From Tricholoma matsutake (Eukaryota; Basidiomycota; Agaricomycetes; Agaricales; Tricholomataceae), in assembly GCA_026075535.2 (NCBI GenBank), contig AP026538.1, positions 5,146,001-5,210,000 on the forward strand: a DNA stretch of 64,000 bases, given 5' to 3'. Of this stretch, positions 1 to 64,000 are shown piece by piece (positions within the stretch are counted from its first letter, which is position 1; each line of letters begins with the position of its first letter). The notes under the pieces were generated by a model that searched no databases, was not told where the DNA came from, and was given only the letters and a program-made list of their open reading frames with translations. The position numbers and the translations under genes are program-made.

Positions 1-1
1 T

Positions 2-592
2 TCACAGTGTGCCTGCGAATTCATCATTGATTTAGATGACCTTCACCAGGAACTTTGGAAACAACTTGCGGCCACTCAAGAACGTTATCAAGGTCCCATG
101 GATAAACATTGGGCACCTGCACCTGACTTCAACATTGGTGATTTCGCTTATGTCACTGCAGAAAATATCCGCACCACCTGTCCCTCCAAGAAACTCTCTG
201 AAAAGAACCACAGTCCTTTTGAAATCATCGCCCGCCCAGGAACTCACTCAGTCACCCTGCGGCTCCTGGATCACATGCAGGCTATTCACCCTGTTTTCCA
301 TGTCTCTCAACTAGAGATACACTCCCCAAACACAATTCCAAATCGAGTACAACCTCCACCTCCTCTGATCACCATCAATGATGAGCTCGAATATGAGATC
401 GCCAAAGTCCTCGACTCCAAAGTCGACAACCAACATCGCTGCAAGATTCTCTACCTCGTCCAATGGGAAGGTTACCAGGGAACTGACAAAGAGACTTCCT
501 GGCTACCTGTTATGGAACTTGACCACGCCCAAGAACTCCTTGCGGATTTTCACACCCACTACATGCAGAAAATCGGACCGTTACCTGCTTAA
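2..592 (+). CDS. Ty3/gypsy pol C-terminus: integrase tail plus chromodomain (5' end outside window)
   Basis: The frame is open from the window edge to a TAA at 590-592 (about 196 codons). It reads the integrase C-terminal segment (DLDDLHQELWKQLAATQERY, then a GDFAYV / FEIIARPG / FHVSQLEI SH3-like region) followed by a chromodomain near 395-570 (YEIAKVLDSK, LYLVQWEGY, SWLPVMEL). In chromoviruses this integrase-fused chromodomain directs insertion to modified chromatin. The integrase core and RT lie outside the window. No stop interrupts the visible part, so this copy is less decayed than most others here. The next 1.3 kb holds an antisense gene and then the PPT and LTR, so this is probably the 3' end of the same element. 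Confidence 0.9.
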   Translation, partial: SQCACEFIIDLDDLHQELWKQLAATQERYQGPMDKHWAPAPDFNIGDFAYVTAENIRTTCPSKKLSEKNHSPFEIIARPGTHSVTLRLLDHMQAIHPVFHVSQLEIHSPNTIPNRVQPPPPLITINDELEYEIAKVLDSKVDNQHRCKILYLVQWEGYQGTDKETSWLPVMELDHAQELLADFHTHYMQKIGPLPA

Positions 593-659
593 AGACAATT
601 CACGTTACTTATTCACTCAGTCTGAACTCAGAACAAACTTTATTGAAAAAAGAATTTTC

Positions 660-706
660 GGGTCCGACCGGATTCCAACGAGCCCTTTTGGATCAGTTCT
701 TAACAG
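660..706 (+). repeat. 47-bp copy of the LTR 3' terminus
   Basis: This segment matches the last bases of the LTR at 2522-2568 (starting GGGTCCGACCGGATTCC and ending GATCAGTTCTTAACAG) with two differences. Both differences fall in CpG sites, where the 2522 copy has CG and this copy has CA or TG. It lies between the pol stop and the antisense gene. It could be the end of a truncated 5' LTR of a separate non-autonomous element, or a terminus duplicated inside one larger element. Confidence 0.75.
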
Positions 707-723
707 TATATCCAACCAGATCC

Positions 724-1738
724 CTACACTACCTCCGCTTCTCCCTCTCCATCTTTGTCATCCTCTCCTCCGACTTCACCACCTTCCTCCGCTTCTCCAC
801 CTTCCCCGCCTTCATCCTCCTCTTCCTCACCCTCACCCTCCTCCACATTGTCTGCCTGCCTTTTTTCCAAATATCTTTGGAATCCCGCACAGTTGTCTCC
901 AGACTGGTGGATCCCATGCCTTTCCTGTCGGGACTCTCGTACTGCCCACTCCACTTCCTCTTTGTCCTCGTCACTCTCCCCCTCGATACTTTCATCCGCC
1001 TCCCACTCTGGGTCCATTGCATCCCGGATCTCCTCCATCGACTCCCTCACCGCTGTCGCCACCTCCCCAAACCCTTTCCTCACCACCTTTACCAGCTGCC
1101 GTAGCAGCTCCGCCACTTCTCCGTTGTTGTCCGGTGGACCTGCTGTTCCTGCTCCGGACCTCACTTTTCTTACTGTTGGGGCCTCCTGCCCCTCCCACAT
1201 GACCTCCTTGCACTTGTGCTTAACGTGCGTGCAGTTATCGCACACGCGTCCCTTCGCACCCATCTTGAAGCACAAAATTTTTTGATATTGGCACCTAAGC
1301 CACTTGTCAGTCCAAAAACATCGAAAGAAAGCCAACTACGCACCTTTTGCAGGGCAAGGCGGCCTGCACCCACACCGGACTCGCCGATTCTTCTGACCCC
1401 ACCTGCGCCCTTGACGTGGCAATCTTCTTCTTCTTTGGGGACTTGCTCCCCTCGGCCTCGTCCTCCAAACCCGCAGCTGCAGCCACCCACTTCTTCTCCA
1501 TGCATTTTGCAGCCGAAGCCTCTTTTTTCTGCGCTGTTGCCTGGCGCGCCTCCTCTGCCTTCGCAGCCTTCTCTGATGCCTTCTGCACATCCTGCGCCCG
1601 ATGTTCCTCCTCCCTTGCCACCTCCTCCAATTCTCTCACCTCCCGCTCCATCTGTTCTTTCATCTCCCACTCCCTCTGTTTGTACTGAGCCATCATTGCA
1701 GCCAATTTCAGTTGAGCGGAGCCTGCTGGGGGGGACAT
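724..1738 (-). CDS. Antisense Cys6-cluster, coiled-coil protein gene inside gypsy element (two exons)
   Basis: Exon 1 is 1738-1344 and exon 2 is 1294-724, joined across a 49-bp intron (1295-1343; donor GTGCGT, branch-like CTGAC, acceptor TAG). The product is 321 aa with no internal stop. Residues about 10-75 are a charged coiled coil (QREWEMKEQMEREVRELEEV). Splicing then creates a Zn2Cys6-like cluster, CKRC-x6-C-x9-CDNC-x6-C, which neither exon holds alone. The C-terminal half is strongly acidic (EEGEGEEEEDEGGEGGE). The gene starts about 130 bp from the LTR and ends 132 bp from the pol stop, tail to tail. The MSPP start at 1738 was chosen as the first ATG preceding the coiled coil. Function is unknown; DNA binding is only suggested by the cluster. 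The cluster spacing resembles fungal binuclear zinc proteins, but the rest does not resemble a typical transcription factor. Confidence 0.65.
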
Positions 1739-1852
1739 TTTGTATAGGTGATGGAAGAAGGAAAACAACAAAATTTTTCAACCAATTGCCGCATTCAGGA
1801 GTCAACCAACTTCCTCCTTTGGACTCAAACCTTCACGTGCCTTGTAGGCTTG

Positions 1853-1870
1853 GCACTAAGGGGGAAATAC
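1853..1870 (+). promoter_or_regulatory. Polypurine tract of gypsy element 1
   Basis: The purine run AAGGGGGAAA (around 1858-1868) lies directly before the LTR start TGTCACGATCC. This is the expected plus-strand primer for reverse transcription, and it fixes the element on the + strand. Confidence 0.7.
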
Positions 1871-2567
1871 TGTCACGATCCATTCCTTGCCCGCTCAGAA
1901 CCTGCAACCTTCCAATCTTTTCCACTTTTCCTAACTCAACTCCTACCGCCTTCGTTCTGGCCCCCTTGCACTGCCCACACTGCTGTGCAGCAGGCCGCTG
2001 TGTACAGCAACCATGGCTGCCTTCCAAGGCTGCTGTCTAGTTTTGCAAATTCGACTATGGATTCCTGTGCGGCCTCTGCTAGGCAATTTATCTACGCAGT
2101 TGAGACACTGCCACAGTTTCCATTTCCATTCTGCTCTTGTTCTGGACTCTAGTATTTAAGCTTAGTTAGTTTCACTTTGTATTCCTCAGTTTGTATATCG
2201 ACACAGACTCGACTTTACCCTGTCAATCTAAAACCTCCTTTTACTCCAACTCCTGACCTCTAAGAGTCTGAACTCCATTCAACTCAACCTCTAGTTCCCC
2301 TCTGAAGTTCTAGTCTCATCTGAACTTAACCTAAGTCCCTCCATACTCCTTCCCGCATTTACCCGCACTCTCCCGCTCCTATCTCTAAAACCTCTACCCA
2401 AAATTAGGACACCAGATGAGGTGAAGGGCACAGCTTCTTACAAGCTGAAGCCAAGTCCTTTTCGTTACCCATCTGCATAATCCGCTACGACCCGACAGTC
2501 TTCCACTCTCAAACACCTGCTGGGTCCGACCGGATTCCGACGAGCCCTTTCGGATCAGTTCTTAACA
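1871..2567 (+). repeat. 3' LTR of gypsy element 1 (about 697 bp)
   Basis: It starts TGTCACGATCC just after the polypurine tract and ends CAGTTCTTAACA, giving TG...CA termini. A TATA-like AGTATTTAAG at 2151-2160 is followed by pyrimidine-rich sequence, consistent with an LTR promoter. Its last 46 bp recur at 660-706. The neighbouring sequence from 2569 is the interior of a LINE RT, so the element probably inserted into that LINE. Confidence 0.7.
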
Positions 2568-2568
2568 G

Positions 2569-4321
2569 AATCCATGACATGCATACTAAGGAAACCAGGA
2601 AAGCCAAGCTATGAAGTACCCAAAGCATACTGTCCCATTGCCCTACTGTGCACTATGGCCAAGGTATTCACATTGGTGATCTCTGAAAACCTCATCTCTG
2701 TAACGGAGCAACACCAACTACTGCCAGATACACACTTTGGAGGAAGACCCTGCAGAAGCATGACTAATGCAGTACATTTGCTTATACACCGGGTCAAGAA
2801 GGCATGGAGAAAAGGGAAAGTAGTATCGATCCTCTTCCTGGACATCAAAGAGGCATTTCCCAATGCAGTAATAGAACAACTCCTACACAACATGAAGAAG
2901 AGATGAGTCCCTGAAACAATAGTAAAATTTATAGAACGACTGCTGAGGGGTCGGTCAATGTGACTGAAATTCAACAATTACATTTCGGAACGGATCCCCA
3001 TCAACAATAGAGTAGGGCAAGGAGACCCGGCATCACTACCAGCTTTTAACTTCTATAATGCAGATCTGCTGGAACTAAGCAACACTCTGCAAGCACTAGG
3101 GTATGTCGATGATGTGATGGTCATGGCTGTTGGAAAAGATTTCGAAGAAATCACTCAGAGCATCCAAGAACACATGGAAAAGGAAGACTGAGCACTCAAA
3201 TGGTCGGCTGGCCACAACTGCAGGTTTGAAATCAGCAAACTAGCAGTAATGCACCTAGGACACTGGAAGACCAAGTCACTGACTGGAAGTATGCGCCCAC
3301 TACACAAACTGAGGCTAACACTTCAGGGTAGGGAAGTTAATATGGTTGACAGCTACAAGTACCTCGGCATAGTCATCGATGACAAACTAACATGGAGGAA
3401 ACATGAAGAAAGGGCCATAGACAGCACTACAAAGTGGGTAATGCAATGCCAACACCTTGCAAGGACAGAGGTAGGACTCTCACCAAAACTAATGCGCCAG
3501 CTCTACATGTCAGTGGCCATACCAAAGATGACATATGGGGCTGAGATATGGTATAACTCCCCAAGGATAATCCCAGGAGTGAAGCAAAGGACAGGATCAA
3601 CAAGGGTCCTACATCAACTAATTAAGTACAGTGAATGGCCACCCTGGCAATAAATGGGGCACTTCATACCACCCTGACTGACACGCTGGACCTACATGCA
3701 GGCATCCTTCCACTAGAGCTAATCATGCTAAAAGCTTGTCACAGATCTATAGTGCAAATATGCACACTACCAGAGCCACACCCGCTACACCACATAGTAT
3801 GTGAATACCACACTATCCATGCAAGGAAACATTGCATGCCTCTACACAAGCTGATGGATCACTTTCCAGAGATATACCCAGATGGAATAGAGAACATAAT
3901 GCCCAATCCATGCTCTCCCACATATACCCACACAGCTTTCACCACAGAGATAGCTGAGGATCAAGACACCTCTATTTGCAACAAAGCTGACAGCACATCA
4001 GAAATCAAAGTCTTCACAGACAGATCAGGTATAGATGGCTGTATAGGAGTGGCAGTGGTAATGTATAGGAGGGGAAGGCACACACCATCCAAAGTGCTGA
4101 GATATCACTTAGGAAGCACAAATGAGTACACATCCTTTGAAGCAGAGGTAGTAGGGGCACTACTAGGTATCTGGATGATCAGATCAGAGCACATAGCAGG
4201 CTGACTCCCGATATCCATACTAACAGACAGACAAGCCCTCATCAAAAGGATCAAGATGTGCAAAGCTACCACCACCCAATATCTGATCGAGAACCTCCTG
4301 ACAACTGCAGATAATGTCAAC
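2569..4321 (+). pseudogene. LINE (Tad-like) reverse transcriptase and start of RNase H, broken
   Basis: Three open stretches in different frames carry RT motifs: YCPIALLCTMAKVF and FLDIKEAFPNAV (2600-2880), the catalytic YVDDVMVM near 3103-3126, and YKYLGIVIDDKLTWRKHEE (3354-3410). An RNase H start (IKVFTDRSGIDGCIG, SFEAEVVGALLGIW) follows at 4005-4180, then TDRQALIKRI. In-frame stops at about 2904, 2960, 3190 and 4202 and a frameshift near 3640 inactivate it. The left end abuts the LTR at 2568. The right end stops inside RNase H at 4321, where a gypsy element begins; the missing C-terminal half resumes at 18843. Confidence 0.9.
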
Positions 4322-4328
4322 ATGATGA

Positions 4329-5341
4329 TGATGATACTCAACCAGGAAACCCAAACAAAACCCACAATAAGGGCTTGAATGGTATAACACTAGTTAGAGA
4401 AAGGTTGCAAGGTGGTACTAAATATCACCGCTGTTACCCAAGGCTAGGGAAACGACTTTAGAGTGTGTCTGATGAAGTTCAAAGAGATTTGAGAGTATTC
4501 GAAGTGCTACAAAGGTGTTCGAGAGAGGTTTGAGAGGTTTGAGGGAGGTTTGAGAGACTTTATAGAGGATGAGGACAATTTCGACGAAGGCTGAGGGTGG
4601 ACTATAAGTATGTAGGAAAGCATCAAGAAGGGATAGACAATATGCGATAGTTTCGAGAAGCTAGTATGAGGAGTTTGAGGAAGTTTGGCATAAAACACTG
4701 AACTTTGAGACTAAGGACTCAAGAGAATGGCTCTTAAATCAGATGATTGGTGTGAGAGGATGATCTATTCTGTCCTTCTAAGTAGCTAGTACAAGGTTAT
4801 ATATGTTTGGGAGAGGTGGTACTTAAAAGGAAATAGAACATGAGGAATACTGAGGCAAGATATAAAACAATAAAGAACTTCGCAAATCATAAAATAAATG
4901 AAAGATGATAAGAAGGCCAATGTATAGTGTCACAATTTATTGTGAGTACCTGTCCTATTGATCCAATATATCATCAAGACATCAAAGTGCCACAGTCGCA
5001 TCCTAAAATCCCATTGTTGCATCTCCTCATGTCTGGTGGTGCTCAATATGTGACACACTAACTCTTACAAAGTGTGCTGCATGTGTCTGAAGGGCGGTAC
5101 AATAAGCATACAGCAGCCGAAGGTGTTCGAGGTGCTGCGAGGTTGTTCAAACTTGCTCGAAGTGTTGTGAAGTTGTTCAAAGTTGTTCAAAGTTGTTCAA
5201 AGTTGTTCAAAATAGTCTCAGAGCGGTCTTGTGAGGTTCATAGGGGTTCATAGGGGTTCATAGGGGTTGGGAGCATGTGTGTTGATGTGTCAATGCCTTT
5301 GGAGATGTTCCCAGAGCTTAGTGCGCATGGTGGACCTATCA
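4329..5341 (-). repeat. 3' LTR of gypsy element 2 (1,013 bp)
   Basis: This is near-collinear with 17330-18842 (minus two inserts), with the solo LTR at 60654-61609, and more distantly with 53529-54670. On the minus strand it starts TGATAGGTCC and ends GAGTATCATCA. Internal short reiterations include GTTTGAGAG and AAGTTGTTCA. No coding capacity was seen. Confidence 0.9.
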
Positions 5342-5356
5342 TCCTCCCCCTTACTG
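5342..5356 (-). promoter_or_regulatory. Polypurine tract of gypsy element 2
   Basis: On the minus strand AGTAAGGGGGAGGA directly precedes the LTR start TGATAGGTCC. It confirms the orientation of the element. Confidence 0.75.
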
Positions 5357-6174
5357 AAATCCTGACTGTCCCAGTCAGCTGATCGGAGTCACATGGGAAA
5401 TGCATGATCATGTTGAAGCTGTAAACGAAACTCAAAAAAACTTCTTGTTCTCCTTCATCAACCTACACCCTCGATAGTAGCTTTTCATCATGTCTCTCCT
5501 TGCCGAACTCAATACCGACTTCTTCAACTACGCCAAATCGATGCCCAAGCGCAATGCTGCTGAAGATTTGGACTTCAAAGTGTGGGGGAAGGGTTTTTGT
5601 GACAGAATGGTATGTTCCTGCATTTGTTTTGTTGTATGGGTGGCTAAAACATTTGGTCTTAGGCTGAATATGATGAGCTCGCTGACAATCTGGGCAAAGA
5701 ATGCGATTCGGCCATTCAAAAGGTCGTTGATGAAGTTTTTGAGCTGTATCAACCATTGGCCTGGCACAAATAGCTTTCATGGGGTGCTGAGCTATTATTT
5801 TCAGAGTTTCATGAAGAGGTGGAACACGAGGATCGAGAAGCTGCTGAGGCGAAAGCATGGGCAGAGGCCAAGGAAGAGGCAAGGTGCATTTGGGAGAAAG
5901 AGGAACTAGCTTGAGAGGCAGCAGCTGCTGCTAAGAAGACGAAACTGGACGATCGGAGGGCCACTCTTGTTGAGGCTCGCAAAATGGCACTTGGTGAATT
6001 TCACGCCAAGACCCTTTTGAGGGCTGAGTTGTTGCGACGAAATGAGCAACTAGCAGCCAAAGCTAAATCGATCAAGGAGGCTGAGGCAGGGGTTGACATC
6101 AGGAAAATTGCTTTTGTCCCCAGGGTGTCCTGGGTTACATCAGAAATATCCCATGCACAAAGGCCTGCCCTAAA

Positions 6175-7605
6175 GATGCCACTAACATCATTACAAATTT
6201 CTTTACCAACTTCATTATAATTGTTACAAATATGTTATTAACTTCAATACAACCATTACTACTTACAAACTTGATGAGTTCTTCATCAGTCACTACAGGA
6301 CTTGAAAAAATCCATGAGTTTAAGTAGTAATAGCTTGTTAATACACAGACAGAATTAGGCTGCAAATATAACATTAATTGAAACTGTAAATGCATTGACT
6401 AACAAAGGACTTACAAAGTTAGTGTAGTGCAGTAGCAGCTTGTTGATGCAGTTACTAATATTATTATATTAGACTATAAGTATAGCATAAAGGGGGGTCC
6501 CTGGGTTCATGAGTAATGGTTTGTATTGAACAAGTTTGTGATTGAAGTCAGTAATCTGTTAGTAATAGTTTGTATTGAAGTTGGTAATTGCTTGTAATAG
6601 TTTGTATTGAAGTCAGTAACCTGTTTGTAGTTTGTATTGAGGCAGTTAGTAATTGTTTGTAATAAGTTTGTATTGAGACAGTCACGGTTAGTAATTGTTT
6701 GTATTGAAGTCAGTAAACAACTTTGTAGTGCAGTATTGGAAGCTTGTTGATACTGCCAACCTGTAAATATGACATTTGTTACCCACTGTCAATACATTTA
6801 CTAACAAAAGACTTACAAAATGACAAGTAGTAAAGAGGAAGTCATTACTTCTCTTGTAGAAGGCAAGGGGTTGAATTATGGCTGGAAACCACAAGGTGTG
6901 AAACTAGGTGTCCACTATATCGTGTCAGGCTTTTTTCATGTGCAAAGTCCCTACAACTACAAAAATTGTTACTGACTCCATTACAAAAGTGTTACTGAAT
7001 TCATTGCAAATGGTAATTGACCAGTTACTAGCCTCAATACTAATTGTTTACTTACTTTATTACAAACTTACCTGTTTACAAATTGTTTACTTACTTCATT
7101 ACAAACTGTAATTGACTTGTTACTAACCTCATTACAATTATTTACTTACTTCATTACAAACTGTTATTGACGTGTTACTAACCTCATTACAATTATTTAC
7201 TAACCTCATTACAATTGCTTACTTACTTCATTACAAACTGTTATTGACCTGTTACTAACCTCATTACAAGTTGTTTACTTACTTCATTACAAACTGTAAT
7301 TGACTTGTTACTAACCTCATTACAATTATTTACTTACTTCATTACAAACTGTTATTGACTTGTTACTAACCTCATTACAATTGCTTACTTACTTCATTAC
7401 AAACTGTTATTGACCTGTTCCTAACCTCATTACAAATTGTTTACTTACTTCATTACAAACTGTAATTGACTTGTTACTAACCTCATTACAATTATTTACT
7501 TACTTCATTACAAACTGTTATTGACTTATTACTAACCTCATTACAATTATTTACTTACTTCATTACAATTGTTTACTTACTTCATTACTATTGTTGGCAT
7601 ACTAG
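6175..7605. repeat. Inverted AT-rich tandem array
   Basis: From about 6930 to 7600 a unit of roughly 55 bp recurs (TTACTTACTTCATTACAAAC then TGTTATTGACTTGTTACTAA). From about 6490 to 6720 the reverse complement recurs (AGTAATAGTTTGTATTGAAG). The two halves could fold back on each other. It is inserted in the antisense gene of element 2. No coding signal was seen. Confidence 0.8.
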
Positions 7606-7619
7606 TTTTTTGGGTCCTT

Positions 7620-10060
7620 ACAACTTATCTACTGAGTTTGAGTAATTAGGGTTTATATGTTCTTTTGTATGGTATGTACAAAATAACTACAAAAGAAAAA
7701 ACTAATATGTACAGAAAGTCCCTGGGGCCTCCTCATCATCCATGTCATCTCATCCCCATCATCCCATCATCCCCATTGTCTCAGTTGTGGGTGTATTATA
7801 GTATTGTGTCAGCACATGTCTCTGGCAGTAGTATACTTCCTAAAAATGAACAAAATACATTATTTAGTTGAAAAGAACAAGGAACAGAGAAATGAACTTA
7901 CCTAGGGCCCAAATGATGCAATCATCATTTGGGCCTGCATTGCACCCAAGAGGGTTCATTGGCAGCCATTGGTGGCTCTTGCTGGCATGGGAATGTGCAT
8001 GGGAGTCATGGTGGTGGATGTTGATGGAGTGGAAAGGTGGTAATAGTGAGGTGAAAGGGAGGATGGCATCATCGTTCAAGGTGGTTATTATTCTAAGTTA
8101 ATTCACTTGTATAGAATTAAGTCATGTGAGTGCCCCATGGGGCGCTCTATTCTCACGGTATTTTAATTCACTTAAACATCATCATTTGGGCCCCTTGTAA
8201 GTTTTTATCTTCACTTCTTGTTCTTTTACTTCAGCTAAATTAAGTTTTATTAATTTACAGGTTTTGAGGGCTTCAAAGGCAATGAGTGTATGGCAGGGGT
8301 ATGCCAACCCATGCGGGTATGGACCAAGGGTAGGTGCAGGTAGGGGGTTTGGGTACGCAAGATGCAACCCTCAATGTAAATGGCATGTCACATTGTTTAA
8401 GATGTTCTTTGTTGTTTTGTTTAAACTGACTCTTTTTTTCATTTAGGTTCTATCTATAGTACAACAACACCACAACACCAAAACCACAATGACGGCTACC
8501 ACAGCCACCACACAAGAGACCCAGAACTACCACCATGAGCAACTTCTCGTGGGGTGGGAACAGGAATGGCAACGTGCACCAGATGAAACAGAATGACAAC
8601 AAATGGAACGATGAAATGACAAGATGATGGGGAGACGATGGAATGACAACATAATGATGAGATGACAGGAAACGAGGGGGAGGAGGTAAACCAAATGAAA
8701 AAAAAGGTGGAAGAGATGTCATCTTGGGCCACCAGTAAGTTTTTTCTTTCTTTGCTTGTTTCATGTTCTTTTTACTAACTGGTTTTTAGTTACAAAGCTT
8801 TACTATGGGGAGGAGCAGGGGAAAGAGAAGGGACACAATGATGAGAGGGGGAGGACAAGGATGATGACCAATGTCAAAGCACCCCCAACCACAGCCATGA
8901 GCAACTGCTTGCAGGGTAGAAACAGGGAGCAAGGTGACAGGAAATGAGAGATGAGAGATGAGAATGAAGATGGGGGAACAACAACAACAATGACCAGACA
9001 ACAATGACAACATGGGGATGAGGAGGAGGGGAAGGATGAGGGAACAATTAGAGCGAGGATGAGGACCAGACAACCCAAATGAAAACAGAAGGGGCACGAT
9101 GATGGGAGGGGGAGGGGAAAGGAGAGGGATGATGACAAGACCACGACCCAGCACCCACCCCTGCCACTGTGAGCCACTGCTTGTTGGGGTATTAAGTTTT
9201 TTTTTTAACTTTTGGTGGTTATTCAGCTAGCTGCACCTTTTTACTCTTCTTTAGGACTTTTGACAACAAGGGCTGTCCCAGCCCACCCATGCTCTCCTCC
9301 CCTTGTGAGATTGAATAGGAGGTATCAGAGAGCCCAGTTAGTGGGATAACTAACCACAAGGTAGGTACCTCCTCCCATGTTGCAACCTCCCCAGCTGACG
9401 AAACATGAGTGACAAGACAGCAATCTCCTATGCCCACACCACTGCGAGCCTCTGCTTGCAGGGTGGACAACAGGATGAAGAACAGCAGGACAAGCTGACA
9501 CCACGACACCATCTCCAATTGCTGCCGCGAGCAGCTGCTCGTGGGGTGGAAATGGGGAGCACAACGGGAACAAGGGGGAGAAATAATGACCCCACTACCA
9601 CTTCTTGCCTGTTCATGGGGTGGATCACTGGTGGAAGAACAGGATGACAATAGCCAATCACTGCTGCGAGGACTCCTTGTGGGGGGAGGAAATGTGCAAA
9701 CCAACAATGACACCAACAATGACACCAGAATGATGGGCATGACCCAGCAGCCCCAACTCTCCAACAACTATGATGACGAGAGGAAGACCAGCATGAGGAT
9801 GGCCACCATCATCACCACCACCACCACCTTTACAGCACCCCCAACCACTGCCACAAGCAACTGCTTGCAGGGTGCAAATGGGGAGCAGTAAGGCCAGGGA
9901 TGACAGAGAGGTAGTGGGCACGATGAGGATGACAGGCACGGGGAAATGGCAACAAGGAGACAACAGTGTTGATGCATGATCGGATGACCCCTGCCCCACA
10001 CTTTGCATGGGGGCAGGATTTTTTTTCTTTTCAGTTTACTTGTACTAGTCTGTACCAGGA
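7620..10060. repeat. Palindrome/intron/hairpin module block 1
   Basis: The block holds a palindrome GGCCCAAATGATG...CATCATTTGGGCC (7906-7935) and spliceable intron-like spacers at 8197-8260 (+), 8734-8789 (+) and 7840-7901 (-). It also holds eight variants of GAGCAACTGCTTGCAGGGTG: near 8536, 8899, 9173, 9445, 9527, 9605, 9667 and 9850. The rest is CCACAACC/ACAATGAC-rich low-complexity sequence. Long open frames on both strands are composition artefacts (runs of Ser, Pro, His, Leu). Similar blocks lie at 31790-33780, 47870-48560 and 61680-62460. Confidence 0.65.
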
Positions 10061-11314
10061 TATTGGGGGTATTAAATTTAGTGCTTTAGTAACTATACAA
10101 CACAAATACACTATGTAACAATAGAGAATGTGAAAAGGAAGGCAAAAATTGAGTAAAAACCACAGTGAATATACATGGTGTTGCACCTGTCATATTTTAT
10201 GAACTCTGACGTGTCGCAGTGCATCACAGGCTATCACAGGGCATCACAGGGTGATTCAGTGTGCCCTGGAAAATAGCCTTAACCCTGGGAAAGTCTGGGT
10301 CAGAAAGTAATTTTCCTGATGGAGGACAAGGAGGAGGAGGAGTTACCTGTGGTGCAGGTGACAAAATGAAAGGTGGTGGAAATCAAGGGGGGCAAAGATG
10401 GGGAGGACAAAGTTGAGGACTCCATAGAGTCAAAGTGAGCAAAGTTTGCAATGAGTGGACTGCTCAATTTCAAGGGTCCTGTGAGTTTTCATTTTGGCTT
10501 TGAAGGTTTTTTGGAGTGCTAATCATGTCATAGTGCGATCAATGTGCTGGGATGAGATCCCAGCCACTCTGTGTGGTCAAAGAAGGGGCCCCAAAGTGCG
10601 TCAAGTGCACTGATGCACTGCAGGGCTCTTATTGGGAGGGGGTGTCGAGGAAAGGCCTTAGAAAAGGTGAGGGGAGGAAATTCGGGGCTGCAAAAGATGT
10701 TTTGCAGTCAAAGCCAGGTGCATTTCTTGTTTGGACTTGTTGCAAACTTTTCTAACTTTCTAATTGGATTATTTTAGCTCTTCGCATCCGAGTTGTTGGG
10801 CCAGTCGAGCCAGAGGAGATGGTTGTGGGACCATCGAAACCATCTATGCCAAAATCGAAGCACAAAAAGTGGTCGAAGCACAAAAAGGGAAAGGCAAAGC
10901 GAAGGAGGTATTGTCAAATGACAATATTGAGGTCATTAGTGATGAATGGGTCATTCGATGGAAGATGCTTGTGGCCAAATTGGTACAGAAGAAGGTGGAG
11001 ATGGAAGTTCTGAGTAGGGAGATAGAACTTTTAGAAGTTATGATGGAGGAGTAAAAAAGGACTTCATTGTATTTTTGTATTTTTGTTTTTGTTTTCAATT
11101 TAAATCTTGTGAGTCTTGAAAAAGTAGGGAATAAAAGTAGAAGAAAAAGAAAGCAAAATAAAGAGAATAAGGGAAAGGCTCAGTAGATCATCATGGCCAA
11201 AAAACCCTTTTGGAGTTTGCATGACCACGCTATAATGCAAAGTCACAACTTGTATTGTACACTAAATGAAATCGAGGTCATAGGTAAGTGATTGCGAACA
11301 AAGAAATGGGATAA

Positions 11315-12880
11315 TTATTTGTCTTCAAAGTCTGGAAGGTCTTCAGGAATATCCTCGTCGACATTTGAAGTGTTTCAAAGTTTTTCGAGACGTTCAGAGT
11401 CGATATCCAGGAAGTTCAGTGGCAGGGGAATTGATTTTCATACAAAATAGGGAAGGAGTTGGAAGGCTGCGACTGGTCGATGAAATACTGATCCATCGAG
11501 TTCACAGATGATGTAGGCTCCTCCCTAGTTTCAATTGATGATGATGAGGGGACCTAAATATCAAGGTCACATCTTGTGATTGAGAGATTTCTCGATTTCT
11601 GTGTTGCGAAGTAGGACCAGGTTGCCTTTTTTGAAGTCGTAGTCATGCATTGTTTGTTTATGAACGAGTTCGAAACATTTCGCAGCTTTGAGTCGAGCAG
11701 TATAGACTTTCGAATATAGAATTTTGAGGTCAGATGATCATTTCTGTAGTGCTATTGCTCTTCAAGCAATGAGATCAGTTGTCGATAAGATAGAATTGGG
11801 AGGGGGTTGCAAGTATGTTGCTTCAGAGATGTCGAGCAGGATTAGGGGATGTGATCCTGTAATTGTGAAGTAAGGAGAGCAACCCATGCATCTATGAACC
11901 ATAACTTGTTCTGCCCAGAACACCGAGTGTGCTCCAGCTGACCATTGCTCTGATCTCCATTGACTGCTTTGAATAACAATTGTCAAATATCAAAGTGAGC
12001 TCATTTGACAATTCCATTCGCACGAGAATTGTAGCTGCTAATTCAAATGTGGTTAATGTGATATTGTTTTGAAAGGTATTCCAATGCTGCAATGAAAGCT
12101 GATCCATTATCGCTCACAATTTTGTATAGTGAACCCCATCTACAAAGGATGTCTTCGAAGATCCAATCCCTGAGGGTCATAGCATTTTCTCGTCGAAGAT
12201 TTCACCATTTGGGATATGTCATTAGTGAGCATCAACCTTGTATGATATACTTGAATCAGCTTGAAGGAGGCATTGGCATGGTATCGATGTAGATTTTGCC
12301 AAATAAAGGTGTGGGTGTGGCAACTGTAGGTGGGATAAGGAGGTTTCGAGTTTGTCATACTTGGCACAGGTGGCCAGTGCGAATATACCATGTGATGTCT
12401 GTTTTCATGTTAGGCCACCAGAATCGTAGGGAAATTATGGCTTTCGTCATGAAGACCATTTTGTGTCCAATATTGTCATGAGCTGCACGAATAACTTTGA
12501 GATGACACTCGGGAATTGCGACGATTTTGTGAGCTCCATGAGAGTCCTTCCTCCAAAGTTTGCTGCAATCTAAGAAGAATTTGGTGCAATATCGAACAAA
12601 GGTAGCATATTCAGAATCTGATAAATCTGGAGGTCATACCAAATCCTCTAACCATTTCCAAATGCAAATTAATCTTTCGTCTTCCTTTTTCACATTGTTC
12701 ATTTGTGGGACATCATCATAGGTCCCTTACTGAGATCTGAAGAGAGGTAGAGGGTCAAAACTCGATAGGAAGTGAAGGGTCAAGTCGTAATGGGATTGAT
12801 TTGGTGTACAAAACCATGAAGATGGTCGATCCAGTCTCCAAAATCATTTTTGTTATCAAACTGGTCATCTTTGTCTTGTG
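11315..12880 (-). pseudogene. Integrase region of gypsy element 2 (degraded)
   Basis: On the minus strand, fragments read as integrase: HNHI/ERGVFSK-type core pieces around 12050-11900, CMGCSPYFTITGSHPLILLD and EATYLQPPPNSILSTTDLIA (11880-11765), then a C-terminal tail ending NVDEDIPEDLPDFEDK with TAA at 11315-11317. Several frameshifts and stops interrupt it, and not all DDE residues can be placed. No chromodomain was recognised. Confidence 0.75.
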
Positions 12881-14430
12881 GAGGACATCACGAAAGTCCA
12901 TCTGGACCATGATGTGTACCTGCAACATGAACTAATGTGAAGTGAAAAGTGAGAATCGAGATGATCCATCGATTGATGCTAGCACTAGGTGTGATACCAG
13001 GATTTGAGAGCATGCCTTTGATATACCTTGTGTCGACTTCGACGATGAGGTTTTGGACCCCTATTAGGTACAATCAAAGTGATCTGAGAGCGCGATATAG
13101 ACCATAGAGTTCAAGTTTTGCTTGCGAAAACCGGGATTCACAATTGTTAAGCAGGATCGAGCCAAATTGACTGTAATATCATTTTCGAGGGTTGTCAGGA
13201 TCGCATTGCATGAGAAGGAAACCAATAGCGATGTACAAAGTATTGACTGATAGGATAACTGGGGCATCAGATGAGTAGTCAATAGTGTGAATTGCTGGGG
13301 AACTGATTAGTGCTTGCTTCAGGTCTTCCTGTGCTGCAATTTGTTCCAGTCTGAATTCAAAAGAGACATCTTTTCATGTAAGGTGTATTAGAGCTGTAGC
13401 ACATTGAGCAAAGTTTCAAATAAAGATATGACAAACTCCAATAGTTCCTAGAAATGCCTTGACTTCAGTAAGGCTTTGACAAGGTCCCCATTTGGTAACC
13501 GCTGCAATGCGAGTGGGATCGGCCATACAACCTTCGATATTGCATCCATGACCTAGAACAATTATTTTGGGGATGCAAAGGTAGAGTTTTGGACCAGAAA
13601 AGGTTTCTCCGCAATACTTCATGCATTGGACTATATGATTTAGATTCCCAAAATGTTCCCAAATGAAGCATCAAATGCCTGGATTATTGGCGATCATTTT
13701 GTAAGATCCTCTGATAGTTCAATATTCTGATTTTGGACCCTTAACTGGTGTGTCGTTGATGTAAGGGATGGTGATATGAGGGATTTTGGGTTGTAGGATG
13801 AATGTTACATCATCGTGCAAGATTGGAACCGAGTTTGTCCAACCCATTGGTAGGGTGACCATTCGAAGCACTCTGAAAGGTGTCTGAAATGTTGTTAGAT
13901 CTTGAGATGTTTCTGTGACTTTTCTTTCATCCAATGCAACATATAGGTCCAACATTCCACTGCAAGCACATCCACCAAATTGTTCAGCTAGATGGTCAGA
14001 GATTGGGACAACCACAGAGTGCTGAATTGTTACTTGATTGAGAGGTTCGAGACTGTGTACTATTTGAAGTGATTTTGCATCTTTCTTCACAACACAAAAC
14101 CATTGTGATCAATACGACGAGTTCGACGACTCGTAAACTCCTGCTTCTATCTTCTTCTTCAGCATTTTGCAGATCTGTTTGTACAAACCAGGAGGTATAG
14201 GGATATTACGTTCAACCCATGGAATGTGAGGAATAACAGGGAATTCGATAGGAGGAAAGAAGTCAGGGCGAAAGCTTCCTCATTCTTGTTTGGTCCATGC
14301 AAAACCTGTTTCATGATTTCAGATAAAGTTGTGCATAACCTTTCATTCTTCTGGCCATAAGAAATTGCCAGGATGGTTCTTGTCAATAATAGCTTTGCAT
14401 TTGAGTGTATAGCAGGGAGGAGGGACAAAC
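12881..14430 (-). pseudogene. Reverse transcriptase and RNase H of gypsy element 2
   Basis: RT motifs: IVHSLEPLNQVTIQH, LDLYVALDER, FQTPFRVLRMVTLPMGWTNS and YINDTPVKGP (14090-13720), where the usual Y-x-DD is YIND, so the second catalytic Asp is lost. The connection segment reads GPKLYLCIPKIIVLGHGCNI, DPTRIAAVTKWGPCQSLTEV and KAFLGTIGV (13620-13420). The RNase H C-terminus reads LIVEVDTRYIKGML and FTLVHVAGTHHGPDGLS (13060-12888). Frames change several times, so it is inactive. Confidence 0.88.
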
Positions 14431-14838
14431 AATGGGGGTTGAGGATTGAGTTTCAGCATTTTCTCGAGGGGGTCACCATTGATGGTTCAAATAATGTGAA
14501 ATTGATCAGGTAGTTCAGTAATAACTGGTCAAACCTTCTGTGCAACTGGTGTGTATTTCTTCTTCGAGGCTACAAAGATTGGGTATATAGAGTCGGTTGA
14601 CGAGATGTGGGGAGAAGAAATGATAGCAGAGTCGTGCATAGAGGTGGCCATCGAGGCCAAAAGTTGCATACTGGTGGCTAGCCATTAAATATAAGTTTGT
14701 AAGAATTGAGGAAAAGGAAAGGATGTTCAAAGAGTTTGAGGAGTCAATATTGGGAATAATCGCAGTGTACTCAATAGTTATAGAGGAATTAGAATGGTCG
14801 AAAGAAATAATGAGTGCGCACTGGTTATTCTCTGAGAT

Positions 14839-15833
14839 TTATCCTCTAGTTGCAAAAATCCTCACAAACTTCTCTTCTTCGACAATTAGATCAGGGGATA
14901 GTTGGAATAGCACAGTAAAAGGGGTTGAGTTTGGATCAAAAATAGTTATCGTTTGTGCTTTGCTTTGATAATTCTTTACCATACTCTCTGTTAGAACGTC
15001 AAATGGTCGTCCAAGCAGAATGTCGTAGGCTGGGTCACAGATGATGTGTATTTGCATATAGAGGGTGATGCTACCGACTTCGCAAGGTACATTTTGTGCT
15101 AAACCTAGACTCTGGTCAATACCACTGTTAGCCAATTGTAGAGGGATGTGTATTGAAGGATCGTATGCAAGACCAAGTTTGTGACAAACTTCTTCCGACA
15201 TTGCAATGATTGATGAACCCGGATTGACTATGCTTTTGACTGGATTTCTTCCATTGATGTTCATAATAACTGATCTAATAGAGTGTGATTCCTTGGCTGC
15301 GATGAAAGGTTCAGGTATTTCTCCAGGGCAAAGACTGCTAATATATGTTTCATAAGGGTCATCAATTATGAAAATGTCATCATTAAGGAGATTCATAGCA
15401 TTATTTCCTTTGGGTTGCTGGATACGATGCGCAGTGACCTGTTCCTTCCATTTTGTATGAACTTCAGGTGATAGCAAAAGTATTCTTCAGGGGTTAGAGT
15501 GATAATCAGTGTTTTCATCATTCGAGTGAAGACGTCTTTGGTGATTTTGTCCTTTTGAATAGGGGCTTGGGTATGGTATGATGGGCCATCTTTTGCTTTT
15601 CCGGTTGATGCAAAGTTGCATTCGTGGGGAGGTAGGTACGAATTTTCTTTAGCACCATTGTAGGGATGTATTACTGTTTGCGATGGTTTCTCAGAGGTTG
15701 AAGATGGTGCCAAATTAGAACTAGGTAGGTTGGTTGCTGTGGACAATATCGATGGTGCTGGTGGTTGTGGGACAAATTGTTTGACCAGTGCAGGGATCGA
15801 GGGCTGTGAGGTAGGAACTGTTGGCACATTCAA
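14839..15833 (-). pseudogene. Aspartic protease region of gypsy element 2
   Basis: The minus-strand frame 15477-14839 contains a retropepsin-like fold: SVIMNINGRNPVKSIVNPGS, IIAMSEEVCHKLGL, then DPAYDILLGRPFDVLTESMV. The active-site D(T/S/P)G appears as NPGS: codon 15225-15223 is AAT, one G-to-A change from GAT, so catalysis is lost. A Pro/Ser-rich linker (15833-15400) precedes it. Confidence 0.8.
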
Positions 15834-15839
15834 ATCAGT

Positions 15840-17291
15840 TCATGCAAAAGGTCTACCACTTCGCAAAGCATATATCTCTTGTTTGAGTTGTGCAATATGA
15901 TCTTCAGCCATTGTGGATAGGTCAGTAATTTGGTAGACACCTCTAGATGGCATCAAAGAAACTGTTGAAGGTGTGATATTATACATTAGCGAAGAGGTAA
16001 TGTTAGATGGAGGGTTTTGTCGAGTCCATTCATCAATCCTGTCCTTGATAAAATGACCGGGGATGCTTTGAGGAGTGAATTGACCATTTGGAAGAACAAT
16101 TTTGCCTTCGGTGTTCTTCTTACACTTTCCTTCATTGATATATGACTGGCAAACCAAACAATCACTAATGAAATGTCCTGTAAGCCCACAAAAGATGCAA
16201 ACTAAGGTTTCAAGCTGGTCCAAGTGAAATCCACTGTTAGGTCAAGTAGTGTTCATGGTCTTTGAACCTGCTAATGTGGTTATGAGAGTGGCTGTGAATT
16301 TCTCGAGGATTGCCATAAGATCTTCCAATTTAATTTGAGGCAAAGATGTCGAGGTTGTTGGGATTGCCAAAGGTGCTGAAGAATGTGAACTGAGTAGTGA
16401 TGTCAAATCCAAGCTGATAGATCCTGCTAAAATGAATTTTGCTGCTGTGTGAATATTGTTGAGTGGGTAGGGGTCATTGGGGTAGTGATCAGGGAATTTT
16501 AGTTCGAGTCATCAAGCGATTCTAGCCCATAAACCTGGTTGGAAACCCCAGACAAAGGCTCTGCTTTGTTCAGCATCGGAAATCCTGCCTTTAGTAGATA
16601 GAAACTTTGTAATGTTATAGAATGACCAAAAGTATAATCCCAAATTGCTTGTGTTGTAAATACCTATGCAAAGTTGTTTGCTGACAAGTTTGTCCATGTC
16701 CAAAATTGACCATTTCTGATTGTCTTTGGAACCAGGGTATAGTTGGTGAATAGCGATGTGAAAGTTCTGGAATGAAATGTAGTCATCATATTCTGGAATC
16801 GATTCCCAGAGTTTGGAAGTGTTGATATTGAGGTAGCAACAAGCATGCTTCCTCATATCTTCTGAGTTTGTGACATTGCATGCTGAGAAAAGCAATTCAA
16901 GCTTGTTAAAGTATCTGCAAAGTTCTCGCAGCTGGGTAGGGTCGAATTTCGGAGCCATGGAATGACCACAAGCTGGCATAGTTGCTTGTGTAGTCATGAA
17001 TGCGATGTTTCTAGGGGTAGGAGTTAAGACTTGGGTGAATGATGGTAGAGGAGTCAAAGTTGTTGGAAGGATGCATGAAGAGGTAGATGATGAAGATGAA
17101 GAAGTAGAAGATGATGTTGAAGGCGATGAGATTGGTGAAGGGAATAGTCGACGACGAGTCAATTCTGCTTCAGAAACAGGGATTAGAATATCTCCTGATT
17201 GTTCAAGAGATTCGAAGGCATGGCCAGTGTCGATTTGTACCTTTCTAGCTTGTGTTGGCCTAAGCTGGGAGATTTGAGATGGATTAGGCAA
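15840..17291 (-). pseudogene. Gag of gypsy element 2 (capsid plus zinc knuckle)
   Basis: The first 259 codons (17291-16512) carry a Ser-rich linker and a capsid-like region (FDPTQLRELCRYFNKLELLF, LYPGSKDNQKWSILDMDKL). After a stop near 16510 the frame continues to a CCHC knuckle CIFCGLTGHFISDC at about 16199-16158, with perfect C-x2-C-x4-H-x4-C spacing. A clear ATG start is missing at the 5' end, where an in-frame stop lies just upstream. Stops separate capsid, knuckle and linker. It follows the PBS by about 15 bp. Confidence 0.85.
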
Positions 17292-17307
17292 TGAAATGAT
17301 TTAGAAA

Positions 17308-17326
17308 CCCCTCACGGTGGGCTCCA
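17308..17326 (-). promoter_or_regulatory. tRNA primer-binding site of gypsy element 2
   Basis: On the minus strand TGGAGCCCACCGTGAGGGG begins 3 nt inside the 5' LTR end. It opens with TGG, complementary to a tRNA CCA terminus. It fixes the minus orientation. Confidence 0.8.
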
Positions 17327-17672
17327 AAATGATGATACTCAACCAGGAAACCCAAACAAAAGCCACAATAAGGGCTCGAATGGTATAACACTAGTTAGAG
17401 GAAGGGTGCAAGGTGGTACTAAATATCACTGCTCTTACCCAAGGCTAGGGAAGCAACTTTAGAGTGTGTCTGATGAAGTTCAAAGAGATTTGAGAGTATT
17501 CGAAGTGCTACAAAGGTGTTTGAGAGAGGTTTGAGAGGTTTGAGAGGTTTGAGAGAGGTTTGAGAGACTCTATAGAGGACAAGGACAATTTTGACAAAGG
17601 CTGAGGGTAGAATATAAGTATGTAGGAAGGCATCAATATGCAATAGTTTTATGAGGAGTTCGAGGAAGTTCA

Positions 17673-17833
17673 GAGCTCTTTACACTGCCCCATGTATTCC
17701 TGGAGGAATCCTGGTCTTCCTGGTAGGACTACCAGGATTCCTCCAGGATTCCTGGTAGTCCCTGCTTCAGCCATTGTCCACCAAATGGTTGATTTGGATT
17801 CCTCCAGGACTATGTGGGGCAGTGTAAAGTTCA
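17673..17833. mobile_element. 161-bp MITE with CTTTACACTGCCCCA inverted ends
   Basis: Inverted termini GAGCTCTTTACACTGCCCCA and (reverse complement of the right end) GAACTTTACACTGCCCCA flank an internally palindromic core (CCTGGAGGAATCCTGG / CCAGGATTCCTCCAGG). A perfect 9-bp direct repeat GGAAGTTCA (17664-17672 and 17834-17842) flanks it, and the sister LTR has a single copy of the site. The 9-bp duplication suggests a Mutator-like origin. No coding capacity. Confidence 0.8.
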
Positions 17834-17867
17834 GGAAGTTCAGCGTAAAACACTGAACTTCAAGACT

Positions 17868-18267
17868 TAAGGCATGGCAGGGGTATGAAAAATGCATGGC
17901 AGGGGTATGGCCATCACTTCAAATATTATTACTAACTGCCTATCAAAAGTTTTATCCCAGCTGGGCAATATATAAGGCTTTGAGAAACCTCAAGTTTTTA
18001 AGCCATAAAGTAAAATTTGCATTTAGCAGAAGGTAAGGGTATGGAAAAACCCATGAAAATCCGACCTTTTGATTTTTTCATGGGTTTTTCCATACCCTTA
18101 CCTTTCTGCTGAATGCAAATTTTACTTTTTGGCTTAAAAACTTGAGGTTTCTCAAAGCCTTATATATTGCCCAGCTGGGATAAAACTTTTAATAGGCAGT
18201 TAGTAATAATATTTGAAGTTATGGCCATACCCCTGCCATGCATTTTTCATAGCCCTGCCATGCCTTA
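17868..18267. repeat. 400-bp near-perfect palindrome (foldback element)
   Basis: The left end TAAGGCATGGCAGGGGTATG is matched by the right end ending CCCTGCCATGCCTTA. Both arms (about 190 bp each) correspond throughout, including CCAGCTGGGCAATATATAAG and its complement. The turn lies near 18065-18075, in TCCGACCTTTTGATTTT. It is absent from the other LTRs of the family, so it is a separate insertion. It has no ORF; RNA from either strand would form a long hairpin. Confidence 0.9.
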
Positions 18268-18842
18268 TTGATGAGACTAAGTTGAGATGCTTGGACTCAA
18301 GAGAATGGCTCTTAAATCAGATGATTGGTGTGAGAGGACAATCTATTCTGTCCTTCTAAGTAGCTAGTACAAGGCTACATATGTTTGGGAGAGGTGGTAC
18401 TTAAAAGGAAATAGAACATGAGGAATACATGAGGCAAGATATAAAACAATAAATAACTTTGCAAATCATAAAATAAATGAAAGATGATAAGAAGGCCAAC
18501 ATATAGTGTCACAATTTATTGTGGGTACCTGTCCTATTGATCCAATATATCATCAAGACATCAAAGCACCACAATCGCATCCTAAAATCCCATCATTGTG
18601 TCTCCTCGTGTCCGGTGGTGCTTGATATGTGATGCACTAACTCTTACAAAGTGTGCTGTGAGGTCATTTGAACTTGCTCAAAGTGTTGCAAAGTTGTTCA
18701 AAGTTGTTCAAAGTCATTCGAAATAGTCTCGGAGCGGTCTCGTGAGGTTCATAGGGGTTCTTATGGGTTGGGAGCATGTGTGTTGATGTGTTGATGCCTT
18801 TGGAGACATTCCCAGAGCTTAGTGCGCATGGTGGACCTATCA

Positions 18843-19640
18843 GCGACCAATGTAAACCCTAATACAAGGCACTTTCACCTGGCCTGGATATCAGGGCATA
18901 ACGGGGTGCAAGGCAACAAAAAAGTGGACAAAAAAGCGAAAAGAGCAGCCCAAGGTGACTCTAGCCCCCAGCACATGCTTCCACCCATCTTACGAGGAAA
19001 GCTGCCAAGAAGTGTAGCAGCAGTAAAGCAAAGATACCACCACAAACTGAAAGACAGATGGAAAGAAATGTGGCTAGCATCCCCACATCAACCAAAGCTA
19101 AGTTGACTAGACCCAAAATTCTTGTACAGCTTCTACACTAAAATACAGTCAAGTCTTAAGAGACAACAGGCCTGTTTACTGACACAGATATGCACAGGAC
19201 ACATACTGCTGAACTTTTACCTGCATCGCATCAAGAAAATAGAATTAAGCGACTGTGCAGCATGCCAAGGGCAAGGACCATCAGCTAAAGAGACCATTAT
19301 ACACTTCCTTTTCAAATGCGAGGCCTACAATAAGGAGCAGCATGAGCTAGATCACCAAATGAGAAGGGACTCCAGGGACCTACCCACACTACTGAGTACA
19401 GAAAAAGGGGTAAAAGTGCTAATCAGCTATGTGAACAAAACAGGGTGACTGCTCTCTTCCAAAGGTGAACACCACATATCATGAGGAACATATACTTGCA
19501 CAAAATCTTATAGGGATGACTCCAATTCAAACACACAAGCTAGCAATGCCTGATGCCACACATTTCCCCAAACCAACAAAACAAATAAATTTCTGCCTGT
19601 AACACAGAGGACTATGGAAAATGCGAAGCACATGACTAGA
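18843..19640 (+). pseudogene. LINE RNase H C-terminus and 3' end (continuation of 2569-4321)
   Basis: NPNTRHFHLAWISGHNGVQG and KKVDKKAKRAAQGDSSPQHM complete the RNase H started before 4321. A stop near 19101 is followed, in a neighbouring frame, by FYTKIQSSLKRQQACLLTQI, a Cys/His zinc-knuckle-like stretch CAACQGQGPSAKETIIHFLFKC and the terminal ISYVNKTG before TGA at 19446-19448. The remainder to about 19640 is LINE-like 3' sequence. This half is less disrupted than the 5' half. Confidence 0.88.
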
Positions 19641-19699
19641 GGTATCAGAACCAGACAAAACCTACACCCACACTGTCTGACTCATGCCTGCCATTAAAT

Positions 19700-22600
19700 C
19701 TTGATCCCAACATATGCAATCCATGGATGAAGAAGAAAATGGTGGATGGGCCCAAAGATCCTAATGTGCCTGAGTTTGTCGATGTCTGTGAGTTTATCTC
19801 TTTTCCTATCCATTGTCCAAACCTTTTTGTGATAGTTCTAATCCAAGCAAAATTCATGCAATTAAGGGAGATGCCTGGACCCCTCATTGCATGCTTGATT
19901 ACAGTTATCATTCTACATCTGCTACCTGGTCTATCCAGGTCCAGGTCCAATTCTCTGCTGGTAGCTATGCAGACCATTGTGTCATCATCTTGTATCATGT
20001 ATGTGGCAGCTTGTGGCATTAGAGGCAAGTTTCCCAACCCACTGAATGCACTTGGTGGAAAATGGCTTTGGCCGATGGATGTTCATACTGCAATGGACAC
20101 ATTTGATCTTATGCCAGACCTGGTGGTCTATGCATGCTGTCCAAGCTGCTATAGTCTATACTGCCCAAAGACAAAATCCAATCCACAATATCCAGAATTC
20201 TGTAAATACCAGGAATTCAGCAGCGAAAGAAGATGCGGTCATCAGCTCATTCACAAGAAGGAACCAGGAAAACCTACTGTGGCACTTCATCCCTATGCAT
20301 ATCAACCATTCGGATCATGGTTGGCAAGGTTTCTCTCCCAACAGGGCATTATTCAATCCATGTGTATCACCGAGCATCTATGGAAAAACCCCACTCACGT
20401 TTGGGGTGACATTTTTGGTGGTAAAGTCTTACAGGAGTTTCTTGGTCCGGACAAGAAAACTCGATTTCTGGATATGTCGAAGAATCCAAATGAACTGCCA
20501 CTGGTGTTCAACTTGAACATCGACTGGTTTAACCCATTTGGCAGAAAGATATCAGATAGACATTGTTCAGTCGGGGGCATTTATATGGTTTGCATGAACC
20601 TTCCAATCCATCTTTGGTATTGAGTCAAAAATGTATATCTTGTGGGCATCATCCCAGGGCCTAACAAACCTTCACTTCATCAACTTAATCACCTTCTTTG
20701 ACCTCTTGTGGACGACCTCTTTCACTTTTGGCATCCTGGGGTTCATTTCTCACAGACTGCAGTGCTGTGGGTTGCTTAGTGTGGTGCATGCTGCTTGCGG
20801 TGATATGTGACTTAGGTGCCATTCGAAGGGTGGCTGGCTTTGCATCGATTAGTGCAGACCATTTCTGCTCTTTCTGCAGACTCCTGAAGACAGAGAGGAC
20901 AAACTTTGATACTATGAGTTGGAAGTGATGGACTTATCAAGAACATATGTCAGCTGCCATTAAGTGGAGAGATGCTTCATTGCGCAAGAGCAGGGATGTG
21001 GAATTTGAGAAAAATCAAGTCCGTTTGTCAGAGCTTTTGCATCTGCCGTACTGGGATCCCATCAAGTTCAGCATGCTGGATGCGATGCACAACATCTTCT
21101 TGAATGACATACCACATCACTGTCGCACATTATGGGGCATGGATAGTTCCATTGCTCCACATAAGACAATGAAACCCCACACCCCAGCCAAGCAGAAGGA
21201 AGAATTGCAGAAGGTCTTAGATGTGGTAGTTGGGAAACACTGCAACAAGTTGAAGGAGCCTTGCCATACCTACCTCATTGTGTTCTCGAGAGAAAACTCG
21301 GTCCATATCCCCACAAATTCAAAGTCGAAGCCGACAAAAGCGGAATATGTGGAAGGGCTCATTGCATGGGTGTGTTGAAGCTTAGCTATTTTTCTTATCA
21401 CTTCTCATTCAAACACTAGTGAATTGCAAATCCGAATATCCAAATTAAAGTCCTGGTGACACATACAGAAGATGTGGTTGACTTGCTAAAGGCTAAAGAA
21501 CCTCCTGTCATTCTTGATGGGCCCACCCTGGAAGAAGTTTGGAATGACATGGCTAATACAATTCAACCATCCTGGATTGCACATGGTCCCAAAGGCCTAG
21601 GGTCTAAAGGCTCTGGGAGGTTTCAGCAGATCAGTGGCAAACCTTATTCCTGGTAAATCTGGTTATCACTTTGATCTGACTCTGGGGAAATCCTGAAGCA
21701 ACATCTCACCAAGCCGCCCTTCTAGATAACTTCTTGGCATTGGTAACAGCAGTTCGCTGGGCCACCAAACGCTCAATGTCTGAGGAGCATATCAAAATTC
21801 TTGAGGATCAGTTACAGAAATACTTACACTCACTAGTGCAACTTTTTGGGAAGAGTGCAATATGGGCCAATCAACACCTTTCCCTTCATCTTGCTGAGTG
21901 CATCCACAACTTTGGACCGGTTCATGGTTGGTGGGCTTTTCCTTTCAAACAATACAACGGCATCATCCAGCGACATAATACAAACAATAAGTTTGGTATG
22001 GAATATCTATTGTCAAGTCAATTGTCGTCTCACGTTTCCACACTGTATGGGAGCTTGAACTAACATTCATGAGAACCTTCTGTTGAGGTGGACAACTGAA
22101 AGCCTTGATGTCGCATGAAGGCATCCCTGAGGTTTTGAATGATATCAAGCCCGCATTTGAAAAATGATTTGGCACCGAGTTCTGAGGAACCCTTCTGAAT
22201 GACCTCTTAGTTCTAGGTGCACAGGGAGAGCTGCAACAACCATAGGTTTGGGATGTCAAAGAAAAGGCAACTGATCTCCTGAACTCAATGTATGATCAAC
22301 TGGTGGAATGTATCAACCGTCACTCACTTTCACCAAAGTTCCACTCCTTTATATCACCAGAGTGATCATCATCCATTCCTTTGGAGTCGGGGGTCCAATA
22401 TCATCATTGTGTACAGGCCAATGGTGTGGAATTTGCAACATTTCAGAAGTCTAAAGGCAACACCCAGATTCTCTATCGTTGTGGACAAGATGGTGGTCCC
22501 ATCTTTGCAGGACAAATTCAGGATATATTTGTTCATGAAAGATCAGGGCCCAACAGTAATGCAATAAGAGAGTACTTATTGGCTGTCAAGAAGTACGAGG

Positions 22601-22777
22601 AGCTGTCACATGATGAGGCTAGGTTCGATCCCTACTAAAAATACCCACTCCTGGATGTATGCCTTTGCCATGATAATCTTTCCTCGGAAGTAGATGTCAT
22701 CTCTCTAGATGACATTGTTAGCCATTTTGTGAGCTGGCCATTTGAGACAGATGCCATTGAGGAAGGCTTGAGGATTG
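19700..22777 (+). pseudogene. CACTA-like (Tnp2/plavaka) transposase, multiply broken
   Basis: Successive open stretches read as one transposase: IVYTAQRQ/CCPSCYSLYC zinc-binding part, CGHQLIHKK, PYAYQPFGSWLARFLSQQGI, EFLGPDKKTRFLDM, NLNIDWFNPFGRK, then GFASISADHFCSFC, LLHLPYWDPIKFSMLDAMHN, IFLNDIPHHCRTLWGMD and LAECIHNFGPVHGWWAFPFK, NGIIQRHNTNNKFGMEYLL. A C-terminal segment ILYRCGQDGGPIFAGQIQDI ends near 22770. Stops and frameshifts near 20625, 20930, 21376, 21656 and 22063 break it; some joints may be introns. Terminal inverted repeats were not found. Confidence 0.85.
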
Positions 22778-24266
22778 TGCTTTCCCTGGATCATGTGAGT
22801 GGTGTTCTCTACATACCATAATCTTGCTATCTAACACCATGACAGAGTTAATATTTTTGGCCAATATTTGTCTATTTAGATTCTCCGTAAAACTTTTAAT
22901 CGACATTGAAACAACCTCAGAAACTCCAGTCACAGGTCGCATAGTCAACCAAATTAAGTTCTAAATAACACTTCATCTAGAAAGAGAAAAAATCCTATAT
23001 ATGAATTCAGAATTCCCCCATTGATTGTAACCTGTGATCATGATCATAATGTAAAAGTTGAAGCATGATGATCTGGATTAGTCTCTCCTACTTGTTGGGC
23101 TGAAACCATTTCTTGCTAGTGCATGTTGTAATTTGATGTGAGGGCCTCGTGCACAGTGGAGAGGGTATTGAGTTGGTTGAGAATGGATTGTGTGTGGCAG
23201 CGCTGGGATAGGATGTCATATACACATTGGTTTTGGACCGGCAGAATGCATGTAGAGAAAGGAAGCCCATATATGTGTTAGAAGCAAAGAGAAAAGTATA
23301 CAAACCTCTCCTACGAGCTCGTCATTGTACTCATCAGCATCTTGAATAGGGTTGTAATTTATGGATATGCAAAGGACAGGTTTAGCGAAAATATGTACCA
23401 ATGAGAAGACTAGAAAGTATAAGCAAGTTAGAAATCTATTAATACAATCTGAATCTGTGGTGGCTGACTGCTATGTGGCAATCCCCACTGGCCCAACCAG
23501 TGGGGGGGCCTGCCCCCTTCCCTCCAGATCTCTACCCCAGAGCCACTAGCACCCTCTATAACTTGACAAGGTCCTGACAAAGGCTGAGCTGATCATAGCC
23601 CCCCAATAGTAGGGTTAAAAGCCCTGTGAACTGCGGAGCACCGATCTCAGCACTTTAGTTTCCTACAGTTCACTCCTTGTGTCCCAGCTAGCTGGTGAGA
23701 GGCCGTCGGTGGAGACTGGTCTCAAGTAGCATCCTGGGAGTTTTTCCCAGCTGCATGCACACTGGCAGATGACAGAAAATGTGTGACTGTGATACTGAGA
23801 CTCATGACTTTCATCGAAAATGATGTTTCACTGTGTCTACAATCTAGGTCTAAATAATGAGAGCACTTATACATACGGTGCAAGATATAGTTTTGTTTTT
23901 TACCTGATCTTGGTTGTTGTGGTGAGCACTGGAGGATATGGTGGCGGGAGAAGGGGGTGACATATTGAATGTTTCAATTGCTTGCTAGTAAGTATTGTCT
24001 TCATACTTACAAGTCTATGCATTGTTGCCATGGACGATGTTTTTCCCTAAAATTCTGTATACCTGGATAGGAAGCTCCCTGAAGGGAATTATGGTGAGCT
24101 TGCATCCAACATGAAAGTTGTTGATGGTCAAGAACATGTGATTCAGATCGATAGCCTAGACTGTTGCCAAGAATACGAAGGATACTCAGAGGAGCATTCA
24201 AAATGTGATGTGAAATAGTTAATCCAAGATTAGAAACAATGTTGCATGTCACAATGGATTGACAAG
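22778..24266. other. No recognisable gene
   Basis: Only short frames occur. The stretch may hold the 3' end of the CACTA element. A short inverted motif CCACTGGCCCAACCAGTGG lies near 23487. Nothing else could be supported. Confidence 0.5.
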
Positions 24267-24725
24267 ACAAGGCTCATTCATCTGACATGGGAAGAGAAGT
24301 TGAACCTTGCAAAGGCTTGCACAAGACTAGTGAAAGGGGATTTGGCAGTATCCTGAGATGCACAAGTGAAATCAAGCCTCATTCACTTAGCATGAAACAC
24401 CATATGGATGGCATCACTAGACAACTGTGTGTTCAGAAGGAAAGACTTGCTCATCTGACATGAGAAGGGGAGCTGAGATTTGCAAGAGCTTATGCAAGAC
24501 TAGCAAAAGGGAATTTGGCAACATCCTGAGAGACGCAATTGAAATCAAGCCTCGTTCACTTAGCATGAAACACCCTGCAAGGTATAAGCCTTGCAAGAGC
24601 TTGCAGAAGACTAGCAAGAGGGAGTATGGCAGCATCCTGAGACATGCAATTGAAATCGAACCTCATTCATTTAGCATGAGACACCCTGTGAGGCATACAG
24701 AGGGCATTACTAGACAACCATGGGT
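24267..24725 (+). repeat. Tandem array 1 (imperfect units of about 110-190 bp)
   Basis: About three to four units share GCAAGAGCTTGC, GGCAGCATCCTGAGA, ATTGAAATCAAGCCTC, TTAGCATGAAACACCCTGC and GGCATCACTAGACAACC. The same unit builds the arrays at 35790-36760 (+) and 38450-39095 (-). It stays open in one frame over much of its length, but this appears to be a by-product of the repeat. Confidence 0.8.
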
Positions 24726-24911
24726 TCATTAGCTGTCGATACCAGTGGGAATGAACTTGGACTTATGATGTTCATTGAGAAGGATAGATGTGAACGTTTG
24801 AAGCCAAGTTTCATCCTAAATAACCTGCGGAGAGATCTCTCCTGTGGTTCTCAGGGTGAAAACCTGATTCTCAATGTTGAAGCTGAAGGGAGTTGTGAAG
24901 AACGACAGTGA
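24720..24911 (+). CDS. 63-aa open frame conserved in both arms (hypothetical)
   Basis: It begins MGSLAVDTSGNELGLMMFIE and ends in TGA. The copy at 38446-38255 (-) differs by one residue (VD to VN). No domain, signal peptide or membrane segment was recognised. Conservation may only reflect recent duplication, so coding is uncertain. Confidence 0.25.
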   Translation: MGSLAVDTSGNELGLMMFIEKDRCERLKPSFILNNLRRDLSCGSQGENLILNVEAEGSCEERQ

Positions 24912-25182
24912 CAGCTTCAAGTTCAAGTTGTTGTGCCAGTCACAACATTACATAATGGGCTAACAATGATAAACAAGTAAACATTGAATGTTCAACTTCA
25001 ACTTCAACTTCTTCAAGTCGTCCAAGTTGTTATTGTATTACCTGAAGTCAAGCTTAACTTCATTGAGTAAAACCGTAGGAGAGAACTCTCTGCAGGTCTT
25101 TCTGGACAAAGGTTATCTTCTGGATATGTTATCTTCTCTGCCATCCTGGATTGCATGAAGGTATGCATACCATGCCTATCGA

Positions 25183-25509
25183 TTGATATCATATCTCACC
25201 AAACTAGCAAGCAAAAACCTTCTTCTTACAGGCTTTGTCGCAATATTGTGTTTCTCTCTGATTTCTTGTCTAGGATTGATAATCTTCCTGCTTAGATTTG
25301 GAACACCACCTGCATGTCTTTTGATGCTGCCAATCTCTATGCTCCTCCTTTGTTCTCTATGCATTGTTTGGAAACAGGTAGCTCATGTTGTCACGGAGCT
25401 ACTTCCTGTGCCTACCAATGCACGTCCTTCTGATGCTGCCACCACATGCTATCCTGCATTGCAGAATAATTCTACTTTTATTTATGCCCACTTGTCAAAC
25501 AATGTCTGA
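25183..25509 (+). CDS. 108-aa hydrophobic open frame, copy A (hypothetical)
   Basis: Two strongly hydrophobic stretches (LLLTGFVAILCFSLISCLGL and CLLMLPISMLLLCSLCIVW) could span a membrane. The inverted copy at 37981-37655 keeps the full frame with a few substitutions. GT...AG introns can be drawn around it (GTATGC at 25161), so it may be an exon of a larger gene. No family recognised. Confidence 0.3.
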   Translation: MISYLTKLASKNLLLTGFVAILCFSLISCLGLIIFLLRFGTPPACLLMLPISMLLLCSLCIVWKQVAHVVTELLPVPTNARPSDAATTCYPALQNNSTFIYAHLSNNV

Positions 25510-25907
25510 CCTTGGTGTTTACCAGCTGAAGCTTTTGTGCATGTCTTTTGATGCTACCAACACAGCATAGTGCATATGGCATAGCTTTTGATGAAGGACA
25601 TAACAAAACATAACTACACTACATGGGAACTGTTAAGCAATCGATGTCGAGAGAGATTGGCATTGTGTGTTATCAATATGGAGTAGTTGGTGTCTGAATC
25701 CCACCAAGGTTTCCTCAATCTATGTATACCTCTGCTGGGAATTGAGGTTCTATCCTGTGTTCTTCAGCTGTCTCTAGGTCAGGTGCAATTTCTTTCAGGA
25801 ACCTGGAGGCACATTGCACTGTAAGCCCTCTGGAGAACTCTGACTATGTTTGTGCTCACTGTGAGACTGTCCATAGTGTGGCCATTCTTTCATCCCCCAT
25901 GCTCAAA

Positions 25908-26156
25908 TTAACATAGCTGTGATTCACCCCAGCCTGCAAACCACCATATCTCCAGACCAGACAATGTCCGATTAATTCCTCTGAGAGCTTCATTCCTTAA
26001 GAATAGTCTGTGGAAGCGATATGCCAGTAAGAAGGAGACAGAGTCCCCAAAGTACTCTAGTGTGATGATGGTTTTCCTGATAGGGATGTGGGGGTGGCCT
26101 TTGAGGATGGTAGCGACAATGGGGATCCTGTTGTAGCCATCATGCACAATGGCCAT
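25908..26156 (-). pseudogene. Small-protein family member, frameshifted copy in left arm
   Basis: The minus-strand reading HPHIPIRKTIITLEYFGDSV, SFLLAYRFHRLFLRNEALRG is the same gene as 37045-37314 (+). One base is missing after LRGIN, so the conserved W-S-G-D-x-V-V segment falls out of frame and a stop follows. Its upstream residues (NRIPIVATILKGHPHIPIR) differ from the right-arm copy and resemble the N-terminal side of the gene at 26831-27313. Confidence 0.55.
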
Positions 26157-26830
26157 GGTTACTAACTTCGAGCGACGTTTGTTGGATGGAAAGGATAATG
26201 TCTGGATCTATCTGAGTTCTCCATCTACATTTGGTCTCAATTCTTGAGGTTGATGGCCATAGGATCTATGCAGAACATGTCGGACAAAGTGTAGTTTCTG
26301 GATGTCAGATATTCCTTGCCGTCCTAGATCTCCTTCATTCAGGGTGCCAGATACCATGTTTTTGGAAGATCTAGTAGCTCACAGCACAGTTAACCAGGTT
26401 CCAGAGAACTGTGTTTGGTGCATTCTACTGTGCATCTTCGGATGCTGCCAATCCATCCATTCTTGTCGTTGGACTATTCAACAACCAACCTGTGTACGGT
26501 TTCTCATGCATGTCTGGAACAACAATATAATGCTATGATTTGCCTACAAATAGTAAATCATGCTATTATTCTCCTTCCCCTCTGTCATTTGCACCTTTAT
26601 CAACACCTCCACATGCCACCGATAGGAAGAGACGTTCATACAATTGAGCTCCTGTCTTTGTCTATGTATACTATGTTTCCCCACAGTACGATTAAGGTTT
26701 ACTAAAGGCATCAGAGCCACAATCATCCTCCATGACATCAGTTGCCTGTTTTTGACAAAGAAACTGACTGAAAGCAAGTTTCCAGCTTGCACTCAGACTC
26801 TATCTTCAAGTTTCTTCAAGGCATTTCTTC

Positions 26831-27313
26831 ATGATGATACTTATGGCTACTGCGCTCACTGTAAGCTGTCGTTTCCCTATACCATTATGTCAACTGAGCT
26901 AACTGTTCATGCATCAGGGCAGCAAACCTGTTGAAATCAAAGGACTATACTGTCTGTTAGACCATCCAGCAGCGAAGATTGCCAAGGTCCCTACCTTTGT
27001 GTCTGACACCGACCACCAATCGCCACTCACTAATGTCATCCTGTCCCACTACCCGAAAGTCCCAATCAAGAGGACTGATGTTCACATCACTGACACAGAT
27101 GGTTGCATTCATACCTTTGTCATATATTTTTGTTACGATGAATGCTTCGGCCATAATATGGCCATGAAACCTTTTCACCACCACATACACTGGTCTGGCA
27201 ACATAGTTGTTATGCAAGGGGGTCAACAGAAAGATCTAGTGAATTTGCAAGGCTGGTATCAGCACTACATAGCAGAGCAAGCCATTCAGTGGTATGACCC
27301 ATATTTCCAATGA
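26831..27313 (+). CDS. Uncharacterised small protein, family member 1 (two exons)
   Basis: Exon 1 (26831-26860, MMILMATALT) joins exon 2 (26918-27313) across a 57-bp intron (GTAAGC, branch GAGCTAAC, acceptor CAG), giving about 141 aa without stops. The core reads VPIKRTDVHITDTDGCIHTF, VIYFCYDECFGHNMAMKPF and IHWSGNIVVMQGG-x4-DLVNL. The pattern (beta-strand pair, N-x-x-[LM]-[RK], W-x-[GT]-[DN]-x-[VL]-[VL], then [VA]-[ND]-L) recurs at 27678-28067 and 37045-37314. I do not recognise a named family. The first exon and start are uncertain. Confidence 0.5.
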
Positions 27314-27677
27314 TGAATTGGAGTGCTGACCCCGACATTAGCTTTTTGAATGTTGCTGCACATCTGCAAAGCGTTGAAACTCAAAGCTTGTTGTTTTTCC
27401 AACCGAACTAGAGCATGTCTTGTAATCGGGGGGCAATGTAACAGAAGTTTGGTGGTCATGATGGCAGGTAAGGAGTGAAAAAAGATATGCAGTGCATCAC
27501 AAAAATATAACATCATACTTCAGATATGGAGAAAGAGATTTGTTTATGCAAATCATGAGTCATAGTTACATGTCATAGATGACTTCTGCTGGAAATAGTA
27601 TGTGAGCTGGAGTTGGTGCAGCCTGGATTGCTTGAGATGCAGTGTCAAGGAAACTTTGTAAAGCATGTCATTTTCCA

Positions 27678-28067
27678 TTACAATTGGCATGAAGAAATTG
27701 AGACATACACTTTCAGTGCATCCTTTGCCACCTTGATCTCCTCTTCAGCTTGTAAATCTGCATAACCATTAGGCCCTTGCTTGATCAGCAAAAGATCTGT
27801 ATGCCAGACCATTTCTCTTCTAACACTCCTTAGACTCTGGTTTCTAGCGAGGAGGCTCTGGTTATAGCAGTGCACAATAACAAATCTCCATTGCTTCTGC
27901 TTTTCATCGGTGACATAGATAGATGTTTGGTAGATTTGGATGGTAGGGTTGTCTGGGGTCAACAACTTGCCAACCACCAGAGGCTCATTGATGTTCATGG
28001 AGTGTGGAGGTACAAATACCCAAATATCGGTGTGTTTTGGCACAAACTCACCACTGGGATAGTACAA
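27678..28067 (-). CDS. Uncharacterised small protein, family member 2 (5' exon unresolved)
   Basis: The open frame of about 129 codons contains IQIYQTSIYVTDEKQKQWRF, VIVHCYNQSLLARNQSLRSV, MVWHTDLLLIKQGPNGYADL and KVAKDALKVYV, aligning by eye with the other members. A stop lies just upstream of codon 1 and no ATG opens the frame, so an upstream exon is likely; a possible acceptor CCCAG lies near 28052. It ends at TGA 27678-27680. Confidence 0.4.
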   Translation of the reverse strand: MYYPSGEFVPKHTDIWVFVPPHSMNINEPLVVGKLLTPDNPTIQIYQTSIYVTDEKQKQWRFVIVHCYNQSLLARNQSLRSVRREMVWHTDLLLIKQGPNGYADLQAEEEIKVAKDALKVYVSISSCQL

Positions 28068-28099
28068 GGTTCAAACAACTCTCTAGAGATAGAAATTTG

Positions 28100-29050
28100 A
28101 AACTATCTGCTCATTGGTGCAAGGACGAACTCTGACCACAGAGTTGGCACAATGAGACATCTTGAGCAAGATAACAAAATCGCAGGCATCCATCCATCTT
28201 GACAGTTTATATGATGGGATTCAAAGATGTCCAAATCTACAGCTCCATATTTCCTTAATGATTTTTTAGAGCTAGCAGAGAATGAAATTGCAAAACACTT
28301 GGGATGAACAATCACATTGGGATTTGTAGTGCCAAATAAGTGAGAGGTAGAAATCAAGTAGAAACTGAGAGTTTAGAGAAGCAGTCAGAATCAAAAAAAA
28401 ATTGTATGATGTTTGCTTGTAAGGAGGATAAATTGAAGCTTGGCCAATGACACCTATGACAAAAATTCAATGTCTTTCACAATCAGACCCTTCCAGTCAT
28501 TTGCACCCGAAAGCTGCATGGAGTCCAAGCATGTCATAATACCACCAGGCCACTTCGATGTGCCAAAATAGGCTAGGATCAGCCAGGATAGAGGTGGTAG
28601 TGTCTCCACATCGGTTCGGATAAGATTGACTCATGACCATGGCATTATAAAACCATCAAGGGATGCCATCTACACATGTTTTTCGGAAAATGGCCATGGG
28701 GAAGGTTAAGAGTGTGCAGGGACGCAATTATATGACATCTAAGCCATCTGTTTCAATAATCAAATGCTAATATGACCAGTCAGTGGTTGTTATGGGTTGT
28801 TAAGAATTTATGGGACCTATAAGGACCAACAACCCAATGCCATTTGAGAACAACACATCTAAACACATGTCAACTTCTAGCTATTATACTATGGGATCAT
28901 GGTCTCATTTGATATCCCCACTTGACAGCTCGGGACCCGGCCACATGTAAACCTCATTTGATTTATCTCTAAGTTTCAGACCTTTGATCCGATCATAGAC
29001 AAATCATAATGGATTGAGCACTAGACTATTAGTAACTTCACTACTGGCAG
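28100..29050. other. Region with possible exons of unknown minus-strand gene
   Basis: Short minus-strand frames (LRKYGAVDLDIFESHHINCQ at about 28250 and GGIMTCLDSMQLSGANDWKG at about 28500) look protein-like in composition, but no start, order or family can be supported. Confidence 0.25.
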
Positions 29051-29070
29051 TACTTACCATCAATTTGATT

Positions 29071-30330
29071 TCATGATGGACATCATCCCCCAGTATCATC
29101 TTCAGCACATACTTGAAGGCCATACTTGCAAGATTAACTGTGCTCAGTTTTCAGAAGATGGCACATTTCTGGCTACTAGAGGTGAATACTATCAGTATTT
29201 GAGATAGTCATCCATCCCGCTTATTTCTTTACGAGCTGGATACCATGTGCTGAGGGCATGACCACAAGTGTCATGTCAAACGCACAGGTCATATGCTCAT
29301 TGTTCCCTAGCTGATGACCAATACATCTTCCTTTGGTCATTATCAGATGGGCTGCTGAAGCAACAAATTAGCCCAAAGCAAGGCCTGATCATCACGTTGC
29401 AGTGGTTGAATTATCCTCACATTTCTCAGACTCATTGCTTTATCTCGGGAGGAGCAGATGGAACTATTAAATTGTGGAAAGTTGGTGGTCCGGTTTTTTC
29501 CCTGCACATACTTAATCAACACGTGCAGCATTGCTTGGAGTCTTTCCCCATGGGCTAGATTGTGGAGGCATAAATTGGCAACCCATATGTGTGTTTGCAA
29601 CGTGAACCAACCATTTCTTAGCTCGCCTGATCAAATGTCCATAACAGTGGAAATACAGCATGGTCAACTTCAATGGGCATGCTTCTAGTTTGGAACCTTG
29701 CTGATGGCATTGATCTATATCATGTCATAGACAGACCAGTTTGGATAAAGAAACTCTGAGTCTCGATCAGACAGAACATTGTAATTCAAGTTGCCTTTGG
29801 GGTTAAGGGACAATATGCAATCAGTGGTACTGATAATGGGGAGGTAATTATTTGGGATCTCAAATCTGCCAAACCAGACCAGATCTTAATCCAAAGTGGA
29901 GGTTAGGCACAGTACACTACTCTGTGAATCCCAGCTGACTTCGACACTTCAGGAGTCCATTTTGTCCAAATTGTTTTGGTAAGCACAAGAAATGAACAAG
30001 GAAATCACATTGACCTCATGACTCCGTTCTATAGTATCTCTCACCCCAGCATAACAGACATTACATTGCAAGTGCATCATCTGATCCTGATGATAGATGC
30101 CCAGTGATTAACATTTGGTCAAACATTCCAGTAGGTCTGTCTCATGCATAGTATATAGGGCTACACTGACTCAGACACACTGACTTGACAAAGTCAGAAG
30201 CAGAATCTATTCCACCTACTCTTCCAACTCACCCTGTGTTCCTGGATCCCACCCAAGTGAGAACAATCATTATATGCTTACTGCTCCTTTTTATTGCTTT
30301 TGTTATTGCTGGAGCAACCTCAGGTGCATC
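29071..30330 (+). pseudogene. WD40-repeat protein pseudogene
   Basis: WD40-type blades are readable: HILEGHTCKINCAQFSEDGT, DDQYIFLWSLSDG, ISGGADGTIKLWKVGG (about 29450) and AISGTDNGEVIIWDLKSA (about 29820). They lie in different frames with stops at about 29205, 29256, 29553 and 29687 and others later. A hydrophobic segment TIIICLLLLFIAFVIAGATS at about 30275-30330, followed by a stop, may be a C-terminal membrane anchor. More blade-like remnants (ENWLVASHATSVKICD) extend to about 30800. Confidence 0.75.
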
Positions 30331-30839
30331 ATGACCATACTATATGAAGAGTCATACTGCAGGCAGTGGATCTGAACATGTACAGTACAATTCTTTTTGT
30401 ACTTGATAATAACATCTTGTTCATGACATGGAAATCATTGGGCAGATGAAAGAGAATGACAAGTGAGGATTGATAACAGATGGACTTATATTGAGGACCA
30501 AGGGTTTCCCCCTTGCGAGGCTGTCTCCATCTCACCTGAGAGAATGGAAGGAGACATCTAGGATGCACAGAGATTGAATGTAAACTGCGGCACACATCGG
30601 CCAAAAGGGTGCGGGGGGATATGAATATTGAATGTGCCTTGTATAGGTGACTTGCATGAATTGTGGTTGATAGAGTTTCCCTATCAAGCGACACAAAGGT
30701 TTGAACTGCAAGAGAACTGGTTGGTGGCTAGTCATGCGACATCAGTGAAAATTTGTGATCAACCAAAAACATACAGCTCACCATATGCACCAGGTACCTG
30801 CTTACACTGAAGGTAGGTATGGTCATATTATCTGAACTA

Positions 30840-31780
30840 TATTTGGTAATTACGCTTATTGATGACAACACCATGAGTATAAATATTCGGGAAAGAAGCT
30901 GGTTGGATCAGGAATCTCCTTGTTTCTAAAAGCATCAAAAGCATCGGCATATCCAACGAGTGAAAAATGTGCAGGAAAATGTAGAAAGACAAACAGCTTG
31001 AAGCACAAGGTCATCATGTTTCATGTTCACTGCTGATAGCTACATATCAATGTTTGCAGAGAGAAATCAACATGAAAGTAGGGTTTGTCCCCCACACCAG
31101 CTGGAGACAAGATGTGAGAGGAACAACGAAGGTGTCATGCAATGGACAGGAATGCGTGAGTGAAATTAGAGAGTTATTGATGCATAGATGTTAGTACCTC
31201 AGGCTGTAACATGGTACCGTTCAAATCCCAGCAGATTGTCCAGGTGTAAAACAAACTTCTCTCTGGAGAACAACAACATGGATCTGTTCACTGCGTTCTA
31301 CTCCTGAGATGAAAGGCGATGTTGTGTGACGAGCTCTCAGAATGCTTTTAATTGAGGATTGGCCAAGGGTTGAAATCTGCCCCAGTTCTTATGGTTCTGA
31401 TCCCTCTTGGACTTGAGTGTATGTTGATATAACCAGATGGACATTATAATCAGTAAACAGGCCAGACACACTTGCTCATTTGAAAAAGTATCATATAGGT
31501 GTATTCTGCCCACGGTTAACTTGAACCTAATACTGCCGTATTATGGTTTATGGAAATATAATAATACACAAAATTAAATATAATGTTCCAGTAGGGTAGT
31601 AAACAATGCAGCAATGAGAATCCTAGAGTGTTTTTCATTTTTGTTTATTTGAATAATGCGAGGGGGGATGATACGAATGTTGGGGATTTTCATTGAGATA
31701 AACATAACTAACCACCCTCACACGCAGTGAGGGACTACAAAATAATGAACAATAGAAAACAAAAAAAACCTCCCTTGCAA
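30840..31780. other. No recognisable gene
   Basis: AT-rich sequence with only short frames. Nothing coding or structural could be supported. Confidence 0.5.
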
Positions 31781-31789
31781 AAAATGTGA

Positions 31790-33780
31790 GTTATTCGCCC
31801 TGCTCATTTCCCCTCATCGTTTGTTGTTCATTCCACTTCGTTCATTGTTGTTGTTGTCCCTGTCCTCCACATCATTGCCTGGTCCCTGTCCTAGTTATGG
31901 TAGTCGTCGGCCTTGTTGTTTTTGTGGCACTTGTTGCCCTGTGTCATAACCATCCCATTGTCGTGGGGTCTGTTGGCCAGCTCATTCTGGCCTTGCCACC
32001 CTGGTCGTCCCTAGTATTTTAAGGTTCGGTTCAGTCTGGTTTTTCGACCCCTAAGAGGGTTAACCAGTCTAGACCATTACCATAAGTCATATGGACCGTA
32101 ACCGAACCGATGAAGACTGGTCCTCATCAGTTCAGTTACCCAGTTTAGACTGGTTTCAACTGGTTTTATGAGCTAAATAAATTCTAATATATAGTAAATA
32201 AAACTATTTAACAATCACAACCTGCAAGCAGGTGCTCACAGCGGTGGGGTATTGCTAAGAGAATAGAAAAAGAAAAAGAGTTAGAAAGAAAAAAAAACAG
32301 CCCACTGTGTTGCATTTGTAGCAAGGGTGGGGTCATTGTGTTGTCCCAGCCATTCGTCGTCCCCATGTTTGTCATCCCTGCTGTTTATTGTCCCTGCATT
32401 TGTCATCCCTGCTGTTTATCATCCCTGTGTTTGTCGTTGCCATTAGTCATCCCCACATTCATTGTCCCTGCCATTCCCCATTGTCATTGTCATCATTTTC
32501 ATCATTTTCTCCCCATCCACATCCCTGTCATTGTCATTGTTGACAGTGGCTCATTCCTGGCCTGGTGCTCGCCAATGTTGTTGTTGGGGTGTTCTGTGGC
32601 CATTTTTCGCTGGTGGCACTGGTGTTGTGGTTGTAGTCATCTCCCTTCTTTTTGTCTCCCCTCCCCTTCATTGTCATTGGTGTTCCACCCACGATCCACC
32701 CCCCAAGCAGTTGCTCATGGGGCTGGAGGTGGGTGGTGTGTCATTCGTTGCCATGGGTGGTTGTGGTGGGGCCCTGGTGCTCATTTCCATTGTCATCATC
32801 TGTTTTGGGGGGGTTTGGGCGGGTGAGCATGACACAGTGTGTCTACAGGGCTAGTTGGGTGCTTACCTGGTGGGTATCCCCCTCCCAGGGTCTCCCAGCA
32901 TCGCTCTCTGTGTTCCTGACCCTAAACAACACCCTCACATCCCATTTAGACAGGGAGGAGGGGATTTGGTGGCCGTGGCCATGGGTGGGTGGTGTCCTGT
33001 CAGTGTCCTTCGTTACCACTACAATGGAATCTAAATTATAATGAAAAGTTAGTTTGTAATTTCATAGGAACAAGAAAGAATAAAACTTACTTGGGGCACA
33101 AACAATGTAATCCTTGTTGGTGCCTGCATTGTGTGCGAGGTGGCTTGTTATCTGCCAGTGGTGACTTTCAAACACTACCAATCACACATGCGTGATTCTT
33201 GGAAAATGGCGCCACTTTTATTTTTTGGGCACAAACATGACCACATGGTCCATGCATGGCCACAAGGTATATAAACCCTCACCAAATGACTTCTTTTTCC
33301 CCGGCCTTGTCCCATTTCATTTTATAATGGCAGTATTAGAAATATTTACATTAGTTTACTTTCCTGTAGTTTAAGTAGTCTGAATGCTAAAAGACTGGTT
33401 GAACTGGTTTAAACTGGTTTTATAATGATTTTCAAATGTTTTCAAAACAAGTTAACCATTAACTGAACTGTGGTTTTGGTTACTCATTTTTTCAGAAAAA
33501 TGGACTGGACCAATGCATGGACTGTGGTTTGGTCCGGTTCAGTCTACAGTCGTATGGACTGAACCTTGAAACACTAGTTGTCCCTGGTCATCCCCTCATC
33601 ATTGCTTGGTTTCCTTTTCCTTGTGTTGTTGTTGTCATCTGTAGCAACTGTAGTCCACCCTGCGAGCAGTAGCTCATAGTGGTGGGGATGGGTGCTGGGT
33701 CTGCATCGTTGTTATGCTCCTCCCTGCATTTCCTGGTGCTCATTCTTCCTATTGTTCCTGTCATCATCATCCATGTCATT
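31790..33780. repeat. Palindrome/intron/hairpin module block 2, hosting a hAT-like element
   Basis: The same low-complexity family as block 1 occurs, mainly in minus orientation. Hairpin motifs lie near 32226 (CTGCAAGCAGGTGCTCACAG), 32704 (CCAAGCAGTTGCTCATGGGG) and 33662 (CTGCGAGCAGTAGCTCATAG). An intron-like spacer on the minus strand spans 33031-33090 (GTAAGT...TTTAG). The open frames here are Pro/His/Val/Cys-rich composition artefacts. Confidence 0.6.
32012..33576. mobile_element. hAT-like element with TAGTRTTTYAAGGTTC ends
   Basis: The left end TAGTATTTTAAGGTTCGGTT and right end (reverse complement TAGTGTTTCAAGGTTCAGTC) are inverted repeats starting TAGTG/A, typical of hAT. The 8-bp flanks are GTCGTCCC (32004-32011) and GTTGTCCC (33577-33584), differing by one CpG-to-TpG change. 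Arms of about 200 bp are rich in GACTGGTTTAAACTGGTTT; the middle holds module sequence. No transposase was seen. Confidence 0.75.
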
Positions 33781-33789
33781 GAAAGATCA

Positions 33790-34290
33790 AGAGATGAAAT
33801 AAGAACACATCCTATATGAGAAAGACTCCAAGTGAACATCTTGTTAATTTGTTCACTATGAGAAGGTACACACATTAGCCAATCCACAATAAAATCGGCT
33901 GGCCTAGAACATAGAAAGTTCAACACTGCAGTGAGGGACGTAAGGCAACATAAAATTTATGCTTACTGAGAATGGGGAGGCCTTGTATCAGCCTGTCCAT
34001 GAAGTGGTAGTGGTGTTTGTAAGGTGCAGTACATCTGCTCAACTGGACAGTCTGGACTCTGGACCACACCAATCTGGAAGATTGTCACCAGTGAACTCAA
34101 TTTACAATAAAAGGCCTTGCTGAGTGTGGCAAGATGACATTGTATGGCAGTGTCCTGGGTTTTGATCTGAAATTTGATTTATTAGCAAACAAAAGCACAG
34201 AAATGTAATGGAGCACTTAAGTTGGCTATCTATCTTTGAAAGAAAGGTTTGATGTGAACTACTAGGAGGGTTTACAACAAATCTATACTA
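33790..34290. other. No recognisable gene
   Basis: Short frames only; it lies downstream of the membrane-protein gene on the minus strand and may hold its 3' untranslated region. Confidence 0.4.
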
Positions 34291-34291
34291 T

Positions 34292-34785
34292 TCAAATGCA
34301 ATACAACTTGTTTAGCGGCTATGAAAACAGAAGTCAGATTCCAAATCAGCAAGTTGTGGAAGTAAAGGCAGACTCACCTCCAAGGATAGGTGCGTATTCT
34401 GTTGAACCAAGGTATCTTGTCGCCCAATACCATCCACCATTGGGATACACCTCTGGTCATAACCCCAGATATACATGCAGCATAAAATGAGAGTGCCCAC
34501 CACAGAAAGCATGAACTGTCCAGTGACGGCAATGCATGGCCCGATAAGATCCATGTGGTGAGCAATGAAGGTCATGACTTGTGAAAGAATCAACAGTCGA
34601 CAAAGGAGCAGAAGAATTGAAGTAGCGTACCATATGACCCAAGTGTAGTGTCTTGGATCACCAATATGGGCAGTAATCAAGATGAGATGTTGATGAATTG
34701 CCCAAAGAATGCGTGAGCGTGCCAAAAAGGCCATGGCAATGGATTCAAATGTGAATGCATGGAGGACAGCAACATGGATTGGCAT
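34292..34785 (-). CDS. Candidate multi-pass membrane protein (at least two exons)
   Basis: From ATG at 34785 (MPIHVAVLHAF) the frame runs to 34378, a 59-bp intron 34319-34377 (GTGAGT...CATAG) follows, and the last exon (PLNKLYCI, TGA 34292-34294) ends it: about 144 aa. Hydrophobic stretches include WVIWYATSILLLLCRLLILS and GQFMLSVVGTLILCCMYIWG. A good acceptor (TTCTTCCAG at about 34791) just upstream suggests further 5' exons. An open minus-strand stretch at about 35635-35470 (AGHEFRADWRQRLHQCSNLI, LGFYFAFHG) may be one. No family recognised. It is one of few intact-looking genes here, so it may be a host gene. Confidence 0.45.
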
Positions 34786-35789
34786 GGTTCTGGAAGAAAA
34801 AGTATAATCAGGGTATCTAGCTACTGATAGTACAAACAATACATGCCTTGATAACAAGCAAAAGTCTTCCTATGCCTTGATGTGGTAGAAGTAAGAAAAC
34901 AAGATGACTATGCGCCTTTAACATATCATAGCACACTTTCACACGATTAGAACATGTTTGAGCACTGCTTATGTTGTCATCAAAGTCCCACATTCATGGA
35001 ACGGAGAGGTGTTGAATGTGAGAGAACATGTCACTGTTGTCGAATCTTCAGTTGAAGGAGTGTCGGTTGAAGGAGTGTGTAGGGTTAGAAAGAACTGGGC
35101 TCTCATGCTCTATGAGGCTGCAAACCCAGCTGTGAAAAGGTTGTTGATGCATGGTATCGCATGGAGAACTGAGAGCCACCTATGAGTCGAGATACAAGAA
35201 ACTGTTCCACAAAATGCTCCACAGATGCTGCCTGACAAGGATGGATTCATTTTACAGCAGGGTTCTGATGAGCAGCTGAGGATGTGAGCAGAAGCCATCC
35301 TTTCTCCAGGTTGAAACCACAGTGCAGCATCTCATAGTGAAAATGAACAAATCAATAGATTATAGCTCTGCTTACCAATGAAAGCTGTTGGGAAATGTCA
35401 AAGAATTGTTCACAGCATTGATTGCCCACTGAATCTGCCGCAGACATCCTCCCGATTGCTATGAGCCACCATGAAAGGCAAAGTAAAAGCCAAGCTGGTG
35501 ACAGGTACCCTGGTGCTGGAGGACCCCGAGCAAATAGAAGAGCTGTTGTGCTGGAATGATCAGGTTACTACACTGGTGGAGGCGCTGCCGCCAGTCTGCC
35601 CTGAACTCATGCCCAGCATAATTGAATGAAGTAACAATTACTCAAGTTGGCAAAACAAAACAAACACAAGGCAAGAACACAATGTCAAAGGCACATATAG
35701 TCCTCATAATAGAGAACATGAACATATGTTGTGGAGGGTGTGCTGCATAATTGTGGATGACAGGTAGTATAGGGATGGGTTCTATAGGA

Positions 35790-36760
35790 GAGCATTACTA
35801 GATGACCGTGTGTTTGGAAGACAAGGCTCATTCACCTGACATGGGAAGAGAAGTTGAGCCTTGTAAAGGCCTGTGCAAGACTAGGGAAAGGGCATCCTGA
35901 GACATGGGCTGAGCCTATGCAAGACTAGCGAAAGGGAATTTGGCAGGATCCTGAGATGCACAGGTGAAATTGAGCCTCATTCACTTAGCATGAAACACCC
36001 TGAAAAGGTATATAGAGGCCATCACTGTATGAGCCTTGCAAGAGCATGCGAAAGAATAGCAAAAGGAAGTTTGGCAGATACTGAGATGCACAAGTGAAAT
36101 TGAGCCTCATTCATTTAGCATGAGGCATCCTGCGTGGCAAACAGAGGGCATCACTATACCCAAGCAGAGGCTTGGCTCGTTCTCCTAACATGGGAAGAGA
36201 AGTTGAGTCTAGCAAAGGGCTAGCAAACAGGAATTTTGCAGCATCCTGAGATGCACAAGTGAAATCAAGCCTTGTTCATTTAGCATGAAACACCATATGG
36301 AGGGCATCACTAGACAACCATGTGTTCAGAAGGAAAGACTTGCTCATCCAACAAGAGAAGGGAAGCTGAGCCTTGTGAGAGCTTATGCAAGATGAGTGAA
36401 AGGGAGTTTGGCAGCATTCTAAGATGTGCAAGTGAAACTGAGCCTTGTTTGTTTAGCATGAAACACCCTGCAAGGTATATAGAGGGCATCACCATCGAGC
36501 CTTGCAACAGCTTGCAAAAGACTAGCAAAAGGGAGTTTGGCAGCATCCTGAGATGTGCAAGTGAAATTGAGCCTCATTCATTCAGCATGAAACACTGGGC
36601 ATCACTAGATGACCATGTGCTCACAAGACAAGGCTTGTTCATCTGAGCCTTGCAAAGGACTAGGGAAAGGGAGTTTGGCAGCATCCTGAGACACGCAAAT
36701 GAAATCGAGTCATTGGTTAGCATGAAACACCCTGCAAGGTATCTAGATCTTGCTTGCAGT
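35790..36760 (+). repeat. Tandem array 2
   Basis: Six or more imperfect copies of the array 1 unit (GGCAGCATCCTGAGATG, TTAGCATGAAACACCCTGC, GGCATCACTAGATGACC) occur in + orientation. Together with array 3 (minus orientation) it brackets 36770-38450, so the two arrays act as inverted ends of one unit. Confidence 0.8.
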
Positions 36761-36769
36761 CGCGATCGC

Positions 36770-37044
36770 AATTCATGCATAGATGCCATTTCACCAAGGG
36801 TCACCAATACAACCACGACTATGAAGTCACAAAAAACAGCTCGGATTTCTCCAAAAGTGGACGAGCAATCTTTCACCCTTTGTCTTTATCAGCCAGATTT
36901 CGAACTTGAAGTCCTTAATCGCATGCCGATCCAAACAAAGACTGTCAGTATTTAAAACATCCTTTCATACCTCCCTCCAAACTCAAACCATCACAAAGCA
37001 ACATTTCCCACTTGCATTTGAGATCCATTACCTGTCATATAGCT
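36770..37044 (+). promoter_or_regulatory. Putative promoter and leader of the small-protein gene at 37045
   Basis: A TATA-like AGTATTTAAAAC lies at 36948-36959, followed by a pyrimidine-rich tract (TCCTTTCATACCTCCCTCC) and CAAACCATCACAAAGCAAC before the ATG. A fungal core promoter often looks like this. It is absent from the left-arm copy. Confidence 0.35.
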
Positions 37045-37314
37045 ATGAGCTCTGTTGCCTCCATCGAAGAAATAACTGAAGACCTTGTTGAGAAAACCAT
37101 CATCACACTAGAGTACTTTGGGGACTCTTTCTCCTTCTTACTGGAATATTGCTTCCACAGACTATTCTTAAGGAACAAAGGTCTCAGAGGAATTAATTGG
37201 GACATCGTCTGGTCTGGAGATATGGTGGTTTGCAGGCTGGGGGTGAATCACAGCTATGTTAATTTGAGTGTGGGGCACAAAAGAATGGCCACACTATGGG
37301 CAGTCTCACGGTGA
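37045..37314 (+). CDS. Uncharacterised small protein, family member 3
   Basis: From ATG at 37045 it reads MSSVASIEEITEDLVEKTII, TLEYFGDSFSFLLEYCFHRL, FLRNKGLRGI, WSGDMVVCRLGV and HSYVNL, to TGA at 37314 (89 aa). It aligns with family members 1 and 2. A GTGAGT donor overlaps the end (37311-37316) and acceptors (CTCCAG) lie near 37340 and 37368, so the gene may continue into a further exon. It sits between two inverted arrays, as if it were cargo. The N-terminal 17 residues differ from the left-arm copy. Confidence 0.5.
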   Translation: MSSVASIEEITEDLVEKTIITLEYFGDSFSFLLEYCFHRLFLRNKGLRGINWDIVWSGDMVVCRLGVNHSYVNLSVGHKRMATLWAVSR

Positions 37315-37654
37315 GTACAAACATAGTCAGAGTTCTCCAGAGGGCTTACAGTGCAATGTGCCTCCAGGTTCCTGAAGAAATTGCACCTGACCTAGAGACA
37401 GCTGAAGAACACAGGATAGAACCTCAATTCCCAGCAGAGGTATACATAGATTGAGGAAACCTTGGTGGGATTCAGACACCAACTACTCCATATTGATAAC
37501 ACACAATGCCAATCTCTCTCGACATCGATTGCTTAACAGTTCCCATGTAGTGTAGTTATGTTTTGTTATGTCCTTCATCAAAAGCTATGCCATCTATGCC
37601 ATGTTGGTAGCATCAAAAGACATGCACAAAAGCTTCAGCTGGTAAACACCAAGG

Positions 37655-37981
37655 TCAGACATTGTTTGACAAGTGGGCATAAATAAAAGTAGAATTATTC
37701 TGCAACACAGGATAGCATGTGGTGGCAGCATCAGAAGGATGCACATTGGTAGGCACAGGAAGTAGCTCTGTGACAACATGAGCTACCTGTTTCCAAACAA
37801 TGCATAGAGAACAAAGGAGGAGCATAGAGATTGGCAGCATCAAAAGACATGCAGGTGGTGTTCCAAATCTAGGCAGGAAGATTATCAATCCTAAACAAGA
37901 AATCAGAGAGAAACACAATATTACGATGAAGCCTGTAAGAAGAAGGCTTTCGCTTGCTAGTTTGGTGAGATATGATATCAA
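37655..37981 (-). CDS. 108-aa hydrophobic open frame, copy B (hypothetical)
   Basis: Inverted copy of 25183-25509 with the same length and the same two hydrophobic stretches. A few residues differ (KN to ES, VA to IV, L to P). The frame is retained in both copies, which weakly supports coding. Confidence 0.3.
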   Translation of the reverse strand: MISYLTKLASESLLLTGFIVILCFSLISCLGLIIFLPRFGTPPACLLMLPISMLLLCSLCIVWKQVAHVVTELLPVPTNVHPSDAATTCYPVLQNNSTFIYAHLSNNV

Positions 37982-38254
37982 TCGATAGGCATGGTATGCA
38001 TACCTTCATGCAATCCAGGATGGCAGAGAAGATAACATATCCAGAAGATAACCTTTGTCCAGAAAGACCTGCAGAGAGTTCTCTCCTATGGTTTTACTCA
38101 ACAAAGTTAAGCTTGACTTGGGGGTAATACAATAACAACTTGGATGACTTGAAGAAGTTGAAGTTGAAGTTGAACGTTCAATGTTTACTTGTTTATTGTT
38201 GTTAAGCCCAGTATGTAATGTTGTAACTGGCACAACAACTTGAACTTGAAGCTG

Positions 38255-38446
38255 TCACTGTCGTTCTTCACAACTCCCTTCAGCTTCAACATTGAGAATC
38301 AGGTTTTCACCCTGAGAACCACAGGAGAGATCTCTCCGCAGGTTATTTAGGATGAAACTTGGCTTCAAACGTTCACATCTATCCTTCTCAATGAACATCA
38401 TAAGTCCAAGCTCATTCCCACTGGTATTGACAGCTAATGAACCCAC
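38255..38446 (-). CDS. 63-aa open frame, copy B (hypothetical)
   Basis: Inverted copy of 24720-24911 with one residue changed (MGSLAVNTSGNELG). No function can be suggested. Confidence 0.25.
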   Translation of the reverse strand: MGSLAVNTSGNELGLMMFIEKDRCERLKPSFILNNLRRDLSCGSQGENLILNVEAEGSCEERQ

Positions 38447-38449
38447 AGT

Positions 38450-39095
38450 TGTCTAGTAATGCCCTCTGTATGCCTCACAGGGTGTCTCATGCTAAATGAA
38501 TGAGGCTCGATTTCAATTGTGTGTCTCAGGATGATGCCATACTCCCTCTCGCTAGTCTTCCGCAAGCTCTTGCAAGGTTTATACCTTGCAGGGTGTTTCG
38601 TGCTAAGTGAACGAGGCTTGATTTCAATTGCATCTCTCAGGATGTTGCCAAATTCCCTTTTGCTAGTCTTGTGTAAGCTCTTGCAAATCTCAGCTCCTCT
38701 TCTCATGTCAGATGAGCAAGTCTTTCCTTCTGAACACACAGTTGTCTAGTGATGCCATCCATATGGTGTTTCATGCTAAGTGAACGAGGCTTGATTTCAC
38801 TTGCGCATCTCAGGATACTGCCAAATCCCCTTTCACTAGTCTTGTGCAAGCCTTTGCAAGTTTCAACTTCTCTTCCCATGTCAGATGAACAAGCCTTGTC
38901 TTCTGAACACATGGTCATCTAGTGATGCCCTCTATATGCCTCGCATGGTGTTTCATGCTGAATGAATGAGGCTCGATTTCACTCATGCATCTCAGGATGC
39001 TGCCAAACTCCCTTTTGCTGGTCTTGTGCAAGCCTTTGCAAGGCTCAACTTCTCTTCCCATGTCGGATGAATGAGCTGAGCCTCTGTTTGGGTAT
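38450..39095 (-). repeat. Tandem array 3
   Basis: About four to five imperfect units are the reverse complement of arrays 1 and 2 (CTCAGGATGCTGCCAAACTC, GCAGGGTGTTTCGTGCTAAG). The outer edge lies near the variant GAGCCTCTGTTTGGGTATA. It is the outer end of the element 35790-39095. Confidence 0.8.
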
Positions 39096-39099
39096 ATAT

Positions 39100-40310
39100 G
39101 CTTGTTGCCCATCTAACTTTGCAGCCTGGTCATTTTGTTGTGCAGACTATTTGGATCAAGATATATTCACTGCTTGCGCTTCTTTGCCTGCCCACCCACT
39201 TGTGGTCGTCATTCTTTCAGGATGTGGCCGATGTCATTGTTTCTCTGCTTTGTCAATCCATCTAGTTTTTGAGGGAGACATTATGGAAATCACAATCATA
39301 GGAACATTTCTGCCATCGCTCTTCCATCACTTTAATCTCATCGTGCTTTTTTTTTTTTTTTTTCGCACTTCACTAGGGCTGCAATACCTCCACCTGCTGG
39401 ATATTCCCACTACTGCTGCAAAGTTTTTCAAGATCCTGACCACCGCTTTATGCTTTTGGTCTTACGTGGTGATTGAGTGACATCTTCACTTCTCCTCCCG
39501 TTCTCTCAGGTAGACATGGAGACAGCCTTGTTTGCTGTTCCTCTCCAGGGGAAAGTGTTTGGTCCCTCAATAATTTTCACCTATTATCAATCCTCACTTG
39601 TTGTTCTATTTTGTTAGGCCAATGATTTTTATCGATTGAGTCACATCATCGACAGGATGTTCATACCAAGGTCAGAAAAAGAATTGCACCTTAGAAGTGT
39701 TCCGTCCTGCTACTCTTGCTGAGTCACAGACCCTGGATTTCTGTCATTTCATTATTTAAGGTCCTCCTTGATCTTTCCTTGAATCAGTGATGTCATCCAT
39801 TTTAGATGCAACAAAAGAGTGATGTTGTCGATTTGGATGCGACCATAAGGCTGCAAAATGCAGTTCAAATTATGGGAACTCTTGGCGGACAGTTGGGCAG
39901 TGTCAACTTTGAGTCGATAGGCGATAAGTCATAGTAAGTGCTACATATTAGCAGATGATTTCAAATTTGTGCTAACAATGTTGTATGATTAGCTGGCTCC
40001 AAAGTGAATGTAGACCCATCTGCATCGTATGTGTTGCTATACATGCTGGAGATCTGTTTATGCTCTCTATTATGAGGAATATATGTGTCCCTGGATTGTA
40101 CACCGATCGGCATAGCAGGTGTTCTTGCTTGCATTTTTTGTTGTTGTTTTGCTGAAGTATGACAGGCATCAGTTTAGGGCAGAGGTGTTTATGCCACACC
40201 AATGGTCATCCAACTGTAATTACATTTATTTTCTTGTTGCAGATGGTTTTCATGTTCAATGGAGATATTAAGGGGGTGGTAGTATTGTTCAGCCCTTCCG
40301 CCTCAGCAAC
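39100..40310. other. No recognisable gene
   Basis: Contains a T13 run (39350-39362) and short frames (for example FFRTSLGLQYLHLLDIPTTA near 39357, followed by a possible GTAGAC donor). No family or complete gene could be supported. Confidence 0.4.
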
Positions 40311-40373
40311 ATAAGCTTTGGCAGCGTGCAGTTCTTCATCAGCCTGTTGTACCACCTTCTCCATCTGCTTTAT

Positions 40374-41210
40374 TCATTCCTTTTTAGTTGCTAGCTCATC
40401 CACATTTGTTTCCTCAAGCTCTTTGAGCTGTGAATTGGCAGTTTGGAGGTCGCCCATGATCTTTGCGACACGCTTGTTGGCCTCCCAAAACTCACTGCCA
40501 ATCACCCATTCAGCCTTTTCAGCTCTCCATGGCTCGAGTTCCCCTTCTGCCTCAGCCAGCCTCTTCTCTAGCTGTCTGGCATGAGCACCATCTTCCTCTA
40601 CATCCTTGGTCCTCCTCTCCGCCACCTCTGCTTTCTCTTCCAAGTTTCCAACTCTTTGATGATCGCTTCCTCAACCATCCGGTCTTTCCATTGCTCCTTA
40701 TTCTTTGCCCTCTCTTCCATCTCCTCATTCAGTGCCTTCTCAGTCTCATCTTTCTCTTTTATGCATTTAGCCACCTCCTCCTTAAGTGCATCCACCATAT
40801 CTTCCAATTCTGCCTTTTCCTTCATCCACACTCTAAACAATGAAGTATCAGAGCTGACCGATTACAATTTACAAGACACTTACATCCTGTTCGCAAACCA
40901 TTCTATCTCACATTTGCTCTTCGGCTGCAGCCACTGTCTGGATTTTGCTGTGAGTTCATCATCGAGGGTTTCAGTGCACACTATAGCAGTGCTTGCCCCA
41001 CTTGCCCTCCAACATCTTCCTCCACATCCCCCAAAGCTGCACCAGCACTTGCCCTTCTCCCTCTGCCACCAGTGGAAGCTGAAGCAACAACCATTGGCCC
41101 TGCCTTTTTCTCCTCTTCAAGCCTCCTCAATCTATCCATGAGCACCTCATTCTCCTCCTGCAACCTCCAATCCAGCCCATTCTGATAATCCTTTGCACTA
41201 AATTGTCCAA
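40374..41210 (-). pseudogene. Coiled-coil protein remnant abutting gypsy integrase
   Basis: On the minus strand: NGLDWRLQEENEVLMDRLRR, LEEEKKAGPM and a Gly/Ala-rich linker. Then VCTETLDDELTAKSRQWLQP up to NRM, a 51-bp intron (GTAAGT...TTTAG, about 40835-40885), and a long coiled coil (EKAELEDMVDALKEEVAKCI, EKRLAEAEGELEPWRAEKAE, ELEETNVDELATKKE). A one-base frameshift near 40645 and another break near 41000 disable it. It starts where integrase sequence begins (41217) and runs in the opposite direction. It may be another antisense companion gene, but no Cys cluster is visible. Confidence 0.5.
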
Positions 41211-41216
41211 CAGTCC

Positions 41217-42695
41217 CAGTGCACATACACAAGATTTGGACTCCCTGGGAGAATCATCTCAGACAGAGACCCTCGATTCGTGTCCAAACTCTTCCGAGAA
41301 CTCAGACGACTGCTTGGAATCAAGTTAACCATGAGCGCTGCCTATCACCCCCAGACCGACGGAGAAATGGAGTGAGTAAACCAAGAGCTAGAGGTTTACC
41401 TCTGCATGTTCTGTTCGAACTAGTGTTTGAAAGTCCAGTCCTATGGACTGCAAAAAGACCACAGACTGGACTGGACTGCAACTGCAGTCCATAGACCAAT
41501 GGTTGCCAGTCCATCCATCTCGGAGACAAAAAAACCGGTCCAAACCAGTCCAAATAAAGCGGTTGCAACCAGTCATAGACCGGTCTTAGCACAGCCACAT
41601 ATTTATCCACTTTAAACCCTAAAAAACCCTCCCCAAACACTATTTTACATGGTTTTTAACAGATTTTTATAGTGTATTCAATGTTTTTGTCTTTGAATGG
41701 CTTTTGTGATGTGTTTATTGATGTCTACTATTTATATATGACTGTAGCGCATGTAAATTAATAGTTTATAACCATATTTGATTGCAAAAAGTTGCACAAA
41801 ACTCGGTCTAGACTGGTTGCAATGCAGTCTGGACTGGTCCATGTTGCAACTGGTTTAGACTGGTTTAGACCGGTTTTTTGTGGTCTTCCCATGGTCCGGT
41901 CCAGTCTTTTTGATTATTTCCTTATTAGGCAACCGGTCTAAGGTCTGGTCTATCCAAAAATAGGTCAAAAAACTGGACTGGACTGGACTTCGAAACACTA
42001 GTTTGAACAAACTAGAAGATTGGGAGTGTTATCTCCCAACAGCAGAATTTGGGCATAACCAGAAGATGCACTCCACAGTAAAACATTTGCCATTTTACTT
42101 GATGATGGGATATCAACCACGTGCTATCCCCACCCCTTACAAAAAGATAAACATGCCAGCTTCCAAACAGAGAATCCAAGAACTGCTCTCTGCGAGAAGG
42201 GAAGCTCTTGCCGCACATGAACTGGCCAGACAGGCTATGGCCACCCGAACGAAAGGGCAATATGAACCATTCAAGGTTGGAGAGCAAGTATGGCTCAACT
42301 CCAAGAACCTGAAGATTGGCTACCCAACAAGAAAATTGGTGCCAAAACAAGAAGGGCCCTTCGTGATCGAAGACGCCCTGTCAAGAATGACATACTGACT
42401 GAAACTGCTGCTGAGATGGAAGATCCACCTAGTCTTCCATGCAGCTTTACTCACATGATACCATGAGAATGACACTCATGGGCAAAACTTCCTGACTCCA
42501 CCACCTGACCTTGTGGAAGGAGAAAACAAATACGAGGTGGAAGCGATCATTGCACACAAGAAGCACGGCAAGACACGCTGTTACCTCATGAAATGGGTTG
42601 ACTACCCGACATCCAAAAACACATGGGAACCCAAATCAAACTTGAAGAATGCCCCCAAGATCCTGATGGCATATAAGAAGAGGTACCACCTCTAA
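41217..42695 (+). pseudogene. Gypsy pol 3' half: integrase core, tail and chromodomain (split by MITE)
   Basis: Integrase core: [40 protein letters not shown], with the second catalytic Asp and the Glu present, then a TGA where CGA/TGG is expected. After a 580-bp insertion it continues KLEDWECYLPTAEFGHNQKM, FYLMMGYQPRAIPTPYKKIN, RTKGQYEPFKVGEQVWLNSK. A stop near 42397 precedes the chromodomain, read at 42513-42695 (YEVEAIIAHKKHGKTRCYLM, KWVDYPTSKNTWEPKSNLKN). Upstream RT and RNase H are missing. The same family, separately decayed, lies at 58400-64000. Confidence 0.9.
41421..42000. mobile_element. 580-bp hAT-like MITE with TAGTGTTT ends
   Basis: Inverted ends TAGTGTTTGAAAGTCCAGTC and (reverse complement) TAGTGTTTCGAAGTCCAGTC. 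The 8-bp flanks are GTTCGAAC (41413-41420) and GTTTGAAC (42001-42008), again differing only by CpG to TpG. Joining the flanks restores the integrase frame (MFCSN-KLEDWE). The interior is AT-rich, with reiterated GACTGGTTTAGACTGGTTTAG. Non-coding. Confidence 0.88.
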
Positions 42696-42848
42696 TGAAA
42701 ACCCAGAAAACCCCCCTTTCCTAAACACCCCACAATGACACCCCTGATACCCACTAGACAACAATTGACCTGAGACCCATTGAACATTGATGCCCTTCAC
42801 GTTCACCCTCACCCCCCCCCCCCCCCCATTGAGAAATACAAAAAGAAC

Positions 42849-43328
42849 ATGGTGACTAGACGACGAGTCATTGACCAGTCACCAAGAACAAACAGACTGC
42901 CAGGGCAACCCTCTTGGGAATGCCCCCATGGGATCATATTCTGGTTGATGAGAGATGACTGGGTAAGAAGAGTATCCTCGACTTGCCCAAAGTGCTGCCT
43001 CTATGCATGGAGAAGCACAAAGATGGATTTAGGCTGGGTAAAGGCACAATTTGAAGAATGGTGCTTCGAGGGAGAGTTGGATGATGATGACTACTTCCCT
43101 GAAGAATTCTACCTTGACCGCAATGGCCTAACCCCAGGCAGAAGACCACTGGTGGGAATTAACCCACCACTGTGGAAAGACCTTCAGTGGAACACCCACT
43201 ATGATAAAGAAAGCAGATTTGAGCTGGCAAGGCAGCTCTTATTTGGACAACATGGAGAACTGGGGACGCTGCTGTGTTTCAACCAACACCCCCACACATC
43301 AGTACCCCAGACCACTGAGCACAACTAG
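42849..43328 (+). CDS. Accessory ORF downstream of gypsy pol (unknown)
   Basis: From ATG 42849 (MVTRRRVIDQSPRTNRLPGQ) to TAG 43326-43328, 159 aa with no stop. Features: WECPHGIIFWLMRDDWVRRV, a CPKCC cluster, LGWVKAQFEEWCFEGELDDD, PEEFYLDRNGLTPGRRPLVG and SRFELARQLLFGQHGELG. It lies between the pol stop (42695) and the 3' LTR (43828), in sense. I do not recognise the family. The intact frame within a decayed element is notable. A C16 run (42812-42827) lies just upstream. The start could be further 5', but no ATG is available there. Confidence 0.5.
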   Translation: MVTRRRVIDQSPRTNRLPGQPSWECPHGIIFWLMRDDWVRRVSSTCPKCCLYAWRSTKMDLGWVKAQFEEWCFEGELDDDDYFPEEFYLDRNGLTPGRRPLVGINPPLWKDLQWNTHYDKESRFELARQLLFGQHGELGTLLCFNQHPHTSVPQTTEHN

Positions 43329-43339
43329 GTGCGAAATCA

Positions 43340-43715
43340 ATTGTTCGCAAAGATGTTAAACTACCGACTGTCTGCAAAGATATTAAACTACCAACTGTCT
43401 GCAAAGATGTTAAACTACCAATTGTCTGCAAAGATGTTAAACTACCAATTGTCTGCAAAGATGTTAAACTATTGATCATCCGCAAAGACCTTAAACTACC
43501 AACCATCTGCAGAGACATTAAACTACCAATCGTTCACAAAGACCTTAAACTACCAACCATCTGCAGAGACGTTAAACTACCAATCATCTGCAAAGATGTT
43601 AAACTACTGACTGTCTGCAGAGACATTAAACTACTGATTGTCCACAAAGACATTAAACTAGCAACTGTCTGCAGAGACAATAAACTACTGATCATCCGCA
43701 AAGATGTAAAAATAC
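43340..43715 (+). repeat. 27-bp minisatellite encoding a 9-aa repeat
   Basis: About 14 tandem units of GTTAAACTACCAATTGTCTG + CAAAGAT. The unit is nine codons and one frame stays open through the array, giving KD[VI]KLP[TI][VI]C repeats. It lies between the accessory ORF and the PPT. It may be a C-terminal extension in another frame or simply non-coding. Confidence 0.9.
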
Positions 43716-43811
43716 AATGATACCACACAAACCTGCCAACATATCCAGACCACACTCAATCAGACCACAGAAGAGGAACAAAGATTTGGGTCGAAGTGTG
43801 GAACTTTTGAC

Positions 43812-43827
43812 CATAGCAAGGGGGTAA
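43812..43827 (+). promoter_or_regulatory. Polypurine tract before 3' LTR
   Basis: AGCAAGGGGGTAA directly precedes the LTR start TGTTACAATG. It places the LTR as the 3' LTR of the 41217-42695 pol. Confidence 0.65.
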
Positions 43828-44503
43828 TGTTACAATGTTCCTTGTAACTCATGGAACCTGACCGACCTGATGCACCCAATGATCCCATCCAGACAGTAGG
43901 CACTCCCTGACTCATGCCCGAGGCATGCCCTTGACACCAGACACACATACAATGCATGCCAACAACATGCATTTGATCCCCTTCCTGTGGAAGGCACCCT
44001 TGATGCATGGTGACTCCATGCACCCAAACCCACTCCCACACATGCTGTGATACAACAGCCCCTTGACATGAGGTCTGTGATGTTGGACTCTCACGATTGA
44101 CATGCTGTGCCACAGCACTCTGTGACATTGGATGCCTCATGCAAGGCATGAGGCTTAACTGTTTCTATTCTTACTTGATATGCATCTACCCTTCCAATTG
44201 GACAATAGGGACCTCCCTTCTAGTAGGGATGTCCTTAGTTTAGATCTAGGCAATCTACAGCCTTAACTTGCAAGCTCATTCAAAACTACTAAGGAATCCC
44301 CTTAGTACATGAACTCACTCGAAACCACTAAGGAAGTGCCTTAGTGCATGAACCCAGACAAATCTATGCAGAAGGCCTGCTAGAGGTGTACTATCATCTT
44401 ACGTCAGATGCTCCAAGTAAGACTAGTACCAAACAACTCAACAAGGAAGCATCTCACTGGACGACATCGACTAGATCGAGTAGTTGAGGCTTTGCCCTTA
44501 ACA
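43828..44503 (+). repeat. 3' LTR of the gypsy element at 41217 (about 676 bp)
   Basis: Starts TGTTACAATGTTCC after the PPT and ends TTTGCCCTTAACA. The start and end resemble the LTR at 1871-2567 (TGTCACG...CTTAACA). A repeated GCATGAACCCA/GCATGCC motif occurs inside. The partner 5' LTR is not in the window. Confidence 0.65.
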
Positions 44504-44784
44504 GCCTGTGCCCACCCTCATTGATTTTTTTCCACATGATATCACAAACATTGAATTATGGTTTTGTTTGACTGTTCTGAGCTTCCGTCCATCTGGGGGT
44601 GGTAAGCAGTAGATAGTTTATGTTTTATTCCAGTGAGCTTCATCAATGCTCACCAAATTTTTGAAACAAATAATTTGTCTCTGTCACTGATAATTTCTGT
44701 TGGGCATCCATTTTCACAGTACCAGTGGTCAAAAAATAAGGATGCAAATTCCTCAGTGGTGATATTGGTTTTGCAGGGTATGAT

Positions 44785-47359
44785 CTATATGTCTGCCCCG
44801 AGGCAGTCCATCATAGTTATGATGCTGTCATAACCATTGTCCGGTGTCAGGGGCCCAATGAAATTGATAGCTACTGAGTCAAATCTTTTATCTGGGATTG
44901 GTAGGGGGTGTAATGGGCCAGCTGGTTTGTGGGTTGTTGATCTATTTTGTTGACAATCATGGCATGAGGGTACATATCCATTAGCTAGGTTTTTATGTAT
45001 GTTGGGCCAATAAAAATTGTCCCTCAATGCTGTGTATGACATTCCACAGCCAAAATGACCCAGACTGTTGTGTGCAAGGTGGAACAAATGTTCCTGAAGG
45101 TTGCCATGTCATGGAATGACCAGGTAGTTGCCAATAAATAGTAGTCTATGTTTCAGGGAGAAGTTCAGTTTGTTGTCAAAGAGATTCTTCTTTTGGCTGT
45201 CCAGGATCCCTCTGCATCAAGAGTCAGCTTGGTAACCATATTTTATTTCTTGTAACATCTCAATATGAATATATGATCACTTACATCAATGGAGACAAGA
45301 ATGCAGTAACAGATGCACTATCACATCTACCTGAATCAACACCCATGGCAAACATTGTTGGTGCAATCTTCTCAATAGAGAATGACCCTGGAAATGTACT
45401 CCATCCATCTTGCTTGGTGTTGTGATAGGTCACACTGGAAATCAAAATTTTGTAACATTTTGTGGTCTGCATAGATGTTGATGTGGGTTCTGAGTAAGCC
45501 TACTTGCCATTTTTGTATGGCTCTCATGATGGACAGCATTTCTTGTTCATGCACTGGGCAGTTACATTTGGTGCTGTTGAGTTGTCAGCTTTTGAAGGCA
45601 ATGGGTCACACCATTTCCCATGTCTTTCCAAAGGAGAGAACTGCTCCTGTCCTATGTTTGCTTGCATCAAATTTGACAAAGATTTTGTTGTCCACAGCTC
45701 ATGACCAGTCACTTGATAGCATCAAAGGTGTACTGGTGGATGTTTGTCCAGGGGGGGAAATCATTGTTAAACTCTTTCTTTGTCAGGGGGGTCAGGATGG
45801 AGGTATGCTCAGCAAGGGCTGGTAGGAATGTCTCACCAGTCCTAGGAACTGCTGAACATGTTTAGCTGATTTGGGCACTGGCCAGTTAAGGATCCTTGCT
45901 ACTTTGCTTGCATCAGCTTCAATACCTTGCTTGGATATGTGGTGTCCCAGGAACTCAATTTCTGTAGTGAAAAGTGTTGAATTCTTTGATGAGCAGTATA
46001 GCTCCACTGTTTGAAATGCTTCGAGGACAGCTGTGACATTCTTATGGTGTTCTGTGGTACATGATGACCAAATAATAATATCATCTAGATATACATGACA
46101 CATTTTGCCAATTAGGTCTTTGAGTGCAAGTGTGACACACTGCTGGTGGGTCACAGGTGAGTTTTGGAGGCCCATGGGCATGACGACCCATTCCCAAAGG
46201 CCAAAGGGAGTGAGTGTGGCCATGTACTTGATGTGGTCAGGGTTAACAAGAGTCTGGAAGAAGGAGTTTGTCATGTTGATTTTCCCCCAGACTTTTCCCT
46301 TGGCACAGTCCATGAGAATGTCATTGATTTGAGGTAATGGGTAGTTATTGGGGATTGTCAGCCAGTTGAGGTTCCAGTAGTTGTTTACCCATCTTGGGAG
46401 TACATTGGGGTCTGCTTTTGGTATGATGAAGGATGGTGATGCATATGGTGACAATGACAGTCTTATTTGGCCAGCCACCAGGTGTTGTTCAATCAGGATT
46501 TTCCATCTGAGTCTGTATTTATAAGACTGTGTGACAGAGAGAGTTTGATATTATGGTATACATCTTGTGGGAGGTCTTTGACATGGGGAATGTCAGTGGG
46601 AAGTAATCTTTGAATTGTTGTTTGTAGTCTTTGTTGAATGTTTGTAGGTCTGCAATCACAGCCAATTCCTCGATGTGAGTTTTGATGGCTGCAATGATGT
46701 TAGGAGGGCCTGATGTGAATTTATCTAGGTCAAAATTCCCTGGGTTCTCCTCAAATAAGGACATAAATAAGGACATCAGCTCCATGTGTACAAGCATGCA
46801 TTTTTTTTTGTTTCACTCTGGCCTTGTTTGATGGCATGAGCTTCTCATTTCTGTTTGTCAAAAGGAGACACATTGATCTTCTTTTTGTTTAGTTCAGGGT
46901 CAGGGGGATTTAACAAGTCGTAACCACTTTCTTTTGTGACTGCCCTTCTCAGTTCTGCATTGACAATGATTTTATTCTTTACAAGGAATTCTAGACCTAA
47001 GATAAGGTTGGTATAGAGTCCAGGACAAATGATGGTGTTGTACAAGACTGCCATACAGCATCTGGGGATTGGATCTTTAGTTTACAATATTGCAATAAAA
47101 CCATGTTGGAGTCTGTTTCTCTCTTATTCTTCATGAAGACACCTCACACTGTAAGTGATTTGAAAAGTTGATGGGGTTCAAGGCAGAGCAGCTCCATGAG
47201 ATCGTTTGAAATCAACACTGGGGAGCAACCATGATCAATAAGAGCCAATACAGGGGTGGGGGTGCATGTGGCTGGTGCATCAATGGTGCATGTCCATTTG
47301 AGGTGTTTGGGGAAAGAAAAATGAGGGTGGATGTGCTCATTTACTTCTTCCACATGCAT
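44785..47359 (-). pseudogene. Gypsy gag-pol fragment: protease, RT, RNase H, integrase (minus strand)
   Basis: Protease: LALIDHGCSPVLISNDL (47270-47200), with DHG in place of DSG/DTG. Then a linker with LLNPPDPELNKKKINVSPFD (about 46900). RT (46478-45792): LSLSPYASPSFIIPKAD, WGKINMTNSFFQTLVNPDHI, VMPMGLQNSPVTHQQCV and CHVYLDDIIIWSS with the YLDD box intact, then EFLGHHISKQGIEADASKV. RNase H: HEQEMLSIMRAIQKWQVGLL and YINGDKNAVTDALSHLP. Integrase zinc-binding part: HLAHNSLGHFGCGMSYTALR, CHDCQQNRSTTHKPAGPLHP, DSVAINFIGPLTPD. Frames change between domains, and the integrase core beyond 44785 is gone. No LTRs assigned. Confidence 0.88.
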
Positions 47360-47429
47360 GCTCTTGAAAGAGTCATTGCTCTCAGTCTCCTCCTCAAAAA
47401 CTGCTGCAACAATGGCAGGAGGTCTTTAC

Positions 47430-47775
47430 ACTCCCCCCCCCCCCCCCCCAATCTGAGCAGACTCCGCTCAGACACTTGGACTTTGCTTGGACTTTGCTTG
47501 GACTTTGCTCGGACTTCTTTGGCTGAAAGTCCTGCCAAACTAAATGTCCAGTCCAAGCTGAGTCTGAGCTGAGTCCTCAGACTGTCCTAGGACTGTCTGA
47601 GTGTCTGAGTGGAGTCTGAGTGGACCAGCACTGATATAGTCCTAGGACTGTCTGAGTTGCTTATATAATTGACTGAAAAATCTGTGGCTACCACAGGGAT
47701 TGAACCCTCATAGTCACATGATAAAGTACAATTAAGTCAGCGATATAACAGTTAGACTAAAGCATCATTACAGGT
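47430..47775 (-). mobile_element. SINE-like sequence with pol III A and B boxes
   Basis: On the minus strand TAGTCTAACTG (47759-47749) fits the A box and GGTTCAATCCC (47707-47697) fits the B box. The body repeats CAGTCCTAGGACT and CAAAGTCCAAG. It ends in a G17 run (C17 at 47433-47449 on +). The tRNA-like head does not form a proper acceptor or T stem, so it is not a working tRNA gene. No clear target duplication was found. Confidence 0.4.
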
Positions 47776-47869
47776 AAGTAGTTATATCTCTCTATGTACC
47801 ACCCTGGCTGTGATGACAAATCAACACAGCTGCATCATCCACAATGCTGGCAATGGTGCCGCCTCCTCC

Positions 47870-48560
47870 TTACCTCCTACCCCAATAACCAACAATGGGA
47901 ATGAGCCCAAACGACGGCATTGTCGTTTGGGCTCACTTGTAAGTGTTTTTTTACATGATTTTTGTTGTTTTGTTTAACTAACTGAAATTTCCTTAATGAT
48001 AGGTTTTATCTATGTTATAACAACGCCGCAGCCTCAAAACCACAACAATGGCTGACACAGCCACCACCCCAGGACCCAGAACCACCGCTGCAAGCAACTG
48101 CTTGCGGGGTGGGAATGGGTACAACTGAAAAACAGCAAGACAACAGCGATGTCAACTTGGCCAAATGCAACGACAATGCAACAAGGCAACTGGAGACGAC
48201 TGGGACTGGGAGATGGAATGATGAGGGGACAAGTGGGAAACAAGGAAAGGAAGGCAAAGCAAACGAAGACAAATGATGTCTCTTGGGCTGTTGGTAAGTT
48301 TTTTTTTCTTGCTTTTGTTACTAACGAACTTTTTTAGGTATTATCTAGTACTGCTGATGATGATGACAACAAGCACTCAGAACCACTGCCACAAGCAGCT
48401 GCTTGCGGGGTGGGAATGGGTGCAACTTCAAAATGACGAGAATGGCTACACACACCCACCACGCATGACACACCACCCGCCTCCAGCCTCACGAGCAACT
48501 GCTTGTGGGGTGGATGGTGGGTGGAATGATGACAATGGCAGGGAACGACAACAGCACCCA
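47870..48560 (+). repeat. Palindrome/intron/hairpin module block 3
   Basis: A perfect 14-bp stem TGAGCCCAAACGAC/GTCGTTTGGGCTCA (47902-47935) is followed at once by an intron-like spacer 47939-48002 (GTAAGT, TTAACTAAC, TAG). The hairpin GCAAGCAACTGCTTGCGGGG lies near 48089. A second spacer is 48294-48337 (GTAAGT, CTAAC, TTTTTAG), with two more hairpins near 48391 and 48490. No protein-like frame. Confidence 0.7.
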
Positions 48561-48561
48561 C

Positions 48562-49865
48562 TGTGGCAGGGAATGTAGTCTGCTGGTAGTCTGTTGACCA
48601 CATGGTCACGTTGCAAGAGGTCAGCTAAGCGGGGATGGCAGTATTAGGGTTTTGGACAGAGTGGATGGGCCTTTAGCTCATTTGGGAGGGGATAGAAGGT
48701 GAATAGAACACAGTGATACATTCAAGGCTGAACATGTCGTGTAAGGATTATCGAAAATGCGGTCGAAACACGATCAACAGGGTCACGTGGCAATGTCGTC
48801 AAATATGAGGAATGGGTGCGTCGAATAGCAACAGCTCAATGGATGGATAAAAAAAAGAACTGTGCTCCTTGGAATATAACTTGTAATGATAAAACTTTGG
48901 GGAAACAGGGAAACCTAAGCTGACAGACTTGAAACTTAACTACTTAGCTAATATTCTACACCTTAGTGTGCAGTAAACTTGAAGGACTTTGTATTCCTCG
49001 AGGAGAGAATTAAGTAGAGATGTAAACTGCAAGTAAAAAGTTGGATACTCCATTCGAAAGGTGGGAGGACACCTATATACAAATCAATGGTACTGAAAAT
49101 GAAAAACCCTTATCGCACGTGTTCTCTTGCGCCAATGGGACCAATCAACAAGAATGATAAACTATCTAAGAAGCATGAAAGTCAGATCTGGGAAGCGTTG
49201 ATGATCTTCAAGATTGTCGTGGTGTTTGTGAGGCAGATGATATTGGGGTGGCATCGTCAAGTCCTCATCTCAGGGTTTCACTAACTGGGAATGACTTGGG
49301 GAGAGACTGTCTTCAAGGCTCTCTATTGACGTGACGCAACTCATGCCCCCAGCAAGCGCGGAGAGCACGCAAATCCGAACCCTCGACCCTACTGTCCAGT
49401 TGATCAACCCATCGATCTGGATGTTGACTTGCCACTAAAGGGGGGATTTGGGTCGATAGCCGGATTGTCATGGTAAAAGGTTATTTTTAGACTGGGAAGA
49501 ATTGTAATAAAATGAAAATGAAAAAAAAACCAGCTCCGATTCTTCTCGTCAAAAATGGAGCTGTCGGCATGAGGTACTGAGGAAGCATCAAAACTTCGAG
49601 GAAGCATCAAAACTTGAAGGGATGCATGATTGACGCATTGCATGTGGAAGTTGTCATTGTCATGTCAGAAGGGATCAGATAATAAACTATAAGTAATAAA
49701 AGGAAAGTTAGCAACATGAAATATTGATGAATGTGAGGAATAGTGCAAGTATACAAGAGCCCAGCTGTTCTGGTGTGCGATGGTGTGGCTGTGACAAAGT
49801 TCCCGTGAATGGGAAAGTTGGCAAACAGGCCAACTGACCTGTCCACAAGTGGGGGGTACTTTGCA
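48562..49865 (-). repeat. 3' LTR of element 5 (1,304 bp)
   Basis: On + it starts TGTGGCAGGGAATG and ends GGTACTTTGCA. The adjacent TGATGCCCCCATC is the PPT in reverse (GATGGGGGCATCA on minus). It carries two tandem copies of GAAGCATCAAAACTT near 49582-49616. Confidence 0.8.
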
Positions 49866-50090
49866 TGATGCCCCCATCATGCAGGGAACCAGAAGAATGA
49901 CCTGCAAAATAAATTCAGTGAAGCATACTAGCAGAAGAGTTTAAGAAGCGGTTTGTCATCTCAATGAGGTCAGAAATGTTGTGTGTGCAGCGGGCAGTCT
50001 CGATGTAAGGCAGTGGAGCTGGGAACATGGGATCTAAAAGTATACATTCTTTAGCATCCATGGTTCCAAGAAGGTCGTCTAGTTCCCCAA

Positions 50091-51305
50091 TCATCGAAGC
50101 AGTGTACTCCGACCATTGCCCAATCCGAAATATGGGGTATTTGATGAGGCCATTGTTGTAAGGCAGCATCCAATACCCATGCCAAACTGGACTGTCGAGG
50201 GGAACCTGAGTGATCGGGTAGGGACAAATGGCAGTCGAGGAGGACATGGATTTGATTGTCTGATTCTCCTTCCTGTAGTAAAATATTTCAGCCAATCTTT
50301 TGCTACTTTACCCCATTTCACTGTGTTGTCAATTTCCCTTAATCGATACGAATGGTCGCTCAGCTTCTGGTGGATCACAAAGGGCCCTGACCAACGAGGC
50401 ATCCCCTTGTTCCCATGTTGATTATCGAGCCACGTCTCATGAAGCAGTACCCAAGTTCCTATGTTGAAGTCATTCTCAATGAAATACTTCTCATACCATT
50501 TATTGAATGCATCAATGGAATGTTGGCATTCATGCTTCTGTCGCTCTAGCGCATTTTGTAGTATAGCGTCACATTGGCTGATTTGCAGAGTCCAAATCGT
50601 GATGAGGTCCTTGGTGTTGACAACCTTATCCCAGTCTAGAGTTTCCCACGTGCGATCCGAAATGTCAAATACTAAAAGGGGGTTACGTCCATAAAGGAGG
50701 AAATATGGGGTATACCCTGTCATGCGAGAGACCATACAGCGGATCGCCAAAAGTATGGCATACAAGCTCAGCCACTTGCTTGTCTTGGAGCCACAGACGC
50801 GAAGGAGGGCATTGACGATGACTTGGTGTGCCCATTCCACAACAGCGTTACCTTGTGGATGATAAGGAGAAGAAAAAATTACCGTAACGCCATACCGATC
50901 AAAAAGAATCTTTGTGGCACCCTGAAATTTGGAACCATTGTCCACAACACAGTATGGGATGCAACCAAACCTGCAAATGATCTCTTCATAGATAAACTTT
51001 GCCCAAGTCTTCAAATTGTTCTCCCTCGCTGCTCGAGCCTCTGGCCAACCCACAGCTGGCTCCACCGCTTGTAGTAAGTAGTGCATCCTGCCATGTCCTT
51101 TGGGCATGTGAATCATGTCCAGGTGGAAGCAACGAAGTATAGACAAGTTCCATGTTGGTGAGAAGGGGATTTTGGGACGCCTCTTTGAATGTAACTGGCA
51201 TCCATAGCAGGAGCGAACAAAGTAAGCAATGTCGTCATAGAGGTTCGGCCAGTAATAGTGTTCTGCCAGAAGCTTGTAAGTTCCATCACACCCACGGTGT
51301 CCCAC
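50091..51305 (-). CDS. Integrase of element 5 (intact 404-codon frame)
   Basis: One uninterrupted frame holds the whole integrase. The H-H-C-C zinc-binding part is GHRGCDGTYKLLAEHYYWPN ... CYGCQLHSKRR. The core has all three catalytic residues: Asp in CFHLDMIHMPKG, Asp in CVVDNGSKFQGATK and Glu in SPYHPQGNAVVEWAHQ. The C-terminal part reads NDFNIGTWVLLHETWLD, MPRWSGPFVIHQKLSDHSYR and WGKVAKDWLKYF; no chromodomain follows. It ends 226 bp before the 3' LTR. It follows the RNase H frame after one stop or frameshift (51306-51335), so the polyprotein is broken although this domain is intact. Confidence 0.9.
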   Translation of the reverse strand: MGHRGCDGTYKLLAEHYYWPNLYDDIAYFVRSCYGCQLHSKRRPKIPFSPTWNLSILRCFHLDMIHMPKGHGRMHYLLQAVEPAVGWPEARAARENNLKTWAKFIYEEIICRFGCIPYCVVDNGSKFQGATKILFDRYGVTVIFSSPYHPQGNAVVEWAHQVIVNALLRVCGSKTSKWLSLYAILLAIRCMVSRMTGYTPYFLLYGRNPLLVFDISDRTWETLDWDKVVNTKDLITIWTLQISQCDAILQNALERQKHECQHSIDAFNKWYEKYFIENDFNIGTWVLLHETWLDNQHGNKGMPRWSGPFVIHQKLSDHSYRLREIDNTVKWGKVAKDWLKYFTTGRRIRQSNPCPPRLPFVPTRSLRFPSTVQFGMGIGCCLTTMASSNTPYFGLGNGRSTLLR

Positions 51306-51335
51306 TTCGTTATGTACCTGCGCTAAAAGGGATTT

Positions 51336-52682
51336 TCACTTCTCAATGTCAGTAATGACTAGACGTGGATTTTTTCCACCTCTCGCAAGCTTCCAAAGGT
51401 GTTCCTTGTAAACCACATAAGTCTGCATTCTTGACAAGAACTGCTTCTTTTCCTTCAGATTCTCGCAGCGTGTTGGCAGTATGCCATCCTTTAGATAGTC
51501 CAACATCTCTCGCCAAAGCTCTGGCGATTCAAGGTCTTTTACCCTGTAAGTGTGCGAAATACAGGCTATGTACCCCTCCGCATTGACATCTTCATAGCCA
51601 CAATGGATATCAACACTAGGAGTTGAGTGCCTCCCATAGCCAGAACTTGGGTTAGACACAGTGTGCCAGAGCGCACCTTTCACTTGGCTTGACATGAATT
51701 CATAACCATATACTGTAATTTCCATCCTGAATACCTCGTCGCCAAGTGATATCTCAACCATTTCATAGGTCGGCGTGTGTCGGTTTTCAAATTCATGTCC
51801 CGTGTATGTCAGAGCATCCATACTCTTGAGTAATGATGCCACAATTAGACCTTCCTTAGCTTGAGCTGACATCGTTTGCATGGGGTCGAAGTTGAACCCG
51901 TTGTATTCCCTGATCCATTTGACATCTTTGTCATGCAGAAAGTCTTGTTCGTCGAATACAGGCACTGCGATTGTCGATAGAGTCATGGGTGAATGGTAGT
52001 CTCCGAAAACCATGCCTGGTTGAGGGCGTAAGGAAGCTGCCATGGAATAGAACAATTTGTGAGCAGCGATGTTCAGTATTTCAGAGGATGAGGGGATGAA
52101 AGAGGAATTGTGGGGTAAAACGAGAGGTTGTTGGTCTATGCATGAGCTTCCTATAAATTTGTCGAGGTACTCTTCCACGTCTTCATCATCAGAATCTTCT
52201 GTGCTTTGTCTTCTTTGTGACAGCCCATCAGGTGTGAGGTGCTTATCCGCTGGAACGTGGTTAACTTTGAAATCAAAGAGAGAAAGGTACATTACCCAAC
52301 GCGTCATTGGCGCGTTCAGCAGATCAGGAGACTTCATCATTTCTATCAGAAATTTAGCATCCACATCTAGACAGAAATGTATACCCCAGATTCTGCGTCG
52401 CAGATCCTTGATTGCCTGAAAAACGCCAAAGAGTTCACATTTTGGTTGTGAATACCGGGACTCTACCTCGCTGAACGTGCAGGAGCCAAAAAGTGCGGGG
52501 TGCTTCTCCCCTTTTACATTTTGGTAGATGACCCATCCAGCGCCATTGGAACAAGAATCGATGGCCACAATAACCAGGCCCTCATCAGTACTCCTAGGTT
52601 GGGGGGCGATCAGCTTCGCAGACTCGTAATTTACATGCACTAAAACTGGGGCGCTCGAGACTGATTTTTTCATTATTTCCAA
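51336..52682 (-). CDS. RNase H and linker of element 5 (448-codon frame)
   Basis: RNase H motifs with acidic residues present: VIVAIDSCSNGAGWVIY (D), SRYSQPKCELFGVFQAIKDL (E), HFCLDVDAKFLIEMM (D) and HLTPDGLSQR (D). A long linker with acidic SDDEDVEEYLDKF and FHSMAASL-type segments leads to YVVYKEHLWKLARGGKNPRL before the integrase. No internal stop. It is part of a gag-pol whose RT is interrupted, so it is a fossil domain rather than a working protein. Confidence 0.88.
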   Translation of the reverse strand: MEIMKKSVSSAPVLVHVNYESAKLIAPQPRSTDEGLVIVAIDSCSNGAGWVIYQNVKGEKHPALFGSCTFSEVESRYSQPKCELFGVFQAIKDLRRRIWGIHFCLDVDAKFLIEMMKSPDLLNAPMTRWVMYLSLFDFKVNHVPADKHLTPDGLSQRRQSTEDSDDEDVEEYLDKFIGSSCIDQQPLVLPHNSSFIPSSSEILNIAAHKLFYSMAASLRPQPGMVFGDYHSPMTLSTIAVPVFDEQDFLHDKDVKWIREYNGFNFDPMQTMSAQAKEGLIVASLLKSMDALTYTGHEFENRHTPTYEMVEISLGDEVFRMEITVYGYEFMSSQVKGALWHTVSNPSSGYGRHSTPSVDIHCGYEDVNAEGYIACISHTYRVKDLESPELWREMLDYLKDGILPTRCENLKEKKQFLSRMQTYVVYKEHLWKLARGGKNPRLVITDIEK

Positions 52683-52688
52683 AGCTTC

Positions 52689-54861
52689 TCATGCTATATC
52701 ATCGAAATAGAAGTCTTGGTCAGTAAGCCTTGTGAGAAGCGTCAGAGGCTTGGCGATGAGGGAGAAATTTCTTATCCATTTCTGACTGACTCCAGCAGTT
52801 CCGAGGAACCCATGGACCTCTGTGAGGTTATGTGGTTCAGGCCAATTGAGAATTTTTGTTACCAACCCATGAGCCAAGTGCCAACCATCTCTTGATACGA
52901 TAGTGCCTACCACGCCAAACCTTGGGGTAGCCAGGATAGTCTTCCATCCTGAGGCTGTTATGCCAGCCATGATGAACCTAAGCAGTATGCGGTCTATGGC
53001 TGTGGGATACTCATAAACAAACCTCCTGATTCTGGGTGATATCTCTTCATTGTCATAGGTAGAAGTCCCTCCTACAAAGGTTACATCATCGATAAATACA
53101 TCGCTATTCTCCAGTATTTTATTCTTGTAATGTGTGCCTTGTACACCACTGGAATTCCAGAACTGAGTTTGTAGCACCTTGGGGAAGAACTGTGAGTTGA
53201 TGCGGGCCAATCATAGAGTTGAATGTAGTGAGTGGGCGTGACCCTATAGCTAGGACACACCCATTGTAACCTGAAAACAAATCAGCCAAGCCATAGACAA
53301 CCCTACCAACTAGGCCCTCCACAAAATCATCAACGTGTGGAGGTAACACTGAGTCACACACCATAACTTTGTTAAGTTCTTGAATGTCATGGACAATGCG
53401 CAGACCAAGCTTCTTCAGCACTGTGAAGATTCTAGATCAGTAGGATGACATCGAGTACTCATATTTTCCCGCCACCTTCTGGTCCAGGAGCATCTGTCAG
53501 ATGGTATCTTCGATAGCCTTTGGAACGTTGATGATACTCAACCCGGGAAAACCACCTAAACTGCCAATGAGGCAATCGATGATATTTGTGACAAGTCAGA
53601 GGAAGGTTGTGAGTCATTCCAAATGTTCATGGCCCAACCAATGGAAAGATGACCAGTTGGTACTAGTCGTGAAGGTAGTGTTATGAGAGATGAAGGCATT
53701 TGGCATGGTCCAATCAAGTATCGATCGAAATTGAGGGCGATTGACGAGATCAATGGCAAACAAGTTTATCATCGATGGTCGATATGTGAATTCTGGGGAC
53801 CTTTCGATAGGTCAATAGTATATGAAGGGTGCAGCAAATGGCTATGAAGTGTTGGAAGGGTTGCTAGAGCTAATGATGAGAGGATCGAGGGAGGATCAAG
53901 GACGCGACAATTGCAGAGGTTTCTCATCAATCGAGAAAACCCGTAGAGATTTAGATTGTTTTAGAAAGTTGATCGGATGCTTTGTGAAGATGATTTCTTC
54001 TTATTTCCAAGTAGATACTACAGAGTTTTATATGTTTTAAGAAACTTCCTAAAATGGAATGAGAAACATGTGTAAAACATGAGGCAAAAGATATGAGTTA
54101 AGGCACAAGGCCATAAAGGAGACTGGAATCCGAACAAGAAAGATATATATATCATATGATGAAAGAGTAATAAAGGGAAAGAACTAAAAGAGACTGTCCT
54201 TTGTGTATAAACTGCACTAAGTCTCACAATAATGCATCCAGCAGGTGCTGTGCGCAATAGGGACTTGGAACGAGGCTGACCTATGATCAGCAGGTTTGAG
54301 CACGAGTTGGAATATGTCCTAGTGCATGGTCTTCCACCATTTAGATAACGAAGGTGGCGCCCGATGTCGTTCATAGTTTCTTGATATCAATTGATGACGC
54401 TTGATCACGGTTGCGGCTGTTCGAAGTTGATCAGGGATGTTCAATGGTGGTGTAGGGGGATCTTAGGGACTTTTGGGGTAGCCCTAAGGTTGTGCGATGT
54501 GGGCTCTTGATACGATCAACGTCGCTGGTGATGTTTCGATGTGGTTGATATGATATCGCAATCAATAGACTAGGTCACACTGCGTCTGGGACATCATAGG
54601 AGTTAGCCGATGTGATTAGAATGATGCTAAAGTGGTGAATCAGTCCTTGAGCCAAGGAGATGACCTATCAATGTGAATAGGTGGTTGTACCCAGGGTGTG
54701 TGTTCTATAATGGGGATTTCATAGTCAGGGAAATATTCACGAGAAAAGGTACCTCTTTCCATGTCGTTGAATGTGAACACTTTGTCATGAGTCCTAATCA
54801 TGAAAACTAGTAAGTCAATTTCACGGTTAGAGAGAAAACCTTCAGGAATCATTGCAAGCAT
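52689..54861 (-). pseudogene. Reverse transcriptase of element 5, split by solo LTR
   Basis: The N-terminal piece is at 54861-54676 (FMIRTHDKVFTFNDMERGTF, SREYFPDYEIPIIEHTPWVQ). It continues after the solo LTR at 53522 (QMLLDQKVAGKYEYS, LKKLGLRIVHDIQELNKVMV, LADLFSGYNGCVLAIGSRPL, LPQGATNSVLEF). A frameshift near 53150 follows, then SDVFIDDVTFVGG with the catalytic IDD, WHLAHGLVTKILNWPEPHNL and TEVHGFLGTAGVSQKWIRNF. Stops lie near 53492 and 53440. Inactive. Confidence 0.9.
53529..54670 (-). repeat. Solo LTR (element 2 related) inside the RT of element 5
   Basis: Ends TGATGATACTCAACCC and GATGACCTATCA match the termini of the element 2 LTR family; the interior is a divergent subfamily. Flanks AACGT (53524-53528) and AATGT (54670-54674) form a 5-bp duplication differing by one CpG-to-TpG change. 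No internal region remains, so it formed by LTR-LTR recombination. Confidence 0.85.
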
Positions 54862-55292
54862 AAAGTCGAGGCACTCTCATGACAAACGGTCTGTAGGCTC
54901 AAAATCTACAAGAAATGGGGGATCAATAGGCAATTTGACAAGTTTGGGAATAATTATGGGTCTGAAGATTTGTCCTGTGGGATCCGGCATGTAGGTTGGT
55001 ACTGGACAAACTTTGCGATCGACCAGCTTATACCTTCTCCCTGCATTTGTATACTGCGGTTGGTCATCAGCCAAAGCTCATTGAGTCCATGATGAATTCA
55101 GTGGTATTGAAGAGGAGGGGGCTGCAAAATAAAAACTTCTAAGGAGGGAATCATAAGCGTTGGGTGGAGAGAGCAAGGAAATCAAATTGGAATCTTCATC
55201 TTCACATTCACCTACTAAACATTGCAAGGATCATCCAACATAGGGCACAGGTGCATCCTAAAACTTGTCAGGCATGGAATGCACACCTGGCT

Positions 55293-55850
55293 TCAGTTTT
55301 CCGAGTCAGAGACATCTTCAATCGCAGAAGGTTTTCCCTGGAAGGTCAGTTTATCAGTGTTGCATGGTACATTAGCAGCTATGAGCTGAATTGAAAGCAT
55401 GGGCATTTTTCCCTGCTCCCTATCTCCATCTTTCCAGATACACATCTCAACTACTCCCATCCATGAGTACAATAGTGAAACTAAATACCACTGCAGCCAA
55501 GGTTGCCCAAGTATTACATCTTGTTTGCCCGTTCCCTCTTGGCTCACAAAGAAATGGTGATCGAAGTGGTGGCCACCGCAGACTAACGGAACATCATGAC
55601 AACACCCCACGAGGGGCACCGCACCGCCGTTGATCCCCTTGAGTGACCAGCACACTCCATCGACATCAAGTGGCAAGTTCATTTGTCAATATAGTTCATC
55701 TGAGACCAAGTTGAGTTCTGAGCCTGTGTCAACCATAAAAATGACTGGTCATCCGGCTATCTTCCCTTCAAAACGACCTGTTGTCATGGCAAAGAGAGGA
55801 CTGGTGTGTATCTTGACAGCTGAGGAGTACCAGAGGAGGATGTCATCTAC
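55293..55850 (-). pseudogene. Aspartic protease of element 5
   Basis: FMVDTGSELNLVSDEL at about 55740-55693 holds an intact DTG (GAC ACA GGC, 55730-55722). After a TGA/TAT break near 55690, PLDVDGVCWSLKGINGGAVP, HHFFVSQEGTGKQDVILGQP and WLQWYLVSLLYSW follow in the next frame. The ILGQPWL motif is the retropepsin C-terminal signature. Confidence 0.85.
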
Positions 55851-55898
55851 GTTCTCACTATCTTCGTCATATGATAAGAGGAGTTCTGAGTTGGAGAA

Positions 55899-57873
55899 TC
55901 AATTTTCGTTCCCATTTTGGGGGTCTTCATCAGTGTTCATTGTGGAATCGGTAAGTGTCGAGTCATCTAGGGAGGTGGCAACTATTGGCTTTGAAGTGTA
56001 CTTGCACCGAGTCTTTGTCAGACCTGCAAAGTGCTTCTGGAGGTCAGGGGATATTCCTAGAATTTCTTTTAGTGGCAAGGTAATCATAGTATCTAAAAAT
56101 TTTTGTTGGACCGCATCACCGTCAACCATCTCCTGAACCATTGAGGTAAAATGGTAGCTGCTGGTAGGCTTCACAATCTTGTTGGGGTCATGTGTATCTG
56201 TGTCATTTCTTCCTGAAGCTTGACCTGTCGGGTTCGGCTTTGGGATGGTTTTACATTGGCACCAAGTTTCTTCAGTATTCACTGGATGAGGCTGGGGGTT
56301 TGATGAAAGGTTTGCAGGCTGGTGTTGTATGTGAGGCTCTTGGTGTCGAGGCAATGGCACTTGTAGTTTTGGTGCTTGGACTACTTGTTCCCTACTGTCT
56401 GTATCCGATTTTTTACTAGTGGTGTTACCTTTCCTTGTGTCTTTGACTTGTGAACGCGTGGTTGGGAAAGAGGACATGCCATAGGTGTCGTTATCGAGGA
56501 TGTCTCAGCCATAAGACTGAAGACCTGCTATAGCAGCCATGTGGGGAGGTGGGTCATGATCCCCCCAACCATTACCTTTTAAATTACTTGAGGATGCTGC
56601 TGAGTTCATTTGTTCATCTCTTAGAGCTTTAGTGACACCCCCGCCAGGAACACCGTGTGGGAGCATATTGCCATTAGTGCGCACTAGCCATCCATCTGGG
56701 GAGTAGGCTACCAACCCTTCATCGACTAGTACCCGGACTTTGGGGCAGTTGTGTATACCTAATCTATGGGCATTAGCTTTATTGCAAATGAAACACTTTC
56801 TTTTGGCTAGTACTGCATTACTTCCTGTCGCCCTTGCCGCTGCTAGTTCACAGAGGATATTTGCCTGTCCTTGTTGTAGCTCTTGTATTTAATGCGTCTG
56901 ACCTAGCTGAAGTTCCTGCATTTGTTTGGCCAGTAACTCAATACTTGATGGTACCGAAGTGTCCGTTGTCAGGGCTGTAGTATCTTTATTAGTACTGGAC
57001 TTTACCTTTTTCTTTGTCTTTCGAGTTGCCTTCACTGGTGGGTCATCTTCATCCAGATCTGAGTCATCCAAATTGGAACTGTTGGTTTCCTCGCTCGAGC
57101 CTGTGGAAGAGTCAGTATCGTACTTATCGTTTGCAATATCATCTTCATCAAACTCTTTCTGTAATAGTACTAAAATGTTGTCCCTAGCTGGGGGGGACTG
57201 TATCTTAGTCTTGTCAGCCAGTAGTTTGCATTGGATCGTCTTCTGTTGTGCTTTTGGTATCCCTCTGAAAAATAATATGTTAGCGTCATTTTCGGTGAGT
57301 TGATTACTTGTAACAAGGCTCAAAGCCCGAGCTGTGAATTCATGGTAATAGTGGTCCACATCTTGTAAATGGGTGAAGGCCTTCTTTCCTGATTGTTTCT
57401 TGGTCCATTTATCCATAGAGCTTTATGAGATAAGCCCATGTTGCTGCCCAGTCATGTTACGACCAAATGGAAGCAGACTCTATAACATACCTGATGTGGT
57501 GGTTGCAGTAGCAGAGTACATACACCGGCAGATTATTGAGGTTGACTTGAGCAGAGTTTGCGAAAACTTCTAGTGAGTCTAAAAAATCAGTAACACGTTC
57601 GCCTTTAAAAAGAGGAGCATGCGGAGAGCCTGGAGTAGGCATAGGCATGGCAAAACGTGTGGCCAATTCCGGATGGGGCTGCACCCCCATTTGTTCTTGA
57701 GTGTTAGCTGGCATTTGGGTGTTAGTCAACTGTAGAGGTTGAGCCATTGTCGATATAGAGGTTGCTATTAGGTTCATCGGGGCTTGTATTGCAGAGTTTT
57801 GTTGGGAGGCTCTGTTGTGGGTTAGGAGAGGTGTTGGTACCATTGGTTTTTGTAAAGACAGTTTGATGGACAC
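55899..57873 (-). pseudogene. Gag of element 5 (capsid and variant zinc knuckle)
   Basis: An N-terminal Pro/Gln-rich region and PHAPLFKGERVTDFLDSLEV, then after a stop/shift near 57430 WTKKQSGKKAFTHLQDVDHY, LFFRGIPKAQQKTIQCKLLA and an acidic linker. A variant knuckle CFICNKANAHRLGIHNC (56795-56745; C-x2-C-x5-H-x6-C) is followed by LVDEGLVAYSPDGWLVRTNG, and 56477-55899 carries the C-terminal part. Several stops. Confidence 0.8.
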
Positions 57874-58188
57874 TGATGGGTCTTGGATGGAGGTTTCTTT
57901 AGCAATATGGTCTCAATGCACTGCTTGAAGACTTTGGACATTCGTAAAACTAGGAAGCGCCAATTTTGATGATCAACCGTTTTGAGGGAAAATATCTTGC
58001 TTTGGTGCTAGCCCAAGACAAGATTGTGTGAGGGTTGGAATAAGGTCTGAATCAGGAGATTTATTGATTTGTCGTGAGTTTTTGAAGATTGGTGGTTCTG
58101 TAACCGATCAATCAGCAAATTTAACGACATTGTAGGCTTACCTGGGCTGAGAAATGCGATGATATTATGAAAAACCAATTTTTGACAA

Positions 58189-58208
58189 TTCCCCTGTCTT
58201 GGTCACCA
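58189..58208 (-). promoter_or_regulatory. tRNA primer-binding site of element 5
   Basis: On minus, TGGTGACCAAGACAGGGGAA lies 2 nt inside the 5' LTR end (CCCTGCCACA). It begins with TGG as expected. Confidence 0.8.
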
Positions 58209-58210
58209 CT

Positions 58211-58398
58211 TGTGGCAGGGAATGTAGTCTGCTGGTAGTCTGTTGACTGCATGGTCATGTTGCAAGAGGTCAGCTAAGCGGGGACGGCAGTATTAGGGTT
58301 TTGGACAGAGTGGACGGGCCTTTAGCTTGTTTGGGAGGGGATAGAAGGTGAATAGAACACGGTGATACGTTTGAGGCTGAACACGTCGTGTAAGGATT
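58211..58398 (-). repeat. Truncated 5' LTR of element 5
   Basis: Matches 48562-48751 with about 95% identity by eye and stops abruptly at GTAAGGATTATC, where gypsy sequence of another family (CAGCCCAAAAAGCC) begins. The missing part is promoter-proximal for this element. Confidence 0.85.
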
Positions 58399-58399
58399 A

Positions 58400-60283
58400 T
58401 CCCAGCCCAAAAAGCCATTGCAAAAACAAGGAACAGAGGCACTGCTAAGAAAAACAGGAACCTCAAAATAGCATGGTGCATAGTCACCAAAACACAGGAA
58501 AGTCAACGGGCAAGGCAACTGGATAAACTGGATGAATGTGACAAGACATGGGGCACACTGCAAAAAATAAAAGAACTGCTGGCTTCATGATCAAAGTGCA
58601 GCCCTGGCAACTGAACATCAACACTGACCACCCAGACTGAATCACAAAGGACACCTAGACAGGATATGATGCCCAAGATGAAAATAGGGATTACAAAACC
58701 CTGGACCCTGAAACAGGAACCCATGCCAAGGGAAACACCCCCTCAGGTAAAGATTGAGGAGGTATCTGACAAAGAGCTACTAGGTAACACAGACACAGAA
58801 TATGAGCAATGGAAGAAGCCCCCAAACAAGATGTGATCAAGGATGACTTGATACTGATCACATATGTGTGAGGTGAACCAGTCATTGGCCTATTTGGACT
58901 GCCCATGGAACTACCCCTGACTGAAGAATATTGGGAACCAATGCACAAGTACACATGGAAGATGAACACAATCTCCAGGCTCACAAAGGGCAAGGACTCC
59001 CCACAATACCTACTCAACTCAGACATATGGATCAGAGCAAATACATCCATATCCCAATGACTGACAGACAAACAGGAAGAGGGAAGGGAGACCAACAAAC
59101 AGACCCTGGATGACCTGCTACCACAGGAATACCAGAAGTACAGACAGGTATTCGGAAAGGCTGCATCTGAACAATTCCTGGAATCCAGACCATGGGATCA
59201 TGGGATCAATTTGAAAGAAGGCTTTGTACCAAAGGATTGCAAAGTCTACCCACTGATGCTGAAAGAACAAGATAAACTCCATGAGTTTCTAGACAAAAAT
59301 CTAGAAAAAGGATACATCTGACCATCAAAATTTCCCATGGCATCCCCATTCTTCTTTGCATCAAAGAAGAACTCTAATGCCCTGTGACCTTGTCAAGACT
59401 ACTGCTATCTAAATGAAGGAACAATCCAGAACAACTACTCTGCCACTGATCAGAGACCTCTTGGACAAGCTGAAGGGAGCAAGATTTTTCATGAAACTTG
59501 ATATTTGATGGGGTTATCACAATGTACAGATAAAAGAAGGAGACAAGTGGAAGGCAGCATTCAAGACTAACCAAGGGCTGTTTGAGCCAACAGTAGTGTT
59601 CTTTGGGCTGTGTAACTCACCAGCAACATTCCAGGCAATGATGAACAATCTCTTCCAAGATATGATAGATGAAGGATGGCTCATCATTTACATGGACAAC
59701 ATCCTGATCTTCTCAAAGACAGAAGAAGAACACTGGATAAGGACCAAGAGGGTCCTCAAACAATGTGATCTCTATCTAAATTCAAGTTCAATGTACAGGA
59801 AGTCAACTTCCTGGGCATGATCATCAGACCTGATGAACTTGCAATGGACAAAACAAAACTGGCTGGGATTGAAGACTGGCCCATGCCAAGAACAGTGAAG
59901 GATGTAAGATCCTTCCTAGAATTTGGAAATTTCTATCAAATATTCATTGGACACTTTGCGGATCTGGCCAGACTGCTGAATGACTTGACAAAGAACCAGA
60001 AATTTGAATGGACAAGTGACTGTCAAAAATTGTTGGATGCACTAAAGAAAGATTTTTGATGAAGCCCCAGTACTACTGATACTAGACATGATGAAACCAT
60101 TTGTGGTAGAGTCTGATGCCTCGAAATTTGCAACAGGCATGGTACTCAGACAACAGGATGCTAATGGAGACTGGCACCCATGCAGGTACATCTCACACTC
60201 CTTCAACAAAGCAGAAAGGAACTACAAGATATATGACAGGAAACTACTGGGAGTAATCTGGGCATTGGAAACATGAAGACACT
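58400..60283 (+). pseudogene. Gypsy pol 5' half: gag/PR remnants, RT and start of RNase H
   Basis: Lysine-rich, stop-rich reading to about 59430, then RT: LLDKLKGARFFMKLDI, GYHNVQIKEGDKWKAAFKTN, FFGLCNSPATFQAMMNNLF and WLIIYMDNILIFSKT. There YMDN replaces YMDD, so the second catalytic Asp is lost by one G-to-A change. Then DELAMDKTKLAGIEDWPMPR and the RNase H start [40 protein letters not shown]. It is cut at 60283 by an insertion and resumes at 62694. Same family as 41217-42695. Confidence 0.9.
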
Positions 60284-60653
60284 ACCTACAGGGGATTAGG
60301 CTATAGCATGGGTATGGGTATGGGTCATGGATCCATCATCTGCAACCTGTGACCTACCCATCCATCACCAAGAAAGCAGCTCGTAGTAACTAATATTAAT
60401 CTATGTAAAATTATTTAACTAACTACATATTTAAAAATACAAGTGGGGTGAGCCCAGCTCATTGAGTAGAAAAGGGAGGGTTTATATGCCCTGGGATCTG
60501 CACAGGCCATTTGGCCTTGTGTGCACCAAGCCACATCTTTGTTGATTGTTGATATGTTATTTACCTAATTTGTACCTGCTTTGTTCTTACACCATCATCA
60601 TTGATGACACCACCTGCTCCCTCCCTCATCCACCTACTACCACCATCACCCGC

Positions 60654-61609
60654 TGATGATGCTTGACCAGGAAACCCAAACAAAACCCACAATAAGGCCT
60701 CAAATGGTATAACACTAGTTAGAGGAAGGTTGCAAGGTGGTACTAAATATCACTGCTGTTACCCAAAGTTAGGGAAATGACTTTAGAGAGGGTCCAATGA
60801 GGTTTGATGAGGTTTGAGGGTGTACAAAGCACTGCGATAAAGTTGAAGGAAAGTTTGAGGATGTTTGAAGATGTTTGAAGTAGTTCAAGGGGCTTATATA
60901 GGACAAGGATGATTTTGACAAAGGCTGAGGATAGACTATAAAGATGTAGAAAAGCCTTGAGAGGGGATAGACAATAGACAATAGTTCTGAGAAGCTAGTA
61001 TGAGAAGTTCGAAGAAGTTTGGCATAAAACACTGAACTTCAGGACTAAGACAAGAGGCTTGGACTCAAGAGAATTGCTGTTGAATCAGATGATTGATGTG
61101 AGAGGATGATCTATTCTGTTGTTCCAAGTAACTAGTACAAGGCTATATATGTTTGGAAGATATGGTACTTAAAAGGAAATAAAACATGAGGAATACATGA
61201 GGCAAGATATAAAACAATAAAGAATCATAAAATAAATGAAAGATGATGAGAAGGGAAACATATAGAGTCATGATTTACCATGGGTACCTGTCCTATTGAT
61301 CCAATATATCATCAAGACATCAAAGCACCACAATCACATCCTAAAATCCTGTCATCATGTCTCCTTGTGTCCAGTGGTGCTCAATATGTGATGCACTAAC
61401 TCATACAAGGTGTGCTGCATGGGTCTGAAGGGTGGTGCAATAAGCATATGGTGGCCAAAGGGATTTGAGGTGCTGCGAAGTCATTCAAAGTCATTCGAAA
61501 TAGCTTCAGAGCAGTTTTGTGGGGTTCGTAGGGGATGGGAGCATGTGTGGTGATGTGTTGATGCATTTGGAGACATTTCCAGAATTTAGAGTACAAGGTG
61601 GACCTATCA
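60654..61609 (-). repeat. Solo LTR of the element 2 family
   Basis: TGATGATGCTTGACCAGG to GGTGGACCTATCA, 956 bp, collinear with 4329-5341. Flanks (CCCGC and CCACT) do not form a convincing 5-bp duplication. No internal coding part. Confidence 0.88.
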
Positions 61610-61679
61610 CCACTCCTTCAACCCCAACTGCCACTGCCCCCATGCCATTTAACATGCCAAACACAGCCACAGCCAACAG

Positions 61680-62460
61680 ACAGAAAATGGGCCCAAATGC
61701 CATACATCAGTGTTTGGGCCTTTTTCTTTTGTTCTTTTTACTAACTACTTTGCTTTCATTTTTAGGTTATAATCATCTTGTAACAATGGGCCCAACTTGG
61801 CTACCCCACCCTATGGACCACTGTGAGCCCCTGTTCACAGGGTGGATGGCAGGGTGATGACCAATGGTCACAAACAAACCCTCTTGGAAGCAACGTGGGC
61901 CCAAATGCATTGTTTGGGCCCCAGGTATGTTTTTTTTTTGTTCATTTCATGTTTTTATCAACTAACTAGTGTTTTATTTTGATTTTTTAGGATGTAATCT
62001 AATGATAACAATGGACACTGACAGGTGACAAACCACACCCACCCTCCCCATCCAACTGGGATATGGTGGGGTTAGGAAGGCACAGAGGGATTCTGGGAGA
62101 CCCCTAGAGGAGGATACCCAACAGGTAAACACCCCCCTACCCATGCCATGTCACTAACCCCACCTAACCCCCCTGACCTAGGACCTACCACCACCATGAT
62201 AATGCACCCAACAACAAATGAGGAGGAGATGATTGGCAAGGGGACAGGCAGGGCAGCAAACACCACCACAATGGCATGACAAGGACACGGATGGGGATGG
62301 GATGACAATGACAACAATGACAGGAGGTGCGCCCAAGAGACATCAACATCTCTTGGGCTGTAAGTATATTCTTTTTTATTTATTTATTTTTTATTCTTAC
62401 TGACTAATGTTTTTAGGTTCTAATTAAGACTGGCATGATGTCATGACTGCCACCCCCCTC
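61680..62460 (+). repeat. Palindrome/intron/hairpin module block 4
   Basis: Palindromes GGGCCCAAATGC...GTTTGGGCC (61689-61720), GGGCCCAAATG...TTTGGGCCC (61898-61922) and GCCCAAGAGA...TCTCTTGGGC (62331-62359). Intron-like spacers at 61925-61990 (GTATGT, CTAAC, TTTTTAG) and 62360-62416 (GTAAGT, CTGAC, TTTTAG). A hairpin variant GTGAGCCCCTGTTCACAGGG lies near 61819. No protein-like frame. Confidence 0.65.
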
Positions 62461-62693
62461 TCACTTGCAAACACAAGTGGGGGGTTCTTAGTATAATAAA
62501 TAGTTATTAATGTAGTTGAATTTATATAATATAATGTATATATACTTGGGAGTCATATGAAACCCTGTGAGAATTGACACCCACCAGTACCCACCAGTAC
62601 CCATGGGTTGGCAGGTTACTACCCATGTGGGTATGGGTATGGGTAGAGCTCTGCATACCCATGGGAGTACCTGTGCCATTACCTACAGGGGAT

Positions 62694-64000
62694 GGTGTTC
62701 CCTGTGATGGTACTATCTGATCACAAGAACCTGATGTACTTCTTACAGGGACAGAAACTGAACTGATGACAGGCTAGTAGATGGAGCATCTACCTGCCAC
62801 AATTCGACTTAAACCTACAGCATGTGCCAGGATTGCAAATGGTGCAATCCAATGCCCTGTCACAAAGGGCAGACCACATAGCCAAAGAAGATACTGATAA
62901 CAAGGACAAGACAATCCTCCCTGATGAATTATTTGTGAAGACAATTGACATGGAACTCCAGGGAGCCCTGGTAACTGTGATTATGAAGGACAACCTCATA
63001 AATGACACCTTATGAGCCCTGAAGAACAACAGAACCCCCCCCAATCAAATCTGCATTAGAGGATTGGAAATTTGAAGAAGGGCTGCTCTTCTTCAAGGAC
63101 AGATGCTACATACCACGGGATGAAAAACTGCAATGGGTGATCATACAAAAGTACCATAACAGCATCATGACAGGACACCCCAGACAATGGCAAATAATCA
63201 AACTGATCCGACAAGCCAGGAATGGGCAACCTGATAAAGAAGTATGTCAAAGGATGTGCAAAATGCCAACAGATGAAAGTGAACACTCACCTGATGACCC
63301 CACCACCAACACTGATAAAATCAGATGCCAGCAGACTGTTTGAGCTGGTAATGATGGATTTCATTATGGACCTGCCCATGATAAATGGATACATGGTTGT
63401 GGTAGACCATGGTCTTATGAAGGGGGTAATTTTTATCCCTTGCATGAAGACAATCAATGCACTGGATGCTGCAGACCTCTACCTATGCCATGTATACACA
63501 AGATTTGGACTCCCCAGAAGAATTATCTCAGACAGAGACCCCCAATTCAAATCCAAACTCTTCCAAGAACTCAGACAGCTGCTTGGAATCAAGCTATCTA
63601 TGAGCACTGCCTACCACCCCCAGACCAATGGAGAAACCAAGTGGGTAAACTAAGAACTGGAGGTTTACCTCCACATGTTCTGCTCGAACAAACCAGAGGA
63701 TTGGGAACATTATCTTCCAACAGCAGAATTTGTGCACAACCAGAAGATGCACTTTGCAGTAAAACACTCACCATTCTACTTGACTACTTGATGATGGGAT
63801 ATCAACCACATGCTATCCCCACCCCCTATAAAAAGACAAATGTACTGGCCACTGCACAAAGACTCCAAGAGCTTCTATCTGCAAGAAGAGAAGCACTCAC
63901 TGCACATGAACTGGCCTGACAAACAACGGCTTCCCAAATGAAGGGGCAATATGAACCATTCAAGGTTGGAGAGCGAGTATGGCTCAACTCCAAGAACCTG
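62694..64000 (+). pseudogene. Gypsy pol 3' half: RNase H end and integrase (runs off window)
   Basis: MVFPVMVLSDHKNLMYFLQG and GLQMVQSNALSQRADHIAKE finish RNase H. Integrase follows: ISH-type zinc part with KKYVKGCAKCQQMKVNTH, core MMDFIMDLPMINGYMVVVDH (first Asp), [20 protein letters not shown] (second Asp) and STAYHPQTNGETKWVN, where the catalytic Glu position appears as Lys (E to K, a G-to-A change). LPTAEFVHNQKMHFAVKHS, MMGYQPHAIPTPYKKTN and MKGQYEPFKVGERVWLNSKN continue to the edge. Many stops. Confidence 0.88.

Follow-up and report, generated by a model that had tools for sequence, protein, structure and literature searches.

The window analyzed here is a 64,000-nt stretch of Tricholoma matsutake DNA. 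Its first 2567 positions cover the 3' end of a Ty3/gypsy chromovirus whose LTRs are 697 bp long, and between its pol and its 3' LTR this element carries a spliced gene on the opposite strand. Judged by its genomic context, the antisense gene is part of the element and a standard component of the lineage. We are highly confident in the anatomy, the splicing and the selection of this gene taken jointly, all of which are read from sequence comparison.

The element and its antisense gene

The features of this end of the element, in window coordinates, are the following.

2-592, plus strand: C-terminal end of pol up to the pol stop, 196 aa, from the open reading frame and Pfam (Tf2-1-like SH3, chromodomain)
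639-644, minus strand: AATAAA past the antisense stop; aligned copies show the last part of this string, with variants
660-711, no strand: copy-specific insertion made of the last 46 bp of the LTR and the bases that in other copies come after the 5' LTR
724-1738, minus strand: antisense gene, 321 aa when spliced, ATG 1738-1736, stop TAG 726-724
724-1294, minus strand: exon 2, with five cluster cysteines, a predicted helical middle (from a low-confidence model) and an acidic tail
1210-1351, minus strand: C-x2-C-x6-C-x9-C-x2-C-x6-C cluster across the intron, one cysteine from exon 1 and five from exon 2
1295-1343, minus strand: intron, 49 nt, GTGCGT..TTAG, with a branch-like CTGAC at 1310-1306
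1344-1738, minus strand: exon 1, with a coiled-coil-like N-terminus, GSKSPKKKK and the first cysteine of the cluster (codon TGC in 32/32 copies)
1424-1441, minus strand: SPKKKK basic motif
1739-1870, no strand: ATG-to-LTR block, 132 bp, candidate antisense promoter from its conservation, with CCAAT (1782-1786), CACGTG (1834-1839) and the polypurine tract
1858-1870, plus strand: polypurine tract AAGGGGGAAATAC
1871-2567, plus strand: 3' LTR, 697 bp, TG..CA
2568-2572, plus strand: target-site duplication GAATC, identical to the five bases before the 5' LTR

The pol end matches the Pfam families SH3_Tf2-1 (51.2 bits, cut-off 30) and Chromo (PF00385; 29.8 bits, cut-off 25.1), so it has the integrase C-terminal chromodomain of chromoviruses, and the element also has two TG..CA LTRs and a 5-bp target duplication. 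The 5' LTR of the window copy lies outside the window, near C1:5141068, with GAATC ahead of its start, and the insertion as a whole (C1:5141068-5148567, about 7.5 kb) is bounded by LTRs and GAATC at both ends. We took 20 related copies (L009-L028) as 10-kb pieces, and two same-strand LTRs of more than 600 bp were found in 18 of them, L010 and L016 being dropped from the LTR-pair figures. These 18 copies are 7691-7746 bp long, and their 5-bp target duplication is perfect in 13 and has one mismatch in five. Their LTR pairs differ by a K2P distance of 0.036-0.064, with 0-2 transversions and many transitions of the CpG type.

The antisense gene sits between pol and the polypurine tract and LTR, overlaps the genomic RNA over its full length, and has a reading frame that is continuous only after splicing. 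The initial annotation had proposed a minus-strand gene of 321 codons at 1738-724 once a 49-bp intron is removed, and we confirmed it, with the ATG, the stop and both splice ends located. Its statement that the cysteine cluster is assembled only by splicing also holds, given that the first cysteine is encoded in exon 1 and the other five in exon 2. We also considered a sense-strand open reading frame at the same place and rejected it, as the antisense frame alone was stop-free in 7/7 exon comparisons.

A pyrimidine run lies ahead of the antisense ATG, and the block between the ATG and the LTR is 82-89% identical to seven divergent copies, with about 60 bp missing in L039. We take CCAAT and CACGTG in this block to be candidate promoter motifs, and the AATAAA at 639-644 on the minus strand to be a candidate poly(A) signal. 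The block also contains a B-box-like string, and we rejected a tRNA remnant there: ARAGORN reported none, Rfam gave one match (E 4.2) that lies elsewhere, and folding z values ran from -0.05 to -1.64. The insertion at 660-711 is private to the window copy, as none of the other 31 copies in the alignment has it, so we do not regard this LTR-end repeat, present in 1/32 copies, as the scar of a gene capture between two LTRs; a template switch at a short string of similar sequence may have produced it.

The antisense gene is standard in the lineage

A genome search with the first 282 residues of the product gave 182 matches, the best 150 of which correspond to 134 gene places. Using the best 150 pol matches from 5825 first-look candidates, we found pol beside 59 of these 134 listed places. 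The tail-to-tail layout with a chromodomain pol, just inside the polypurine tract and LTR, which the initial annotation had described for the window, recurred at every one of them (59/59 on opposite strands, none on the same strand), with 153-336 bp between the matched parts. Another 15 listed places fall inside DNA matches to window positions 1-2600, each of which takes in the LTR and some or all of the pol end or tail; 13 of these matches start between window positions 1 and 16, one at 280 and one at 469. For seven more (L030, L032, L033, L035, L037, L039 and L040), the retrieved sequence contains both pol and LTR sequence. Element context is thus confirmed at 81 of the 134 listed places (59 + 22), and these 81 are the places at which context was examined. 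Among the divergent open reading frames at L030-L040, pol end and LTR sequence, as full or partial matches, accompany the gene in 11/11, and the polypurine string was found by pattern in 10/11, the exception being L035.

The reverse approach gave the same picture. In six pol copies picked because they had no listed open reading frame, the antisense frame was present in all six, some of them damaged, and among the copies of this pol type that we examined the antisense gene was never missing. The arrangement known as aORF-3R, an antisense open reading frame between pol and the 3' LTR in most copies, is therefore what we observe, both at the 81/134 listed places and in the 6/6 copies picked by pol. 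Free-standing host genes, which would have spoken against the initial annotation, were not seen in this search of the T. matsutake genome, and the listed matches with context were element-borne.

Neither a host paralogue nor a relative in another species was recognized among the best 7995 word-sharing protein candidates and six candidates of a further search, in a protein database whose fungal share is uncertain. The single annotated relative among the candidates scored was a partial T. matsutake model, L208DRAFT_694466. Annotated models of this protein, such as this one, probably represent genes of the element and not of the host.

The intron

The intron was compared in an alignment of 32 copies (the window copy, L009-L028 and L030-L040). 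It begins with GT and ends with TAG in 32/32 copies and ranges in length from 46 to 57 nt. A CTRAY string is found 16 nt from the intron end in 29/32 copies and 15 nt from it in L036 and L040, and is lost in L027. Between the window copy and seven divergent copies, the 5' part of the intron is 47-59% identical and its last 17 nt are 82-94% identical, with exon 1 at 71-80% and exon 2 at 71-79%. A drifting body with kept ends is, at the level of sequence, the pattern expected of a spliced intron. As a separate observation, the conservation of the last 17 nt reaches past the branch site and acceptor and is higher than that of the exons. Divided by three, the intron length leaves a remainder of 1 in 20 copies, 0 in 10 and 2 in two, so that read-through would shift the frame in 22/32 copies. 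Four copies (L023, L034, L038 and L039) are open across the intron.

We searched the genome for the spliced-junction string and found no exact or one-mismatch occurrence. Nine matches had two mismatches, where a backward-read control had none; one of these, C4:2668213, was considered as an intron-less copy and rejected, as the intron is present in its retrieved sequence. The absence of an exact spliced junction from the genome fits a genomic RNA transcribed from the opposite strand, and it is in keeping with the suggestion in the initial annotation that the antisense gene is transcribed independently of the genomic RNA.

Selection on the product

Ten intact copies were chosen from the 32 for dN/dS analysis, with CpG codons masked. 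Comparisons of the seven window-subfamily copies with L036, L038 and L039 gave dN/dS values of 0.12-0.22, and comparisons among the latter three gave 0.16-0.28. The printed pairs within the subfamily gave 0.37-0.95, values in which post-insertion decay weighs heavily. For the pol end, dN/dS between subfamilies is 0.12-0.30, similar to the 0.12-0.28 of the antisense gene. As judged by these substitution patterns, the spliced product is under purifying selection. The coding frame was stop-free in 7/7 exon comparisons, all other frames having stops, and it had the top synonymous share in 6/7. In exon 2 of the window copy against L036, the mirror frame has a synonymous share of 0.32 versus 0.28 for the coding frame, yet it contains a stop.

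The cysteines of exon 2 were counted in 36 rows (L042, L043 and L045 were left out for their short matches), and four of them are present in 36/36 rows and one in 35/36. The splice ends are kept in 32/32 copies, and a lack of conservation of the cysteines, which would have spoken against the initial annotation, was not seen. The string GSKSPKKKK, including SPKKKK, is invariant in six divergent products, and amino acid identity between the window product and those of L036 and L038 is 79-85% over residues 128-166 and 58% over residues 167-282. A spliced open reading frame of at least 300 aa is retained in 17/32 aligned copies. Exon 1 is 11 bp short in both L030 and L031, a shared change that disrupts their spliced frame.

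Cluster and other protein features

In Zn2Cys6 proteins the cysteines are spaced C-x2-C-x6-C-x5-12-C-x2-C-x6-8-C. The window protein satisfies this pattern, and we take its spacing to be that of the fungal DNA-binding Zn2Cys6 proteins. The window protein has no listed match to PF00172 (Zn_clus) and thus none above the gathering score. Among six members the family was matched in one, at 15.1 bits against a cut-off of 21, over profile positions 3-15 of 39, in the second half of the cluster. The Zn2Cys6-like character proposed in the initial annotation therefore stands as far as the spacing goes, but not as a profile assignment, given a sub-threshold match in 1/6 members to a third of the profile; the label would rest on spacing, and we do not file the protein as a PF00172 member. 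The cluster is basic (9 K/R and 1 D/E in 33 residues), and SPKKKK is presumably an NLS-like basic motif. A structure model of exon 2 has a pLDDT of 48 overall and about 31 in the cluster part, which was modeled without the first cysteine. A PDB sequence search gave a designed coiled coil (8qkd) as its sole match. The TRP28 domain (PF04195) found in Retand elements was absent among the listed Pfam matches up to E 10.

Re-assortment of the antisense gene against pol

Two copies, L041 and L038, combine a window-type pol with an antisense gene of the other clade. Their pol distances to the window copy are 0.069 and 0.095, and their exon-2 distances 0.271 and 0.261, respectively. In the pol tree (35 rows), L041 and L038 fall on the side of the window subfamily with an SH-aLRT of 98.8, and the exon-2 data (36 rows) reject that placement, with a log-likelihood lower by 126.9 and a p-AU of 3e-105 (1e-9 for L041 alone and 2e-7 for L038 alone). 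With the LTR data (36 rows), that placement is rejected for the two copies together (p-AU 0.038) but not for either alone (0.615 and 0.194). The groups in these topology tests were picked after the distances were seen, so all of these p values are too sharp.

The identity profile of L041 locates the change. This copy is 90-96% identical to the window copy up to about position 700 and 64% identical beyond it, with the break where the antisense gene starts, and from about 700 onward it is 85-97% identical to L046. In L038 the change of identity is more gradual, from about 400. Judged by these trees and profiles, recombination has given at least two copies a new pairing of antisense gene and pol.

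Synonymous divergence of the window subfamily from L036, L038 and L039 is 0.73-1.16 in the antisense gene, and that from other copies is 0.06-0.51 in the pol end. The higher values of the antisense gene imply either that its alleles are older than the pol that accompanies them or that its mutation rate is higher. A special tie between the antisense gene and U3 was considered and not supported: in 15 chosen copies, the partial correlation was 0.46 for LTR positions 1-130, compared with 0.44 for 261-390 and 0.43 for 391-520.

Proposed role of the product

Our best overall explanation, to which we give an even chance, is that the spliced antisense gene is borne by the element and encodes a nuclear, probably DNA-binding regulator of the element; it draws on analogy, the cysteine spacing and the basic motif. 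A separate antisense RNA polymerase II transcript would start in the 132-bp block or in the 3' LTR and would be spliced and polyadenylated. Its product would be a protein with an acidic tail that enters the nucleus and probably binds DNA, and it may regulate the element, either through LTR transcription or through the balance of expression and silencing. The intron would survive because the genomic RNA comes from the other strand, where no intron exists. Against this explanation are the sub-threshold PF00172 match, the pLDDT of 48, a search for a U3 link that found none, the retention of a frame of at least 300 aa in just 17/32 copies and the broken spliced frame of L030 and L031. The more specific proposal of a self-encoded zinc-cluster transcription factor, forming an HBZ-like circuit of independent origin and swapped against pol as a separable module, is one that we put forward only tentatively.

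Somewhat less probable, in our view, is that the antisense protein is no regulator of transcription but an accessory factor at a later step (import into the nucleus, directing the integration complex to chromatin, or binding RNA). The invariant SPKKKK and the basic cluster are consistent with such a factor, and the predicted helical, coiled-coil-like part could bridge proteins; the cysteine spacing, presumably that of fungal DNA-binding zinc clusters, argues against it. Published antisense products, in the accounts available, are also discussed as nuclear regulators. The present sequence evidence fits both a later-step and a regulatory role.

It is unlikely that an ancestor of the element captured a host Zn2Cys6 gene in antisense, together with its intron, and that the product still acts mainly as a host protein would. 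An intron of the spliceosomal type and cysteine spacing of the fungal type fit antisense capture, but neither the candidates scored nor the 81/134 listed places with examined context included a recognizable paralogue in the host or relative in another species, and the repeat at 660-711, private to the window copy, is no scar. Still less likely is that the antisense transcript acts as RNA (through dsRNA, small RNAs and self-limitation) with an incidental reading frame. Such roles of antisense RNA have been proposed for retroelements in the available text of PMC7264820, and this gene overlaps the genomic RNA in full, but a protein is indicated by dN/dS values of 0.12-0.28, by the frame kept across the intron and by the conserved cysteines. 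We consider it very improbable that the intron is unspliced, that copies read through it and that the six-cysteine cluster is accidental: the length is a multiple of three in 10/32 copies, four copies are open across it and the 17 nt before the acceptor are more conserved than the exons, but 22/32 lengths shift the frame, the ends are kept in 32/32 copies and the branch-like site in 31/32, and the 5' part drifts.

Relation to known elements

According to the accounts available to us, antisense genes in this position have been described before, in plants and in one fungus. The fungal case is Boty of Botrytis cinerea, a chromovirus with an antisense gene, brtn (Zhao et al. 2011, as cited in PMC7264820, PMC8365987, PMC4227169 and PMC5987419). 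Like the present element, Boty is described as a fungal element whose gag-pol has a chromodomain and which carries a single additional gene in antisense, and a solo LTR of Boty reportedly has a 5-bp target duplication; Boty differs in its ascomycete host, and these descriptions, by which alone the two are compared, mention no intron or cysteine cluster for brtn. The initial annotation knew of no fungal counterpart with a Zn2Cys6-like cluster. Boty shows that a fungal antisense gene had already been described, and the part about the cluster stands: in a literature search that is thin on subscription papers, we found no antisense gene of a fungal element described as having an intron or a Cys6 cluster. 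The main text of one survey of fungal LTR elements (PMC3248453) does not contain the words "antisense" or "zinc".

In plants, gypsy elements of the Retand lineage carry antisense TRP28 open reading frames with predicted DNA binding and a proposed regulatory role (PMC11963269); they are not chromoviruses, have the TRP28 domain, and the word "intron" is absent from the text of that source as available. Gene23 of maize Grande, an accessory gene that runs antisense between pol and the 3' LTR, has a promoter upstream of it, and its product is nuclear (PMC7264820); it belongs to a plant element, has no intron in that description, and is likened to our gene by description only. The HBZ gene of HTLV-1 is likewise antisense and spliced, lies at the element's 3' LTR end and encodes a transcription regulator (PMC3185765, as far as available). 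HBZ is a bZIP protein of a retrovirus; its transcripts start in the 3' LTR, which also contains the start codon of the main form, and we claim no homology. From the same genome as our element, marY1 is a gypsy element described as 6047 bp long with a 426-bp LTR (PMC10211490); compared by these described sizes only, the two elements differ in total and LTR length.

The new features here are the intron and the cysteine cluster of the gene, its occurrence in a basidiomycete and the evidence of selection. The function of antisense accessory genes in LTR retrotransposons is stated to be unknown in the available text of PMC11963269 and PMC7264820. A basidiomycete case with many copies, a spliced frame, a cysteine cluster and purifying selection makes this question directly testable, and it provides a fungal parallel to the accessory genes of plant elements and some retroviruses.

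Sequence conservation around the antisense gene

In the 17 nt leading to the intron acceptor of the antisense Cys-cluster gene (window 1295-1311) and the homologous places, we found 82-94% identity to seven divergent element copies, with lower values in the exons. Splicing signals alone are not a sufficient reason for this level of identity. In L043, another genomic copy, the coiled-coil-like part of exon 1 (~979-1366) has at least 16 matches spaced 18 bp apart, and this is an expanded in-frame repeat.

We noted the following features in the window:

660-711, private insertion between pol and the antisense gene, made up of the 46-bp 3' end of the LTR and the bases after it
1819-1831, minus strand, B-box-like string, GGTTTGAGTCC in the window copy and GGTTCGAGTCC in some copies
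7009-7639, repeat array with a 55/56-bp unit
24251-25930 and 37240-38915, arms of a large inverted pair that is split into several pieces, 94-97% complementary and 11-13 kb apart
43257-43769, tandem array with a 27-bp unit

Immediately adjoining the gypsy element (2574-4600) is what we judged by eye to be pieces of a LINE-like reverse transcriptase and RNase H.

The B-box-like string, upstream of the antisense ATG, shows resemblance across subfamilies, and ARAGORN detected no tRNA there. At the site of the insertion, other copies carry a GGATCCGACCGGATCC-like string; the insertion looks like the product of template switching in an ancestor of the window copy.
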